Origin: Frigoribacterium sp.
GTDB lineage: Bacteria; Actinomycetota; Actinomycetes; Actinomycetales; Microbacteriaceae
Length of the DNA: 64,000 nt
Direction: 5' to 3'
NCBI GenBank assembly: GCA_025363205.1
Contig: JANYEI010000139.1
Location: 19,151 to 83,150, forward strand
The stretch's first letter is position 1. The number at the start of each line of letters is the position of its first letter. A model generated the notes under the pieces. That model was not told the origin of the DNA and did no database searches. It saw only the letters and a program-made list of their open reading frames with translations. Below, piece by piece: positions 1-64,000 of this stretch. A program made the position numbers and the translations under genes.

Positions 1-226
1 CGAAGAACAGGCTGTATTCGCCGGGGAGACGGGAATCCGCGGTCGAGGAGAGCGTCACCAGGTCCCCAGCACCATCGATCGAGAGTATTCGAGTGTCTTC
101 CGGTCGGCGCCTCGGGGGCATCACGACAGTGCGCGCCACGAGCAGAGTCACGACGGCGGCAGTGGCAGCGGCGATAGTCCCGATGGCTCCGGCTGCGGCA
201 AGCGCCACCGGGAACCAGTGAAACAC
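1..226 (-). CDS. N-terminal part of a membrane-anchored protein, possibly alpha/beta hydrolase family (truncated by window edge)
   Basis: Reverse-strand translation from GTG at 226: VFHWFPVALAAAGAIGTIAAATAAVVTLLVARTVVMPPRRRPEDTRILSIDGAGDLVTLSSTADSRLPGEYSLFF; one TM helix, open to the window edge. Confidence 0.5.
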   Translation of the reverse strand, partial: MFHWFPVALAAAGAIGTIAAATAAVVTLLVARTVVMPPRRRPEDTRILSIDGAGDLVTLSSTADSRLPGEYSLFF

Positions 227-278
227 TTTGACGGCGTGCCGCCGGGAATCTGCCACACGGGAACTTTAGTCTTCACTC

Positions 279-878
279 GTGCCCGAAACCGCCGCAGGTC
301 AACCGGAGCCGGCCCCGTTCCGCGCCGCACTCGATGCCATCCGTCGCGCTGCTGTTCGGCCAGAGCTCGTGCTGAGCGAGATCCCGTCACCCGGAGGAGA
401 GCTCGCCCCGTTCAGCGTGGCCCTCGCCGCGAATGTAACTCCTGCCCGTCATAATTCAGATTCTGACCTCGGCACCGGCCGCTTCATCCTGCTCTACGAC
501 CCCTCCGCTCCGGAGGCGTGGGGCGGGGTTTTTCGCGTGGTGTGCTACGCGCAGGCCCCACTCGAAACCGATATCGGCCTCGATCCCTTCCTGGCAGCTG
601 TCGCATGGTCGTGGCTCGTCGACGCGCTCGATGCCCGCGGTGCTCGCTATATTTCAGAATCAGGAACCGCAACGCGAATCCTCTCCACCGGTTTTGGGGA
701 GCTCGCAGCACAGGGGGATGGCGCGCAAATTGAGCTTCGCGCCTCCTGGACTCCCCTCGATGCCCACGACATCACCTCGCATGTGGAAGGCTGGGGGGAA
801 TTGTTGTGCATGCTGGCGGGACTGCCGCCGGCTGTCGAAGGAGTGAGTGTGCTAGCGGCCCGCAGAGATCGGACGTGA
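279..878 (+). CDS. DUF3000 domain-containing protein
   Basis: 199 aa, GTG start; family-like sequence, directly upstream of RNase D as in other actinobacteria. Confidence 0.85.
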   Translation: MPETAAGQPEPAPFRAALDAIRRAAVRPELVLSEIPSPGGELAPFSVALAANVTPARHNSDSDLGTGRFILLYDPSAPEAWGGVFRVVCYAQAPLETDIGLDPFLAAVAWSWLVDALDARGARYISESGTATRILSTGFGELAAQGDGAQIELRASWTPLDAHDITSHVEGWGELLCMLAGLPPAVEGVSVLAARRDRT

Positions 879-2224
879 GCGACACCGGAAAAGAGCCGGT
901 GTTTCTCGACGGTACGGAACTCCATGACCGTGCCGAAATGACTTCGGGCGAGCGGACCGTGCCCTCCACGGTAGCGGTCGAGACTCCCCCCGTCGAGACT
1001 CCCCCGGTCGAGGCCGCGCAGGCCCCCCACGTGGAAGTTCACGTCATTGACACTCGCGAGGACTATCTCGAGGCCGTCTCCGCGATCGCTTCCGGTACCG
1101 GTCCTATCGCCATCGACGCCGAGCGCGCATCCGGCTTCCGCTACTCGCAGCGCGCATATCTCATCCAGATTTTCCGCCGCGGTTCCGGGGTCTTCCTCTT
1201 CGACCCTCCCGCAATCGGTTCCTTCGCAGAACTCGACGCAGTCATCCGCGACGAGGAATGGGTGCTGCACGCTGCAAGCCAGGACCTCGCGTGCCTGCGG
1301 GAAGTGGGGCTCGATCCCACCCGCATCTTCGATACCGAGCTCGGCGCGCGGCTTGCCGGCCTGCCCAGGGTGGGCCTCGGCACGGTCGTGGAAGACCTGC
1401 TCGGCATTCACCTCGCCAAGGAGCACTCTGCGGCGGACTGGTCGACGAGACCGCTACCGCAGTCCTGGCTGGTCTATGCGGCTCTCGATGTGGAATTACT
1501 TCCCGATCTGAGGGATGCCATGGCCGCTCTGCTCGAGGACGCGGGCAAGTCCGAGATCGCTCGCCAGGAATTCTCTGCCGTGCTCACTCGAGAGGCTAAG
1601 GTCGTCACCGGTGACGCCTGGCGGCGACTCTCCGGCCTCCACACGGTGCGCGGCGTGCACAATCTCGCTGTCGCTCGCGAACTGTGGCAGGCACGCGATA
1701 GATTCGCGCGCGAAATCGACACAGCTCCCGGCCGACTTGTTCCGGATTCCTCGCTCATCGCCGCCGCGAAAGCGATGCCTGAATCCCGCCACGGCCTCGC
1801 ATCTCTTCGTGACTTCAGCGGTCGCGCCAGTCGATCGGAACTCCCGCGCTGGTGGGCCGCAATCGAAATGGGCCGCACGACCGAGGACCTGCCCGCTCTG
1901 CGAGTGACGAGTGAAGCGATGCCTCCGCCCCGAGTCTGGAGCGACCGCAATCCAGAGGCCGACAAGCGCCTCAAGGCGGCCCGCGCCGCGATCACGCTCG
2001 TCTCGACCGAGGTGAGCATCCCGGTTGAGAACCTGTTGACGCCGGAGTTGCTTCGGCGTCTCGCCTGGAATCCACCCGATCCGCTCGAAATCGACAGCGT
2101 TCGTTCCGACCTGATGGGATTCGGCGCCCGCGAGTGGCAGGTTGACGCTATCGCACAGGTGATCCTCGATGCCTTTGTCGATGGCGACCAAATTATCGAA
2201 CCGGGTGTCGAGCCGGTTTCGTAG
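875..2224 (+). CDS. Ribonuclease D family 3'-5' exonuclease with HRDC domain
   Basis: IAIDAERASGFRYSQRAYLIQIFRRG exonuclease motif and HRDC-like C-terminus; GTG start overlapping the DUF3000 stop. Confidence 0.9.
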   Translation: MSDTGKEPVFLDGTELHDRAEMTSGERTVPSTVAVETPPVETPPVEAAQAPHVEVHVIDTREDYLEAVSAIASGTGPIAIDAERASGFRYSQRAYLIQIFRRGSGVFLFDPPAIGSFAELDAVIRDEEWVLHAASQDLACLREVGLDPTRIFDTELGARLAGLPRVGLGTVVEDLLGIHLAKEHSAADWSTRPLPQSWLVYAALDVELLPDLRDAMAALLEDAGKSEIARQEFSAVLTREAKVVTGDAWRRLSGLHTVRGVHNLAVARELWQARDRFAREIDTAPGRLVPDSSLIAAAKAMPESRHGLASLRDFSGRASRSELPRWWAAIEMGRTTEDLPALRVTSEAMPPPRVWSDRNPEADKRLKAARAAITLVSTEVSIPVENLLTPELLRRLAWNPPDPLEIDSVRSDLMGFGAREWQVDAIAQVILDAFVDGDQIIEPGVEPVS

Positions 2225-2286
2225 AAACAGTCAAACGATTTTCAGAGGATTTCTTGCCCGTTTAAACTCTTTCTTATTACCTATAA

Positions 2287-3504
2287 GTGAAAAGAGGCAT
2301 TGTGGCCGAGAGACATGAAGTCGTGTTCGTCGATGGGGTTCGCACCCCGTTCGGACGCGCTGGCGAAAAGGGAATGTACTGGAACACCCGAGCAGACGAC
2401 CTGATCGTCAAGGCCATCGTCGGCCTGCTCGAGCGCAACCCGGATGTGCCGAAGGACCGGATCGATGAAGTCGCGATTGCCGCGACCACACAGCAGGGCG
2501 ACCAGGGTCTCACTCTCGGCCGCACGGCCGCTCTACTCGCCGGCCTGCCGAAGTCTGTGCCCGGCTTCGCGATCGACCGCATGTGTGCCGGAGCGATGAC
2601 GTCGGTCACCACGCTGGCCAGCGGCATTGCTTTTGGAGCCTACGATCTCGCCCTCGCGGGCGGCGTCGAGCACATGGGCCGTCATCCGATGGGCTTTGGC
2701 GCCGACCCCAACCCGCGTTTTCTCTCGGAGAAGCTCGTGAGCGGTGAAGCACTCAACATGGGTTCGACCGCCGAACGAATCCATGATCGCTTTCCCGAGC
2801 TCACGAAAGAGCGATCCGACCGATACGCGCTGGCGAGCCAGCAGAAGGCCGCTGCTGGCTATGAGAACGGCAAGCTCCAGCCCGACCTGATCCCCGTCTC
2901 GATCCGCTCCGAATCCGGCTGGGGCCTCGCCACGCGGGATGAGGCGTTACGCCCAGAAACCACACTCGAGGGGCTTGCGGGCCTCAAGACACCGTTCCGG
3001 CCGCACGGCCGGGTTACTGCGGGCAACGCCTCCGGGCTCAACGACGGCGCCACCATCAGTCTGCTCGCAAGCGAGGCCACCGCAAAAGAGCTCGGCCTCA
3101 CCGCGAAGATGAAGCTCGTGAGTTTTGCTTTCGCCGGGGTGGAACCCGAGATTATGGGCATTGGCCCCGTGCCGTCGACCGAGAAAGCACTGAAGAAGGC
3201 CGGGCTGTCGATCACCGACATCGGACTCTTCGAGCTCAATGAGGCTTTCGCGGTTCAGGTGCTTTCCCTGCTCGACCACTTCGGTATCGCCGACGACGAC
3301 CCGCGCGTCAACCAGTGGGGCGGCGCGATAGCGATGGGACATCCTCTCGCCTCCTCCGGTGTGCGGTTGATGATTCAACTCGCCGCACAGTTCAAGGAGC
3401 GCCCGGATGTGCGATACGGCCTCACCGCTATGTGCGTCGGCCTCGGCCAGGGTGGCTCTGTCATCTGGGAGAACCCGTACTTCGATGGAAAGAAGAAGAA
3501 ATGA
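2287..3504 (+). CDS. fadA: Acetyl-CoA C-acyltransferase (thiolase)
   Basis: DRMCAGAMTSV active-site region, GHPLASSGVR and CVGLGQG motifs. Confidence 0.92.
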   Translation: MKRGIVAERHEVVFVDGVRTPFGRAGEKGMYWNTRADDLIVKAIVGLLERNPDVPKDRIDEVAIAATTQQGDQGLTLGRTAALLAGLPKSVPGFAIDRMCAGAMTSVTTLASGIAFGAYDLALAGGVEHMGRHPMGFGADPNPRFLSEKLVSGEALNMGSTAERIHDRFPELTKERSDRYALASQQKAAAGYENGKLQPDLIPVSIRSESGWGLATRDEALRPETTLEGLAGLKTPFRPHGRVTAGNASGLNDGATISLLASEATAKELGLTAKMKLVSFAFAGVEPEIMGIGPVPSTEKALKKAGLSITDIGLFELNEAFAVQVLSLLDHFGIADDDPRVNQWGGAIAMGHPLASSGVRLMIQLAAQFKERPDVRYGLTAMCVGLGQGGSVIWENPYFDGKKKK

Positions 3505-5639
3505 CGAACGTCGTCGAACAGAACCGATTTGCGGAACTCATCGCGGCATCCGACGACGAGGTCGTCACTCACTCCTTTGTGCGTGACGTTCCCATTTCTG
3601 CGGGCCGAACACTCGCGCTCGTGACACTCGACAACGGTCGGGACCATACGCGGCCCACGACCCTCGGCCCGGTCACTCTTGTCGAATTCGCTGCGACACT
3701 CGACACGCTGAAAGAGCGCGCGGGGCGAGGGGAAATCGCCGGAGTCGCCGTCACGGGCAAGCCGTTCTTCCTCGCTGCCGGTGCCGACCTCTCCAAGGTC
3801 GGCTCGATCACGAGCCGAGCCGTCGGGAAGCAAATGGCCGAGCTCGGTCACTATGCGCTCGGCAAGCTCAGCAACCTCGGAGTGCCGTCGTTCGTATTTA
3901 TCAACGGCCTCGCGCTCGGTGGCGGACTCGAGATCGGACTCAATGCCGATTACCGCACGATTGACCGCAACACACCGGGCGTTGCGCTTCCCGAAGTGTT
4001 CCTCGGCATCATCCCCGGCTGGGGAGGCACCTGGCTTCTTCCGAATCTCATCGGCATCGAGAATGCCCTCAAGGTGGTCATTGAGAATCCACTCAAGAAC
4101 AACCGGATGCTCACAGGCCAGGAGGCCTTCACCCTCGGTATTGCCGACGCGATTTTCGACTCCGTGTCGTTCCTCGAGCACTCCATCGCCTGGGCCGACG
4201 GAGTCATCGCCGGTACAACGAAAGTGAAGCGGGCGAACGCTCCCGGCAAGATCGAGCGGGCGGTGAAATGGGACATCGCAATCGGCGTTGCCACGAAAAT
4301 GCTCGAAAATCGCATCGGGCGGGTCGCGAAGTCCCCGTACAAGGCCCTCGAACTTCTCAAAGCCGCGAAGAACACCGATCGTGCGGCCGGGTTCGCCGCC
4401 GAGGACGAAGCCCTTGCTGAACTCATTTCGGGCGACCAGTTCGAGGCAAGCATCTACGCCTTCAACCTCGTGCAGAAGCGGACAAAGCGCCCCGCCGGTG
4501 CGCCAGACAAGAAGCTCGCGAAACCGGTCACCCAGGTGGGTGTAATCGGTGCGGGTCTCATGGCCAGCCAGTTCGCACTGCTTTTCGTGCGCCGCCTCAA
4601 GGTGCCCGTGATAATTACGGATCTGGACCAGACACGGGTCGACAAGGGGGTGGCTTACATCCATACCGAGATCGACGCGCTTCTCGAGAAAAAGCGCATC
4701 TCACCGGATGAGTCGAATCGCTTGAAAGCTCTCGTCACCGGCACTGTCGACAAGGCCGACTTCGCCGAGTGCGATTGGGTGATCGAGGCCGTGTTCGAAG
4801 AACTGGGTGTGAAGCAGGATGTGTTCGCCGACGTGGAACAATACCTCTCCGAGACTGCTGTACTCGCGACGAATACGTCGTCGCTCTCGGTAGAGCAGAT
4901 CGGTGCGAAGCTGAAGCACCCGGAACGCCTCGTCGGCTTCCATTTCTTCAACCCGGTGGCCGTCATGCCTCTCGTGGAAGTCGTGAACACCCCGCAGACA
5001 GATGACGCAACCCTTTCCACCGCCATGGTCACCGCCGCGAAACTCTTCAAGAACGCAGTGATCACGACTGACACGCCAGGTTTCGTGGTCAACCGCATTC
5101 TCGCCAAAGTGCTTGGCGAAGCCATGAACGCCGTTGACACCGGAACGCCTTTCGAGACCGTCGAGGAGTCAACTAAGCCATTCGGGCTTCCGATGACTCC
5201 GTTCGAGTTACTTGAGCTTGTCGGGCTCACAGTCGGAGCGCACGTGCTCGACACCCACCACGCCGCATTCCCCGATCGCTTCTTCGAGAGCGCGAACCTG
5301 CACAAGCTCGCCGAACTCGGTCACATCTTCGAGCGAGATTCACACGGCAAGGTCACCGGTATCGACAAAAAGGCGCGTGCCATCGTTGCCGGTGGCACCA
5401 CTCCGATGACCGCGGAGGAGCTCCGCACCCGAATCGAAGACGGTCTTGCCGACGAAGTGCATCGCATGCTCGAGAGCAACGTGGTCGAGGCGGCGGAGGA
5501 TATCGATCTCTGCCTCATCCTCGGGGCGGGCTATCCGTTCCAAATGGGTGGCGTGACGCCGTATCTCGACCGGGTAGGGGCTTCCGAGCGGGTCTTCCAC
5601 GATACCTTCCACCACCCGATCCTGCGCGGCGTGCAGTAG
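3501..5639 (+). CDS. fadB: Fatty acid oxidation multifunctional enzyme (enoyl-CoA hydratase / 3-hydroxyacyl-CoA dehydrogenase)
   Basis: ATGA overlap with thiolase; crotonase domain then GVIGAGLMASQFALLF Rossmann motif and NTSSLSVEQIGAKLKHPERLVGFHFFNPV. Confidence 0.92.
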   Translation: MTNVVEQNRFAELIAASDDEVVTHSFVRDVPISAGRTLALVTLDNGRDHTRPTTLGPVTLVEFAATLDTLKERAGRGEIAGVAVTGKPFFLAAGADLSKVGSITSRAVGKQMAELGHYALGKLSNLGVPSFVFINGLALGGGLEIGLNADYRTIDRNTPGVALPEVFLGIIPGWGGTWLLPNLIGIENALKVVIENPLKNNRMLTGQEAFTLGIADAIFDSVSFLEHSIAWADGVIAGTTKVKRANAPGKIERAVKWDIAIGVATKMLENRIGRVAKSPYKALELLKAAKNTDRAAGFAAEDEALAELISGDQFEASIYAFNLVQKRTKRPAGAPDKKLAKPVTQVGVIGAGLMASQFALLFVRRLKVPVIITDLDQTRVDKGVAYIHTEIDALLEKKRISPDESNRLKALVTGTVDKADFAECDWVIEAVFEELGVKQDVFADVEQYLSETAVLATNTSSLSVEQIGAKLKHPERLVGFHFFNPVAVMPLVEVVNTPQTDDATLSTAMVTAAKLFKNAVITTDTPGFVVNRILAKVLGEAMNAVDTGTPFETVEESTKPFGLPMTPFELLELVGLTVGAHVLDTHHAAFPDRFFESANLHKLAELGHIFERDSHGKVTGIDKKARAIVAGGTTPMTAEELRTRIEDGLADEVHRMLESNVVEAAEDIDLCLILGAGYPFQMGGVTPYLDRVGASERVFHDTFHHPILRGVQ

Positions 5640-5671
5640 GGTCCGACGGCGTCCGAGGAACAAGCACCCGC

Positions 5672-5706
5672 GGCCGTTCGAGACCCGTCACGGATCTCGA
5701 ACGGCC
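5672..5706. terminator. Perfect 12-bp-stem hairpin between convergent fadB and dxs, candidate bidirectional terminator
   Basis: ggccgttcgaga-11 nt-tctcgaacggcc. Confidence 0.6.
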
Positions 5707-5760
5707 CGTCGGTGGTGCACTCGGTCTTATACCTGCCGGTTGAGCGGATCAAGCTCGAAG

Positions 5761-7707
5761 CTATTTGCGGTCCGACCCAAGCGAACGCTCCTGGTGCGCG
5801 TCATCGGTGAGCGGTCGTGCCACCGGGATCTTGCTGCCGAGCACCTGCTCCACCACATCGCGGGCGATGTGTTGCGGGGTGAGGCCGGCTTCCTCGAGAA
5901 TCTGGGCGCGGGATCCGTGCTCGAGAAACTCATCAGGCACCCCGAGCTCCGTCAGTGCAGTGTCCACCCCAGCGGCCCGAAGTTCCTGGCGGATGCGTGT
6001 GCCGATTCCGCCGACCCGGATGCCGTCCTCGATGGTCACGACGAGACGGTGCTCTGCCGCCAGTTCGATCACGCTCTTCGGCACCGGCACCACCCAGCGC
6101 GGATCGATGACGGTGGCTCCGATTCCCTGATCTGCCAGCCTGACGGCCACTTCGAGACCGATCTCGGCCATCGATCCGACCGTGACGATAAGCACGTCTT
6201 TGTGCGGTGTTTCGCTCAGCACGTCCACGCCATCGCCCAAGCGACGCACGGCAGGAACTTCGTTGCCTACGCTGCCCTTGGAGAAACGAACGACGGTCGG
6301 CGCGTCCTTCACTGCAACGGCCTCTCCCAGTTCCTCGCGCAACCGAATCGCGTCTCGCGGCGCGCTCAGGCGAATATGGGGAACCACCTGCAGGATCGCC
6401 AGATCCCAGATGCCGTGATGGCTCGGTCCGTCCGGTCCGGTAACACCCGCCCGATCGAGCACGAAGGTGACGCCTGCTTTATGCAGCGCGACATCCATGA
6501 GCACTTGGTCGAAGGCTCGATTGATAAACGTCGCGTACAGGGCGACAACGGGATGCAGGCCCCCGAAGGCAAGCCCCGCCGCAGAAGTCACGGCGTGCTG
6601 CTCGGCGATGCCAACATCGAATACCCGGTCCGGATACTTGGAGGCGAGGGGCTGCAGCCCGGTCGGACGGAGCATCGCGGCGGTGATGCCGACGATCGTG
6701 GGGTTGCTGTCGGCGAGAACCACCAGTTCTTCCGCGAAGACCGATGTCCAGGACTGCTTGTCCGAAGCACCGATCGGCTCCCCGGTCTCGGGATCAATGT
6801 GTCCAACGGCATGCATTTGGTCCGCGGCATCCAGCACGGCGGGTTCGAATCCTTTGCCCTTCTGGGTGATCGCGTGCACGATCACCGGGGCACCGTAGTT
6901 CTTGCCCTGGGTGAGTGCCTCTTCCATCGCGCGGAGGTCGTGGCCGTCGATCGGACCGATGTACTTGATATCGAGGTTTGAGTACAGCGCCTCGTTGTTG
7001 GAGAAGCGGCTGAGGAACCCATGGGTACCACCGCGGATGCCGCGATACAGGGCGCGCCCCGGACCACCGAAGAGATCGAAGAACCGGCGACTCGAGGCAT
7101 ACAGGCTGCGGTAGGAGCGACGCGTGCGCACATCGTTGAGAAAACGAGCCATCCCGCCGATGGTCGGCGCATAAGAGCGCCCGTTGTCATTGACCACGAT
7201 CACGAGGTTGCGCGAATTGTCGTCGCTGATGTTATTGAGGGCTTCCCAGGTCATTCCGCCGGTGAGGGCACCGTCTCCGACGACCGCGACCACGTGACGA
7301 TCCTTTTGCCCGGTCATCTGAAACGCTCGAGAGATACCGTCTGCCCAGCTCAGCGAGCTGGAGGCATGCGAAGACTCGACGATGTCATGCTCGGACTCCG
7401 ATCTTTGCGGGTAGCCGGCCAGTCCCCCTCGCTCACGCAGATGGCTGAAGTCCTGCCGACCGGTGAGGAGCTTATGCACGTATGACTGGTGCCCGGTGTC
7501 GAAGACGATGGCATCGTGGGGTGAGTCGAATACCCGATGGATGGCCATCGTCAACTCGACGACACCGAGGTTCGGGCCAAGGTGGCCCCCCGTTTTCGAG
7601 ACCTCGCCGATCAGGAATTTGCGGATCTCGGCTGCAAGCGCCACGAGTTGCTTCTGCGAGAGTCGGTCCAGGTCTCGAGGGCCATGGATACTCTGCAGAA
7701 GACTCAT
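5761..7707 (-). CDS. dxs: 1-deoxy-D-xylulose-5-phosphate synthase
   Basis: GHLGPNLGVVELTMAIHRVFDSPHDAIVFDTGHQSYVHKLLTGR; GDGALTGGMTWEALNN TPP motif. Confidence 0.96.
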   Translation of the reverse strand: MSLLQSIHGPRDLDRLSQKQLVALAAEIRKFLIGEVSKTGGHLGPNLGVVELTMAIHRVFDSPHDAIVFDTGHQSYVHKLLTGRQDFSHLRERGGLAGYPQRSESEHDIVESSHASSSLSWADGISRAFQMTGQKDRHVVAVVGDGALTGGMTWEALNNISDDNSRNLVIVVNDNGRSYAPTIGGMARFLNDVRTRRSYRSLYASSRRFFDLFGGPGRALYRGIRGGTHGFLSRFSNNEALYSNLDIKYIGPIDGHDLRAMEEALTQGKNYGAPVIVHAITQKGKGFEPAVLDAADQMHAVGHIDPETGEPIGASDKQSWTSVFAEELVVLADSNPTIVGITAAMLRPTGLQPLASKYPDRVFDVGIAEQHAVTSAAGLAFGGLHPVVALYATFINRAFDQVLMDVALHKAGVTFVLDRAGVTGPDGPSHHGIWDLAILQVVPHIRLSAPRDAIRLREELGEAVAVKDAPTVVRFSKGSVGNEVPAVRRLGDGVDVLSETPHKDVLIVTVGSMAEIGLEVAVRLADQGIGATVIDPRWVVPVPKSVIELAAEHRLVVTIEDGIRVGGIGTRIRQELRAAGVDTALTELGVPDEFLEHGSRAQILEEAGLTPQHIARDVVEQVLGSKIPVARPLTDDAHQERSLGSDRK

Positions 7708-7716
7708 GATGGCAGC

Positions 7717-10545
7717 CTAAACCAGCGATCTCAGAACATACTGGAGGATGCCGCCGTTGCGGTAGTAGTCCGCCTCACCGGGGGTGTCGATGCGCACGAC
7801 CGCGTCGAATTCGACGGTCTGCTTGCCTGCCGCGGAGTGCTCGGTCGGAACCGCAGTCACGTGGACTGTCTTCGGCGTTGTGCCCTCATTCAGCTCAGTG
7901 AGACCCGAGATACTCACAACCTCTGTGCCGTCGAGACCAAGGCTCGCCCAGCTCTCCCCTACCGGGAACTGCAGCGGCACGACGCCCATTCCGATCAGGT
8001 TCGAGCGGTGGATGCGCTCGAAACTCTCCACGATGACCGCCTTGACGCCGAGAAGGCTCGTGCCCTTGGCCGCCCAGTCGCGCGACGACCCGGAGCCATA
8101 CTCCTTGCCGCCAAAGATCACGAGCGGAATGCCCGCGGCCTGGTAGTTCTGGCTTGCATCGTAGATGAACGACTGGGGCGCATCCGCCTGGGTGAAGTCG
8201 CGGGTGAATCCTCCCTCAACGCCGGATCCATTGTTGGCATCAGCGAGGAGCTGGTTACGCAGGCGGATGTTGGCGAACGTACCGCGGATCATCACCTCGT
8301 GGTTTCCACGGCGCGACCCGTAGGAGTTAAAATCGTTGCGGTCGACTCCGTGGTCGGCCAGGTACTTCCCCGCCGGGCTGTCGGCCTTGATGTTACCGGC
8401 CGGGCTGATGTGATCGGTGGTGACCGAGTCGCCAAGCTTTGCCAGCACGCGGGCGCCGGCGATGTCGCTGACCGGAGTGGTCTCGAGGGTCATCCCGTCG
8501 AAGTACGGGGGCTTGCGCACATAGGTGGACTCGCTGTCCCACTCGAAGACCTCGCTGCCCGGAGTCGGAAGCGAGCGCCATCGATCATCCCCGTCAAAGA
8601 CCTCTCCGTACTCCTTGGTGAACATCGCAGTGTCGATCGAGGAGTCGATGGTGGACTGCACTTCGGCGGCATCCGGCCAGATGTCCTTGAGGTAGACCTC
8701 GGTGCCGTCATTGGCGGTACCGAGAGAGTCGGTCTCGAAGTCGAAGTTCATCGACCCGGCGAGGGCGTATGCGATGACGAGAGGCGGACTTGCGAGATAG
8801 TTCATCTTCACGTCGGGGCTGATCCGGCCTTCGAAGTTGCGGTTACCAGAGAGCACAGCGGTGACCGCGAGATCGTTCTTGTTGATCGCGTCGGTGACCT
8901 CTTCGATCAGCGGACCGGTATTACCGATGCAGACGGTGCAGCCGTAGCCGACCGTGTAGAAACCGAGTGCCTCGAGGTCGTCGGTGAGTCCGGCCTTTGC
9001 GTAATAGTCGGTGACCACTTTGGAGCCGGGAGCCAGGGTCGTCTTGACCCACGGCTTGGACGTGAGGCCCTTCTTGACGGCGTTGCGAGCCAGGAGACCG
9101 GCCGCGATCATGACCGAGGGATTCGAGGTGTTTGTGCAGGAGGTGATCGCTGCCACGGCGACGGCACCATGGTCAAGGACGTAGCTCTGGCCGGACTTCG
9201 TGGTCACGTCGGTGGGGCGGGAAACGGACGACGGTGCGTGACTGACGTGGGTGTGATGGTGGTTGTTGTGGTCATCCTCCGGCTGATTGCTTGGCGGATC
9301 GGAAGCCGGGAATGACTCGCAGATGCCGAGGTCGACCAGGTCGTGATCGATCTCGGCGTAGCTCGTGAGGTCCTTCGCGAACTGCGCCTTGGCCGACGAG
9401 AGAATCACCCGATCCTGAGGCCGCTTTGGTCCCGCGATTGAGGGAACAACCGTGGAGAGGTCAAGTTCGAGGTACTCGCTGAAGGTGGGCTCAGAGTCAG
9501 CGTTGTGCCAGAGGGTCTGGAGCTTGGCGTAAGCCTCGACCAGAGCAACCTGCTCATCGCTGCGCCCAGTGAGGCGCAGGTAGTCGAGGGTGACATCGTC
9601 GATCGGGAACATCGCGGCCGTTGAACCGAACTCAGGACTCATATTCCCGATGGTGGCGCGATTGGCCAGGGGCACTGCAGCGACTCCCGCCCCGTAGAAC
9701 TCGACGAACTTGCCGACCACGCCGTGCCCCCGCAATTGTTCGGTGATGGTGAGAACGACATCCGTTGCGGTGACTCCGGTGGGAATGATGCCGGTGAGTT
9801 TGAAACCGACGACTTTGGGAATGAGCATGGAGACGGGCTGGCCGAGCATTGCTGCCTCGGCTTCGATGCCGCCAACACCCCAGCCGAGCACACCGAGGCC
9901 GTTGACCATGGTGGTGTGCGAGTCAGTGCCGACGCAGGTGTCGGGATAGGCCTGCAGCACACCGCCCACCGTGCGGGTCATCGTGACGCGGGCGAGGTAC
10001 TCGATGTTGACCTGGTGCACGATTCCGGTCCCTGGCGGCACGACCTTGAAGTCGTCGAACGCGGTCTGCCCCCAGCGCAGGAACTGGTAGCGCTCACCGT
10101 TGCGCTCGTACTCAATTTCGACATTGCGCTCGAGGGCATTCTCGGAGCCGAACAGATCGGCGATCACGGAGTGATCGATCACGAGCTCGGCCGGAGCCAG
10201 CGGATTGATTTTCTTGGGGTCGCCTCCGAGGGCGGAGACAGCCTCGCGCATGGTGGCGAGGTCGACGATGCAGGGCACGCCGGTGAAGTCCTGCATGATC
10301 ACGCGGGCGGGGGTGAACTGGATCTCGGTGTCCGGCTCGGCCGTCGGCACCCAGGACCCGAGGGCCTCGATCTGCGTTTTCGTGACGTTCGCGCCATCTT
10401 CGGTGCGCAGCAGATTCTCCAGTAGCACTTTGAGGCTGTAGGGCAGCTTCTCATACCCGGGCACGCGGTCCACCCGGAAGATCTCGTAGTCGGTGGAACC
10501 GACCGTCAGCGTATCTTTCGAACCGAAGCTGTTAACCTGCGACAT
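7717..10545 (-). CDS. acnA: Aconitate hydratase
   Basis: [56 protein letters not shown]; start at [13 protein letters not shown]. Confidence 0.95.
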
Positions 10546-10585
10546 TGCGCGACTCCCTTGCTGAGCTGAACGAGGCTTTACTGAA

Positions 10586-10613
10586 CTGAGTGACCTGATC
10601 TGAGTGACCTGAT
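10586..10613. repeat. 2 x 14-bp tandem repeat (ctgagtgacctgat) in the acnA leader
   Basis: Direct reading, two exact copies. Confidence 0.8.
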
Positions 10614-10663
10614 CTGCACGAGGCGGTCGTACCTCATCCTGAACCTCGACCACCCGGCGTGCC

Positions 10664-10702
10664 ATCACGGCAAGCCATCGTGGCAAGCCATCGTGGCAAG
10701 CC
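10664..10702. repeat. 3 x 13-bp tandem repeat (atcgtggcaagcc) in the acnA leader
   Basis: atcacggcaagcc atcgtggcaagcc atcgtggcaagcc. Confidence 0.85.
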
Positions 10703-10746
10703 TAAGTCTTGAGCGCTCTTTCGAGCCATCCCATCGACATCAAAAG

Positions 10747-10764
10747 TATCTTGATATCAAGATA
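10747..10764. promoter_or_regulatory. 18-bp perfect palindrome upstream of acnA, candidate operator
   Basis: TATCTTGATATCAAGATA equals its own reverse complement; intergenic acnA/DUF3159. Confidence 0.65.
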
Positions 10765-10795
10765 GATTAGCACGCCGCGGGGTGAACATCAGGCT

Positions 10796-11515
10796 CTATT
10801 GGGAGGTGTCAGACCCGTCATCGGAAAGACGCCCGTAGACGGCCCGCACGAGAAGCCAGGTCACCCAGAGCATTCCCGCATACAGCGGTACGCCGAGGAT
10901 TAGCTTCGCGCCGGCGAGCAATTCGGTATTCCCCGCCAGATAGAGCGGCACCTCTACCGCGAGTCGCAGCCCGAACAGCGCCGCCCACAGCCAGGTCGCC
11001 AAATACAGCGCCCGTCGCTTGGCCTTCGTCTTTCGCCACTGAAAGCCATCGTTGGTGAGAAAACCGAAAATAATCCCGATGAGCGGCCACCGGATCAGGA
11101 TGCTCACCAGCAGTACCGTGAGGCTCACGACATTGATGACGATCCCGGGGATGAAGTTCGCTTCTGCTTTGCCCGTGAGGAGCGCCAATAGCGCGGACAG
11201 CGCGATTCCGACGATCCCGGCGAGGGCCTGAGTGAGCGGCGTCTTGGTCGCTAGACGCACGATCACGAACACGAGGGCGAGAGCGACCGGCGCGAGAACG
11301 GAGAGAACGAGGCTCTTCGTAAGGGTGTAGATGACGAGGAATCCAAGCCCAGGGAGAATCGATTCGATCAGCCCGCGCACTCCACCGACCGCTCTGAGCA
11401 GCGATGCAGCGGTCGGTACCTCACCCGGCGCTACCTGGCCGAGGCCGGTCTTTCGCATGGCATCTGCGAAGGCGTCACGGAATCCCGTCGGCGGGGACTC
11501 GTCTTCGACTGCCAC
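10796..11515 (-). CDS. DUF3159 domain-containing membrane protein
   Basis: Multi-TM; SLLRAVGGVRGLIESILPGLGFLVIYTLTKSL; GTG start overlapping the upstream gene's stop region. Confidence 0.85.
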   Translation of the reverse strand: MAVEDESPPTGFRDAFADAMRKTGLGQVAPGEVPTAASLLRAVGGVRGLIESILPGLGFLVIYTLTKSLVLSVLAPVALALVFVIVRLATKTPLTQALAGIVGIALSALLALLTGKAEANFIPGIVINVVSLTVLLVSILIRWPLIGIIFGFLTNDGFQWRKTKAKRRALYLATWLWAALFGLRLAVEVPLYLAGNTELLAGAKLILGVPLYAGMLWVTWLLVRAVYGRLSDDGSDTSQ

Positions 11516-11520
11516 CGGGC

Positions 11521-12189
11521 TCAGGCGCCCGGCGAAAAGGGCGCGTCTTCGACGGGAGCGGCCGTCTTCGGCATGTGAAGGGGAATGAGGTCGCGGGGCG
11601 GCATCGGAGCCTTCCCGCGCACAACGACCACGCTTCGAAACAGCTCCTCGATCTTCGACGCAGCCTCCTGGTCGACGGCACCATCGCCAGCGATCACGCC
11701 TCGAAGGAACCACCGTGGGCCGTCTACTCCGATGAAGCGCGCGAGCCGGGTGGAATCGGGCTGACCCGGTGTCGTCGCGGGGATCTCCGCAAGCAACTCC
11801 GGGCCGAATGGGCCGTCCGAAAGGCGCGTGGTACCACCCTGCTTCGCGATCTGATCGGCGATCTGGTCGCGAATCTCGTGCCAGAGTCCCGAACTTCGGG
11901 GCGCAGCAAAAGGCTGCACCTGCAGGGTCGACCCGGCATAGTCAAGACCGACAGCCACCACGCGCTGGCTGCCTTCCTCCACCTCGAGTCGCAACTGCAG
12001 TCCCTCCCTCGGGAGAATCTTTACTCCGCCGAGGTCGACATAGGGTCGCACAGGGTTCGCTTCGGACTCGTCGAGCGGGCCCTCCGTCTCGCGATCGACC
12101 GGAGCCGACTTCGACTGCTCATCCGCACGATTCTCATCGATGCTATCGATCGGCTCGTCCTCGCCGGACGGCGAAGTGGTGTCGCTCAC
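11521..12189 (-). CDS. DUF3710 domain-containing protein
   Basis: YVDLGGVKILPREGLQLRLEVEEGSQRVVAVGLDYAGSTLQVQPFAAPRSSGLWHEIRDQI. Confidence 0.87.
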   Translation of the reverse strand: MSDTTSPSGEDEPIDSIDENRADEQSKSAPVDRETEGPLDESEANPVRPYVDLGGVKILPREGLQLRLEVEEGSQRVVAVGLDYAGSTLQVQPFAAPRSSGLWHEIRDQIADQIAKQGGTTRLSDGPFGPELLAEIPATTPGQPDSTRLARFIGVDGPRWFLRGVIAGDGAVDQEAASKIEELFRSVVVVRGKAPMPPRDLIPLHMPKTAAPVEDAPFSPGA

Positions 12190-12656
12190 AGGAACTCTCC
12201 TTTTTGGTCGTCGTGAAGTGATTCACTTTCGATGGTCGTGTAGCCGGTCGACCCGAAGCCAGACTCGCCGCGCTGGCTGCCGGGCAGCGTGGCAACGGGA
12301 ATAAACCGCGCCCTCGTCACTGGCATGATCACGAGCTGGGCGATCCGATCGCCGACCGCGACAGAGTATGGCACGGAGCTGTCTGTATTCAGCAGAGTGA
12401 CGCTGATCTCTCCCCGATAGCCGGCGTCTACGGTACCAGGGCTGTTCACGATAGTGATGCCGTGCCTCGCCGCGAGCCCGCTGCGGGGTACGACGAACGC
12501 GACATATCCATCGGGCAGGGCGATCGCCACACCGGTGGCAACGGTAGCGCGTTCTCCGGGCGCGAGCTGCACGGCCACGGCTGCGGTGAGGTCGGCGCCA
12601 GCGTCCCCTTGGTGCGAATAGGCGGGCATCCGATCAGCAACGATCAGTACTTCCAC
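12186..12656 (-). CDS. dut: dUTP diphosphatase
   Basis: AGADLTAA, PRSGLA, GTVDAGYRGEI, RIAQLV, RGESGFGSTGY dUTPase motifs. Confidence 0.93.
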   Translation of the reverse strand: MEVLIVADRMPAYSHQGDAGADLTAAVAVQLAPGERATVATGVAIALPDGYVAFVVPRSGLAARHGITIVNSPGTVDAGYRGEISVTLLNTDSSVPYSVAVGDRIAQLVIMPVTRARFIPVATLPGSQRGESGFGSTGYTTIESESLHDDQKGEFL

Positions 12657-12732
12657 GGTTTGAGCCACGTCACGAGGGTAGTGCAGAACGCCTGCGCTGT
12701 CGGAGCTCCGCAAAGTCTGATCGAATGGGACC

Positions 12733-13221
12733 ATGACGCTGAACAGCCCTGACGGTCCTACGAGGCTCACCACGCTGTATCGCGAACAGATCTGGCCATC
12801 GCCTTGGGTGTTTGTCTCAACGGCCCTCGTCATTCCGGCCAGCCTGCTGGTGTTTCTGCCGATCAACTTTTTCGCGGGGGTGATCATCGCCATCGTGCTC
12901 TACGGGGCGATCGTGATGGTGCTCGTGGCGACCTCCCCGGTAATTTCGGTGTCATCCGGGGAGCTCGTGGCTGGTCGCGCGCGCGTGCCGGTCGACCTCA
13001 TCAGCACGGTAACGGCGTTTGAAGGCGAGGAAGCGACGCTGCAGCGCGGTCGCATGCTCGACGCTCGGGCTTGGCTGCTGATCCGCGGCTGGGTATCTCC
13101 GGTCGTGAGAATCGAGCTTTCCGACCCGAGCGACCCGACCCCGTACTGGATCGTGTCGACTCGGTCTCCCGCTGCGCTCGTCGCCGCGATCGCAAGCGCG
13201 AAGGCGGCTCAGAACATCTGA
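12733..13221 (+). CDS. DUF3093 domain-containing membrane protein
   Basis: Two N-terminal TM helices; divergent from dut as in other actinobacteria. Confidence 0.8.
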   Translation: MTLNSPDGPTRLTTLYREQIWPSPWVFVSTALVIPASLLVFLPINFFAGVIIAIVLYGAIVMVLVATSPVISVSSGELVAGRARVPVDLISTVTAFEGEEATLQRGRMLDARAWLLIRGWVSPVVRIELSDPSDPTPYWIVSTRSPAALVAAIASAKAAQNI

Positions 13222-13228
13222 AGTATGG

Positions 13229-13522
13229 TCAGGCCGCGCATTCCTGGCAGATCAGGCCGAGCTTCTCTTCGTGGTCCAGCTGGGAGCGATGCTTCACCAG
13301 GAAACATTGCACGCAGGTGAATTCGTCTGCCTGCGGGGGCAGCACCACAACGTCGAGGTCGAGATCTGAGAGGTCTGCACCCGGGAGTTCGAAGCCTCCG
13401 GGATTGTCGGCGTCATCGACGTCGACCACGCCGGACATCTTGTCCGGGACGCGCTCTTTTAGAGCCTCGATCGACTCGGAGTCGTCGTCGGTCTTTCGAG
13501 GTGCGTCGTAGTCGGTTGCCAT
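13229..13522 (-). CDS. DUF4193 domain-containing protein
   Basis: MATDYDAPRKTDDD...DEFTCVQCFLVKHRSQLDHEEKLGLICQECAA. Confidence 0.88.
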   Translation of the reverse strand: MATDYDAPRKTDDDSESIEALKERVPDKMSGVVDVDDADNPGGFELPGADLSDLDLDVVVLPPQADEFTCVQCFLVKHRSQLDHEEKLGLICQECAA

Positions 13523-13722
13523 GCGTATCCAGTTCCTAAAAATATCGATTGGTCTCAATCGGCGGCCATAGTTTGCATCATTAGTTTGCGAATAGCAAAC
13601 CACTGCCAAATGACCGTGAATCCGACATCGGCGCAACTTGCGGCACGCCCGGGATATTCCCCGGATTTGGGGACTGTCCGTGCGACTCTAGATTCGATAA
13701 GTGACCGCGAAAGGCGTCCAGT

Positions 13723-14823
13723 ATGCAAGACCTGAGAGTCATTGGGGTGGAGAACGGCGCACTCCTCGTCGCATCCGACGAAGGTACCAAGTACCGCATT
13801 GCCATCGACGAGGTGATGCAGTCGAAACTGCGACAGTCGATCCCTGACCCGGGATCGGGACGCAAGTTGGCGCCACGTGAAATCCAGGCCCACATCCGGT
13901 CGGGGATGTCGGCGCAGGATGTCGCATCCATCACGGGCGTTCCGATCGAGTACATCCAGAAATTCGAGGGACCGGTGCTCGCCGAGCGCGAGTTCGTTGT
14001 CAACTCCGCTCTCGGTGTGCCGGTGCACACCGCGATGGAAACCGACCCCCTCGGTAATGGTTCGACCTTCGGCACCGTAATTCGCGAGCGTCTCTATGAT
14101 CTCGGGGCGATCGATGAGCGATGGGCAAGCTGGAAAGAGGTCGGTGGAGGCTGGGTCGTGAAGCTTGCTTTCAACGCCGAGCAGATCGAACGGGATGCCC
14201 GATGGCGTTTCGACCCCAAGAAGGCGGCGCTTTCACCGCTCAATAACGAAGCCATCACGCTCTCCCAACAGGGGGACGCCTCAGGCGCCCTTGTTCCAAG
14301 ACTCCGCGCCGTTGGGGACGAAGAGCGCCAGCCCGACCAGTCTCGCTTCGACAGTGGTGCGTTCAGCAACGAGGAACTCGCTCAGCAGGAGCCGGGTCCG
14401 CTCGGCGGGCGCCGCGAGGGCGGGTCTCGCCTCGAAGCTGTCCGCTCTGGCCGACTCGATGACGCACCAGTCGCTGTGTCGGATGCGGCTATCAACCGTG
14501 CTCCAGCCACCGACGAGCCAGAGTCCAACCAGACCGCCGACCTGCTGGAAGCCCTCCGGCGTCGGCGCGGCGAACGCGAATCAGCTGGCTTCGGTGACAG
14601 CACTTCGGGCTCTGACTCCACGCCTGCGCATCCGCCCACCGGCACCATCCGTCTCGTCGACGTGCCTCTCGACGTGTTCGGAGACGAGAACGATAACCGT
14701 CCAGGCAACACCGCACCGCAGCCCAATGTCTTCCAACCGCGTTCCTCATCCCGTAAAGGCCGCGCGGCAATGCCGAGTTGGGATGAGATTGTCTTCGGCG
14801 CGCGGTCGGACGACGACCTCTAG
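13723..14823 (+). CDS. sepH: Septation protein SepH (DUF3071)
   Basis: N-terminal MQDLRVIGVENGALLVASDEGTKYRIAIDE...HIRSGMSAQDVASITG helix-turn-helix. Confidence 0.9.
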   Translation: MQDLRVIGVENGALLVASDEGTKYRIAIDEVMQSKLRQSIPDPGSGRKLAPREIQAHIRSGMSAQDVASITGVPIEYIQKFEGPVLAEREFVVNSALGVPVHTAMETDPLGNGSTFGTVIRERLYDLGAIDERWASWKEVGGGWVVKLAFNAEQIERDARWRFDPKKAALSPLNNEAITLSQQGDASGALVPRLRAVGDEERQPDQSRFDSGAFSNEELAQQEPGPLGGRREGGSRLEAVRSGRLDDAPVAVSDAAINRAPATDEPESNQTADLLEALRRRRGERESAGFGDSTSGSDSTPAHPPTGTIRLVDVPLDVFGDENDNRPGNTAPQPNVFQPRSSSRKGRAAMPSWDEIVFGARSDDDL

Positions 14824-14854
14824 CCCCGTAGCTCCAGCCTCGTAGCTCTCGCCC

Positions 14855-15991
14855 TCAGGCGAATGCGCCGAATCGCAACAGGGGAATTGCAAGCTCATCC
14901 GAGGACCACGAACCGTGTTGCCCAACCATATTTCGGCCGGTGTTGGTCACAACTCTCGAGTCGTAATAGGCGATGTTCTTTCGTGCGGCGATAATGATGT
15001 CACCGATTCGGGGAATCACCTCTGAATCCACGGATGGCCCGAACCAGCCCGACTCAATCGCCTCAGCGCGCGACACTGTCCACGATCGTGAACCCTCGAT
15101 CTCCCGCCAGGATGCAAGCACTGTCGCACGAAGATCGCTCGACGCATCGGGCTCAAAGTGCAGTTGCAGTGCCCGGGGTTCACCCGCGATGAAACGGATG
15201 CCGTCGATGAGACGCGGCTCAGTGTCGAACAGCACCTGGGAATTGTGCGGCACATCCAGCACCCCATGGTCGGCCGTCAACAGCATCCCCTCGCCCCGAC
15301 CGAGCGTCGGCGTGAAAGAGCGCACAGTCCGGTCGAGTTCTTCCAGCAAAGTTGTCCAGAGTGGGGACTGCCATCCGGCAGAATGGCCGGCCTGGTCCAA
15401 TTCGGGCACGTAGAGGTAGATCAGCCCACGATCGATCTCATCGAGCACAGAACGTGCCTTTTCGAAACGCTCAGACATCGTCCCGCCGCTGCGATACTCG
15501 GCCCCCCGCAACACCGCGCGAGTGAATCCGGAAGACCGGTAGCGCTCTGACCCGATCGCGAAACTCGGGATGCCGGCATCCCGCGCTTTCTCGAACAGCG
15601 TTGGCACCCGTTGCCAGGACGCGGGATCGAGACGGGCGTCCCAGCCGCTCAATTGGTTGACGACGCGGTCATTGGCCGCGTCGAACACGCTATACCCGAC
15701 CAGTCCGTGGATTCCCGGCGTTTCGCCAGTGGTGAGCGAGGCAAGCGCCGATGCAGTGGTGGACGGGAAGCGTGCACCGATCGTTGACGCCGCGGTGAGC
15801 ATCGGGGCGAGGGTGCGGGCGTGCCCGGCGCGGGCAGTGAGAGCGGATGCTCCGAGCCCGTCCACGAGCAGGACGATCGCCTTTTCCACCGGAGGAAGGG
15901 ACAGGGGATTCGGCTCATGTGCAATTGCGAGAAGTGAACTTGGAACGACATCGGCAAGGCTGAACCGGTGCGTTTTAGTGGCCGGTAGCAT
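14855..15991 (-). CDS. Alkaline phosphatase / nucleotide pyrophosphatase family protein
   Basis: VLLVDGLGASAL, FPSTTASALASLTTG, LLTADHGVLDVP motifs. Confidence 0.85.
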   Translation of the reverse strand: MLPATKTHRFSLADVVPSSLLAIAHEPNPLSLPPVEKAIVLLVDGLGASALTARAGHARTLAPMLTAASTIGARFPSTTASALASLTTGETPGIHGLVGYSVFDAANDRVVNQLSGWDARLDPASWQRVPTLFEKARDAGIPSFAIGSERYRSSGFTRAVLRGAEYRSGGTMSERFEKARSVLDEIDRGLIYLYVPELDQAGHSAGWQSPLWTTLLEELDRTVRSFTPTLGRGEGMLLTADHGVLDVPHNSQVLFDTEPRLIDGIRFIAGEPRALQLHFEPDASSDLRATVLASWREIEGSRSWTVSRAEAIESGWFGPSVDSEVIPRIGDIIIAARKNIAYYDSRVVTNTGRNMVGQHGSWSSDELAIPLLRFGAFA

Positions 15992-16003
15992 GGGGGCAAT
16001 CCT

Positions 16004-18466
16004 ATGACTACTCCCGAAATCCCCACCGCAGAGCCCCGCGGGGAACGCATCGACAACGTCGACGTCTCCACTGAGATGGAGGGGTCGTTTCTCGAATACG
16101 CATATTCCGTGATCTATTCCCGGGCCCTTCCCGACGCACGCGACGGCCTGAAGCCGGTGCAGCGCCGCATCCTTTACCAGATGACCGAGATGGGCCTTCG
16201 CCCCGATCGCGGACACGTCAAGTCTGCCCGCGTCACCGGCGAAGTCATGGGCAAGCTGCATCCGCACGGCGATGCCTCGATCTACGACGCGATGGTTCGG
16301 CTTGCCCAGAGTTTCATCCTGCGCGTCCCTCTGATCGATGGGCATGGCAATTTCGGCACACTGGATGACGGGCCGGCCGCACCGCGCTACACCGAAGCCC
16401 GCCTGACCGCGGCCGCGATGGCCATGACCGAAGACCTCGACGAAGACGTTGTCGACTTTGTGCCCAACTATGACAACCAATTGACACAGCCGGAGGTGCT
16501 GCCGTCGGCCTTCCCCAATCTGCTGGTCAACGGGGCATCGGGAATCGCCGTCGGTATGGCGACCAACATGGCACCGCACAATCTCATCGAGATCGTTGGC
16601 GCGGCACGACACCTGATCGCGCATCCGGACGCCTCGCTCGATGACCTCATGTCGTTCGTGCCCGGCCCCGATCTGCCGACCGGAGGCACGATCATCGGCC
16701 TCTCCGGCATCCGCGATGCTTATGAGACGGGGCGCGGTAGTTTCCGCACAAGGGCGCGGGTGTCCGTCGAGAACATCACCGCACGCAAGGCGGGACTCAT
16801 CATCACCGAGCTTCCCTATATGGTCGGCGCGGAGAAGGTGATCGAGAAGATCAAGGACGGGGTCAACTCGAAGAAGCTCAACGGAATCTCGGATGTGACG
16901 GATCTGACCGACCGCAAACACGGCCTGCGCCTGGTGGTGGGGATTAAGACCGGATTCAGCCCGGATGCCGTCCTCGAGCAGCTGTACCGCTTCACTCCGC
17001 TCGAGGACTCTTTCAACATCAACAACGTCGCCCTGGTGGACGGGGGGCCCAAAACTCTGGGACTGCGCGAACTGTTGCAGGTCTACATCGACCACCGCAT
17101 CTCGGTCGTCACCAGGCGAAGCCAGTTCCGTCTCGCCCGCAAGAAGGAGCGCCTGCACCTCGTCGAAGGCTTGCTCGTGGCCATCCTCGACATCGATGAG
17201 GTGATTCAGGTGATCCGCGCGAGCGATGACAGCGAGCAGGCGCGGACACGGCTGATAGACGTCTTCGACCTCAGTCAGGTGCAGGCCGAGTACATCCTCG
17301 AACTTCGACTGCGCCGACTTACCAAGTTCTCCCGAATCGAACTCGAAGCGGAGCGTGACCAGCTGCTTGCCGAGATCGCCGCGCTCGAGCAACTGCTCAC
17401 CGGACCGCAACGCGTGCGTCAGCTGGTCTCTGACGAGCTCGAGGAGGTCTCCGAGCGCTTTGGCACCCCACGTCGCACACTTCTCACCGAGGCGCGTCCG
17501 CCGGTCGGAACGACCGTCGCCGCCCGAGCTGCAGCAGCCGTGCTCGAGATCGCGGACACGCCCTGCCGGGTCTTTCTGTCGACGACCGGGCGGGCCATCC
17601 GGGTTGACCTGTCCACTCTCGCCTCGGAGTTGCCGGAACGTGCCGTCCGACGCACCAAACACGATGCAATCCTGTCGTCGATCGTGACCACAAGTCGATC
17701 AGAGATCGGCGCGGTCACTTCTCTCGGCCGCCTCATCCGTCTCACGCCGGTGGACCTGCCGGTTGCGCCGGAGAGCTCGATCCAGCTCGCCGCAGGCACG
17801 CGGATCTCCGACTACCTCGCGATCGACGCCAAGAAGGAGCGGGTGCTCGCGCTTGTCTCGCTCACATCCACCGATGCCATCGCTATCGGCACCAGGCAGG
17901 GCGTGGTCAAGCGCGTGACACCCGGAGACTGGGCCAACCGGCCCGAGTTCGAGATCATCGCGCTCAAGCCGGGGGACGCCGTGGTGGGAGTAAACCAGTC
18001 CGCCGAGACAGATGATCTGCTTTTCATCACTTCGGAGGCGCAACTCCTGCACTTTCCCGCATCGACGGTGAGACCGCAGGGGCGTTCCGCCGGCGGGATG
18101 GCGGGAATCAATCTTGGCGCGAAGGCCACCGTGATCTTTTTTGGCGCGGTCGACCCCGCATCCGAGGTCGCCGTCGCGACAGTCTCGAGCAGCAGCGCGA
18201 CGATCGCCGGGATGGACAGCGCGAGGGCGAAGGTCTCGATGCTGTCCGAGTTCCCCAGCAAGGGGCGCGCGACCGGCGGTGTACGAGCCCACGCCTTCCT
18301 CAGGGGCGAAGATCTGCTCTCCGTGGCGTGGGCAGGGCCGTCCCCGGCGCTCGCTGTGGCAGCGGATGGCGCGGTGCGAACTCTTCCGGACGCCGGCGCC
18401 AAACGCGACGCATCCGGCACGCCCCTCGACGGCTTCGTTGGGTCGATCGGCGCCCCGATCCGTTGA
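16004..18466 (+). CDS. parC: DNA topoisomerase IV (gyrase-like) subunit A
   Basis: EYAYSVIYSRALPDARDGLKPVQRRILYQM...HPHGDASIYDAMVRLAQ; paired with parE. Confidence 0.9.
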   Translation: MTTPEIPTAEPRGERIDNVDVSTEMEGSFLEYAYSVIYSRALPDARDGLKPVQRRILYQMTEMGLRPDRGHVKSARVTGEVMGKLHPHGDASIYDAMVRLAQSFILRVPLIDGHGNFGTLDDGPAAPRYTEARLTAAAMAMTEDLDEDVVDFVPNYDNQLTQPEVLPSAFPNLLVNGASGIAVGMATNMAPHNLIEIVGAARHLIAHPDASLDDLMSFVPGPDLPTGGTIIGLSGIRDAYETGRGSFRTRARVSVENITARKAGLIITELPYMVGAEKVIEKIKDGVNSKKLNGISDVTDLTDRKHGLRLVVGIKTGFSPDAVLEQLYRFTPLEDSFNINNVALVDGGPKTLGLRELLQVYIDHRISVVTRRSQFRLARKKERLHLVEGLLVAILDIDEVIQVIRASDDSEQARTRLIDVFDLSQVQAEYILELRLRRLTKFSRIELEAERDQLLAEIAALEQLLTGPQRVRQLVSDELEEVSERFGTPRRTLLTEARPPVGTTVAARAAAAVLEIADTPCRVFLSTTGRAIRVDLSTLASELPERAVRRTKHDAILSSIVTTSRSEIGAVTSLGRLIRLTPVDLPVAPESSIQLAAGTRISDYLAIDAKKERVLALVSLTSTDAIAIGTRQGVVKRVTPGDWANRPEFEIIALKPGDAVVGVNQSAETDDLLFITSEAQLLHFPASTVRPQGRSAGGMAGINLGAKATVIFFGAVDPASEVAVATVSSSSATIAGMDSARAKVSMLSEFPSKGRATGGVRAHAFLRGEDLLSVAWAGPSPALAVAADGAVRTLPDAGAKRDASGTPLDGFVGSIGAPIR

Positions 18467-18532
18467 GGCTCGGGGCAATCTCGAGCGTCAGCGGGGCAAA
18501 CTCCGGTGCCCTCTCCCCGCGCGTCCCTTGCG

Positions 18533-18611
18533 CGAAATGCAGGACTCCACGTGACAGGAGTGACGGAAGAGCCTCATCCGTAACACTGGTCACACCCGAT
18601 CCTGCATTTCG
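18533..18611. repeat. 79-bp near-palindromic intergenic element, copy 1
   Basis: 12-bp terminal inverted repeats cgaaatgcagga/tcctgcatttcg; inner gtgac/gtcac and gacgga/tccgt pairing. Confidence 0.8.
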
Positions 18612-18676
18612 AACAGACCAGCACGCACAGCAGGCCAGCGCGCGCAGCAGACCAGCGCAGGGCAGGCCGGCGCACT
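18612..18676. repeat. Degenerate ~17-bp tandem array (acagaccagcacgcac-type units)
   Basis: aacagaccagcacgcac agcaggccagcgcgc gcagcagaccagcgcag ggcaggccggcgcac. Confidence 0.6.
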
Positions 18677-18741
18677 GAGAACTCGCCGCTGCGCAGAACT
18701 CGCCGCTGCGCAGAACTCGACCGCGCAAACTCGACCGCGCG
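18677..18741. repeat. ~17-bp tandem array (agaactcgccgctgcgc units)
   Basis: agaactcgccgctgcgc x2 then agaactcgaccgcgc, aaactcgaccgcgc. Confidence 0.7.
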
Positions 18742-18818
18742 AAATGCAGGACTCCACGTGACAGCAGGGGCTGAAGAGCCTCATCCGTCACACCGGTCAC
18801 ACCTGATCCTGCATTTCG
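18740..18818. repeat. 79-bp near-palindromic intergenic element, copy 2
   Basis: Same length and terminal repeats as copy 1; 72/79 identical by manual alignment. Confidence 0.8.
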
Positions 18819-18888
18819 AACAGACCAGCACGCACAACAGACCAGCACGCACAGCAGACCAGCCCGCAGCAGGCCAGCGCACTCACCG
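18819..18888. repeat. Second ~17-bp tandem array (acagaccagcacgcaca units)
   Basis: acagaccagcacgcac aacagaccagcacgcac agcagaccagcccgc agcaggccagcgcac. Confidence 0.7.
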
Positions 18889-18935
18889 AATCGGGGCAGC
18901 CGATGGATTGGCGGGAGATGCGGATGCGTCGCCGA

Positions 18936-21035
18936 TTATACGTCGATTCGCTCGCGCGACATCCCGTCCGAACCCGCGATGATGAAGTCCTTGCGGGGGG
19001 CGACATCGTTGCCCATGAGCAGCTCGAACACTCGCTCGGCGTTGACAGCGTCGGTGATTTGCACGCGGCGTAGCGTGCGGTGGTGACGGTCCATGGTGGT
19101 GGTCGCCAGTTGGTCGGCATCCATCTCGCCGAGGCCTTTGTAACGCTGAATCGGATCCTGGTAGCGCTTGTTCGACTTCTTGAGCCCGGCGAGCACCCCG
19201 TTGAGCTCGGCCTCGGAGTAGGTGTAGATCGTCTCGTTCGGCTTCGTGCCCGGGTTCATGACAATAACCCGGTGCAGCGGCGGCACCGCGGCGTACACGC
19301 GTCCGTCGCGAATCATATCGGGCATGTAACGAAAGAACAGCGTCAGCAACAGGGTGCGGATGTGCGCGCCATCGACATCCGCATCGCTCATGATGATCAC
19401 CTTGCCGTACCGCGCCGTCGCAAGGTCGAAGCTGCGGCCGGACCCGGCGCCGATCACCTGGATGATCGAGGCGCACTCCGCGTTGCCGAGCATGTCGGAA
19501 ACGGATGCTTTCTGCACGTTGAGGATCTTGCCGCGGATCGGCAGCAGCGCCTGATATTCGCTATCGCGCGCAAGCTTCGCCGTTCCCAGTGCGGAGTCCC
19601 CCTCCACGATGAAGAGCTCGCTGTTGGCCACATCCGAGCTTCTGCAGTCAACCAGCTTCGCCGGAAGGGACGAGTTCTCGAGGGCATTCTTGCGCCGCTG
19701 GGTCTCCTTGTGCGCGCGCGCTGAGATGCGGGACTTCATTTCCGCGACGATCTTGTCAAGCACGAGTGCCGACTGCGTCTTGTCGTCACGCTTCGGCGAA
19801 CCGAACTTCTCCGCCATGGTCTTGGCGACCACCGCAGCGACGATATTGCGAACCGCGGGAGTTCCGAGGATCTCCTTCGTCTGCCCCTCGAACTGCGGCT
19901 CAGGCAGGCGTACGGTCAACACCGCCGTGAGGCCGGCGAGGATGTCGTCCTTCTCAATCTTCTCGGTGCTGTTCGCACCAGTGCCGACCTTGAGTCGGCG
20001 CGCGTTCTGCTCGACCTGCGCGCGGAGGAACTTGAGCATCCCGGCCTCGAAGCCGGTTTGGTGAGTGCCGCCCTTCGGGGTGGCGATGATATTCACGTAG
20101 CTTCGGAACACCGTGTCATACCCGGTGCCCCAACGCAGGGCGATATCGACCTCGCACTCGCGCTCAAGCTCGGTGGCGACCATGTGGCCCTTGTCGTCGA
20201 GCACGGGAACGGTCTCCTGGAACGCGCCGGAGCCGGTCATTCGCCAGGTCTCAGTAAGGGCGGTGTCCGGGGCGAGGAAGTCGACGTATTCAGCGATTCC
20301 ACCGTCGAAGCGGAACAGTTCATGGATGGGCTCGGCGCCACGCTCGTCGGTGATGTCGATGCCGAGGCCTCGCACCAGGAACGCGGTCTGACGCGCGCGG
20401 GTCGCGAGTTCATCCGTTTGAAAGGTCGTGCCGCGGCTGAATATCTGCGGATCAGCCCAGTAGCGAATCCGGGTGCCGGTCGCACCGCGCGGCACCCTGC
20501 CGATCACGCGCAGTTCACTCTTCTTCTCGAACGGGGTGAATACGGCGTCCGCTCTCGGTCCGTCGGCGGTATCGGCGAAGATACCGGGCTCACCACGATG
20601 GAATGACATCGCCCAGGTCTTGCCATCACGGTCGACTTCGACATCCAGGCGCTCTGAAAGGGCGTTGACGACCGATGCTCCAACGCCGTGAAGTCCACCG
20701 GAGGCAGCATAGGATCCGCTGCCGAACTTGCCGCCGGCATGAAGCTTGGTGAACACGACCTCGACCCCGGACAGACCGGTCTTCGGCTCGATGTCCACCG
20801 GAATCCCGCGGGCGCGGTCACGCACCTCAATGCTGTCGTCGGCGTGCAACACCACGGTGATCTCATCGCCATGACCACCGAGTGCCTCGTCGACAGAGTT
20901 GTCGATGACCTCCCACAGGCAGTGCATAAGGCCACGCGAATCAGTGGATCCGATATACATGCCCGGACGCTTGCGTACCGCCTCGAGACCCTCGAGCACC
21001 GACAGGTGCCGTGCAGAATAGTCCGAACTCGCCAC
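18936..21035 (-). CDS. parE: DNA topoisomerase IV (gyrase-like) subunit B
   Basis: LEAVRKRPGMYIGSTDSRGLMHCLWEVIDNSVDEALGG; FIVEGDSALGTAKLARDSEYQALLPIRGKILNVQKA. Confidence 0.92.
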   Translation of the reverse strand: MASSDYSARHLSVLEGLEAVRKRPGMYIGSTDSRGLMHCLWEVIDNSVDEALGGHGDEITVVLHADDSIEVRDRARGIPVDIEPKTGLSGVEVVFTKLHAGGKFGSGSYAASGGLHGVGASVVNALSERLDVEVDRDGKTWAMSFHRGEPGIFADTADGPRADAVFTPFEKKSELRVIGRVPRGATGTRIRYWADPQIFSRGTTFQTDELATRARQTAFLVRGLGIDITDERGAEPIHELFRFDGGIAEYVDFLAPDTALTETWRMTGSGAFQETVPVLDDKGHMVATELERECEVDIALRWGTGYDTVFRSYVNIIATPKGGTHQTGFEAGMLKFLRAQVEQNARRLKVGTGANSTEKIEKDDILAGLTAVLTVRLPEPQFEGQTKEILGTPAVRNIVAAVVAKTMAEKFGSPKRDDKTQSALVLDKIVAEMKSRISARAHKETQRRKNALENSSLPAKLVDCRSSDVANSELFIVEGDSALGTAKLARDSEYQALLPIRGKILNVQKASVSDMLGNAECASIIQVIGAGSGRSFDLATARYGKVIIMSDADVDGAHIRTLLLTLFFRYMPDMIRDGRVYAAVPPLHRVIVMNPGTKPNETIYTYSEAELNGVLAGLKKSNKRYQDPIQRYKGLGEMDADQLATTTMDRHHRTLRRVQITDAVNAERVFELLMGNDVAPRKDFIIAGSDGMSRERIDV

Positions 21036-21259
21036 GTGAATCTCCTTCGCGGCACCGCCAACATCGTCGAAACGGGGAATGGACGGGGACTGGGCCGGGT
21101 TAAACACTAACGACAGTCAATGCCGTTACCGACGTATGACACCCCTTGATGAAGCGGGTACGCGTTCAGCGAAATACACAGGTTTTGTGGCCACGTTGGG
21201 ACAGACCCGTGTTTGTATTGAAACAACACATTATGAAAAGGAAATCAGAGGAGCAACTC

Positions 21260-21496
21260 ATGGCTCAGATTGCACCCGAAACGACTGCAGTGAACGACAT
21301 CAACTCCAGCCCTCGGCTTACCGCGTCGGACCGCTGCGACAGCTGTGGTGCGCAGGCCTACATCCGTGTCGCCATCGGTTCGAGCGAACTGCTGTTTTGC
21401 GCACATCACGGCAAGAAGTACCAGGAAAAGCTCGCGACCATCGCCAGCGACTGGCACGACGAGTCGGACCGCCTGCTTCAGGACAACCGCGCCTAG
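21260..21496 (+). CDS. DUF7455 family small zinc-binding-like protein
   Basis: 79 aa: LTASDRCDSCGAQAYIRVAIGSSELLFCAHHGKKYQEKL. Confidence 0.85.
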   Translation: MAQIAPETTAVNDINSSPRLTASDRCDSCGAQAYIRVAIGSSELLFCAHHGKKYQEKLATIASDWHDESDRLLQDNRA

Positions 21497-21522
21497 GAAG
21501 TAGAGAACCCGCATTTTTTGTC

Positions 21523-21550
21523 AGCGCCCTCGGCTTCGGCCGGGGGCGCT
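21523..21550 (+). terminator. Rho-independent-like terminator with UUCG loop
   Basis: agcgccctcggc-ttcg-gccgggggcgct followed by ttgctttctt. Confidence 0.8.
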
Positions 21551-21578
21551 TTGCTTTCTTCGGGAATCGAGTGCGAAA

Positions 21579-22619
21579 TTACTCGAGAAATCGCCGGTGG
21601 ATGCGCGGACTCAGGCGTGTGACGAGCTCTTCCCCGATCGTGCCCAGTTTGTCTGCCCACTCCTGCACGGTCGGCTCACCGTCCGTGCCGTCACCGAAGA
21701 GGATCGCTGTCTCACCGGTACGCACGATGGCTTCACCAGTGTCCACCGTCAGTTGGTCCAACTGGACCGAGACGACCCTGTGGCGCACGCCTTCAAGCGA
21801 GACCTGCACCCCCGCCGCTGAGCTGGGGACGCCGTCACCATAACCGATCCCGACGGTCGCCAGGCCATCCCGCACCGCGATTACCGGTGCGGTGAGCGTC
21901 ATTACGGGTTCGAGCAGGAGCGAAGAGGGGGTTACCCCGCCGCCGGGCGATATTCCGAAGGAAAAAGCCCCGATCCGCACAAGGTCAAACCGGGCATCGG
22001 CGCGACCGAACGCGGCCGCACTTGCCGCAAGATGCCGCACCGTTACGTTCGCTCCGAGACGTTCGGCAATTGCGAGCGCCGAGCGGAACCGCTTGATCGC
22101 CACGGTGTCGTCGTCGTCGGAAGCCTCCGCGATGTGAGTCCAGATACCGACGAGTTCGATGCGGTCCGACAGGGCGAGAGCTTGGGCCACCAGGGCGGGC
22201 CACTGCTCGATGCTGGCACCGTTTCGATGAAGGCCCGTGTCAATCTTGAGGTGCACCCGCGCTCGGCCAGCGACGCTGGCCCGAGCAATCGCATCCAACT
22301 GGCCGAGTGTCGAGACGCCGAAGTCGAGTTCGGCGTCAATCGCTGCGGTGTAATCCTCGTTGGGCCCGAGTAACCAAGTAAACAGGGCCACGTCACGCGG
22401 GATGCCGTTCTGCCGCAACTCGAGGCCGGTCTCGATGTCGAGGACGCCGAGCCAGGTGACCCCGGCCGCGACTGCCGCACGCGCGACCGGTACGGCGCCG
22501 TGTCCGTAGGCATCCGCTTTAACCACGGCCATCAGGGCGGCCGGAGCAACCCGCTCGGCGAGCCGGGCAAGGTTACGCCGGTAGGCGGCGAGATCAATCG
22601 TGGCTGTGGGCGTATTCAT
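21579..22619 (-). CDS. alr: Alanine racemase-like PLP enzyme, full length with partly degenerate C-terminal domain
   Basis: PLP motif VVKADAYGHG, VRIGAFSFGI, VGIGYGDG; the usual GRVxMD reads VVSVQLDQ. Confidence 0.85.
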   Translation of the reverse strand: MNTPTATIDLAAYRRNLARLAERVAPAALMAVVKADAYGHGAVPVARAAVAAGVTWLGVLDIETGLELRQNGIPRDVALFTWLLGPNEDYTAAIDAELDFGVSTLGQLDAIARASVAGRARVHLKIDTGLHRNGASIEQWPALVAQALALSDRIELVGIWTHIAEASDDDDTVAIKRFRSALAIAERLGANVTVRHLAASAAAFGRADARFDLVRIGAFSFGISPGGGVTPSSLLLEPVMTLTAPVIAVRDGLATVGIGYGDGVPSSAAGVQVSLEGVRHRVVSVQLDQLTVDTGEAIVRTGETAILFGDGTDGEPTVQEWADKLGTIGEELVTRLSPRIHRRFLE

Positions 22620-23287
22620 CGATACACCCGCGGCAGGTGGGAGCCGAAGACGGAGACGATCTCCGCGCTCGGGCGCCGGAGGCTGCTCGCCCAGTCCCAG
22701 ACCGCAGGATCCTCCCCGGAGGGGTCACCAAACACAACCGCCTCGTCGCCGATCAGGGCGGAATCCTGCCCGAGGTCAAGCACAAGGGCATTCATCGCCA
22801 CGCGCCCTACGATACGACGCGGCGCTCCCCCGAGTCGGAGAGATCCCACATTGCTCGCGATACGATCCAAACCCTCCGCGTAGCCGATTCCGACGAGCGC
22901 AAGATTGGTGCGCGAGGGTGCGGTCCAGGTGTACCCGTAGGAGACACTCTCGCCGGCATCGATTGTCTTTGTGCCCACTACCAGCGCGCTGACCCGCATC
23001 GCCGGCCGCAGCTCACGATCCGCACAGAGTCCGTACAGTGCCTCACCCGCAGAGATGAATTCCGCATCACGCCCTGTCGACGCGGTGAAATCGATGTCGC
23101 GAACGAAGACACCGCCATCAACGGCGGCGGCGGTTACCGCCGTGACGCCGTGACCGTAGGCATCCGCCCTGAGATCGGCGACGACGACTCGAGAACCAGC
23201 CCGGCGAACGAGCACAGCCGCGTTGTCGCGGATCGCCGAGAGATTGATGCTCGCACGGTGAATGTGTGAACCGGACAGCGTCATCAC
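22616..23287 (-). CDS. Truncated alanine racemase paralogue (C-terminal domain retained, barrel mostly deleted, PLP Lys replaced by Arg)
   Basis: VVVADLRADAYGHG (K to R), jump to EALYGL, then GESVSYGYTW, VGIGYAEG, GRVAMN, LPRVYR; 4-nt overlap with alr. Confidence 0.85.
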   Translation of the reverse strand: MMTLSGSHIHRASINLSAIRDNAAVLVRRAGSRVVVADLRADAYGHGVTAVTAAAVDGGVFVRDIDFTASTGRDAEFISAGEALYGLCADRELRPAMRVSALVVGTKTIDAGESVSYGYTWTAPSRTNLALVGIGYAEGLDRIASNVGSLRLGGAPRRIVGRVAMNALVLDLGQDSALIGDEAVVFGDPSGEDPAVWDWASSLRRPSAEIVSVFGSHLPRVYR

Positions 23288-23318
23288 CTCTTGGATTGGA
23301 CGGACGATTCTCGAAGTC

Positions 23319-24086
23319 CTAGATTCTTGAGAATACGTGTTTCGCGTGGGCGATGATCACGTCTCGCGCCCGCGTGGCGTAGTACTCGAGTTTTTCGTTG
23401 CGCTCTGAGTTAATCACGGTGAATCCACGACGCATACCGATCGACGCGATGATGGCGTCGGTGAGGAGTGGGTTGAGGGGCAGTGCCGGGCCACCGACCT
23501 GCGTGCCGATAGCGACAGTGCCGCTAACCACAGTGCCGACGGTGCCGGTATCGAGGACGCCCTCGACGGAACCCTCGCCATTGCCACTGCCGGCCTCGAG
23601 GATGCCCAGGGGCTTTGCCCCGGCATCCAGCGTCCAGCGAGACGCGTTGTCTTCGAATCCGACGATCTGGCCGAATGGCGAATCGACGATCACGTAGCCG
23701 ACGGCACGCGTGGAGATGCGGGTCGCTCGGAACGGCAGGACTGCTAGCCCCTCGAGCGAGGTGCCGTCGGCGAGGGTGATAGAATGGCCGAGCAGCTCGG
23801 CGCCGGAACCGTAGGCGAACACGGCAGTGCCGCTCGCGCGCAGCGCGCGAAGCCGGTCGCCATTCGCCAGCAGGTCGGCGTGGATGTTGCGCATCGCCGA
23901 AAGCGGTCCGTTGCCGACGATGACCAGGTCGACATCCGTCGGGAGTTGAGATCCAACCTCGTGGGCAATAACTGTCACGGAATGCCCGGCACGCGTCAGT
24001 CGGGCTGTCAGCGCCATAACATTACCCCGATCGCCGGCTACCCCGAGTTCGTCGGGGTAGAGCTGCACAATCGTCAGCTCACTCAT
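23319..24086 (-). CDS. GatD-like (CobB/CobQ-type) glutamine amidotransferase subunit lacking catalytic residues
   Basis: LYPDELGVAGDRGNVMAL N-terminus, GATase-1-like core AVFAYGSGAELLGH and GTQVGGPALPLNPLLTD; no cysteines; ATGA overlap with MurT-like gene. Confidence 0.85.
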   Translation of the reverse strand: MSELTIVQLYPDELGVAGDRGNVMALTARLTRAGHSVTVIAHEVGSQLPTDVDLVIVGNGPLSAMRNIHADLLANGDRLRALRASGTAVFAYGSGAELLGHSITLADGTSLEGLAVLPFRATRISTRAVGYVIVDSPFGQIVGFEDNASRWTLDAGAKPLGILEAGSGNGEGSVEGVLDTGTVGTVVSGTVAIGTQVGGPALPLNPLLTDAIIASIGMRRGFTVINSERNEKLEYYATRARDVIIAHAKHVFSRI

Positions 24087-25432
24087 CGCTGGTTCTCCAG
24101 CTCGAGGAAACCGATCTGCTTTCGGGCTAGCATCATGATCTCGTAATTGACGATCCAGGTCTTGAGCCCACTTGACGGCCGGGGAAGCGTACGCATGATG
24201 TCGATCGCCTTCTTGAGGTCGGGCTCGACAGCGCCGATGGCAATCCCTTCGTGCTCGAGACGGAGGGCAATCTGCCACGCCTTCGCACCGGTGACCACGT
24301 CGACATGGTCGAGCGCGGCAAAATCAATATCGTAGATCCAGGAGATGTCAGGCGTTCCCTCATCGATCGCGAAAAGCACCTGTTGCGGGGGCTCGGGCAG
24401 CGCGTCGAGGTTGAGCTGAAGGCTCGCGGCATTCTTGAACATCACGAATTCAACCTGTTCGTTCACGCCATCGCGGTTCGTGAAGTCAAGCAGTTCGCCC
24501 CGGCCATAGGCGGGCTTCATTGTGGCAAACGCAGCGGCCGAGGACGTGCCGTCGAAGCGATCTCCAAGGATGACTGCCGCCGTTGCCAGCGCCGCTGCCG
24601 CGTCGATCGCGTAGTGGAGGCCTTTTGCCGGGAGAGTCACGTCGACCGTCGTGCCGTCGACGACAATCGTCGCTCCCGCGCGATCGGTTGCCACCAGTTC
24701 CGCCAAAGCATGATGAGAATCGGACAAAACGGTGGCATCTCGGTAGTCCGTGGCGTTGAACAGCCCATGGGGGGCGCGCGCGATGACCGCCTCCGAAGCA
24801 CCGAAGTAGGTGATGTCCGGGTCGGCCGTCGCGTCTCCGTCGGCATAGCGCCTGGCGATCTTCGACAGGTAGGGGTCTTCGCGATTGGTCACAATGTGCA
24901 GAGCCGCCTGCTGGGCGGTGTCGAGCATCATGTCGGCGACGCGTTCGGTCTCGTAGAACCGGTAAAGCTGGTCGACTTGAGTGTTTAGCACCAGCACGGT
25001 AGACGGAGGAACTACTGCGGCAAACTCGAGCGCGAATGCCTCATCCACCTCGAGCACGCCGATGTCGGCATCGAGCCTGCCGAGCACGCTGGACTCGGCG
25101 AGAATCGACGACGCGATACCCTGCGGCAGATTCGCGCCGGACGGGTTGGTGAAGACCCTCAAGCCGTGCCCACGCAACACCTCGGTGAGCATGTGTGTCG
25201 TGGTGGATTTGCCATTGCTGCCAAGCACGTAAACAATTCCGTACCGGAATTGATGTGTGACATCCCGAAGGAAGTTCGGCGCGAGTTTCGTTGTGACGTA
25301 GCCGGGAAAGGCGGACCCGCCACCGCGAAGCTTCGCAAGGGCTCGCACCATCTTCCCGGCGACGACCGGGATGAAGTACTTCAGTCCACTGGGCTTGCGT
25401 TGCTGTGCTCTACGCGACGCTGACGGGTTCAC
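24083..25432 (-). CDS. MurT-like Mur ligase family protein without zinc ribbon
   Basis: YVLGSNGKSTTTHML P-loop, NPSGANLPQGIAS, GVLEVDEAF, DISWIYDIDFAAL; no Cys in 449 aa. Confidence 0.87.
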   Translation of the reverse strand: MNPSASRRAQQRKPSGLKYFIPVVAGKMVRALAKLRGGGSAFPGYVTTKLAPNFLRDVTHQFRYGIVYVLGSNGKSTTTHMLTEVLRGHGLRVFTNPSGANLPQGIASSILAESSVLGRLDADIGVLEVDEAFALEFAAVVPPSTVLVLNTQVDQLYRFYETERVADMMLDTAQQAALHIVTNREDPYLSKIARRYADGDATADPDITYFGASEAVIARAPHGLFNATDYRDATVLSDSHHALAELVATDRAGATIVVDGTTVDVTLPAKGLHYAIDAAAALATAAVILGDRFDGTSSAAAFATMKPAYGRGELLDFTNRDGVNEQVEFVMFKNAASLQLNLDALPEPPQQVLFAIDEGTPDISWIYDIDFAALDHVDVVTGAKAWQIALRLEHEGIAIGAVEPDLKKAIDIMRTLPRPSSGLKTWIVNYEIMMLARKQIGFLELENQR

Positions 25433-25440
25433 AGTGCGGT

Positions 25441-26811
25441 TTACTCGAGGTAATCGCGCAGTGACTGCGACCGCGAGGGGTGGCGAAGCTTCGCCATCGT
25501 TTTGGATTCGATCTGGCGGATTCGCTCACGCGTAACCCCGAAGGTATCGCCGATCTGGTCGAGCGTCTTTGGCATGCCGTCACCGAGTCCAAAGCGCATT
25601 CGGATGACGCCGGCTTCGCGCTCGGAAAGTGAGTCGAGCAGCGACTCGAGCTGCTTCTGCAGCATGGTGAAGCCCACGGCATCCGCAGGAACGACTGCCT
25701 CGGTGTCCTCAATGAGGTCGCCGAACTCGCTGTCGCCATCCTCGCCAAGAGGCGTATGGAGTGAGATCGGCTCGCGGCCGTACTTCTGCACCTCGATGAC
25801 CTTCTCCGGAGTCATATCGAGCTCGCGGCTCAACTCCTCCGGAGTGGGCTCACGACCGAGATCCTGCAACATCTGGCGCTGCACGCGCGCGAGCTTGTTG
25901 ATGACCTCGACCATGTGCACCGGGATTCGGATGGTGCGGGCCTGGTCGGCCATGGCTCGGGTGATCGCTTGGCGGATCCACCACGTGGCATAGGTGGAGA
26001 ACTTGAAGCCTTTGGTGTAGTCGAACTTCTCGACGGCACGGATGAGGCCGAGGTTTCCCTCCTGGATGAGGTCGAGGAACTGCATTCCCCGGCCGGTGTA
26101 GCGCTTGGCCAGCGACACGACCAAGCGCAAGTTTGCACCGAGTAGATGACTCTTAGCGCGTTGCCCGTCCTTGGCAACCCACGAGAGTTCCCGCCCAAGC
26201 TGCGACTTGAGCTCCGCCGGGGTCATGTCGGCGAGCTTGTCTTCGGCGAACAGTCCGGCCTCGATCCGCATGGCGAGCTCGACCTCCTCAGCCGCATTGA
26301 GCAGTGCAACCTTGCCGATCTGCTTCAGATAGTCCTTGACCGGGTCTGCGGTCGCGCCCGTGATAGCGGACGAATAAACCGGAACTTCGTCTTCGTCGTC
26401 CACGAGGGAGAGTACGAGCGCTCCCGACGGCAGTACCTCCGCTGACGAGGCGTCTTTTTCATCGTCGGAATCGTCGGTCGTGTCGTTCTTGGAATCGTCG
26501 CCCTTGGACTCTTCGACGGCAGCTGCTTCTGCGTCGTCGTCGGGGCCACCCTCGTCATCATCGGAGGCCCCAGCCTTCGTGCCTCGCTTGACCGGTGCCT
26601 TCTTCGCCGGGGCCTTCGCGGCAGCCGGGGCTTTGGCAGCCGGGGCCTTCGCGGCAGCCAGGGCTTTGGCAGCAGCCGTCTTGGGAGCCGCTTTCTTCGC
26701 GGGCGACGCCGTCTTCTTCACGGGCGCATCGGCGTCAACGGCGAGGTCAACACTGACCTCATCGGTGGTTTCTATTTCCGCAACTGCGGTGGTTTTGGTT
26801 GGGGTGGCCAT
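25441..26811 (-). CDS. rpoD: Principal RNA polymerase sigma-70 factor
   Basis: Ala/Lys-rich N-terminus; [70 protein letters not shown]. Confidence 0.96.
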
Positions 26812-27037
26812 CTGGACACCTTTCACTAGTTTTTCTTCAGGCGTTACACGCCCATCACTGGTAGGACCACCCTCGCCCGTCGCACTGATTCGACGGGTTT
26901 TTCGGGCAGCACTAAGACCCATGTCAAGTTTTCGCGCTTCTCACAGCGGTGCAGTGTGCGAGATGCAAGAACCAGAACGGGCCTTACGTCAATTATTGCA
27001 TGGATTCAAGATTGCCCTTGCCAACTCGACCAGATCG

Positions 27038-28396
27038 CTATATAGAGCGATTTGTCCGCGCCCGACGTCTCCAGAACCTCACAAGTGAAACCCACAGGGG
27101 GGCCACTTCTATTCCCTCGTCCGCGTGCAAACGAAGGCGCGTGAGTCGTCGCGCACGCACGAGGAACACCATTCCGGCGCCGATCACGAGGTACTGCACA
27201 AGCAGCGCGATTCGGAAGGAGTCCCACGCGAAGACGTCACTCACACCACCCCCGGAAACTCGTGCGGTGTTCGCTATGTCGAGAACGAGCCCGATTAGGT
27301 ACATCATGACAAAGCTCGCAAGAAACCCGCCGACGTTCACGACTCCACTCGCCGACCCGAGACTACGCATCGGATTGAAGGTGCGCGCGAAGTCGAAACC
27401 GATGAGGGAACCGGGACCCCCGATGCCGAGCACGATGACGAGCGTGACGACGAGCCACCCGGGCGGATATCCCGGCCAGAGCAGCACCATCGACCACACG
27501 ATCCCGATCATCGACACGATGCCGATCACGAGATTGGAGCGGCGCATCGGGTAACGAGCGGTGAGGATGCCGAGGATCGGCCCACTCACGACCCCGGCCG
27601 CAACGATGAGCGTGAGCAGCCCGGAGGCCGCGCCCGGTGAGTAACCGAGCCCGGCCGTGAGCATCGGGAAGCCCCAGAGCAGGGAAAACACCGTGCCCGA
27701 TGACTGGGTGACAAAGTGCGACCAGAACCCGAGCCGCGTGCCCGGCCGAGCAAGAGATTCACGCAACTGCCGAATCGCTACCGGCCAGGTGGCAGCGCGG
27801 TCGGATGCCGCGGCCCCCGGGTCTCGAGTGAGGGAGCGGCCATTCGACAGGAGCATGATGACAAGCACCGCAGAGATGAGTGACAGTGCTGCCGCGGAGA
27901 GGAAGGCTGGCGTCCAGCCGTATTGGTGGAGCAGCAAGGAAAGCGGTATTGCGGAAAGCACCTGGCCGAGTTGACCGATATTTCCGGTCCACTGGGACAC
28001 CTGAGGCAGTAGTCGGCCGTGGAACCAGGAGGCGAGCAAGCGGATCACGGAGATGAAAGTGAGCGCATCGCCGGCACCCACGAGGATGCGTCCGACTATC
28101 GCAACGCCGATCGACGGCGCGACGGCAAGAGTCATCTGCCCACCGAGCATCAGGACCGCTCCGACAGAAATCAACGCCTTGGGTCCCACGCGATCCAGAA
28201 GGACTCCGGTGGGGATCTGAAGAGCGGCATAGACCACAAGCTGTACGACGGCGAGGCTCGACAACGCCGACGCAGAGATATCGAAGCGCTGAGCGGCCTC
28301 GATGCCGGAGACACCCAGAGAGGTGCGCTGCATCACTGCCACGATGTATGCGAAGACCGCGACGCTCCAAATGAGCCAGGACCGCCGCGAATTCAC
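27038..28396 (-). CDS. MFS transporter
   Basis: ~12 TM helices; LQIPTGVLLDRVGPKALISVGAVLM MFS motif. Confidence 0.88.
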   Translation of the reverse strand: MNSRRSWLIWSVAVFAYIVAVMQRTSLGVSGIEAAQRFDISASALSSLAVVQLVVYAALQIPTGVLLDRVGPKALISVGAVLMLGGQMTLAVAPSIGVAIVGRILVGAGDALTFISVIRLLASWFHGRLLPQVSQWTGNIGQLGQVLSAIPLSLLLHQYGWTPAFLSAAALSLISAVLVIMLLSNGRSLTRDPGAAASDRAATWPVAIRQLRESLARPGTRLGFWSHFVTQSSGTVFSLLWGFPMLTAGLGYSPGAASGLLTLIVAAGVVSGPILGILTARYPMRRSNLVIGIVSMIGIVWSMVLLWPGYPPGWLVVTLVIVLGIGGPGSLIGFDFARTFNPMRSLGSASGVVNVGGFLASFVMMYLIGLVLDIANTARVSGGGVSDVFAWDSFRIALLVQYLVIGAGMVFLVRARRLTRLRLHADEGIEVAPLWVSLVRFWRRRARTNRSI

Positions 28397-28442
28397 CTAA
28401 CCACTGTAGCCCGAGGTGCCTCAAGCCACCGCGGAGCGCACG

Positions 28443-29372
28443 CTAGCGAGAAAACGGCTCAGTGTCGTCACCGTTGCGACGGGCGGCGAGAAAGTTTTCA
28501 AGCTCCGCAGCAATTTCGTCGGCCGATGGCAGTTCCCCGTCGACGTCGGTCAGGGGCGATCGCAATGGATTGCCCTCCATGTAGGAGTCGTGTCGCTCTT
28601 CGAGATTTCCTACCAGGCGCGCGAGCTCCGGGTTGGTCTCGACCTGGCTGTCGATCTTGGTGAGGAAATCGCGGCCCTCCTCGCGGAGGGAATCGCTGGG
28701 GAAGAGGAGCCCGGTGGCGGCGCTGATCGTTTCCAACGCCTTGACCGCGGCATCCGGGAACTCGGTATCGGCAAGGTAGTGCGGAATCAGCAACACGAAA
28801 CCCGCAATGGGGTGCGACTGCTGCTGCAGACGATACTCGACCAGGTGCAGGGCATTGGCCGGTACCTGCGTGCGCGGCTTCCAGACCGACATCGCGTCAA
28901 TGAGTTCGGTGCGGTTACCACTCACGGTCACACCGATCGGGCGGGTATGAGGTACGGGCATGGGAATGGCGTGCACCCAGGTTGTGGTCTTGACCTTGTA
29001 GCGCGTGATGAGCTGAAGCACCGCGTCGCTGAATCTCTGCCACTGAAAATCGGGCTCGAATCCGGTTAGGAAGAGGAAGGGCTGGCCAATCTCGTCGGTT
29101 GCGAGATAGAGCGCGAGTCGCGGGGGGCGATAGTCAGCGAGATGATCCTGATCGAAATAGACCGAAGGGCGTCGAGCGCGATAGTCCAGAAGAATGTCGG
29201 CGTCGAAGGTCGCGACCTCCCGGTGATCCACCCTGGTGAGGAGGTACTCGCTCAACTGGGTGACGGCCGAACCTGCGTCGGCAAAACCAGTGAGGCCCGC
29301 GACGAGATGAAGCCCTTCCGGAACGTCGGTGACGGCCGGATTCACCTCATAGAGACTGTGAAAATTCTGCAT
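28443..29372 (-). CDS. PAC2 family protein (proteasome-assembly-chaperone-like)
   Basis: LVAGLTGFADAGSAVTQLSEYLL; FLFLTGFEPDFQWQRF. Confidence 0.85.
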   Translation of the reverse strand: MQNFHSLYEVNPAVTDVPEGLHLVAGLTGFADAGSAVTQLSEYLLTRVDHREVATFDADILLDYRARRPSVYFDQDHLADYRPPRLALYLATDEIGQPFLFLTGFEPDFQWQRFSDAVLQLITRYKVKTTTWVHAIPMPVPHTRPIGVTVSGNRTELIDAMSVWKPRTQVPANALHLVEYRLQQQSHPIAGFVLLIPHYLADTEFPDAAVKALETISAATGLLFPSDSLREEGRDFLTKIDSQVETNPELARLVGNLEERHDSYMEGNPLRSPLTDVDGELPSADEIAAELENFLAARRNGDDTEPFSR

Positions 29373-29497
29373 AGTTTAAGTCTAATCGCGGCGTGTGCGC
29401 TCCAGCGTGGAGGGCGCCCTCCCGCATTGGTGCCCACAGCGAACAGCACAGCCCCGGCGATGCGTCGAGCGGCAAGGTCGGCGGATACGATGGCGAA

Positions 29498-31009
29498 ATG
29501 ACCGTTCCCACGCTCTCGCTCGCTCGCAAATCTCCGCTTACCCTCGACACCGACGTGCTCGTTCTGGGGGTTCGCAACACGGACGACGGCCCCCAGCTGC
29601 TTTGGGCTGATTCTGCGTTCGCCGACCTCGCATCGAGTCTCGCCGCGATCGGAGTGACCGGTGGCGCAGACGAGGTGGTGCGCGTACCCACATCAGTCGG
29701 CAACGCTCGCAGCATCGCACTCGTCGGGCTCGGCAGCTCCGCACCCGGAGTCGACACCCTGCGCTACGCGGCCGGTACTGCCGCTCGTCGCATTACCGGC
29801 GTCTCCTCGCTCGTGATCGCTCTTCCGACGACGACATCCGCAGAGGTTCTTGCCGTGCTGGAAGGCGCGGCTATCGGCGGGTACGCGTACACGGCGTATC
29901 GGTCATCGTCTCTCGAGAAGACGAAGCTGCCGGCCGCCGAGATCACCATCGCAAGCGAGACCGCTTTCGCGGCCCGAATCGAATCGGACGATGCCTTAAT
30001 CGCCCGCGCCGCAATCGTCGCGGGCGCCATCCACTCGGTACGCGATCTCGTGAATGCACCGCCCTCTGACCTCTACCCCGAGACCTTCGCCGACGCCGTG
30101 CTGGACTACGCCGAGGACCTGCCCGTCGAGGTCGAAGTGCTCGCGGAAGACGAACTGCTCGCCGGCGATTTCGGCGGCATCCTCGGTGTCGGTCAGGGCT
30201 CCACCCGTGGACCCCGATTGGTGAAGATCAGCTACTCCCCCTCCGCCGCGCGCCAACACCTCTCCCTGGTGGGTAAGGGCATTACCTTCGACACCGGTGG
30301 GCTGTCGCTCAAGCCGCCGGCCAGCATGGTCGGTATGAAGTACGACATGACCGGAGCCGCCACAGTGATGGCCGTGGTCTTCGCTGCGGCGCGGCTCGGC
30401 CTCGACATCCGTCTCACCGCCTGGCTGTGTCTCGCCGAGAACATGCCTTCCGGCTCTGCCGCACGCCCCAACGACGTGCTCAGAATGCGCGGGGGAACGA
30501 CGGTGGAAGTGCTCAACACCGATGCGGAGGGCCGTCTCGTCATGGCAGACGGCCTTGTTGCGGCGAGTGAGGAGTTTCCGGATGCGATTATCGACGTTGC
30601 GACGCTCACCGGCGCCCAGCGCGTTGCGCTCGGCGACCGGTATTCGGGAGTAATGGGGGACGACGCTCTCGTCAACCAGGTGACAGCGACGGCGCGCGCC
30701 GTCGGTGAGCAGTTCTGGGCGATGCCCCTGCCCGGAGAACTTCGAGCTTTGTTGAAATCTGATGTCGCGGACATCGCCAACGCCAAGATGGGAAACACCG
30801 CTGCGGGGATGTTGCTCGCAGGAGTCTTCCTGCAGGAATTCATTGGGCCCCGCGCTGATGACACGGCCGGACGCATCCCGTGGGCGCACATCGATATTGC
30901 CGGGCCGGCCCACAACGCGGGTGGCGGCTACGGCTTCGTCGGCCCGGGTCCGACCGGGGTGGCTGTGCGAACACTGATCGCGTTGGCCGAGGAGATTTCG
31001 CTCGCGTAG
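29498..31009 (+). CDS. pepA: Leucyl aminopeptidase (M17)
   Basis: LVGKGITFDTGGLSLKP, NTDAEGRLVMADGL, LTGAQRVALG. Confidence 0.95.
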   Translation: MTVPTLSLARKSPLTLDTDVLVLGVRNTDDGPQLLWADSAFADLASSLAAIGVTGGADEVVRVPTSVGNARSIALVGLGSSAPGVDTLRYAAGTAARRITGVSSLVIALPTTTSAEVLAVLEGAAIGGYAYTAYRSSSLEKTKLPAAEITIASETAFAARIESDDALIARAAIVAGAIHSVRDLVNAPPSDLYPETFADAVLDYAEDLPVEVEVLAEDELLAGDFGGILGVGQGSTRGPRLVKISYSPSAARQHLSLVGKGITFDTGGLSLKPPASMVGMKYDMTGAATVMAVVFAAARLGLDIRLTAWLCLAENMPSGSAARPNDVLRMRGGTTVEVLNTDAEGRLVMADGLVAASEEFPDAIIDVATLTGAQRVALGDRYSGVMGDDALVNQVTATARAVGEQFWAMPLPGELRALLKSDVADIANAKMGNTAAGMLLAGVFLQEFIGPRADDTAGRIPWAHIDIAGPAHNAGGGYGFVGPGPTGVAVRTLIALAEEISLA

Positions 31010-31112
31010 TAAGGTCTTCATGGCCGGAAAATAATCGGTCTCCGCGAGTCCGCCGCCCACAACGGGAGCGGGGTCAGCGCATAATTCTAAAGAAACCCAA
31101 GGGAGTCGCCGG

Positions 31113-32486
31113 GTGCCTGAGCAGAACTTCGACATAGTTATCCTCGGAGCGGGGAGCGGCGGGTACGCTGCCGCGCTGCGAGCAAGCCAATTGGGGCTGT
31201 CCGTAGCCCTTGTCGAGAAGGACAAGGTCGGCGGAACGTGTCTGCATGTCGGTTGCATCCCGACCAAAGCGCTACTCCACTCCGCTGAAGTTGCGGATGC
31301 CACCCGCGATTCCGCGAAATACGGGGTCAAGTCCACGTTCGAGGGCATCGACATCGCCGCGGTCACCACGTACCGCAAGGAAATCGTTGCAAGTAAATAC
31401 AAGGGCCTTCAGGGCTTGATCAAGGCTCGCGGCATCACAATGATCGAGGGCGAGGGTCGTCTCACCGCTGCCAACACGGTAACGGTCGGGGACAACAACC
31501 TGGTTGGCAAGAACGTGATTCTCGCCACCGGGTCCTACTCCCGCACGCTTCCCGGTCTCGAGATCGGCGGCCGCGTCATCACCTCCGAACAGGCGCTGGA
31601 ACTCGACTTCCTACCGAAAAAGGTGCTCGTGCTCGGCGGCGGCGTGATTGGCGTTGAGTTCGCGAGTGTGTGGAAGTCCTGGGGCACCGACGTGCAGATC
31701 ATCGAAGCTCTTCCGCACCTTGTACCCAACGAGGACCTGTCGATCAGCAAGCAGTTCGAGCGGGCCTTCCGTAAGCGCGGCATCAACTTCAGCCTAGGGA
31801 TCCGCTTTCAGAGTGTGACCCAGAACGATGATGGCGTCGTCGTAACCCTTGAGGACGGCCAGACCTTCGCCGCCGAGCTGTTACTCGTGGCCGTTGGCCG
31901 GGGACCCGCGACCGCGAACCTTGGTTACGAGGAAGTCGGCATCACGATGGACCGCGGTTTTGTCATAGCCGATGATCGACTGCTCACCAGCGTTCCGAAT
32001 GTCTATGCAGTGGGAGACATCGTTCCGGGGCTCCAGCTCGCTCACCGAGGCTTCCAACACGGCATCTTCGTCGCCGAAGAGATCGCCGGACTGAATCCGG
32101 TCGTGATCGACGATCTCAATATTCCCAAAGTCACCTACTCCGACCCCGAGGTTGCTTCAGTGGGCTACTCCGAGGCCAAGGCTCAGGAAAAGTACGGCGC
32201 CGATATGGTGACCACCTATGACTACAACCTCGCCGGTAACGGGAAGAGTCACATCATTGGAACCTCGGGATCCATCAAAGTCGTGCGGGTGAATGACGGA
32301 CCGATCGTCGGCATGCACATGATCGGAGCCCGAGTCGGTGAACTCATCGGGGAAGCCCAGCTCGTGGTCAACTGGGAGGCATACCCAGAGGATCTTGCTC
32401 CCCTGCTGCACGCGCACCCGACGCAGGACGAGGCACTCGGGGAAGCCTTCCTTGCCCTCGCCGGAAAACCGCTCCACGCCATGTAA
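31113..32486 (+). CDS. lpdA: Dihydrolipoyl dehydrogenase
   Basis: VEKDKVGGTCLHVGCIPTKALL redox-disulfide motif; HAHPTQDEALGEA C-terminus. Confidence 0.96.
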   Translation: MPEQNFDIVILGAGSGGYAAALRASQLGLSVALVEKDKVGGTCLHVGCIPTKALLHSAEVADATRDSAKYGVKSTFEGIDIAAVTTYRKEIVASKYKGLQGLIKARGITMIEGEGRLTAANTVTVGDNNLVGKNVILATGSYSRTLPGLEIGGRVITSEQALELDFLPKKVLVLGGGVIGVEFASVWKSWGTDVQIIEALPHLVPNEDLSISKQFERAFRKRGINFSLGIRFQSVTQNDDGVVVTLEDGQTFAAELLLVAVGRGPATANLGYEEVGITMDRGFVIADDRLLTSVPNVYAVGDIVPGLQLAHRGFQHGIFVAEEIAGLNPVVIDDLNIPKVTYSDPEVASVGYSEAKAQEKYGADMVTTYDYNLAGNGKSHIIGTSGSIKVVRVNDGPIVGMHMIGARVGELIGEAQLVVNWEAYPEDLAPLLHAHPTQDEALGEAFLALAGKPLHAM

Positions 32487-32558
32487 GGGTCGCTCCGAGG
32501 GGCGCACTGCAGTCGAACTAAACTAAGCAAACAGAACTGGTCTAAAGGAGCATCACTG

Positions 32559-34136
32559 ATGAGCGAATCCGTCAACCTCCCGGCACTCGGAGAGAGTGTC
32601 ACCGAGGGCACGGTTACCCGCTGGTTGAAGAACGTGGGCGACCGCGTCGAGGTGGACGAGCCGCTGCTCGAAGTCTCGACCGACAAGGTCGACACCGAAA
32701 TCCCATCCCCTATCGCCGGAGTGATCGAGGCCATCCTGGTCGCCGAGGATGAGACCGTCGAGGTCGGAACACCCCTCGTGACCATCGGTGACGGATCCGG
32801 TTCCTCGGATGCGGCTGGCGAGTCACCGACGGAAGCCGCCACCGAGTCAGTAACGCCTGCTCCCCCGGAAGATGCTCAGCCCGCCGCAGAGGTGCAGCCC
32901 GTGCCAGCCACAGCTGTTCCAATCACACCTGCCCCAGTCGCACCTGCCCCAGTTCCCGTCGCTGTCGCTGTCGCGGAACAGGACCCCGCTCCGCCGCAGG
33001 CGCCACCGATAGCGGCTGCCGAGCCGGTCGCCGAGGTGCCGTCCGCCGACGCCCCTGCACCCGATGAGCAGACACCCACGGCGCCCGCCGCTCCCTCGCC
33101 CGCCCCCGTCGACGCTGCCGCTGGGATTCCCGTCGCGGTCGCCCCGGTGACTGCTGCGCCTGCGGCCATCGCGGCACCGGCTGCACCGGCCGCACCAGCG
33201 GCTCCGGCACCGGCCGCCCCTACTCTTGACGCGAAACCGGGCTACTTCACCCCCTTGGTGCGCAAGCTCGCCAACGAGAAGGGCATCGATCTTTCGACGA
33301 TCACCGGTTCCGGGGTTGGGGGACGCATCCGCAAGGAAGATCTGCTCGCCGCATCGAGTGAGATCGCTGCTGCTCCTGCCGTCGCATCGGCAGTTCCGGT
33401 AGCGCCCCTCGAGATCTCTCCGCTTCGCGGCACAAGCGTTCCGATGTCGCGCCTTCGCAAAGTGATCGCCGAACGCGCCGTCATCTCGATGCAGTCCTCG
33501 GCCCAGCTCACCTCGGTCGTCGAGGTCGACGTCACGCTCGTCGCCATCTTCCGCGATTCCGTGAAAGCGGAGTTCCTGGCCAAGACGGGCCAGAAGCTGT
33601 CGTTCCTTCCCTTCTTCGCGCTGGCGGCCGCCGAGGCCCTCAAGGCTTTCCCGATAATCAACGCGACGATCGACGGGGACACGATTGTCTATCCGTCGCA
33701 GGAAAACATGTCAATAGCGGTCGACACGGAGCGCGGGCTGTTGACGCCCGTGATCCGCGATGCCGGTTCTCTCGACCTTGCCGGTCTCGCCGCCCAGATT
33801 GCCGACCTCGCCGCTCGTACTCGCGACAACAAGCTCAAGCCGGACGAACTAGCCGGGGGCACCTTCACGCTGACCAACACCGGCTCGCGCGGCGCGCTGT
33901 TCGATACCCCGATTGTCTTTCTTCCCCAGTCCGCGATCCTCGGTACGGGAATCGTCGCCAAAAAGCCGGTCGTTGTGTCGAGTGGTGGCCTCGACGCCAT
34001 CGCTATCCGCTCAACGGTCTTTCTCGCGCTTTCGTACGATCACCGCATCGTCGACGGTGCGGATGCGGCACGCTTCCTTGTGGCTGTGAAGACGCGGCTG
34101 GAGGGCGGCGACTTCGTCGGTAACCTCGGCTACTGA
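32559..34136 (+). CDS. sucB: 2-oxo acid dehydrogenase E2 (dihydrolipoamide succinyl/acetyltransferase)
   Basis: Lipoyl domain VSTDKVDTEIPSP, long Ala/Pro linker, E3-binding domain, catalytic DHRIVDGADAARFL. Confidence 0.92.
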   Translation: MSESVNLPALGESVTEGTVTRWLKNVGDRVEVDEPLLEVSTDKVDTEIPSPIAGVIEAILVAEDETVEVGTPLVTIGDGSGSSDAAGESPTEAATESVTPAPPEDAQPAAEVQPVPATAVPITPAPVAPAPVPVAVAVAEQDPAPPQAPPIAAAEPVAEVPSADAPAPDEQTPTAPAAPSPAPVDAAAGIPVAVAPVTAAPAAIAAPAAPAAPAAPAPAAPTLDAKPGYFTPLVRKLANEKGIDLSTITGSGVGGRIRKEDLLAASSEIAAAPAVASAVPVAPLEISPLRGTSVPMSRLRKVIAERAVISMQSSAQLTSVVEVDVTLVAIFRDSVKAEFLAKTGQKLSFLPFFALAAAEALKAFPIINATIDGDTIVYPSQENMSIAVDTERGLLTPVIRDAGSLDLAGLAAQIADLAARTRDNKLKPDELAGGTFTLTNTGSRGALFDTPIVFLPQSAILGTGIVAKKPVVVSSGGLDAIAIRSTVFLALSYDHRIVDGADAARFLVAVKTRLEGGDFVGNLGY

Positions 34137-34177
34137 CGCATGATGCGTACTGCCGAATAGCAGTCCGCGAAACAATT

Positions 34178-34222
34178 GCCCGCCGCACAGTAGCCCGTCG
34201 CACAGCAGCCCGCCGTGATCGA
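34178..34222. repeat. Short 15-bp tandem repeat downstream of sucB
   Basis: gcccgccgcacagta gcccgtcgcacagca gcccgccgtgatcga. Confidence 0.55.
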
Positions 34223-34231
34223 ACACTCGGT

Positions 34232-35800
34232 CTAGCCGAGTGCGAGATCCCTGATACGCCATCCGGCCTCGCTTCTCACCAGGAGAAGCGGGGCCGGATT
34301 CTTTTCGGCTATCGCGCTGCCGTCAGCCGCGATTAGTCGGATGATTGCGGAGTCGCCGAGTTGCTGGATAAGGCGGGGCGTGAAGCCATCGAGTGTCGCC
34401 TCTGCGGGGAGCGGTAGCCCTTTTTTCAGCCGACGGACGAGATCGCGATCTGCCTCGATCACTGCCGACCCGGCCTGGTCGACAGTGGTGAAACAGGTCA
34501 GCGACTGTGCGATAAAGCACTGGGTACGTGCGGCGAGAAGAGCTCGGGCAGCGGCGAGAGGATCCTCCCCCTCGATGGCCGAAGCGGCTCCCGAATCGGT
34601 CGCCGCCCGCTTCGATGGCGCGATGTCGGCCGCGCTGCCGGATGCTTTCGCGATCCGCGTGACCGACGGGGTGGCAGACGCAAACGGCTCGGTCGCGGTC
34701 TCTGAGTGAGCGGCCGGAATCACCGTGAGCGCGACGACCAGCGCACCAAGCCCGGCACCGCCTGCGATCCAGATCGGAGTGCGAACCGGAGCGAGGACAG
34801 CGACGATCCGCGAGCCAAGCTTCGCCAGCGGATGCTCGTGCCGATCGCTCATGACCATCGATTGCGCCTGCGACCGCACAGGTAATGACGGCACGGGTAA
34901 TGACGGCACTGGTAATGACGGCACAGGGATCGCTGACCCGCTGACAGTCGGAAGTGCGGCCGGTTGCAGTCCAGCATTCTGCTTGAGCTCTTCCCCAGTG
35001 CTGTGCGGATACCAGTCCACCCGATTGGAGGACCGTGATTCCGACTCCTCCCGGGTCGCGTGGTGATCGAATCGAATCGGTAACGCTGGCGCGAGGTCGA
35101 ATAACGCGTCGATGAGCCCGGCAAGTTCCCGCTCCGTCGGCGGCGACCCGTCGACGCAGTCGCGGAGGGTCGCGAGGGACCGGGGATTTACTCCCCCACT
35201 CAGCCGATCGAGCCGATCGAGCACGGTGCCGACGAGATCCCACAGCCCTGCTCGATCATCGATTGCGCGTTGCTCCTCATCGAGAAGCGCCCAGGTGAGA
35301 CTCTGACCGCCGTCAATCTGCGGAAAATCACCGATCAGGCTGACTCCGCCGAATCGCGCAAGCACCGGGGCTCCCCCGTCGTCGAAAAGAATCGACGCTG
35401 GTGCCACCGCACCGTGGGCGACACCGACTCGATGGAGTTCCCGTACCGCTTCGACCAGTGGAACAAGGATGCTGACGGCCTCACCAGCCTCCAGGTCGTC
35501 ACGAACGGCCAATAGTCGCCCCAGATTGCCCGATCCGAGTCGCGGCAGGATGAGGCATGGCCGCCCATCCCGACCCGTTGCGAGGTCTTTCAGTTCCAGA
35601 AGGTGGCGGGACGACGCCCGCGCGAGGGCCTCGATTTCGCGGTCAATGCTCGCATCGTCGGTGGACGGCCGGAAAATTTTGATCGCGGCGATCCGATCAC
35701 CGGTCGGTGGCTCGCTCGATCCGGCGTGCCCGAGGTGAATCTCTGCCCGCTCCCCCGCCCCGAGCTTGCGCACGAGTCGATAGCCTCCGACGGTCTCCAT
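34232..35800 (-). CDS. Membrane-anchored Ser/Thr kinase-like protein (predicted pseudokinase)
   Basis: YRLVRKLGAGERAEIHLG and IAAIKIF; HRD replaced by HGA, DFG by RFG; one TM and an extracytoplasmic domain. Confidence 0.8.
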   Translation of the reverse strand: METVGGYRLVRKLGAGERAEIHLGHAGSSEPPTGDRIAAIKIFRPSTDDASIDREIEALARASSRHLLELKDLATGRDGRPCLILPRLGSGNLGRLLAVRDDLEAGEAVSILVPLVEAVRELHRVGVAHGAVAPASILFDDGGAPVLARFGGVSLIGDFPQIDGGQSLTWALLDEEQRAIDDRAGLWDLVGTVLDRLDRLSGGVNPRSLATLRDCVDGSPPTERELAGLIDALFDLAPALPIRFDHHATREESESRSSNRVDWYPHSTGEELKQNAGLQPAALPTVSGSAIPVPSLPVPSLPVPSLPVRSQAQSMVMSDRHEHPLAKLGSRIVAVLAPVRTPIWIAGGAGLGALVVALTVIPAAHSETATEPFASATPSVTRIAKASGSAADIAPSKRAATDSGAASAIEGEDPLAAARALLAARTQCFIAQSLTCFTTVDQAGSAVIEADRDLVRRLKKGLPLPAEATLDGFTPRLIQQLGDSAIIRLIAADGSAIAEKNPAPLLLVRSEAGWRIRDLALG

Positions 35801-35921
35801 GGTGCAAGTCTCGATGGCCGGAAACATCCATGCCCACTTGCCGGGCATGGTGGTGGACAGGGCACGCCGGCCCCCGGGTGGGAGGGACAAGATAAGCACG
35901 GACAGGTCGTATCCTTGACTC

Positions 35922-36638
35922 ATGGCACGCACCCAGAAATCGGCTCCGAAGGCAGCGAAAGAGCCCGGTCGTCTCAAGCAGATGTATCAGGTCTTTCAGA
36001 TGACCCGACGCTACGACTCGAACGCAATCTGGTGGTTTCTCCTCGCTTTCCTTGCGCCAATACTGGTCGGTGTCCTCGCGGGCGTGCTGATTTCCGGCGT
36101 CGACAACGTCTTCGGATTCGTTCTGTGGATCATCGCCGGGGTGCTCGGTGGTGTGCTGCTCTTCCTGATCGTGCTCGGCCGGCTGGCGGAGCGCGCCGCG
36201 TACTCGCAGATCGAAGGCCAGCCGGGTGCTGTCGGTGCCGTATTGAAGAGCTCGCTCCGTCGCGGCTGGACCGCGAGCGAGATGCCGGTAGTTGTAAGCC
36301 CCAAAACGCAGGACGCGGTCTATCGAGCAGTGGGCAACGGCGGCGTCGTACTGATCGGTGAGGGACCGAAGAGCCGCACGCAGAAGATGCTCGACGAAGA
36401 GCGTCGGCGTGTCACGCGAATCCTTCCCAACGTCAGCGTTCACTTCCTGCATGTCGGACCCGACAATGACGCCGTGCCGCTTCACCGGCTCGCGGGGAAG
36501 ATGGCGCGTTTCAAGCGCTCGCTCAACAAATCCGAAATCCATGCCGTCAGCAACCGCCTCGCCTCCCTCGGCAAGAACCAGCTCCCGATTCCCAAGGGCA
36601 TTGACCCGTTACGGGCACGCGGGACACGACCGCGCTAA
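35922..36638 (+). CDS. DUF4191 domain-containing membrane protein
   Basis: KEPGRLKQMYQVFQMTRRYDSNAIWWFLLAFLAP; divergent from kinase-like gene. Confidence 0.88.
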   Translation: MARTQKSAPKAAKEPGRLKQMYQVFQMTRRYDSNAIWWFLLAFLAPILVGVLAGVLISGVDNVFGFVLWIIAGVLGGVLLFLIVLGRLAERAAYSQIEGQPGAVGAVLKSSLRRGWTASEMPVVVSPKTQDAVYRAVGNGGVVLIGEGPKSRTQKMLDEERRRVTRILPNVSVHFLHVGPDNDAVPLHRLAGKMARFKRSLNKSEIHAVSNRLASLGKNQLPIPKGIDPLRARGTRPR

Positions 36639-36659
36639 GCCGTTTTCCCGACACAGCTG

Positions 36660-37070
36660 TCAACGACGAACCAACACCGTTCCCGCCAGGCGATCGTGGA
36701 TGCCACGCCGGTCGCGATCCGCAATCAGCGCAGGCACGAGCAGGGCGAGCAACATCGTGCGCACGATCGGCCGCCAGATGCCGATCCATCCCGCTTTCAG
36801 GGGAACCACACGCATCCCGAGCAAGAGGTGCCCAATGCTTCCGCTCACGAGGACGATAAAAACAATCTGCATCACCACGAAAATGGCAAGGCTCGCCCAG
36901 CGGTCGTATTCGAAGAACGCGTAGGAAATAAGTGCGCCGAGGGCGATATCAATGGCGACTGCGGCGAGTCTTCGGCCGAAACGGGCGATGGATCGCTGTC
37001 CGGTTTGCGGAAGACCAAAATGTTTACCGGGCCAATCGCCGGGTGGTGCGGATATTTGGGGCGAAACCAT
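36660..37070 (-). CDS. RDD family membrane protein
   Basis: FGRRLAAVAIDIALGALISYAFF; GHLLLGMRVV. Confidence 0.87.
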   Translation of the reverse strand: MVSPQISAPPGDWPGKHFGLPQTGQRSIARFGRRLAAVAIDIALGALISYAFFEYDRWASLAIFVVMQIVFIVLVSGSIGHLLLGMRVVPLKAGWIGIWRPIVRTMLLALLVPALIADRDRRGIHDRLAGTVLVRR

Positions 37071-37209
37071 GCTTCGATCCTACGTTCGCCGTCTCGACGT
37101 AACATGGACGAAACAATAGCGACACCGTGGCGAAACTCCCTTCGTCTAGCGTCGCAGGTGGCTGCGCTTGCCGCCGTACCAGTACCAAACCCCATTGGAG
37201 TCAAGTCAC

Positions 37210-38634
37210 ATGTTCAGTGATTCTTCAGAGGTGCTCAAGTTCATCAAGGCCGAGAACGTCAAATTCCTTGATATCCGCTTCACCGATCTCCCCGGTGTGC
37301 AGCAGCACTTCAACATTCCCGCCTCGACCGTCGACGAAGAATTTTTCTCGGTCGGACAGCTCTTCGACGGCTCGTCGATTCGCGGCTTCGCGTCGATTCA
37401 CGAATCGGACATGCAGCTCATCCCCGACGTGACCACCGCGTACGTTGACCCTTTTCGCATCGAGAAGACCCTCATCATGATCTTCGACATCTACAACCCG
37501 CGAAACGGTGAGATCTACGCCCGTGACCCGCGCCAGGTTGCCAAGAAAGCGGAGAAGTACCTCGCGTCGACCGGCATCGCCGATACCGCGTTCTTCGCAC
37601 CGGAGGCCGAGTTCTACATCTTCGACGACGTGCGCTACGACGTTCGCCAGAACTCCAGTTCATACTTCGTCGACTCCGATGAAGGCGCGTGGAACTCGGG
37701 CCGCGTCGAAGAGGGCGGAAACCTCGCGAACAAGACCCCCTACAAGGGCGGCTACTTTCCGGTGAGCCCTGTCGACAAGCAGGCCGACCTGCGCGACGAT
37801 ATCAGCCTCAAACTGATCGACGCCGGCCTCATTCTCGAGCGTGCTCACCACGAGGTCGGCACCGGAGGCCAGGCAGAGATCAACTACCGCTTCGACACCA
37901 TGGTGCACGCGGCCGACGACCTGCTTAAATTCAAGTACATCGTCAAGAACACCGCGCTCGAATGGAATAAGGTCGCGACCTTCATGCCGAAGCCGCTGTT
38001 CGGCGACAACGGATCGGGGATGCACACCCACCAGTCCCTCTGGAACGACGGAGTGCCGCTGTTCTACGACGAAAAGGGCTACGGCGGACTCAGTGACATC
38101 GCGCGCTGGTACATCGGCGGGCTGCTCAAGCACGCTCCGGCGGTGCTTGCGTTCACGAACCCGACGCTCAACTCGTATCGTCGCCTGATCCCGGGATTCG
38201 AAGCCCCGGTCAACCTGGTCTACTCGGCCGGCAACCGATCGGCCTCGATCCGCATCCCGATCACGGGGACCAACCCCAAGGCGAAGCGCATCGAGTTTCG
38301 CGCTCCGGATGCCTCTGGCAACCCGTATCTCGCCTTCGCCGCGCAGCTCATGGCCGGTCTCGACGGAATCAAGAATCGGATCGAACCGCACGAGCCCGTC
38401 GACAAGGACCTGTACGAGCTTCCTCCCGAGGAGGCCAAGAACATCCCGCAGGTGCCCGCGTCGCTGGAAGAAGCTCTTCGCGCTCTCGAGGCCGACCACG
38501 AGTTCCTCACCGCCGGCAACGTTTTCACGCCAGATCTGATCCAGACCTGGATCTCGTACAAGCGTTCGGCAGAGATCATCCCGGCCGCCCAGCGTCCGAC
38601 GCCGTTCGAGTACGAGCTGTACTTCAGCGTCTGA
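37210..38634 (+). CDS. glnA: Glutamine synthetase type I
   Basis: [45 protein letters not shown]. Confidence 0.96.
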
Positions 38635-38646
38635 TCGCCTGATCGC

Positions 38647-38686
38647 CAGAAGGGCCGCATCCCCCGAGGGGAATGCGGCCCTTCTG
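38647..38686 (+). terminator. Strong hairpin downstream of glnA
   Basis: cagaagggccgcat ... atgcggcccttctg, 14-bp perfect stem. Confidence 0.75.
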
Positions 38687-38829
38687 CGCGATGCTCAGCC
38701 GAGACCCTCACGGAACAACGCCAGTTGAGACGCGGAGACGATCAACCATGCCCTGTTCCTCACAGTCTTCACCGCGCTTCTTTTTTCGGACAGGGCACTC
38801 GCAACCCACTTATTTTTGTCCTTTGATCG

Positions 38830-41802
38830 TCATCCGGTCGTCGGTCCGACAACCTGTACGAGACCGTAGAAGTGCTTCTCAAACACACCGCGAGCGAGTC
38901 GGGTGACACGCAAATAGTCTTCTTCGAGCCGCGTCGCGGATCCCGGAGAGTACTCGAGCAGACGCGCGACACCATCGAGTTGTTGGCGGTCGGTGGGGAG
39001 CACATCCGTGGACCGCGTCATCCACAACACCATGGCGGAACGCACGCGCGACGCTAGTATCCAGGCATCCCGCAATTTCGCCGCGTCCGTCGCGGTGACG
39101 AATCCTTCTGAACGCGCGACTTCGAGCGCGCTGAGAGTCGACGTGGTGCGAAGCCCAGCAACCCGAGCGCCATTCTGCAGCTGGATGAGCTGCACAAACC
39201 ACTCCACGTCGCTGAGAGACCCGCGTCCGAGTTTGAGGTGGCGAGCGGGGTCCGCGGCTTGCGGCAAGCGCTCCGACTCGACTCGCGCTTTGATCCGCTT
39301 GACCTCGCGGACATCGTTTTCTGAGATGGCGATCGGGAACCGCACCTCGTCGGCGAGACCCTCGAAGTCAGCAAGCAGCGCGGCATCCCCCACTGCGCCG
39401 CGGGCGCGCAGCAGTGCCTGCGCCTCCCAGGTGAGCGACCATCGAGCGTAATAGGCCCGGTAGGAGTCGAGCGATCTCACGACGGGCCCGTTCTTACCCT
39501 CTGGGCGCAAATCGATGTCGAGGTCGAAGGGAAGTCGGAGGTCTTCGGTATGACGACTGAGCTCGCTGACCAGGAACTTCGCACGCGCCGCGGCATCTTC
39601 GCTCGAGGCGGTCGTGCTTCGATAGACAAATAGCACGTCGGCATCCGACCCGAACCCGAGTTCCTGACCGCCGTACCGGCCCATCGCGATGATGCCGAAC
39701 TCGATGCCGTCGTCGATGGGGCGCAAGGCGTGCAGCACCCCGGTGAGCAGCGCGGTCGTCACGTCGGAGAGTGCCCGACCGAGTTCCTCGACAGGCACCT
39801 TCCCAAGAATTGCCCCGATCGCGAGACGAAGCACCTCCCGTCGGCGAGCGGTACGAAAGGCCAGGGAGGCCGTCACCACATCGTCGTGCCTGGCGAGCGT
39901 CGATGCAGTCTCGTCGAGAAGGGCGACGAGCGGCCGAGCGGTCAGTTCCTCCTCACGATCAAGCCAGGCGGCTGCCTCCGGTATGCGCTCAAGAAGCACC
40001 CCGACGAATCGCGACGACGACAGCACGTTCGTGAGGCGTTTGGCTGCTCCCGATGAGTCGCGCAACATCCGCAGGAACCAATAGGACTCCCCCAGGTCGT
40101 CGCTGAGCCGCCGAAACGCCAGGAGGCCATAGTCGGGGTCTGCGCCGTCCGCGAACCATTCAAGCATCACCGGAAGGAGGTGCCGCTGGATCGCCGCACG
40201 TCGGGAGACTCCACCCGTGAGCGCTCCGATGTGCGCAAGAGCCCCCTTCGGATCCCGAAAGCCAATCGCGCCAAGTCGAGCGACTGCCTGCTCACTGCTG
40301 AGAGTCAGGCCATCGTCGGGGAGGGCAGCGACCGCAGAGAGAAGCGGGCGATAGAACAGCCGCACATGCAATCTCCTCACCTCCAGTTTGGTGCGATTCC
40401 ACCGCTCGATCAGATCTTCGGCGCCTGCAGCGATGCCGCTCGCGCGAGCAAGCACTCTCACGGCGTCACGGTCGCTCGGCATGAGGTGGGTGCGCCTCAG
40501 CTGCACCAGTTGCAGGCGATGCTCCAACAGGCGAAGGAACCGGTAATCCCGAGAGAACTCAGCCGCCTCCGTCCGACCGATATAGCCCTCTTCAGCGAGG
40601 GCCACGAGCGCGGGAAGCGTAGCGCGCTGCCGTACGAGCTCGTCGGCCTGACCGTGCACGAGCTGCAACAACTGGATAGTGAACTCGACATCGCGCAAGC
40701 CACCCGGTCCGAGCTTCAGCTGGTAGTCGAGCTCAGCGCTCGGGATGTTGTCGGTCACCCGCTCCCGCATGCGCTGCACCCCCTCCACGAAATTCTCGCG
40801 CGACGCGCTCGACCACACCTTCGGGGCGACCGCATCCACATAACGCTGTCCAAGCTCGGGATCGCCCGCCAGCGGCCGGGCTTTGAGCAACGCCTGGAAT
40901 TCCCAGCTCTTCGCCCAGCGGTCGTAGTAGGCGATATGAGAGTCGAGGGTGCGCACCAGTGCGCCATCCTTGCCTTCGGGTCGGAGGTTGGCATCCACCT
41001 CCCAGAGCGCGGGCTCTCGAGAGTAGTCCTGGATGCCCCGCATCGTGGCCATTGCGAGGCGGGTTGCGATCTCCACGACTCGGCCGTCGGGGAGGTCGAC
41101 CGATCCCCCCGCCACAAAGATGACATCCACGTCGCTCACATAGTTGAGTTCCCGAGCTCCGGCCTTGCCCATGCCGATAATCGCCAACCGCGTCGCCGCC
41201 ACCTCGGCGGACGGAAACTTCACGGTCGCGCGGGCCACTATCAGCGCGGCGTCGAGCACGGCCGCTGCGAGATCGGCGAGGGCAGCTGCGACGCTGTCCA
41301 GTGCGTCAAGCGGATGTGCCTGCCCGAGATCCCACGCGGCGAGCTGGGTCACATGGCGGCGGTACCGCACGCGGAGCGCGTCCCAGGATGCCTCCTCATC
41401 TGAGGCCTCGATCTCGGAGACCGAGTCCGCGAGATCGAGTCGATAGAACTCCGGCGAGGGGGGGCGCGTGAAGCTCAGGGCAAGCACACACAACTCTTCC
41501 GGATGCCTCAGCAGAAACTCTCCCAATCCTCTCGATGCGCCGAGCACGCGAATCAGGCGCTCAAGGGACGCCACGTCGGTGACCAGCGCGATCGTCTCGG
41601 TCGGGGAGTGTCGCACCAGCGCGGCGAGTAAACGAAGGGCCTGATCGGGATCCGCGGCATGGGCAAACACGGGAAGGAAGTCACGCGACGACACGATGCC
41701 CGCGAGAAGGCCGTCCAATTCTGCAAGGAGCACGACAGTCGGGTCGAGCTCGGCGAACCCGAGCCTGGCGAGGTCGGTCAGAATTGATTGTTCGCGCGCC
41801 AT
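38830..41802 (-). CDS. glnE: Bifunctional glutamine-synthetase adenylyltransferase/deadenylyltransferase
   Basis: Two nucleotidyltransferase domains: LNYVSDVDVIFVAGG and LGFGSDADVLFVYR. Confidence 0.95.
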   Translation of the reverse strand: MAREQSILTDLARLGFAELDPTVVLLAELDGLLAGIVSSRDFLPVFAHAADPDQALRLLAALVRHSPTETIALVTDVASLERLIRVLGASRGLGEFLLRHPEELCVLALSFTRPPSPEFYRLDLADSVSEIEASDEEASWDALRVRYRRHVTQLAAWDLGQAHPLDALDSVAAALADLAAAVLDAALIVARATVKFPSAEVAATRLAIIGMGKAGARELNYVSDVDVIFVAGGSVDLPDGRVVEIATRLAMATMRGIQDYSREPALWEVDANLRPEGKDGALVRTLDSHIAYYDRWAKSWEFQALLKARPLAGDPELGQRYVDAVAPKVWSSASRENFVEGVQRMRERVTDNIPSAELDYQLKLGPGGLRDVEFTIQLLQLVHGQADELVRQRATLPALVALAEEGYIGRTEAAEFSRDYRFLRLLEHRLQLVQLRRTHLMPSDRDAVRVLARASGIAAGAEDLIERWNRTKLEVRRLHVRLFYRPLLSAVAALPDDGLTLSSEQAVARLGAIGFRDPKGALAHIGALTGGVSRRAAIQRHLLPVMLEWFADGADPDYGLLAFRRLSDDLGESYWFLRMLRDSSGAAKRLTNVLSSSRFVGVLLERIPEAAAWLDREEELTARPLVALLDETASTLARHDDVVTASLAFRTARRREVLRLAIGAILGKVPVEELGRALSDVTTALLTGVLHALRPIDDGIEFGIIAMGRYGGQELGFGSDADVLFVYRSTTASSEDAAARAKFLVSELSRHTEDLRLPFDLDIDLRPEGKNGPVVRSLDSYRAYYARWSLTWEAQALLRARGAVGDAALLADFEGLADEVRFPIAISENDVREVKRIKARVESERLPQAADPARHLKLGRGSLSDVEWFVQLIQLQNGARVAGLRTTSTLSALEVARSEGFVTATDAAKLRDAWILASRVRSAMVLWMTRSTDVLPTDRQQLDGVARLLEYSPGSATRLEEDYLRVTRLARGVFEKHFYGLVQVVGPTTG

Positions 41803-41840
41803 TGCCGTCGAGTCCTAAACCTCAGTATCGGGGAGTGCGG

Positions 41841-43196
41841 TTACAGCATCTCCAGGTTGCTCTTGAGCTCGTAGGGAGTGACCTGCGCACGGTATTCGCG
41901 CCATTCCTGGCGCTTGTTCAACAGCACGAAATTGAACACCTGCTCACCGAGAGTCTCAGCCACAAGCTCGGACTCCTCCATGAGTGCGACAGCGTGGTCG
42001 AGGCTTGCCGGCAGCTGGCTGTAGCCAAGAGCGCGACGTTCCGTATCCGAAAGCTCCCAGACGTTGTCTTCGGCCTCGGACGGAAGTTCATAGCCCTCTT
42101 CGATGCCCTTGAGCCCTGCAGCGAGCAGTAGCGAAAACGCCAAGTAGGGGTTCGCGGCGGAGTCAATGGCGCGGTACTCGACTCGTGCACTCTGGCCCTT
42201 ATTGGGCTTGTAGAGGGGTACTCGCACCAGTGCAGACCGGTTGTTGTGCCCCCAGGTTACAAAGCTCGGCGCCTCTCCGAGCTTGTTTTGCGACGCACCG
42301 CCCCACAGTCGTTTATAAGAATTGACGAACTGATTCGTGACCGCAGTGATCTCGGGCGCGTGACGCAACAGGCCTGCAATAAAGTGACGACCGATCTTCG
42401 ACAGTTGATACTGTCCAGCCCCGTCATAGAAGGCGTTCGTGTCACCCTCGAAGAGGGACATGTGCGTGTGCATTCCCGAGCCTGGTTCACCCGAAAGAGG
42501 CTTCGGCATAAACGTCGCGTAGACGCCCTGCTCGATCGCTACCTCCTTGATAACCGTGCGGAAAGTCATGATGTTGTCGGCCGTGGTGAGGGCATCCGCG
42601 TACCGCAGATCGATCTCGTTCTGCCCGGGACCGGCTTCATGGTGGCTGAATTCCACCGAGATGCCGAGGTCTTCGAGCATCCGCACCGAACGGCGCCGGA
42701 AGTCGTGGGCCGTGCCGCCCGGTACGTTGTCGAAGTAGCCGGCGCGGTCGACGGGCTGAGGACCCTCCTCGCCGAACTGCGAACTCTTGAGCAGATAAAA
42801 CTCGATTTCGGGGTGAGTGTAGAACGTGAAGCCGCGCTCGGCGGCGGTCGCGAGGGTGCGCTTGAGCACGTTGCGCGGGTCGGCAACGGCGGGCTGTCCG
42901 TCGGGGGTCGTGATGTCGCAGAACATTCGGGCGGTTGGGTCGATTTCCCCACGCCACGGCAGAATCTGGAAGGTGGCGGGATCCGGATGCGCGAGCACGT
43001 CGGCCTCATAGGACCGGGTGAGACCCTCGATCGCGGAACCGTCGAAACCAAGACCCTCGGCAAAGGCCCCCTCGACCTCAGCCGGGGCAATGGCGACCGA
43101 CTTGAGAGTGCCGACGACATCCGTGAACCAGAGGCGGATGAACTTGACGCCACGTTCTTCGATGGTGCGGAGAACGAAGTCGCGCTGCTTGTCCAT
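41841..43196 (-). CDS. glnA2: Second type I glutamine synthetase (GlnA2-like)
   Basis: FVLRTIEERGVKFIRLWFTDVVGTLKSVAI; adjacent to glnE as in other actinobacteria. Confidence 0.9.
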   Translation of the reverse strand: MDKQRDFVLRTIEERGVKFIRLWFTDVVGTLKSVAIAPAEVEGAFAEGLGFDGSAIEGLTRSYEADVLAHPDPATFQILPWRGEIDPTARMFCDITTPDGQPAVADPRNVLKRTLATAAERGFTFYTHPEIEFYLLKSSQFGEEGPQPVDRAGYFDNVPGGTAHDFRRRSVRMLEDLGISVEFSHHEAGPGQNEIDLRYADALTTADNIMTFRTVIKEVAIEQGVYATFMPKPLSGEPGSGMHTHMSLFEGDTNAFYDGAGQYQLSKIGRHFIAGLLRHAPEITAVTNQFVNSYKRLWGGASQNKLGEAPSFVTWGHNNRSALVRVPLYKPNKGQSARVEYRAIDSAANPYLAFSLLLAAGLKGIEEGYELPSEAEDNVWELSDTERRALGYSQLPASLDHAVALMEESELVAETLGEQVFNFVLLNKRQEWREYRAQVTPYELKSNLEML

Positions 43197-43254
43197 GGGC
43201 TCCTCTTGTTGCTCACTGCGGGGCGTTTCCTCCCCGACTATTAGGCTAGTGGCT

Positions 43255-44985
43255 ATGCCCCGACTCCGCTTGGCGCTTGGCCAAACCAATCCCGTCGTCG
43301 GCGATCTTGCCGGCAATTCCGCCCAGATTCTCGCTGCCGCGCATCGCGCCGTAGCCCGGGGCGCAGACCTCCTTGCGGTGGGAGAGATGGCCATCAGCGG
43401 CTACCCCATCGAAGATCTCGCCTCTCGGCCGAGCTTTCTTGCCGAATCCCACGACGCCGTGTTCCGGCTCGCAAAGGAGCTGCAGGATGCGGGCCTCGGC
43501 GATCTCGCCGTGATCGTCGGGCATCCGGATGGACCGTTCGAACCCCGACTGACCGGTACGAGCAACGCGCCAACCGCCATCGCCCAGAACTGCGCAAGCG
43601 TGCTCCAGCATGGCCATGTCGCCGCGCGATATGCCAAACACCACCTCCCGAACTACTCGGTATTCGATGAGTACCGCATCTTCATCCCTGGCGACGAACT
43701 GCTCGTTCTGCGCATCAAGGGAGTGGATGTCGCGGTGATCGTCTGCGAGGACCTCTGGCGCGAGGGCGGCCCCGTCGCCCGCGTACTCGAAGCCGATGCG
43801 GGACTTCTGGTCGTGATCAACGCCTCGCCGTTCGAACGTGACAAGAACGAGGTGCGACTGCCGCTGGTCACCCGTCGCGCCACCGAGACCAATACAACCG
43901 TGGCCTACGTCAACATCATTGGCGGGCAGGATGACCTGGTGTTCGACGGGGACAGCCTGGTTGTGGACGGCGCGGGCAACATCCTCGCTCGGGCGCCCCA
44001 GTTCGTCGAACATCTGCTCGTCGTCGATGTGGAGGTTTCCGCTGCGACCGAAGCCGAGCTGCCGGACAATGTCATGCACGTCACGCTCGCCGATGGGCCG
44101 GGACAGCAGCCAACCCTCGAGACCGACCTCGCGACACTTCCCGATGATCGCGAACAGGTCTGGAATGCCCTCGTGCTCGGCCTTCGGGACTATGTGCAGA
44201 AGAACGGCTTCCGCTCGGTGATCCTGGGGCTTTCGGGCGGCATCGATTCGGCCGTCTGCGCGGCGATCGCCGTCGATGCGCTCGGCGCGGACCGCGTGTG
44301 GGGCGTGAGCATGCCCAGCCGCTACAGTTCTGACCATTCGCGATCGGATGCCGATGAGCTCGCCGAAACTCTCGGCCTGCACTACTCGACGGAGGCGATC
44401 ACCGACCTCGTACTGCCGATCGAGACCCAGCTCAAGCTCACCGGTACGGCCGCGGAGAACGTGCAGGCACGGATCCGTGGCGTCATCCTGATGGGACTGT
44501 CGAATCTCGACGGCCATCTCGTGCTCACCACCGGTAACAAAACCGAGCTGTCGGTGGGGTACTCGACGATTTATGGTGACTCCGTCGGAGGATTCGCCCC
44601 GATCAAGGACGTGCCGAAGATGCTCGTCTGGGAGCTGGCGCGCTGGCGCAACGAGGCCGCAACCGCTCGGAACGAGCTGCCGCCGATCCCCGCGAACTCC
44701 ATCGACAAGCCGCCGAGCGCCGAGTTGCGGCCCGACCAGACCGACCAGGATTCGCTGCCGCCCTACGAGGTATTGGACGCCATCCTCGAGGCGTACATCA
44801 CGAAGGCCCTCGGCCGGGAGGATGTGATCGACCTCGGCTTCGATGCGGAGACCGTTGACTTCGTGACGAAGCTGGTCGACCACTCGGAGTGGAAGCGCCG
44901 GCAGGGAGCCATTGGCCCAAAAATAAGCGGCATGGCCTTCGGACGCGACCGGCGCCTGCCGATCACCTACCGCCCGACCCGGTAG
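43255..44985 (+). CDS. nadE: NAD+ synthase, glutamine-dependent
   Basis: Nitrilase-like N-terminal domain plus [21 protein letters not shown]. Confidence 0.95.
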
Positions 44986-45014
44986 CCGGGCACCTCGAGG
45001 CTAGGATTGCGCGC

Positions 45015-45851
45015 ATGACCGACCCCACTGCAGCTGCGACACAGGCGAACCTCAAAAGAGTGCGCACCCGGCACTTCCAGAGCGCGAAAGAGAACGGAGT
45101 TAAGATCACCGGGCTCACGAGCTACGACCAGCTCACGGCATCCATCTTCGACGCCGCCGGCATCGACTTCCTGCTGGTTGGCGATTCCGCCGGCAACAAC
45201 GTACTCGGTTACGAGACGACCCTGCCCGTTACCGTGGACGACCTGATTCCCCTCACCCGCGCTGTCGCGGGGGCCGTGACCCGCGCCTTCGTGGTCGCGG
45301 ACATGCCCTTCGGGTCTTACGAGACCTCTCCCGACGAGGCCCTTCACACCGCGTTCCGGTTCATGAAGGAGACACACGCGCACGCCGTGAAGTTCGAGGG
45401 CGGTGTGCGCAGCGCCGAGCAGATTCGTCGAATCGTCTCGGCGGGAATCCCGGTGATGGGGCACATCGGTTTCACTCCGCAGAGCGAACACGGCCTTGGT
45501 GGTCACATCATCCAGGGGCGTGGCGAGGGTGCCGAGCAATTACTCGCCGACGCCCATGCGGTTGAAGACGCCGGAGCATTCGCCGTCGTGCTCGAGATGG
45601 TGCCTTCCCTCGTTGCGAAACAGGTCACCGAGGAGCTGCGAATCCCGACGATTGGTGTGGGGGCCGGCCCGCACGTCGACGGCCAACTGCTCGTCTGGAC
45701 CGACTGGGCCGGGCTCACCGTTGGCCGCATTCCCAAGTTCGTGAAGCGCTATGCGAATCTCAGCACTGTGCTGACGGATGCCGCAAAAACCTACATCACG
45801 GATGTCGCCGGTGGCGAGTACCCGGCGCCGGAGCACGAATACGCGGACTGA
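45015..45851 (+). CDS. panB: 3-methyl-2-oxobutanoate hydroxymethyltransferase
   Basis: [40 protein letters not shown]. Confidence 0.95.
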
Positions 45852-45893
45852 CGGTCAGCACTTGGCAGCCCGCGCGGGTGACAGCCTCCGCGC

Positions 45894-45943
45894 CCGAAAG
45901 TGCCACGCGTGCCCGCCCTTTCCGGCACGCGTGTCACTTTCGG
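45894..45943. repeat. 20-bp-stem inverted repeat between convergent panB and a small SPOR-like gene
   Basis: ccgaaagtgccacgcgtgcc / ggcacgcgtgtcactttcgg, one mismatch, 10-nt loop. Confidence 0.8.
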
Positions 45944-45973
45944 CGGCAGAGTCCGGGGCGGGGCCGGGCGCAG

Positions 45974-46144
45974 TCACTCGTTCTTCGCGTCATCCTCCGC
46001 CCATTTGCGCGCGCGCTCGGCAATGATCTCGGGAGCGCGGGCGGCCGCCTCTCGGCTGTCAAAAGGGCCATCAAGTTCCGAAGCGAGCGACTGTTTGCCC
46101 TCTTCAACCTCGTGGGTACGTATGTTGTAGTACCACTGCGTCAT
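45974..46144 (-). CDS. Small SPOR-like domain protein (56 aa)
   Basis: MTQWYYNIRTHEVEEGKQSLASELDGPFDSREAAARAPEIIAERARKWAEDDAKNE. Confidence 0.75.
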   Translation of the reverse strand: MTQWYYNIRTHEVEEGKQSLASELDGPFDSREAAARAPEIIAERARKWAEDDAKNE

Positions 46145-46177
46145 GTCAACTCCTTGCTCGCTACTAAAATTACTCCC

Positions 46178-47044
46178 ATGCCCAAGGATTCGAATGGCCA
46201 CCTGGTTGCGGGTCGCGTCAGCCCCACCCGATTCGTGCCGAGGCAGATCGTGCGTCCGGAATACGTGGGCAAACCCGGGCCCTCCCGCTTCACCGGATCG
46301 GACATCTATGGCGCTGAGGCGGTCGGTCGAATCCGCGAGTCGGGGCGGATCGCAGCGGATGCCATCGCGGTCGTCGGGGCGAGCATCCGGGCCGGCATCA
46401 CCACCGACAGCCTGGACGTCATCGGCCACGACTACATTGTGGCCAACGGCTCCTATCCCTCGACTCTCGGCTATCGGGGCTTCCCCAAGTCCCTCTGCAG
46501 CTCGGTAAATGAAGTCATCTGCCACGGTATCCCCGACGATACGGTGCTCGAAGACGGGGATATCGTGAACATCGACATCACCGCCTATAAGAACGGCGTG
46601 CACGGCGACAGCAACCAGACCTTCATCGTGGGGGAAGCCACCCCGCAGGTGACCGACCTGGTGGAGCGCACACGCGAGTCGCTCAATCGTGGGATCAAGG
46701 CCGTCGCTCCTGGCCGCGAGGTTAATGTGATCGGCCGAGCGATCGAGTCCTATGCGCGCCGTTTCGACTACGGCGTCGTGCGCGACTTCACCGGGCACGG
46801 AGTGGGCGAAGCATTCCATTCCGGCCTCATCATCCCGCACTATGACGCTGCTCCTGCCTACTCGACAGAGATCGTGGTTGGCATGGTCTTCACAATCGAA
46901 CCGATGCTCACCCTCGGCGGGATCGAATGGGAGATGTGGGCGGACGACTGGACTGTCGTGACCAAGGACCGCAGCATCTCTGCCCAGTTCGAGCACACGA
47001 TGGTGGTTACCGAACGCGGCGCCGAAGTCCTGACACTCCCCTGA
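46178..47044 (+). CDS. map: Type I methionyl aminopeptidase
   Basis: NEVICHGIPDDTVLEDGDIVNIDITAYKNGVHGDSNQTF; GHGVGEAFH. Confidence 0.95.
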   Translation: MPKDSNGHLVAGRVSPTRFVPRQIVRPEYVGKPGPSRFTGSDIYGAEAVGRIRESGRIAADAIAVVGASIRAGITTDSLDVIGHDYIVANGSYPSTLGYRGFPKSLCSSVNEVICHGIPDDTVLEDGDIVNIDITAYKNGVHGDSNQTFIVGEATPQVTDLVERTRESLNRGIKAVAPGREVNVIGRAIESYARRFDYGVVRDFTGHGVGEAFHSGLIIPHYDAAPAYSTEIVVGMVFTIEPMLTLGGIEWEMWADDWTVVTKDRSISAQFEHTMVVTERGAEVLTLP

Positions 47045-47084
47045 CCTGGCCCCGACACATCCAACACACGAGAAGAATGGCGAG

Positions 47085-47834
47085 ATGGCTGACAAAGCAG
47101 TAGGCATCGATGTCGGCGGCACCGGCATCAAGGGAGCGATCGTCGATGTCTCGACAGGCAAGCTCCTCAGCGATCGGGTGAAGCTCCCTACCCCCGAGGG
47201 AGGCGAACCCGACGACATTGTGCTGACGGTGCAGGAGGTGCTGAAAAAACTCGGCTCCCCCGACAAGAAGCTCCCCATCGGCGTGTGCTTTCCCGCCGTC
47301 GTTGTGAAGGGGCGCACCCTTTCGGCGGCGAATGTCTCGAAAAAGTGGATCGGCCTCGAAGCAGAGAAGCTTTTTGAAAAGGGTCTTGATCGCGACATCA
47401 CCTTCGTCAACGATGCGGATGCGGCCGGCTATGCCGAATCCCTCTACGGCGCCGCGGAGAAGAACAAGGGCCTCGTAATCCTCACCACGCTCGGTACCGG
47501 AATTGGTACCGCCATCATTTACAAGGGCGTTCTTATCCCGAACGCCGAACTCGGTCACCTGCAGCTCGAGGGCGTCGACTGGGAGACCAAAGCGGCCTAT
47601 TCGGCGAAGGAACGAGAGAACCTGAGCTGGGAGGAATGGGCGGTTCGCCTCCAGAAGTACTACGACGTGCTCGTGGCGCTTTTCCATCCCGACCTCTTCA
47701 TCGTCGGCGGCGGAGTGTCAAAGCAGTACAAAGACTTTCTCCCGCTCTTGAGACTGGATACACCGATAGTGCCAGCGACACTGCGGAACAATGCGGGCAT
47801 CCTGGGTGCAGCGGCTCTCGCTTCGGGCAAATAG
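47085..47834 (+). CDS. ppgK: Polyphosphate glucokinase (ROK family)
   Basis: GIDVGGTGIKGAIVD; VNDADAAGYAE; TLGTGIGTAII. Confidence 0.92.
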   Translation: MADKAVGIDVGGTGIKGAIVDVSTGKLLSDRVKLPTPEGGEPDDIVLTVQEVLKKLGSPDKKLPIGVCFPAVVVKGRTLSAANVSKKWIGLEAEKLFEKGLDRDITFVNDADAAGYAESLYGAAEKNKGLVILTTLGTGIGTAIIYKGVLIPNAELGHLQLEGVDWETKAAYSAKERENLSWEEWAVRLQKYYDVLVALFHPDLFIVGGGVSKQYKDFLPLLRLDTPIVPATLRNNAGILGAAALASGK

Positions 47835-47840
47835 CAGTCG

Positions 47841-50369
47841 ATGACGCGGGGCATCCTCCAGGTCTACCTCGGCGCGGCTCCCGGAGTCGGCAAGACCTTC
47901 AGCATGCTGGAGGAGGGGCGCCGGCTTCTCGACGCAGACGTCGATGTCGTCGTGGGTCTGGTCGAGACTCACGGCCGCACCGAGACCGCCCGACTTACCG
48001 AGGGTCTCGAGGTAATTCCCCGTCGCAGTGTCGGTCATCGCGGGATCATGCTCGACGAACTCGACCTCGATGGCCTGATCGCACGGCGCCCTGACTGGGC
48101 TCTCGTCGACGAACTCGCGCATACAAACGCCCCAGGGAGCAGTCACGAGAAGCGTTGGGAGGACGTGCAGGATCTTCTGGATGCCGGCATCAACGTGATT
48201 TCTACGGTGAACATCCAACACATCGAGTCGCTCAACGATGTGGTGCAGTCGATCACCGGTGTCATGCAGCGGGAGACGATCCCTGACTCCGTGCTGCGCT
48301 CGGCTGACCAGATCGAAGTGGTCGACCTCACCCCGGAGGCACTGCGCTCTCGCCTCGCCGCCGGTCACATCTACCCCGCCGGCACCATCGACGCCGCTCT
48401 CAGCAACTACTTCCGTCTCGGCAACCTCACGGCGCTTCGCGAGCTCGCTCTGCTCTGGCTCGCCGACGAGGTGGATGTCGCACTGCAGGCCTATCGCAAC
48501 GAACACGGCATTCGCGGCAAGTGGGAGGCGAGGGAACGGGTGGTGGTCGCACTGCCGGGCGGAGCCGAAGGAGAGACCCTCATTCGACGCGGAGCCCGCA
48601 TCTCGGCCCGCACGAGTGGCGGCCAGTTGCTCGCCGTGCACGTGTCGAGTTCCGACGGCCTCGCGGAATCCGACCCCGGAGCGCTCGTCACTCAGCGCTC
48701 GCTCGTCGAGAGCCTTGGCGGCACCTATCACCAGGTGATCGGCGACAACACCCCGACTGCCCTCGTCGAGTTTGCTCGCGGGGTGAATGCGACCCAGCTG
48801 GTGATCGGCGTCAGCCGTCGAAGCCGGCTCACCGCATTCCTCACCGGGCAGGGCATCGGCCAGACCGTCATCCGCGCCTCCGGCGACATCGACGTGCATA
48901 TGGTCTCGCATGCCTCAGCAGGCACCCTTCAACTCCCGCGCACGGGCGGAGGGCTCACTCTGCGCCGTCGGCTGGTCGGTTTCGCTCTCACCCTGATCGG
49001 TCTTCCACTCCTCACCTGGATTCTCGGTGCATTTCGCAGCAGCGAATCCTTACCAAGCGACGTTCTGGCCTTCCAGCTTCTCGTGGTGGTTGTGGCCCTG
49101 ATCGGCGGTATTTGGCCTGCGGTCACCGGCGCGGTCCTCGCCGGATTCCTGCTCGACTTCTTCTTCGTCAACCCCCTCTACACGGTCACCATCGCCGATC
49201 CGCTTCATTTTCTCGCCCTGGTGATTTTCCTGATCATCGCGGTGCTCGTGAGCGTGGTCGTCGACCAGGCGGCCAGCCGCAGCCGGGCAGCAAAGCGATC
49301 CGCCGCTGAAGCCGAGACTCTTGCGACTGTCGCCGGCAGCATCATCCGCGGCGAAAACGCCGTAGAAGCGCTCGCCAACCGCATGCGCGAGGTGTTCGGC
49401 ATGGCAAGTGTCATCGTGAGCTACCGCGGTGAGCGTCTCTTCGAGGCCGGGGCCTCGACGTCTCCCGGTGAAGATAGGCGTACCACGGTGGCGCTCGGCG
49501 ACGACGGCAGCGTTGTGCTCACCGGACGTGACCTGCAAGCCTCGGATCGTCGCATCCTCGATGCTTTCGTCTCCCAAATCGAAGCAGCACTGGTGCAGCG
49601 GGATCTGCGCACGGCGGCCAAGGGCATCCGGCCACTCGAGGAAGCGGACCGGTTGCGCACGGCACTTCTCGCCGCTGTCGGTCACGACCTGCGCACTCCT
49701 CTCTCATCAGCGACGGCAGCCGTATCGAGCCTTCTGAGCACGGATGTCTCGTGGAGCGACGGCGACCGCGCCGAGCTGCTGCACACCGCCGAGGAGTCGT
49801 TGCACCGCCTCGCCGATCTTGTGAACGATCTCCTGGACGCGAGTCGGCTGCAAGCCGGTGTGCTGCCAATCTCGCTGGCGCGGGTGGGGCTCGACGAGAT
49901 CGTGCCTCTCGCTCTCGACGAACTGAGGGTGCCGCTCACTCGAGTGCTGGTCGATGTCTCGGCCGATCTGCCCGAGGCGCGCTGCGATGCCGTGCTGCTT
50001 CAACGCGTGATCGTCAATCTCGTCGCGAACGCGCTGCGCTACTCCCCCGCCGACGCCCCGCTGATCATCACGGCGAGCAGTTTCGGTGCGCGACTGGAGT
50101 TGCGCGTGATCGACCGAGGCCCCGGTATCCCTCCGGCAAAACTCGCCGAAGCCTTTCAGCCGTTCCAGCGACTGGGCGACACAGACAACACCACCGGAGT
50201 CGGGCTCGGTCTCGCCCTGTCCAACGGTTTCATGGAGGCTATGGGGGGCAGCCTTGAGGCCGAAGACACTCCCGGCGGCGGCCTCACCATGGTCGTGACG
50301 CTGCCGACAAGTGAGCTGGCCCCTGGTCCGGAACACGCCGACACCCATTCCATCAGGCAAGAGTCGTGA
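47841..50369 (+). CDS. kdpD: KdpD sensor histidine kinase
   Basis: YLGAAPGVGKTFSMLEEGRRLL KdpD domain, DUF4118-like TM block, VGHDLRTPLSS and ATPase motifs. Confidence 0.93.
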   Translation: MTRGILQVYLGAAPGVGKTFSMLEEGRRLLDADVDVVVGLVETHGRTETARLTEGLEVIPRRSVGHRGIMLDELDLDGLIARRPDWALVDELAHTNAPGSSHEKRWEDVQDLLDAGINVISTVNIQHIESLNDVVQSITGVMQRETIPDSVLRSADQIEVVDLTPEALRSRLAAGHIYPAGTIDAALSNYFRLGNLTALRELALLWLADEVDVALQAYRNEHGIRGKWEARERVVVALPGGAEGETLIRRGARISARTSGGQLLAVHVSSSDGLAESDPGALVTQRSLVESLGGTYHQVIGDNTPTALVEFARGVNATQLVIGVSRRSRLTAFLTGQGIGQTVIRASGDIDVHMVSHASAGTLQLPRTGGGLTLRRRLVGFALTLIGLPLLTWILGAFRSSESLPSDVLAFQLLVVVVALIGGIWPAVTGAVLAGFLLDFFFVNPLYTVTIADPLHFLALVIFLIIAVLVSVVVDQAASRSRAAKRSAAEAETLATVAGSIIRGENAVEALANRMREVFGMASVIVSYRGERLFEAGASTSPGEDRRTTVALGDDGSVVLTGRDLQASDRRILDAFVSQIEAALVQRDLRTAAKGIRPLEEADRLRTALLAAVGHDLRTPLSSATAAVSSLLSTDVSWSDGDRAELLHTAEESLHRLADLVNDLLDASRLQAGVLPISLARVGLDEIVPLALDELRVPLTRVLVDVSADLPEARCDAVLLQRVIVNLVANALRYSPADAPLIITASSFGARLELRVIDRGPGIPPAKLAEAFQPFQRLGDTDNTTGVGLGLALSNGFMEAMGGSLEAEDTPGGGLTMVVTLPTSELAPGPEHADTHSIRQES

Positions 50370-51049
50370 TGCGCATTCTCGTAGTGGATGATGACGCTCG
50401 GATTCTCAAGACCCTTCGCATCAACCTCGCCGCCCGGGGCTATGAGGTGTTTCTGGCCGAGTCGGGGCCAGAGGCACTGGATGTCGCGGCACGGGTCAAA
50501 CCGGAGCTCGTGGTTCTCGATCTCGGCCTTCCCGGCGTCGGCGGGATCCGGGTGATCGAGGGCCTGCGAGGCTGGACGGAGGTACCGATCCTTGTCGTGA
50601 GCGGTCGCACCGACTCCGCTGACAAGGTCGATGCTCTTGACGCGGGTGCGGACGACTATGTCACGAAACCATTCGCGATCGACGAGTTACTCGCTCGTAT
50701 CCGCGCACTGAGCCGTCGCTCCACCGCCGAGCCGGATCTGCCGGTGGTGAGATTCGGAGAGGTGACGGTAGACCTCGCGGCGCACACGGTGTCGAAAGGC
50801 GAATCGGGGGTCGTGAAGCTCACGCCTACCGAATGGCACATTCTCGAAATACTCGTGCGAAACCCAGAGCGCCTGATCACCAAGCATTTTCTCCTGACCA
50901 CCGTCTGGGGTCCGACATACGAGAAGGAAGACGGCTACTTACGCCTCTACCTTGGCCAGCTCCGCAAAAAACTCGAGCCAGAGCCATCCCGACCACGCTT
51001 TTTCCTGACGGAGCCGGGCATGGGGTACCGGTTCGCGCCGGGGGCATAG
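50369..51049 (+). CDS. kdpE: KdpE-like response regulator
   Basis: OmpR-type: RILVVDDDARILKTLRINLAARGYEV; winged-helix C-terminus. Confidence 0.92.
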   Translation: MRILVVDDDARILKTLRINLAARGYEVFLAESGPEALDVAARVKPELVVLDLGLPGVGGIRVIEGLRGWTEVPILVVSGRTDSADKVDALDAGADDYVTKPFAIDELLARIRALSRRSTAEPDLPVVRFGEVTVDLAAHTVSKGESGVVKLTPTEWHILEILVRNPERLITKHFLLTTVWGPTYEKEDGYLRLYLGQLRKKLEPEPSRPRFFLTEPGMGYRFAPGA

Positions 51050-51058
51050 CCACGGCGT

Positions 51059-51634
51059 TTAGTTGCCGGAAAGAATGGGCCACGGATGCACCGTGGGTGC
51101 GTCTGTCCGATGGATGCTCGCAACCCAGTCATCCACCAATCCGCCTCGGTCGGTTGCGCCCTCCCTAACCATGCCCTCGAATCGAAATCCCGCCCTCTGG
51201 GCAACACGGGCTGACGCAGAATTGCCCGCATACGCGTGCCATCGCACCCGGTCAAGTCCCAGACCGTGCGGCGCTGCCGACAGCCCGAAATCAAGCACTG
51301 CGGGCACGGACTCCGAAAACAGGCCGTTTCGTCGTGAGGCCGGCCCCATCCAATACCCAATGGTCGGTTCTTCACCGGCGATCCCATCAAGACCAATCGC
51401 TCCGGCAAAGTGACCGTCGTGCACGATAGCCCAGGTGCAGCAGTTTCCCGACTCCCATCCCCGGTCTGAATAGTCTCGAACGTACGACAGTGCATCCGTT
51501 TCGCTGTACGGAACAGGAATTGGCACCCACCGTTGGATGTCGGGGTCCTGGCAGGCCGCGGTGATTTGATCCACATCTGCCATCACCGGCGCACGAAGGA
51601 GCAGCCGTTCGGTGTTGAGCTCGACCTTCTTCAT
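51059..51634 (-). CDS. GNAT family N-acetyltransferase (RimJ/RimL-like)
   Basis: ELNTERLLLRAPVMADVDQI; GYWMGPASRRNGLFSE. Confidence 0.85.
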   Translation of the reverse strand: MKKVELNTERLLLRAPVMADVDQITAACQDPDIQRWVPIPVPYSETDALSYVRDYSDRGWESGNCCTWAIVHDGHFAGAIGLDGIAGEEPTIGYWMGPASRRNGLFSESVPAVLDFGLSAAPHGLGLDRVRWHAYAGNSASARVAQRAGFRFEGMVREGATDRGGLVDDWVASIHRTDAPTVHPWPILSGN

Positions 51635-51820
51635 GCGACAACGCTAGCGTGCACGGTCAGTTTGGCCCTGATGCCACCACCCTCACCGACCGCTCCGTCA
51701 ATCAGAGCGGGGCTCTCTGAAGAACCATTTTGCGAAGAGAGAAAGGGAATGTCTGCGCACCTTGAGTATGCTTTTGCGTCGCAAGCCAACGTGATCCAGC
51801 ACCGAATTGAGGACCGACCC

Positions 51821-52456
51821 ATGGGCCAGACACCCGCTCCCCTGATGGAATTCGTTACCCACATCCGGGCTCGCCAGCACTCGACCGGCACGCGCCAGAT
51901 CCTCGGTATCGCCGGAGCACCCGGAACCGGCAAGTCCACCTTCGCCCGCAGCCTTGCAGATGCCCTCGGCGGGCAGCGGAGCGTCGTCGTGCCAATGGAC
52001 GGCTTCCATCTCGCGAACGAAATCATCGAGGGAACTCCTCTTCGCAGTCGCAAGGGAGCGATCGACACCTTCGACGTCGGTGGCTACCTCTCACTCCTTG
52101 ACCGGCTTCGCGCTCGTGAGGAGCCGACGGTGTACGCGCCCTCCTACCGGCGCGGTCTCGAGGAACCGATCGCCGCCTCCATCGCGGTGCCACACGCCAT
52201 CGATTTCGTCATCACGGAGGGCAATTATCTTCTCTCGACTTCGCCTGGCTGGGATCGCATCCAATCCCTGCTTGATGAAATCTGGTTCATCGACACAGCG
52301 CGCGAACTCCGGGTTGAGCGACTCATCGAACGCCACGTCGCCTTCGGAATGACCAGGGAGTCGGCTGTCGCGTGGGCCACCGGACCGGATGAAGCGAACG
52401 CCCGCTATATCGAGTCGACCCGGTACCGCGCAGATCGTCAGATTTCGGGCGCCTGA
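51821..52456 (+). CDS. P-loop nucleoside/nucleotide kinase family protein (uridine kinase/PRK-like)
   Basis: ILGIAGAPGTGKSTFARSLADAL; PMDGFHLANEI. Confidence 0.85.
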   Translation: MGQTPAPLMEFVTHIRARQHSTGTRQILGIAGAPGTGKSTFARSLADALGGQRSVVVPMDGFHLANEIIEGTPLRSRKGAIDTFDVGGYLSLLDRLRAREEPTVYAPSYRRGLEEPIAASIAVPHAIDFVITEGNYLLSTSPGWDRIQSLLDEIWFIDTARELRVERLIERHVAFGMTRESAVAWATGPDEANARYIESTRYRADRQISGA

Positions 52457-52479
52457 TGGCCAACCAATGACCAGGATAT

Positions 52480-52866
52480 GAATGGGCCGGCTATTACGCC
52501 GGGTTCTGTCCCGACACATCCGAGAATGTGTCATCGACGGTCATCTATCTACGATGTACGTTGCCGCACACCTCTAGCGGTCTACCCGGAAACTGGACGA
52601 GCCGCCCGTAACGCTCCCTGTTCGACCTTGCTCCGGGCGAGGTTTACCCAGCCGACCCGATCACACGGGTCGCTGGTGGTCTCTTACACCACCGTTTCAC
52701 CCTTACCTGAGTCCCGAAGGACCCCGGCGGTCTGCTTTCTGTTGCACTTTCTCGCGGGTTACCCCGGGTGGGAATTACCCACCGCCCTGCTCTGTGGAGC
52801 CCGGACGTTCCTCGGTACCCCCTGAAGGATAACGCGACCGTCTTGCCGACCCATTCGAGTGGACAG
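52480..52866 (-). ncRNA. rnpB: RNase P RNA, class A bacterial (ends approximate)
   Basis: Reverse strand: GAGGAACGTCCGGGCTCC, GGTAAGGGTGAAACGGTGG, and 3' GGGACAGAACCCGGCGTAATAGCCGGCC. Confidence 0.93.
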
Positions 52867-52887
52867 CTTAGCCCAGAGAGCGCGACG

Positions 52888-53628
52888 CTATAACCCGGAT
52901 TCCCCTGTGCGCACGAGGATCGCGCTGCTCTCCGGGCACAGCAAGACGTCGTCCGGCGCCGCAGCACGGATCGCAGCCAGGTCGAATTCGTTGAGCTCCA
53001 GACCGCTCGCCACCGAAATCCCTCCTCGCAGCAGGGACGCTCCCTGCCCGTAGCGGGCCCGCTGGCGCTCATAAAGGGCGAGAAGATCTTCGGGAAGCTT
53101 GCCCGCGATCGTCGAACGGTTGGCCGCAGAGTGAGCGCGTTCGTCGGTGAGACCCCTGAGAGACTCGTCTTTCTCGGCAACGATGCCGACGATCTTCGCC
53201 TGCAGCTCGTCGTGCTTCGCCCGCAGCTCCCGTGCAGCACCTTCGAGCGCCTCCACCCGTTCCATCACCCCGAGCTCAATCTCCTCGAGTTCCCGCTGGC
53301 GTCGGGTGAGACCGGCGAGCTCGCTCTCCAGTCCCGCCACATCCTTGACCGAGGAGGAAGCCTGCAAGCGGCCGGCGTCGCGCGTGATGCGTGCCTCGAC
53401 CAGTGCGACATCGGATTCGATTCGACCGAGTTCCCGCTGAGCATCCTCCAGCGCACCCGTCGCACTGAGCGTCTCCCCGCGCAGCGCCGTCGACTCACTT
53501 TCGAGTCCGACGAGCACCGCCAGTTGCGGAATCATCTTCGCCTTGTGTTCGAGTTGCTGGATGCGCGTATCGAGCGCCTGCAGTTCGAGAAGGTGAGCCT
53601 GGTCGGTCGGGCTGGCTTTCAGCGCCAT
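52888..53628 (-). CDS. Coiled-coil protein related to C4-type zinc-ribbon family, with degenerate ribbon
   Basis: Long coiled coil; C-terminus GGISVASGLELNEFDLAAIRAAAPDDVLLCPESSAILVRTGESGL. Confidence 0.8.
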   Translation of the reverse strand: MALKASPTDQAHLLELQALDTRIQQLEHKAKMIPQLAVLVGLESESTALRGETLSATGALEDAQRELGRIESDVALVEARITRDAGRLQASSSVKDVAGLESELAGLTRRQRELEEIELGVMERVEALEGAARELRAKHDELQAKIVGIVAEKDESLRGLTDERAHSAANRSTIAGKLPEDLLALYERQRARYGQGASLLRGGISVASGLELNEFDLAAIRAAAPDDVLLCPESSAILVRTGESGL

Positions 53629-53647
53629 GGGTGCCTCATTCGGTTGG

Positions 53648-54481
53648 TCATTGGACGATCGTGAAATCCCAGGGGTCGGTGCGAAGATCGCTCACCGTGA
53701 CAGCGACGCCCGGGAGGGCGGCGCGAAGTTCCTTGGCAGCCACATCGAGCCAGAGCCACTCGCTCGCCCAGTGCGACACGTCGATCAGCGCGGGCCCAGC
53801 ACCTACTTTCGCGTTCTCCCTCGACTCGGACGCGGGATGATGGCGCAGGTCCGAGGTGATGTAGACGTCGGCCGCGAGCACCGCAGCCTCAGCGAGAAGC
53901 GAGTCACCCGCCCCTGAACACAGGGCGACCGTCTCGATGAGGCGATCGTAATCTCCGGCGACACGGATGCCCGATGCCGTTGCTGGCAGGATCTCGGCGA
54001 GCTGGCGAGCCAGTCGGCCCAGCGTGGTCGGCTCGGGAAGTCGACCGACTCGCCCGAGACCCCGGGACGATGTCGGACCGACCGTGATCGGAAGAGCGTC
54101 GACCAGACCGAGGTGTTCGGCCAGAACGGCCGATGTGCCGGTCTCGACGATATCGGCATTGGTGTGGGCCGCGATCAGCGCGCACCCCCCGCGGATGAGT
54201 CGGGCGATCACAACGCCCTTGTAGTGATCTTCGGCGACGCTGGTGACGCCCCGCAGAAGAAGGGGGTGATGTACGAGCAGGAGGTCGGCGCCCGCCGCAA
54301 CGGCCTCATCCGCGATATCCGGCACCGCATCGACCGCGAGGTGGAGGGACGTAACGGCCGCACCGGGACTCCCGGAGAGCAAGCCGGGCGCGTCCCAGCC
54401 TTCCGCACCGGCGATCGGCCAGAGCCGTTCGACAACGGTGCAGACATCCGCGACGGTGCTCGCGGCCGGGGAGAGAGGCAT
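53648..54481 (-). CDS. Nif3-like dinuclear metal centre protein
   Basis: LLLVHHPLLLRGVTSV; ALIAAHTNADI; LCSGAGDSLL. Confidence 0.9.
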   Translation of the reverse strand: MPLSPAASTVADVCTVVERLWPIAGAEGWDAPGLLSGSPGAAVTSLHLAVDAVPDIADEAVAAGADLLLVHHPLLLRGVTSVAEDHYKGVVIARLIRGGCALIAAHTNADIVETGTSAVLAEHLGLVDALPITVGPTSSRGLGRVGRLPEPTTLGRLARQLAEILPATASGIRVAGDYDRLIETVALCSGAGDSLLAEAAVLAADVYITSDLRHHPASESRENAKVGAGPALIDVSHWASEWLWLDVAAKELRAALPGVAVTVSDLRTDPWDFTIVQ

Positions 54482-54543
54482 CCGCCCATCTTAGTTTCGT
54501 CAGAGGGCGGCGGATGCGGGAGCGTCCCGATGTCCCTTCCCCG

Positions 54544-56955
54544 TCAGGTGCGTGACGCTTGCCGGCGCTCCTGACGGCGGATCGTCGAGATTCCGGCGAC
54601 GAGGGGGGTGAGTAATCCGAGCGCAAGAGACACCAGGACGCCAAGGTCAGTGTCGCCGAGCGCGCTCGACAGAGGCACTCCGACGGCGCTAAAGAGGTAG
54701 CCCTCCCAGCGGAGTCCCACGACGGTCGCGGAGGTGAATCCGAGGCCGATCACTGAGGCCACCACCAGCATTGCAAGATTAAGCCAGTTGACATCGGGGT
54801 AGATTCCCCCCCGCGCGAGAAGCGACCTGGTATCGAAACGCCGACGCCGCAGGATCATTTCGGCGGAGAAGATACCCGCCCAGGCGGCGACCGGCACCGC
54901 GAGCGTGGTCGCGAGATCACGAAAGACCATCACGACACTGCTCACCGTAAAGCCAAGGGCGATGGCCACGGCGAACACCAGCACTCCGACGATGACCGTT
55001 GCACCACTTCTGGTGACTCTCAGTCCCAAGGCCCCCAGGGCGAACCCGCCGGAATAGATGCTGAGGACCACTCCGGAGAGAAGGCTGAGGGCAGTGGCCG
55101 CAATGAGGGGAACCGGGTACCAGCTCGGAAGGAGGCCAGCAATGGTGTCGATCGGGCTACTGCCAAGCCCCTGTGCGGTCACCTCGCTCGACGCAGCGAG
55201 CACGGCGCCGTATCCGATCAATAGGAACGCCGGAAGCGTCGTTCCAAACGAAGCCAAGAGCATGGATGCTCCACCCGACGAGCTGGGGCGCTGGTAGCGG
55301 GCAAGATCTCCGCTGCTGTTCGCCCAGACCAATCCGACGAAGCTGAAGACGAGCACGACCCCGGTCACCACCAGAATCACCGGCCCGTCTCGCACCGTCA
55401 GAGCTGTCGTGAGGTTCACCGCTGGCCAGGTGATGACGACAACGGAGGCGATGAGCACGGCAGAGAGGATGCCGAGCACGAGCTGGATCCGCGCGAACAG
55501 AGCGTAGCCGAAATAGGCCACGATCAGGGCGAGCAGAAAACCGACCGCCATCACGATCACCATCACCTGCAACTCCGTGAGCGAACCGGCCAGCTTCGCG
55601 CCGACCAGGATTCGGGCGGTCGCCGCCGCGATCATCCACAACAGCACCGCTCCCCAGAACAGCCGGCTCAAGAGGGCGATCGATGCCGGCAGGATATTGC
55701 CGAGGTGACCAAAAGTGGCCCGGGAGACCACCATGACTGGCTGCCCGCTCCACTTGCCCGCGAGGGTGCCGAGCCCGAGGGGGAGAAAAGAGATCGAAAC
55801 TCCGATGAACGTCGCAACGACCGCCTGGCGCAGGCTCATGCCAAGGGAGAAAATTGCACCGCCGAACGCGAGGCTCAGCACCGACGAATTCGCAGCAAAC
55901 CAGAGCCAGAAAAGTCGGGATGCCCGGCCAACCCGCTGGTCGAGGGGGGTCGGGTTCGATCCGCTCGACTCTGGAGCGAAAGCCCGCGGGCTGACAGGAT
56001 TGGTGTCGACGACGTCGGCGGCAGCGGGGCGAAGCCAAGGGCTTGTTTGTGCGCGAGCGACGAGATCAGCTTCGTCGGCCGTTTCGAAGTCGTCTTGGCC
56101 AGAATCATCACGGCCCGGCGATACCGTGTCCTGCGAACGGAACCCGAGCGGGAAGACCGTGGGGCCGGCGGAATAGGGCTGCGGCTCGACGAGGTCATAA
56201 AACGGCGGATTCGAGGCTGGCAGATCGGGCGTCGACGGTTCGGAAGCCGCCAATTCTGGGGCTGCCGCATCCTCTACCGGAGCAAACACTGTCGATGCCG
56301 ATGGGGTGTCGCCGAATTCCCCTGCGGATTCAGGGGCGCTCGGTGCCGGGGAAAAATCCGGCGAAAGGGCGACCTCCGGTTTCGAGTCATTGCCAGCAGG
56401 AAGTGGAGCCGACGCGGACACTGCAATCGGAGCGCGCCCCCCTCTGCCCCTTGCGTGCTCCTCTCGGCTGAGTGCCAGTTCCGCATCTCGAAGAGAACGA
56501 CGAGTCGGACGCGGTGCCTCATTAGTAGCCGGCGCCGATTCTGCCTCGAACACAACCGGTCGGCCAGAGGGAGCGGGGAGTTCGGCCAGGAGTCGGGCGG
56601 GCATCGCGCTGACCGAGATCGATGACACCGGCACGGTACCGGCGTCTGCCGGCGGCAATGGGAGGCCGCTCACTGTGAAGAGTTGAGCCTCTGCCGCGGC
56701 TCGCGGAGCCCTGAGGCCGGTCGCGACCGCGCGCGCGAGGGGCGGAGGCAGAGGTGTGCTCACGGCCGGTGTGGTGGGAGGAGCCATGATCGCGATGGCG
56801 CCGGTCAGTCCGAGGCGTTCGGCCTCATCCGCCATTGCGGCCGCGAGCACATCGTCGTCGTAACGTTCCGAGTGGTCGACTGCGGCGGTCGGCACGAATG
56901 TGGCACGGCGAGCACCCGTTTCGAGGTCGGCCCGAGGATCGTCGTCAGTATCCAT
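54544..56955 (-). CDS. NCS1-family (purine/cytosine permease-like) transporter with ~350-aa disordered N-terminal extension
   Basis: C-terminal ~12 TM, GTLAGKWSGQPVMVVSRATFGHLGNILPA; Pro/Ala/Ser/Glu-rich N-terminus. Confidence 0.82.
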   Translation of the reverse strand: MDTDDDPRADLETGARRATFVPTAAVDHSERYDDDVLAAAMADEAERLGLTGAIAIMAPPTTPAVSTPLPPPLARAVATGLRAPRAAAEAQLFTVSGLPLPPADAGTVPVSSISVSAMPARLLAELPAPSGRPVVFEAESAPATNEAPRPTRRSLRDAELALSREEHARGRGGRAPIAVSASAPLPAGNDSKPEVALSPDFSPAPSAPESAGEFGDTPSASTVFAPVEDAAAPELAASEPSTPDLPASNPPFYDLVEPQPYSAGPTVFPLGFRSQDTVSPGRDDSGQDDFETADEADLVARAQTSPWLRPAAADVVDTNPVSPRAFAPESSGSNPTPLDQRVGRASRLFWLWFAANSSVLSLAFGGAIFSLGMSLRQAVVATFIGVSISFLPLGLGTLAGKWSGQPVMVVSRATFGHLGNILPASIALLSRLFWGAVLLWMIAAATARILVGAKLAGSLTELQVMVIVMAVGFLLALIVAYFGYALFARIQLVLGILSAVLIASVVVITWPAVNLTTALTVRDGPVILVVTGVVLVFSFVGLVWANSSGDLARYQRPSSSGGASMLLASFGTTLPAFLLIGYGAVLAASSEVTAQGLGSSPIDTIAGLLPSWYPVPLIAATALSLLSGVVLSIYSGGFALGALGLRVTRSGATVIVGVLVFAVAIALGFTVSSVVMVFRDLATTLAVPVAAWAGIFSAEMILRRRRFDTRSLLARGGIYPDVNWLNLAMLVVASVIGLGFTSATVVGLRWEGYLFSAVGVPLSSALGDTDLGVLVSLALGLLTPLVAGISTIRRQERRQASRT

Positions 56956-56992
56956 GGCGGGTTTCCATGCCCAAGATAATACGGGTTCACAG

Positions 56993-57275
56993 TCATTTAT
57001 CGGGGTGACGGGCCGCACTCATCGCGGTTACTCCCGCGAGGATAAGAGCCAGCCCACCCAACCGCCGCCAGTGACTCGCCGAGCATCGCAACGGCGAGAG
57101 CCCTGGCGATCAGCGACGCGATGCGGGAATGGCGTCGAAGTCGGCTCGGGTCCGCGCTTCTCGCGGTCACACCCACGGGACACGACTTTCTGAGTCGCAC
57201 CGGCAGGCCAGACACGGCGCCGGTGAGCCAGAAACGACACGCAGAATGGCTCCCAAGTAAACGCCACGCAGCCAA
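56993..57275 (-). pseudogene. Frameshifted C-terminal remnant of an EamA-family transporter
   Basis: ASLIARALAVAMLGESLAAVGWAG in one frame continues as ALILAGVTAMSAARHPDK* in the next frame. Confidence 0.55.
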
Positions 57276-57376
57276 CTGCTCTCCCGATCATTTTTCCCGG
57301 CGGTTGAGGTAGTAACGTACATTTCACTATTGAGGGCGTCGATCCTCGATTCACCGGCACAAGCAGGAGATTACGC

Positions 57377-57697
57377 GTGGGTAAGTTGCTCTACGGCCAG
57401 ACGATAGAAGTGATCTTCGACGATCGCGTCCTTGCCCACCTCCAATTGGTCATCGGCCTGAAGTTGCGACGCGACGAGAGCTTTTTCTTCTCCTGGCGTG
57501 ATGAACATACACTCGGCGATGGGCGGAGCGTGATCTGGCTTGACCCGGGCATACCCCTGGTTTTTCGTTATGACGGCGGGCGTATGCCGAAGATCAACCG
57601 TGAGTGGCTTGAAGCCCTCACGCTCTCCTCGAACAGCGCCCAGGGCCTTCAACTGACCGAGGAGGTTGGCACTCTCGGCAAGACATTAGAAGAGTGA
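57377..57697 (+). CDS. DUF7882 family small protein
   Basis: MGKLLYGQTIEVIFDDRVLAHLQLVIGLKLRRDESFFFSWRDE...GRSVIWLDPGIPLVFRY; GTG start. Confidence 0.82.
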   Translation: MGKLLYGQTIEVIFDDRVLAHLQLVIGLKLRRDESFFFSWRDEHTLGDGRSVIWLDPGIPLVFRYDGGRMPKINREWLEALTLSSNSAQGLQLTEEVGTLGKTLEE

Positions 57698-57731
57698 GCG
57701 GCCTGGGCCGCCCCTTTAATGTTTGCGCTGA

Positions 57732-58691
57732 TCAGGCCAGGTAGGAATGCAAGTCTTCGCTGCGCAGGCGCTTGAGACTTCGGGTCTCCAACTGGCGCAC
57801 CCGCTCGCGGGTGATTCCGTACAACTCTCCCACCTCGTCGAGCGTGAGCGCTTGGCGACCTTCGAGACCGAACCGCAGGCGGATGACCGTTGCGTCTCGA
57901 GGCGGCAAAGCGTCGAGCTTGCGCCGGATGTCGTCATGCCGCAGGTCGAGTTCGACAGACTCGTGAGGTTGCGGGGTGTCAGTGTCCTCGATGAGGTCGC
58001 CGAGCTCGGTGTTGCCGTCGTCTCCGATGGGGATGCCGAATGAAATCGTGTCGTGGTCTGATTTCGCCAACTTGATGACCTCGGCCACGCTCACCTGGGC
58101 GGAATCTGCAACCTCTTCGATCGTGGGGGTGCGGCCGAGCTCGTTGGTGAGGTCGCGGCGCACCCGGTCGAGTTTGTCCATTTTCTCGACGGTGTGCACA
58201 GGGATGCGGATTATCCGGCTCGAGTCCGCGATGCCGCGCAGGATCGACTGCCGAATCCACCAGGTGGCGTAGGTGGAGAATTTGTTGCCGATCGCGTAGT
58301 CGAACTTCTCAACCGCGCGCACCAGGCCAAGGTTTCCCTCCTGGATCACGTCCATGATTGGCAGCCCTCGGCCCGCGTATCGCTTGGCGATGCTGACGAC
58401 GAGGCGCAAATTCGCACAAACGAACTGCTGGTATGCGGCATCCCCGTCCCGGGCCAACCAGAGGAGTTCCCGCTTCGACTTGCTGTCGAGCTCTGGCTGC
58501 TCACCCAGTCTCTCCCCGGCAAGCACCCCCGTTTCGATCCTGCGCGCGAGGCTTACTTCCTCCTCGGCGGTGAGAAGTTGAGCACGCCCGATCCGCTGCA
58601 GATAGTCGCGAAGGGGATCGACCGATACCTGCGCCGCGCCACGGGGCCACTCGATGGCGGATTCATCGTTTTCATAAGCGTTGATTGTCAT
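57732..58691 (-). CDS. Group-2-like sigma-70 family factor
   Basis: [76 protein letters not shown]. Confidence 0.93.
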
Positions 58692-58891
58692 GATTGACCC
58701 CTTTTCTGATTGCTCTCAGATTATGGGAATGCAGAATTTCGAGCTCAGGGCTTGACATCGATGCCGATCACCCGCTAGTCCTCACAGCTCACAATCGACG
58801 CCATCATCGCGAGCGAATGATGCCCTCTGGTAACCTGATGGTGTTTCGCCGGGCGGGCCAAGTTCCGGTTTCTCCGTGCGAGCTCCCCCCT

Positions 58892-59581
58892 ATGCCCTCT
58901 CCTCGACAGACTCCCTCTCCCCGACGCGCTGCACTCCGGTCACGCCGAGCGTCTCAAGCGCCGCGACGAGGGCGACTCGCCGTGGGTGCGTCCCTCGGTG
59001 CCCTTTCACTGCTGGCCGTTTTCGCCATCGCGCCGTCGGCTACCCCGGATGCCTCCGGCCAGCTCGCGCTCTACATCGCCGCTCACCCGCAGACCCTCCG
59101 CGTGTCGGAACGAGTGTCGATCGGCGACGGGTCTCGCGACGGCTACTCGACGACAGCGGGGGTCGCATCGCTCGCGGCCAGCGGCACCAACTATGACTGG
59201 GCGAAAATGGTGTTGCTCTCCGGCGGGTGGCCACAGTCGGAAGCGAACGTCACGGTAATGGTGCGCTGGATGCGGCAGGAGAACGACGCCGACAACTGGT
59301 GGAACCGCAACAACCCCATGAATAACGGCTACGGGTCCGGCGGCGGGGGCGGTACCGGCAGCTACGCAAATCTTGTGATTGCCGCCCAGAAGGCCGCGGA
59401 GAATCTGCAGCGCAATCCGTCGTTTGCAACAATCGTCGAAGCTTTTGCAGTTTCCGCCCCGACGTCTATCACCGAGCAGGCCATCTGGGCGTCACCCTGG
59501 GCGTCAAGCCATTACGGCAACGGCTCTCGGTGGCACACCTCCCCGGTGGCGGTCGTGACCTCCCCCGCCAACGCATGGTGA
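58892..59581 (+). CDS. Secreted hypothetical protein (possible cell-wall-active enzyme)
   Basis: Arg-rich N-terminus with TM/signal; mature part MVRWMRQENDADNWWNRNNPMNNGYGSGGGGG...WASPWASSHYGNGSRWHTSPV. Confidence 0.65.
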   Translation: MPSPRQTPSPRRAALRSRRASQAPRRGRLAVGASLGALSLLAVFAIAPSATPDASGQLALYIAAHPQTLRVSERVSIGDGSRDGYSTTAGVASLAASGTNYDWAKMVLLSGGWPQSEANVTVMVRWMRQENDADNWWNRNNPMNNGYGSGGGGGTGSYANLVIAAQKAAENLQRNPSFATIVEAFAVSAPTSITEQAIWASPWASSHYGNGSRWHTSPVAVVTSPANAW

Positions 59582-59674
59582 CCAGACACCCACTCCCGAC
59601 CCGGCAGAACTCGGGGAATTCGACGAAAGGCCCCGGTCTTTCGACCAGGGCCTTCCTCACGAACTGTCGGAGGA

Positions 59675-60448
59675 TCAGGCCTCGCTCATCGCCGTCTTCT
59701 CCGCCTGGCCCTTGGCCGCGTAGAAAGCTGCGCGTGCCGCAATGCGCCGCGCCTGTTCGGCCTGGCCGGCATCCAGCACTTCCTGCGGCACCTCGACATT
59801 GGGGACGCGGCTGACACCGTTGTGCTGTGCGATGTAGGCATCGAGCTCCGGGCCGGACTCCCACGAGGTAATCAAGCAATAGCGAGGTTCGCTGCCCAAA
59901 TGGGTGGCTGCGTGCCAGAGCCGCTGCGTATCGATAATCAGCTGGGCACCGGCTGGCAGCGCGATCCGATATTCGACGCTGGGATCTGTGCGGTTCTCGC
60001 GAAGCACAAAGTAGCTGTTCTCGTCGTCGGTGAGATTGAAGAATCCACGCACAACCCAGCCGGTGCCATCCGGATTAAGGCGGTTGTTATCGTCCTGGTG
60101 CAGGTTGTAGAGGGTGTCTGCGTAAACATTGGGCTGCAGCTCGATGACGCGGCAGCGACCAACGTTTGCACCCGGTTCCAGCGCGCGACGCACGAGGTTC
60201 GGCGCTTTCTCGACCTGCGACGGAATCCAGACGCCGTCCTTGTCAGTGCGCGGCGGCTTATGGTTCCAGAAACCGTTTACCTCGATCTCGCCCTTCGCAC
60301 TGGCGAGGGGTGCGAACTGCGTCTCGCCCGAGGACTTCCAGTCGACGAAATCGATATCCTCCCATTCTTTGGGGTCGAGCTCCTGGTTGTAGCGATCGAG
60401 GACGACATAACCGGTCTCTTCGAGAGCGGAGGACTTGATATAACCCAT
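59675..60448 (-). CDS. Putative 2OG-Fe(II)-oxygenase-like (double-stranded beta-helix) protein
   Basis: 257 aa; HxD-like NLHQDDNNR, distal DTQRLWHAATHLGSEPRY. Confidence 0.5.
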   Translation of the reverse strand: MGYIKSSALEETGYVVLDRYNQELDPKEWEDIDFVDWKSSGETQFAPLASAKGEIEVNGFWNHKPPRTDKDGVWIPSQVEKAPNLVRRALEPGANVGRCRVIELQPNVYADTLYNLHQDDNNRLNPDGTGWVVRGFFNLTDDENSYFVLRENRTDPSVEYRIALPAGAQLIIDTQRLWHAATHLGSEPRYCLITSWESGPELDAYIAQHNGVSRVPNVEVPQEVLDAGQAEQARRIAARAAFYAAKGQAEKTAMSEA

Positions 60449-60500
60449 GATGCAGATCATGACCTTTCGTAGGGGGCCAGCGCGTTTTAACAGGCCCAAC

Positions 60501-60519
60501 TTAGGTAAGCCTAACATTT
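60501..60519. promoter_or_regulatory. DtxR/IdeR-like iron box
   Basis: TTAGGTAAGCCTAACATTT, 14/19 matches to recalled consensus TTAGGTTAGGCTAACCTAA; lies in divergent intergenic region. Confidence 0.6.
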
Positions 60520-60572
60520 GGCACCATGCCGGGCCCGATCCACGCCGTCCTCCGAATAGGCTGGACTCAATT

Positions 60573-62612
60573 ATGGGAACTGCCACAAATATCGACGCGA
60601 CCGCAGTCAACACGATTCGCTGGCTCTCTGCCGCGCATACGACGATTGTCGTGCCCGTGTACCAGCGCCAGTATCGCTGGGACATCGGCGCCTGTGAGCA
60701 ATTGCTCACCGACATTCGCGCCGTCGCCGACTCGAGCGAGCGCCACATGCACTTCATCGGATCGATCCTGTCCTCCGCCAGTATCGAACCGTTCAAGAGC
60801 ACCGAAAGCGCTACCTCCGAGCTCGTGCTCATCGACGGGCAGCAGCGCATCACGACCCTCATGCTGCTTGTCGCCGCCCTCCACCACAGCGTGCTGCACG
60901 ACCCGGTGCTTGCCGCCGATCCTTCGCTCGCGGCCGACCTCGAAAAAGTACTGGTGAGCGAATCCGACCCCACGCGCACCAAGCTCCGTCCGCACCATGC
61001 CTGGGCCCGAAAATTCGAGACTGTCGTGCTCGATCGTCGAGTGGCGGATATTGACCTTCGCGACTCGCGCTTCGACGACAACTACGCCTTTTTTCGCAGT
61101 CAGGTTCCTGCCGCAGAGGTGATGCGTATCTGGACCGGACTGCAGCGGCTAGAGCATGTCGCCATCACCCTCGGTGCGGACGCGAACGCCCAGCAGATCT
61201 TCGAGAGCCTCAACTCCACCGGCGAACCCCTCCGGGATCACGAGTTGATTCACAACTACGTGCTGATGGGACTCTCGCACGCGGAGCAGAGTGAGATCGA
61301 AGACTCGTTTTGGGTACCGATCGAACAGAACACCGGGGAGTCGATCGCCGGCTTCTGGCAGCACTACCTGATTATGACGACCGGCCGCGAGGTCGATTCC
61401 ACCAGCGGACGCGGCGTCTATGACGCCTTCCGGCACAGTTTTCCCCGACTCGACCTCGAGTCGCTTCGAGAGCATGCGGCCGAGTGGCGGGAGTACTCGG
61501 AGATCTATCGCATCCTGCTGGAACCGGCGCGCGAGGCGGACAGGGAGATAGCCCGTCAGCTCGGTTACATCAACACCTTCGGTCGGGGAATGTACCCGCT
61601 CGTGATGCGCGCTTACCGCGACCACTCGCGCGGCACGATGCATGCGAACGCCCTCATCGAGACAATGGAACAGGTTCAGACCCTTCTACTGAGAAGAACG
61701 ATCGTGGGACTTGACAACGACCGGCTGGTTGGACGCCTGTGCCGTGCAGGAGAATCGCGTGCGGATACGCTGGCCCGCGCAATCACCCGGATCACCCCCT
61801 CAGACGCGCGGGTGCGCGTCGCGCTCAAGTACGGAGACCTCCCACACACCGCGTACGTTCTTGGACGGCTCGCTGGCATCGATGGCGCTCTCGAACTGGA
61901 CGTGGAGCACATCTTCCCGCTCGCACCGGCCGACAGTTGGAGCGGGGACGGGTCTCGAGCATGGGCGGATTACACCGACGACGAGCAGAACAGCCATCGT
62001 GCTCTCGCCGAGACTCTTGGTAACCTCACGCTCCTCGAGTCGCCGCTTGCCGAGCGCGCACTCGACGAATCCTTCCCCGAGAAGCGCGCACTGTACGCGC
62101 AGAGCACGATCCCGGCGACCCGTGAGCTGGCCAACATACCCGCATGGGGAACCCCTGGGATCAGCGATCGCACTGACCGGCTCAGCATCGACTTCCTTGC
62201 GATCTGGGCGCGCTCGGCGACCGCGGGCATCGATGATGACGGGCTGACACCGATCCTCGACGCCCAGCGGCGGCGCGGATGGCCGCGCGGCTGGCAGCGG
62301 GAGTTCGAATACGTGGAATACCGTGGCGAGCACTGGGAGGTCCACGACGTCAAGTCGCTGTTCAATCGCGTGTTCAAGCGCCTGTGGGCCGATTCGCACG
62401 AAAACGTTGTGGCCTTCAGCGCGCGACGCGGTGGGCCGATCTTTGGCGCCCAGTCGTGGAACGGCCAGTGGGATGGGCTGGACGAATCGCACTTCCTCTA
62501 CATGGGCTGGGACTCGAAGTACATGCTTACGGCAGTTCAGGGAGTGCTCGAAGAATCCGGTCTCGCCTCCGAGGTCTTCGTCAAATACTCCTATATCGGG
62601 GACGCGATGTAG
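60573..62612 (+). CDS. Fused DUF262-DUF1524 (GmrSD-like) predicted restriction nuclease with C-terminal extension
   Basis: VPVYQRQYRWD, LIDGQQRITTLMLL (DUF262); LDVEHIFPLAPADSW...LAETLGNLTLL (DUF1524 HNH-like). Confidence 0.85.
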   Translation: MGTATNIDATAVNTIRWLSAAHTTIVVPVYQRQYRWDIGACEQLLTDIRAVADSSERHMHFIGSILSSASIEPFKSTESATSELVLIDGQQRITTLMLLVAALHHSVLHDPVLAADPSLAADLEKVLVSESDPTRTKLRPHHAWARKFETVVLDRRVADIDLRDSRFDDNYAFFRSQVPAAEVMRIWTGLQRLEHVAITLGADANAQQIFESLNSTGEPLRDHELIHNYVLMGLSHAEQSEIEDSFWVPIEQNTGESIAGFWQHYLIMTTGREVDSTSGRGVYDAFRHSFPRLDLESLREHAAEWREYSEIYRILLEPAREADREIARQLGYINTFGRGMYPLVMRAYRDHSRGTMHANALIETMEQVQTLLLRRTIVGLDNDRLVGRLCRAGESRADTLARAITRITPSDARVRVALKYGDLPHTAYVLGRLAGIDGALELDVEHIFPLAPADSWSGDGSRAWADYTDDEQNSHRALAETLGNLTLLESPLAERALDESFPEKRALYAQSTIPATRELANIPAWGTPGISDRTDRLSIDFLAIWARSATAGIDDDGLTPILDAQRRRGWPRGWQREFEYVEYRGEHWEVHDVKSLFNRVFKRLWADSHENVVAFSARRGGPIFGAQSWNGQWDGLDESHFLYMGWDSKYMLTAVQGVLEESGLASEVFVKYSYIGDAM

Positions 62613-62773
62613 GAGAGGTTTTGCGGGCACAAGCATCGGTGGCTCTGGACTTGACTTCTCGATCCGCCACGATCATGATGGCGGAATTAGAGTTGTGTAT
62701 TACGCATCACCTGTTGCACATATGTAATTCAGAGTCCGAGAAGATGAGCGGGAAACGCCGATGTCCCTCACAC

Positions 62774-62787
62774 CAGTCGGCCGACTG
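62774..62787. promoter_or_regulatory. 14-bp perfect palindrome just upstream of NCS1 permease
   Basis: CAGTCGGCCGACTG. Confidence 0.4.
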
Positions 62788-62815
62788 CTGGCAACCAGAA
62801 CCCGAGAGGACAAAG

Positions 62816-64000
62816 TTGTCTGACGCTACGCTCGACAGCAAGCGCGAGAGTGTGATTGAACAGCATTCGATCGACTACATTCCACACTCCGAACGCCACG
62901 GCAAGGTCTGGCACCAGGGCCCCTTCTGGTTCACAGGCAATTTCGTGCTGCCGACGCTCGTGACCGGCTTCATCGGGCCGTCGATGGGGCTGAGCGTGTG
63001 GTTCAGCGTGCTCTCCATTCTGCTCGGCGCGTGTTTCGGAACCTTCTTCATGGCTTTCCACGCCAATCAAGGGCCACGCATGGGCTTGCCGCAGATGATC
63101 CAGTCGCGCGCTCAATTCGGCAGCCGTGGGGCCATCGTGCCGTTCGCCGCAACCGTCTTCGTCTATGTGGGCTTCATGGTGTTCGATACGATCCTCGCCA
63201 CGCAGGGTATCGGGCTTATTGCGCCGGCCAGCAAGATCCTGTGGTACCCGCTGCTCATCGCACTCTCTATCATCATCGCCGTGGTCGGCCACGATCTGCT
63301 GCATTTCGTGCAGCGCTGGCTCACCTACCTGCTCATCGTCGTTTTCACGATCATCACCATCGTCGCGATCGTGCATTTCTCGTCTGTACCTGTCGTGCAC
63401 GGGGCCGCTGTGGCGACATCCGGATGGAACACCGTCGCGTTCCTTGTGCAATTCTCAATTGCTGCCGGCTACAACATCAGCTATGCCGTTTACGTCTCTG
63501 ACTACACCCGCTACCTCCCATCGGACGTCTCGGCTCCGAAACTCATCACCTCCGTCTATGCGGGAGCAGCCCTGTCCGCCGTGTGGCTCATGTCGCTCGG
63601 CGCTCTCCTCGCCAGCTATATCCCCAACGCCGATCCGATCCTCGCCCTTCACCAAATCGGCGACCTGCTCTTTCCCGGTTTCGGCACGATAACGGTGCTC
63701 GTCTCCGTGCTCGCACTCATCTCGATCATGGGTGTCAACGCCTACGGCGCGATGCTCACGGGATCGAGCGCGATCGACGGATTCACTGCCGTGCGGCCCA
63801 CCGTGCGGCTACGGGTCATCGGTCTCGTCGTGGTGGGCGTCACTTCCGTCATCATCGCCCTGGTCATCCCGGACAACTACGTGAGCAGCTTCAACAGCTT
63901 CGTTCTGCTCATGCTGTACTTCCTCGTGCCGTGGACTGCCGTCAACCTGGTCGACTTCTATTTCGTTCGGCGCGGCAAGTATGCGATTGCGGAGATCCTG
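62816..64000 (+). CDS. NCS1-family cytosine/purine permease-like transporter (truncated by window end)
   Basis: TTG start after gagagga RBS; FTGNFVLPTLVTGFIGPSMGLS, SDYTRYLP, NLVDFYFVRRGKY. Confidence 0.88.
   Translation, partial: MSDATLDSKRESVIEQHSIDYIPHSERHGKVWHQGPFWFTGNFVLPTLVTGFIGPSMGLSVWFSVLSILLGACFGTFFMAFHANQGPRMGLPQMIQSRAQFGSRGAIVPFAATVFVYVGFMVFDTILATQGIGLIAPASKILWYPLLIALSIIIAVVGHDLLHFVQRWLTYLLIVVFTIITIVAIVHFSSVPVVHGAAVATSGWNTVAFLVQFSIAAGYNISYAVYVSDYTRYLPSDVSAPKLITSVYAGAALSAVWLMSLGALLASYIPNADPILALHQIGDLLFPGFGTITVLVSVLALISIMGVNAYGAMLTGSSAIDGFTAVRPTVRLRVIGLVVVGVTSVIIALVIPDNYVSSFNSFVLLMLYFLVPWTAVNLVDFYFVRRGKYAIAEIL

Follow-up and report, generated by a model that had tools for sequence, protein, structure and literature searches.

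The slot between rpoD and gyrB in Frigoribacterium sp. encodes a MurT-like ligase whose GatD-like partner is predicted to be glutaminase-dead, together with two alanine racemase (Alr) proteins, here AlrS (short) and AlrL (long), that most likely form one heterodimeric racemase. This pattern of a dead-partner ligase, shared by most of the family, and a split racemase that often goes with it fits the enzymes that build the B-type peptidoglycan cross-bridge of Microbacteriaceae. We consider it probable that the MurT-like/GatD-like pair adds an amino acid to the alpha-carboxyl of D-Glu and starts the B-type bridge, with AlrS/AlrL supplying a D-amino acid. That the slot starts the bridge through either this pair or a CofE-like ligase, often joined by a heterodimeric, single-site racemase that supplies a D-diamino acid, is a proposition we regard as evenly balanced.

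In the window (the whole 64,000-nucleotide stretch of DNA that was analysed), four minus-strand genes follow rpoD, as the original prediction had described: a murT-like gene (24083..25432, 449 aa), a gatD-like gene (23319..24086, 255 aa), alrS (22616..23287, 223 aa) and alrL (21579..22619, 346 aa). We confirmed their order, coordinates and strand, the 4-nt ATGA overlaps between murT and gatD (24083-24086) and between alrS and alrL (22616-22619), the 31-nt gap from gatD to alrS (23288-23318), and the distance of 8 nt to rpoD, which ends at 25441. The housekeeping sigma factor gene rpoD (25441..26922, minus strand) is the fixed left boundary of the slot and is linked to all 132 GatD loci scored, and a gene for a gyrB/parE-type topoisomerase subunit (18936..21107, minus strand) bounds it on the right in nearly all relatives. 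Neither rpoD nor gyrB is a cell-wall gene. Profile searches assign the MurT-like protein to MurT_C/Mur_ligase_M, the GatD-like protein to GATase_3, AlrS to Ala_racemase_C with a short N-terminal piece, and AlrL to Ala_racemase_N plus Ala_racemase_C.

The MurT-like protein combines a Mur ligase middle domain, including the P-loop GSNGKS, with a MurT_C domain that scores 34.7 bits (gathering threshold 25). Its E128 is equivalent to the Mg ligand E108 of S. aureus, D362 corresponds to S. aureus Asp349 and is invariant in 20 aligned relatives, and the ATP-site residues likewise fall in invariant columns. MurT_C matches reach 65-112 bits in other families of the order versus 22-47 bits for the main rpoD-linked type. 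Against the NCBIfam isoglutaminyl-synthase models, which are from Staphylococcus, the MurT-like and GatD-like proteins score 92 and 71 bits, where the cut-offs are 800 and 450. The MurT-like protein has no CxxC pairs, and the Cys4 zinc ribbon is absent, but this ribbon occurs in only some Actinobacteria (PMC6085368) and is mostly missing from the canonical Microbacteriaceae copies too; we therefore dropped its loss as non-diagnostic. A search for a second MurT came up empty both here, in a genome that is 90% complete, and in a congener whose genome is 100% complete; in three genomes a canonical MurT coexists with an rpoD-linked one.

The original prediction called the GatD-like protein inactive, and its residues agree: the positions of S. 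aureus Cys94 and His189 are both glycine (G93 and G198). Within Microbacteriaceae, Cys94 is retained in 0 of the 132 rpoD-linked GatDs examined, far beyond chance, and in 11 of 12 GatD copies that are not linked to rpoD. The same losses were not seen in other families of the order, whose copies keep both Cys and His in 20/20 cases. Slightly more than half of the rpoD-linked relatives retain His189. In studied GatD the C94S and C94G substitutions abolish activity, and the third residue of the shared catalytic triad is MurT Asp349 (PMC6113224).

The truncated Alr noted in the original prediction is real. AlrS is an open reading frame with relatives in dozens of genomes, which excludes a frameshift or assembly artefact; it consists of the first beta-alpha-beta-alpha of the barrel plus the entire C-terminal domain, and its copies form a single clade. 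AlrL, seemingly normal, is incomplete too: it has the full barrel, and the Tyr265-bearing stretch, about 19 residues long, is missing. Lys39 (K34) and Arg219 (R215) are present in AlrL and Tyr265 and Met312 are absent, whereas AlrS shows the reverse, with Tyr265 (Y117) and Met312 (M165) in place and Lys39 replaced by arginine (R40). Lys39 and Tyr265 are thus never found in one polypeptide, Tyr265 being missing from every AlrL copy and Lys39 kept in no AlrS. All 51 pairs (51/51) are adjacent, with alrS upstream of alrL and complementary residues in each, and the two proteins show mirrored divergence (r = 0.87, versus a permutation maximum of 0.15). In single-chain structure prediction, each folds confidently as part of an Alr. 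From sequence comparison, an AlrS-AlrL dimer would hold a complete Alr catalytic set, and the complementarity across the 51 adjacent pairs leads us to predict an obligate heterodimer that has a single active site, since the division of catalytic residues allows only one of the two usual sites to form. Both divergent racemase proteins of the original prediction are therefore present, but they most likely make up one enzyme instead of two. No report of a heterodimeric Alr was found in the literature searched, which covered only a minority of subscription journals. A complete canonical Alr is encoded elsewhere in this genome.

In some relatives the rpoD-gyrB slot houses an alternative ligase. Among 150 Microbacteriaceae genomes, a CofE-like ligase is present in 21, occupying the slot in nearly all of them and usually accompanied by an ATP-grasp protein; it has zero overlap with MurT (121 genomes), and one or the other is present in 142/150. 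The two swap within seven genera, including that of this organism. The CofE-like slot protein scores far under the cofE equivalog cut-off, and a profile search gave no strong CofE match in this genome. Twenty-two of the 150 genomes were scored without a slot ligase, the slot itself being read in 13 of them; if some of the 22 have B-type walls, another ligase must exist. FemAB matches, mostly weak and partial, occur in 14 of these 22 versus 10 of 127 slot-occupied genomes, counts drawn from genomes that are not phylogenetically independent. As for a separate known bridge ligase, no FemAB was found in this genome or in the 100%-complete congener; the search for FemAB domain proteins, which gave no match, covered genomes G000, G076 and G140.

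The racemase pair proved not to be a fixed part of the ligase cassette: many genomes carry the ligase without the pair, and CofE genomes carry the pair without MurT. Rathayibacter, Cryobacterium and Plantibacter have a single Alr and no AlrS/AlrL pair; in Clavibacter, adjacent Alr genes lie at another site instead. The first three lineages have D-Dab bridges, so the pair is not a general source of bridge D-amino acids, and a role as strict marker of D-diamino acid bridges is ruled out.

Relatives within Microbacteriaceae have B-type peptidoglycan, in which the bridge requires the D-Glu alpha-carboxyl targeted by MurT/GatD (PMC4156110, PMC9603630); in Rhodoluna, Gly-D-Glu is the diagnostic B-type peptide (PMC4156110). 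In the same body of literature we found no paper naming an enzyme that attaches the bridge to D-Glu. Three patterns strengthen the link between ligase and bridge made in the original prediction: a distribution confined to one family, the exchange with CofE and the anticorrelation with FemAB. Its view of the racemases as two enzymes is probably incorrect. The ligase activity, the amine attached, the amino acid racemised and the connection to the bridge are inferences. In the proposed mechanism, the slot would encode a carboxylate-amine ligase system for the D-Glu alpha-carboxyl of the lipid-linked peptidoglycan precursor. The MurT-like protein would phosphorylate this carboxyl at the expense of ATP. 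The GatD-like protein would release no ammonia from glutamine and would stay as an obligate structural partner; S. aureus MurT is inactive without GatD (PMC3266927). In place of ammonia, an amino acid, either glycine or a D-diamino acid, would then attack the acyl phosphate and form the first bond of the B-type bridge. AlrS and AlrL would act together as one PLP racemase, an obligate heterodimer, to whose only active site AlrL would contribute the barrel, Lys39 and Arg219, and AlrS Tyr265 and Met312. This racemase may supply a D-amino acid, the bridge D-diamino acid being the likeliest candidate, with the separate canonical Alr making D-Ala.

Could the MurT-like/GatD-like pair still amidate D-Glu, or another carboxyl, with free ammonia, the GatD-like protein being only allosteric and the racemase pair an unrelated passenger? 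S. aureus MurT/GatD-C94G, which does not use glutamine, retains ammonia-dependent lipid II ligation in vitro at pH 8.5, but this was not observed at pH 7.5 (PMC3266927). The absence of the Alr pair from many ligase loci would suit a passenger. However, a Cys loss that is fixed in 132/132 copies and confined to one family is hard to explain by a continued amidation role, B-type walls need that carboxyl for the bridge (PMC4156110, PMC9603630), and the MurT-like protein is exchanged for a CofE-like ligase, whose family couples amino acids to carboxylates. We consider this reading quite unlikely.

That same exchange could hint at another pathway, the CofE family being one of cofactor biosynthesis: the MurT-like ligase might couple an amino acid, supplied in D-form by AlrS/AlrL, to a different carboxylate in a wall polymer, pigment or small molecule. 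The housekeeping neighbours offer no pathway clue. This reading is nonetheless unlikely, as the sequence places the ligase in the MurT family and retains the residues of the lipid II ligase, the FemAB anticorrelation indicates a peptide cross-bridge, and the near-universal presence of MurT or CofE in the family suggests a core function. Even less credible, and very improbable in our judgement, is a decayed duplication in which AlrS serves as a regulator or pseudo-subunit and D-Ala is made by AlrL, either by itself or together with the canonical Alr. Both sequences do resemble alanine racemase, but exact complementarity in every pair, fixed gene order, mirrored divergence and the consistent loss of Tyr265 from AlrL and of Lys39 from AlrS all argue against it.

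B-type cross-linkage has served for decades in classifying Microbacteriaceae. If bridge initiation by the slot ligases is correct, an amidotransferase that lost its source of ammonia has turned into a ligase for amino acids, one that an unrelated ligase can replace in situ. The split racemase would be a clear-cut example from nature in which each of two paralogues lacks the active-site half that its partner kept.

Among known systems, the FemABX bridge ligases (PF02388) have a presumed equivalent role in building the interpeptide bridge; they are tRNA-dependent and act on residue 3, and they are absent from this genome and rare where the rpoD-gyrB slot is filled. CofE, the F420-0:gamma-glutamyl ligase (PF01996), is the relative of the CofE-like protein that fills the identical slot and replaces the MurT-like/GatD-like pair within genera; unlike CofE proper, the slot protein lies far below the equivalog cut-off. 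The MurT/GatD lipid II isoglutaminyl synthase of S. aureus and S. pneumoniae is likewise an adjacent gene pair of a Mur ligase and a class-I GATase-fold partner, and its ATP site and E108 and D349 equivalents are present in the MurT-like protein. In contrast to this canonical enzyme, the pair described here has lost Cys94 and His189, scores far under the NCBIfam cut-offs, is linked to rpoD and has so far been found in one family only. The GatD-like protein has the identical Cys-to-Gly change, at the same position, as the S. aureus GatD C94G laboratory mutant, in which the partner is still required for MurT activation (PMC3266927), a further likeness; unlike in the mutant, the glycine occurs naturally and is conserved, and His189 is missing as well. 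AlrS and AlrL share the fold of Alr, a homodimeric fold type III PLP racemase, and, when combined, its catalytic residues, which, unlike in the homodimer, are divided between two paralogous proteins.

Rereading the window bore out the four ORFs of the original prediction, with their coordinates, minus-strand orientation, rpoD spacing and both ATGA overlaps. The set begins 8 nt past rpoD, in the space between rpoD and the gyrB/parE-type topoisomerase gene (the slot), and comprises, all on the minus strand, a murT-like gene (24083-25432; Pfam MurT_C/Mur_ligase_M), a gatD-like gene (23319-24086; GATase_3), a short alr (alrS, 22616-23287; Ala_racemase_C plus a fragment of Ala_racemase_N) and a longer alr (alrL, 21579-22619; Ala_racemase_N and C). 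The overlaps lie at the murT/gatD and alrS/alrL junctions. In profile scoring, the window MurT and GatD fall below the NCBIfam isoglutaminyl-synthase cut-offs. A GC-rich hairpin (21523-21550) separates alrL from a convergent plus-strand gene (21146-21496) and fits a terminator of the latter, because its T-rich tract is on the plus-strand side. A 147-nt direct repeat (18530-18676 and 18737-18883; 89% identical, spacing 207) sits in the gap separating two topoisomerase subunit genes.

Alignment to S. aureus GatD places Gly93 at the Cys94 nucleophile and Gly198 at His189. The window MurT keeps its P-loop, E128 (E108 in S. aureus) and D362 (D349), and these last two are invariant across 20 aligned MurT sequences. 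Zinc-ribbon loss was rejected as a diagnostic mark because canonical Microbacteriaceae MurT copies mostly lack these cysteines too, and a published survey found them in only some Actinobacteria (PMC6085368). One subclade of slot MurTs (loci L094, L100, L103, L105 and L112) has the P-loop GS[SA]GKS in place of GSNGKS and also differs in its C-terminal motif, which is SDVRDPSYFWPVD or similar.

The comparison set joined Microbacteriaceae MurT loci with 80 named loci, of which nearly all belong to Microbacteriaceae, and with 20 drawn from the order's other families. Cys94 is gone from all 132 rpoD-linked GatDs, where Gly, Ala, Ser, Thr, Asn or His replaces it; 11 of 12 GatDs unlinked to rpoD in the same family keep both Cys and His. 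His189 is lost in the window's genus but persists in slightly more than half of the rpoD-linked GatDs, so that Cys94 loss is the general lesion. A search for the same losses in other families of the order found none (20/20 loci keep Cys and His), and MurT_C scores are bimodal, at 65-112 bits in these families versus 22-47 in the main rpoD-linked type. Judged by these residues, the proposed inactive amidotransferase partner holds up, and the dead GatD is a fixed state specific to Microbacteriaceae among the compared families. A third slot state, at L066-L070 and L102, has a GatD-like protein with His at the Cys94 position and a MurT whose CPxC zinc-ribbon pairs are intact in most cases; three of these six loci also have an ATP-grasp. 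Two records, L136 ('Planococcus sp. APC 4015') and L165 (an uncultured Cellulomonadaceae MAG), may be misnamed, since both carry a typical Microbacteriaceae slot.

The slot ligase is exchangeable. In the congener genome G140, murT-gatD gives way between rpoD and alrS to a CofE-like protein (PF01996) plus an ATP-grasp (PF14397). A CofE-like gene, mostly with ATP-grasp, also replaces the MurT/GatD pair between rpoD and gyrB at L036:5562-7496, L037:108-2040 and L225-L242, and it follows rpoD directly in nearly all CofE loci read. Among 150 family genomes, a CofE-like protein is present in 21, some kind of MurT in 121 and neither in 8; a strong CofE-like match never occurs together with MurT (0/150). 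This exclusion gives a hypergeometric P of about 2e-19 with phylogeny ignored, a caveat softened by swaps within seven genera (g1, g7, g9, g13, g59, g60 and g84). In those genomes read that have a canonical MurT/GatD away from rpoD, or neither ligase, the rpoD-gyrB interval contains no ligase. FemAB-type bridge ligases anticorrelate with occupancy, being present in 14 of 22 genomes whose slot lacks a MurT or CofE-like ligase versus 10 of 127 occupied ones. Most simply, the ligase in the slot would serve a bridge-related function that the other genomes fulfil by other means.

Each active site of the Alr homodimer combines Lys39 of one chain with Tyr265 of its partner. AlrS and AlrL divide these residues between them. 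In AlrL the barrel is complete, with Lys39 and Arg219, and Tyr43 in all but one copy, but the Tyr265-bearing segment is missing, as is Met312 (one copy has Met there); AlrS has only the barrel start, with Lys39 replaced (mostly by Arg), and keeps Tyr265 and Met312. The Lys39/Tyr265 split has no exception in 52 AlrS and 52 AlrL sequences, and alrS lies upstream of alrL on the same strand in 51/51 loci having both. Pairwise divergence in one protein closely tracks that in the other (r 0.87; permutation maximum 0.15), and in a quick tree from few columns the AlrS sequences all fall together, and those of AlrL almost do. AlphaFold predicts both folds confidently (pLDDT 89.7 for AlrS, 93.0 for AlrL), the models match Alr structures, and a complete canonical Alr is coded elsewhere in the genome. 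The two racemase proteins of the original prediction are both present, but the complementary residues of 51 pairs speak against two separate enzymes; very probably they form one heterodimer with a single composite site.

The pair adjoins the ligase in Agreia, several Microbacterium, Leifsonia, Pseudoclavibacter, Salinibacterium and Microcella loci, and is not next to it in Curtobacterium, Frigoribacterium, Clavibacter, Agromyces, Rathayibacter and Cryobacterium loci; of the genera without it there, some have adjacent Alr genes elsewhere and others a single Alr. Thus, although the predicted gene set is real in the window, the Alr pair is not a fixed partner of the ligase; missing beside it in the listed loci, it is one of several solutions and no universal part. 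Outside the slot, L039, L041, L046, L049 and L053 carry tandem complete alr-alr pairs, and Alr genes also lie side by side in Curtobacterium, Clavibacter, Subtercola and Herbiconiux; one member frequently has VSYDY in place of VSYGY.

MurT activates the alpha-carboxyl of D-Glu, and in B-type walls this is where the bridge is attached. The slot MurT/GatD would remain active with an amino acid as the amine; that it ligates this amino acid to D-Glu is somewhat favored, and the product would be the B-type bridge. AlrS/AlrL would make a D-diamino acid, on which we are evenly divided. A Gly-D-Glu peptide, diagnostic of B-type, is found in Rhodoluna (PMC4156110), and D-Dab bridges D-Glu to D-Ala in Clavibacter michiganensis (PMC9603630), whose locus L142 has the rpoD-murT-gatD order with the slot-type ligase; Microbacterium species vary, with D-Orn, L-Lys or Dab (PMC10757982).

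A close known counterpart is a laboratory mutant. In S. aureus, MurT D349N severely reduces glutamine-dependent activity, and GatD C94S and C94G abolish it (PMC6113224). GatD C94G loses glutamine use, yet in complex with MurT it continues to support the ligation of free ammonia to lipid II at pH 8.5, and MurT without GatD is inactive (PMC3266927, Table 2). Glutamine-dependent amidation by the slot MurT/GatD is very probably absent. The window GatD carries the same Cys94-to-Gly change as its natural state and, because the S. aureus C94G complex behaves in this way, would be expected to keep the activated ligase with its ammonia supply removed.
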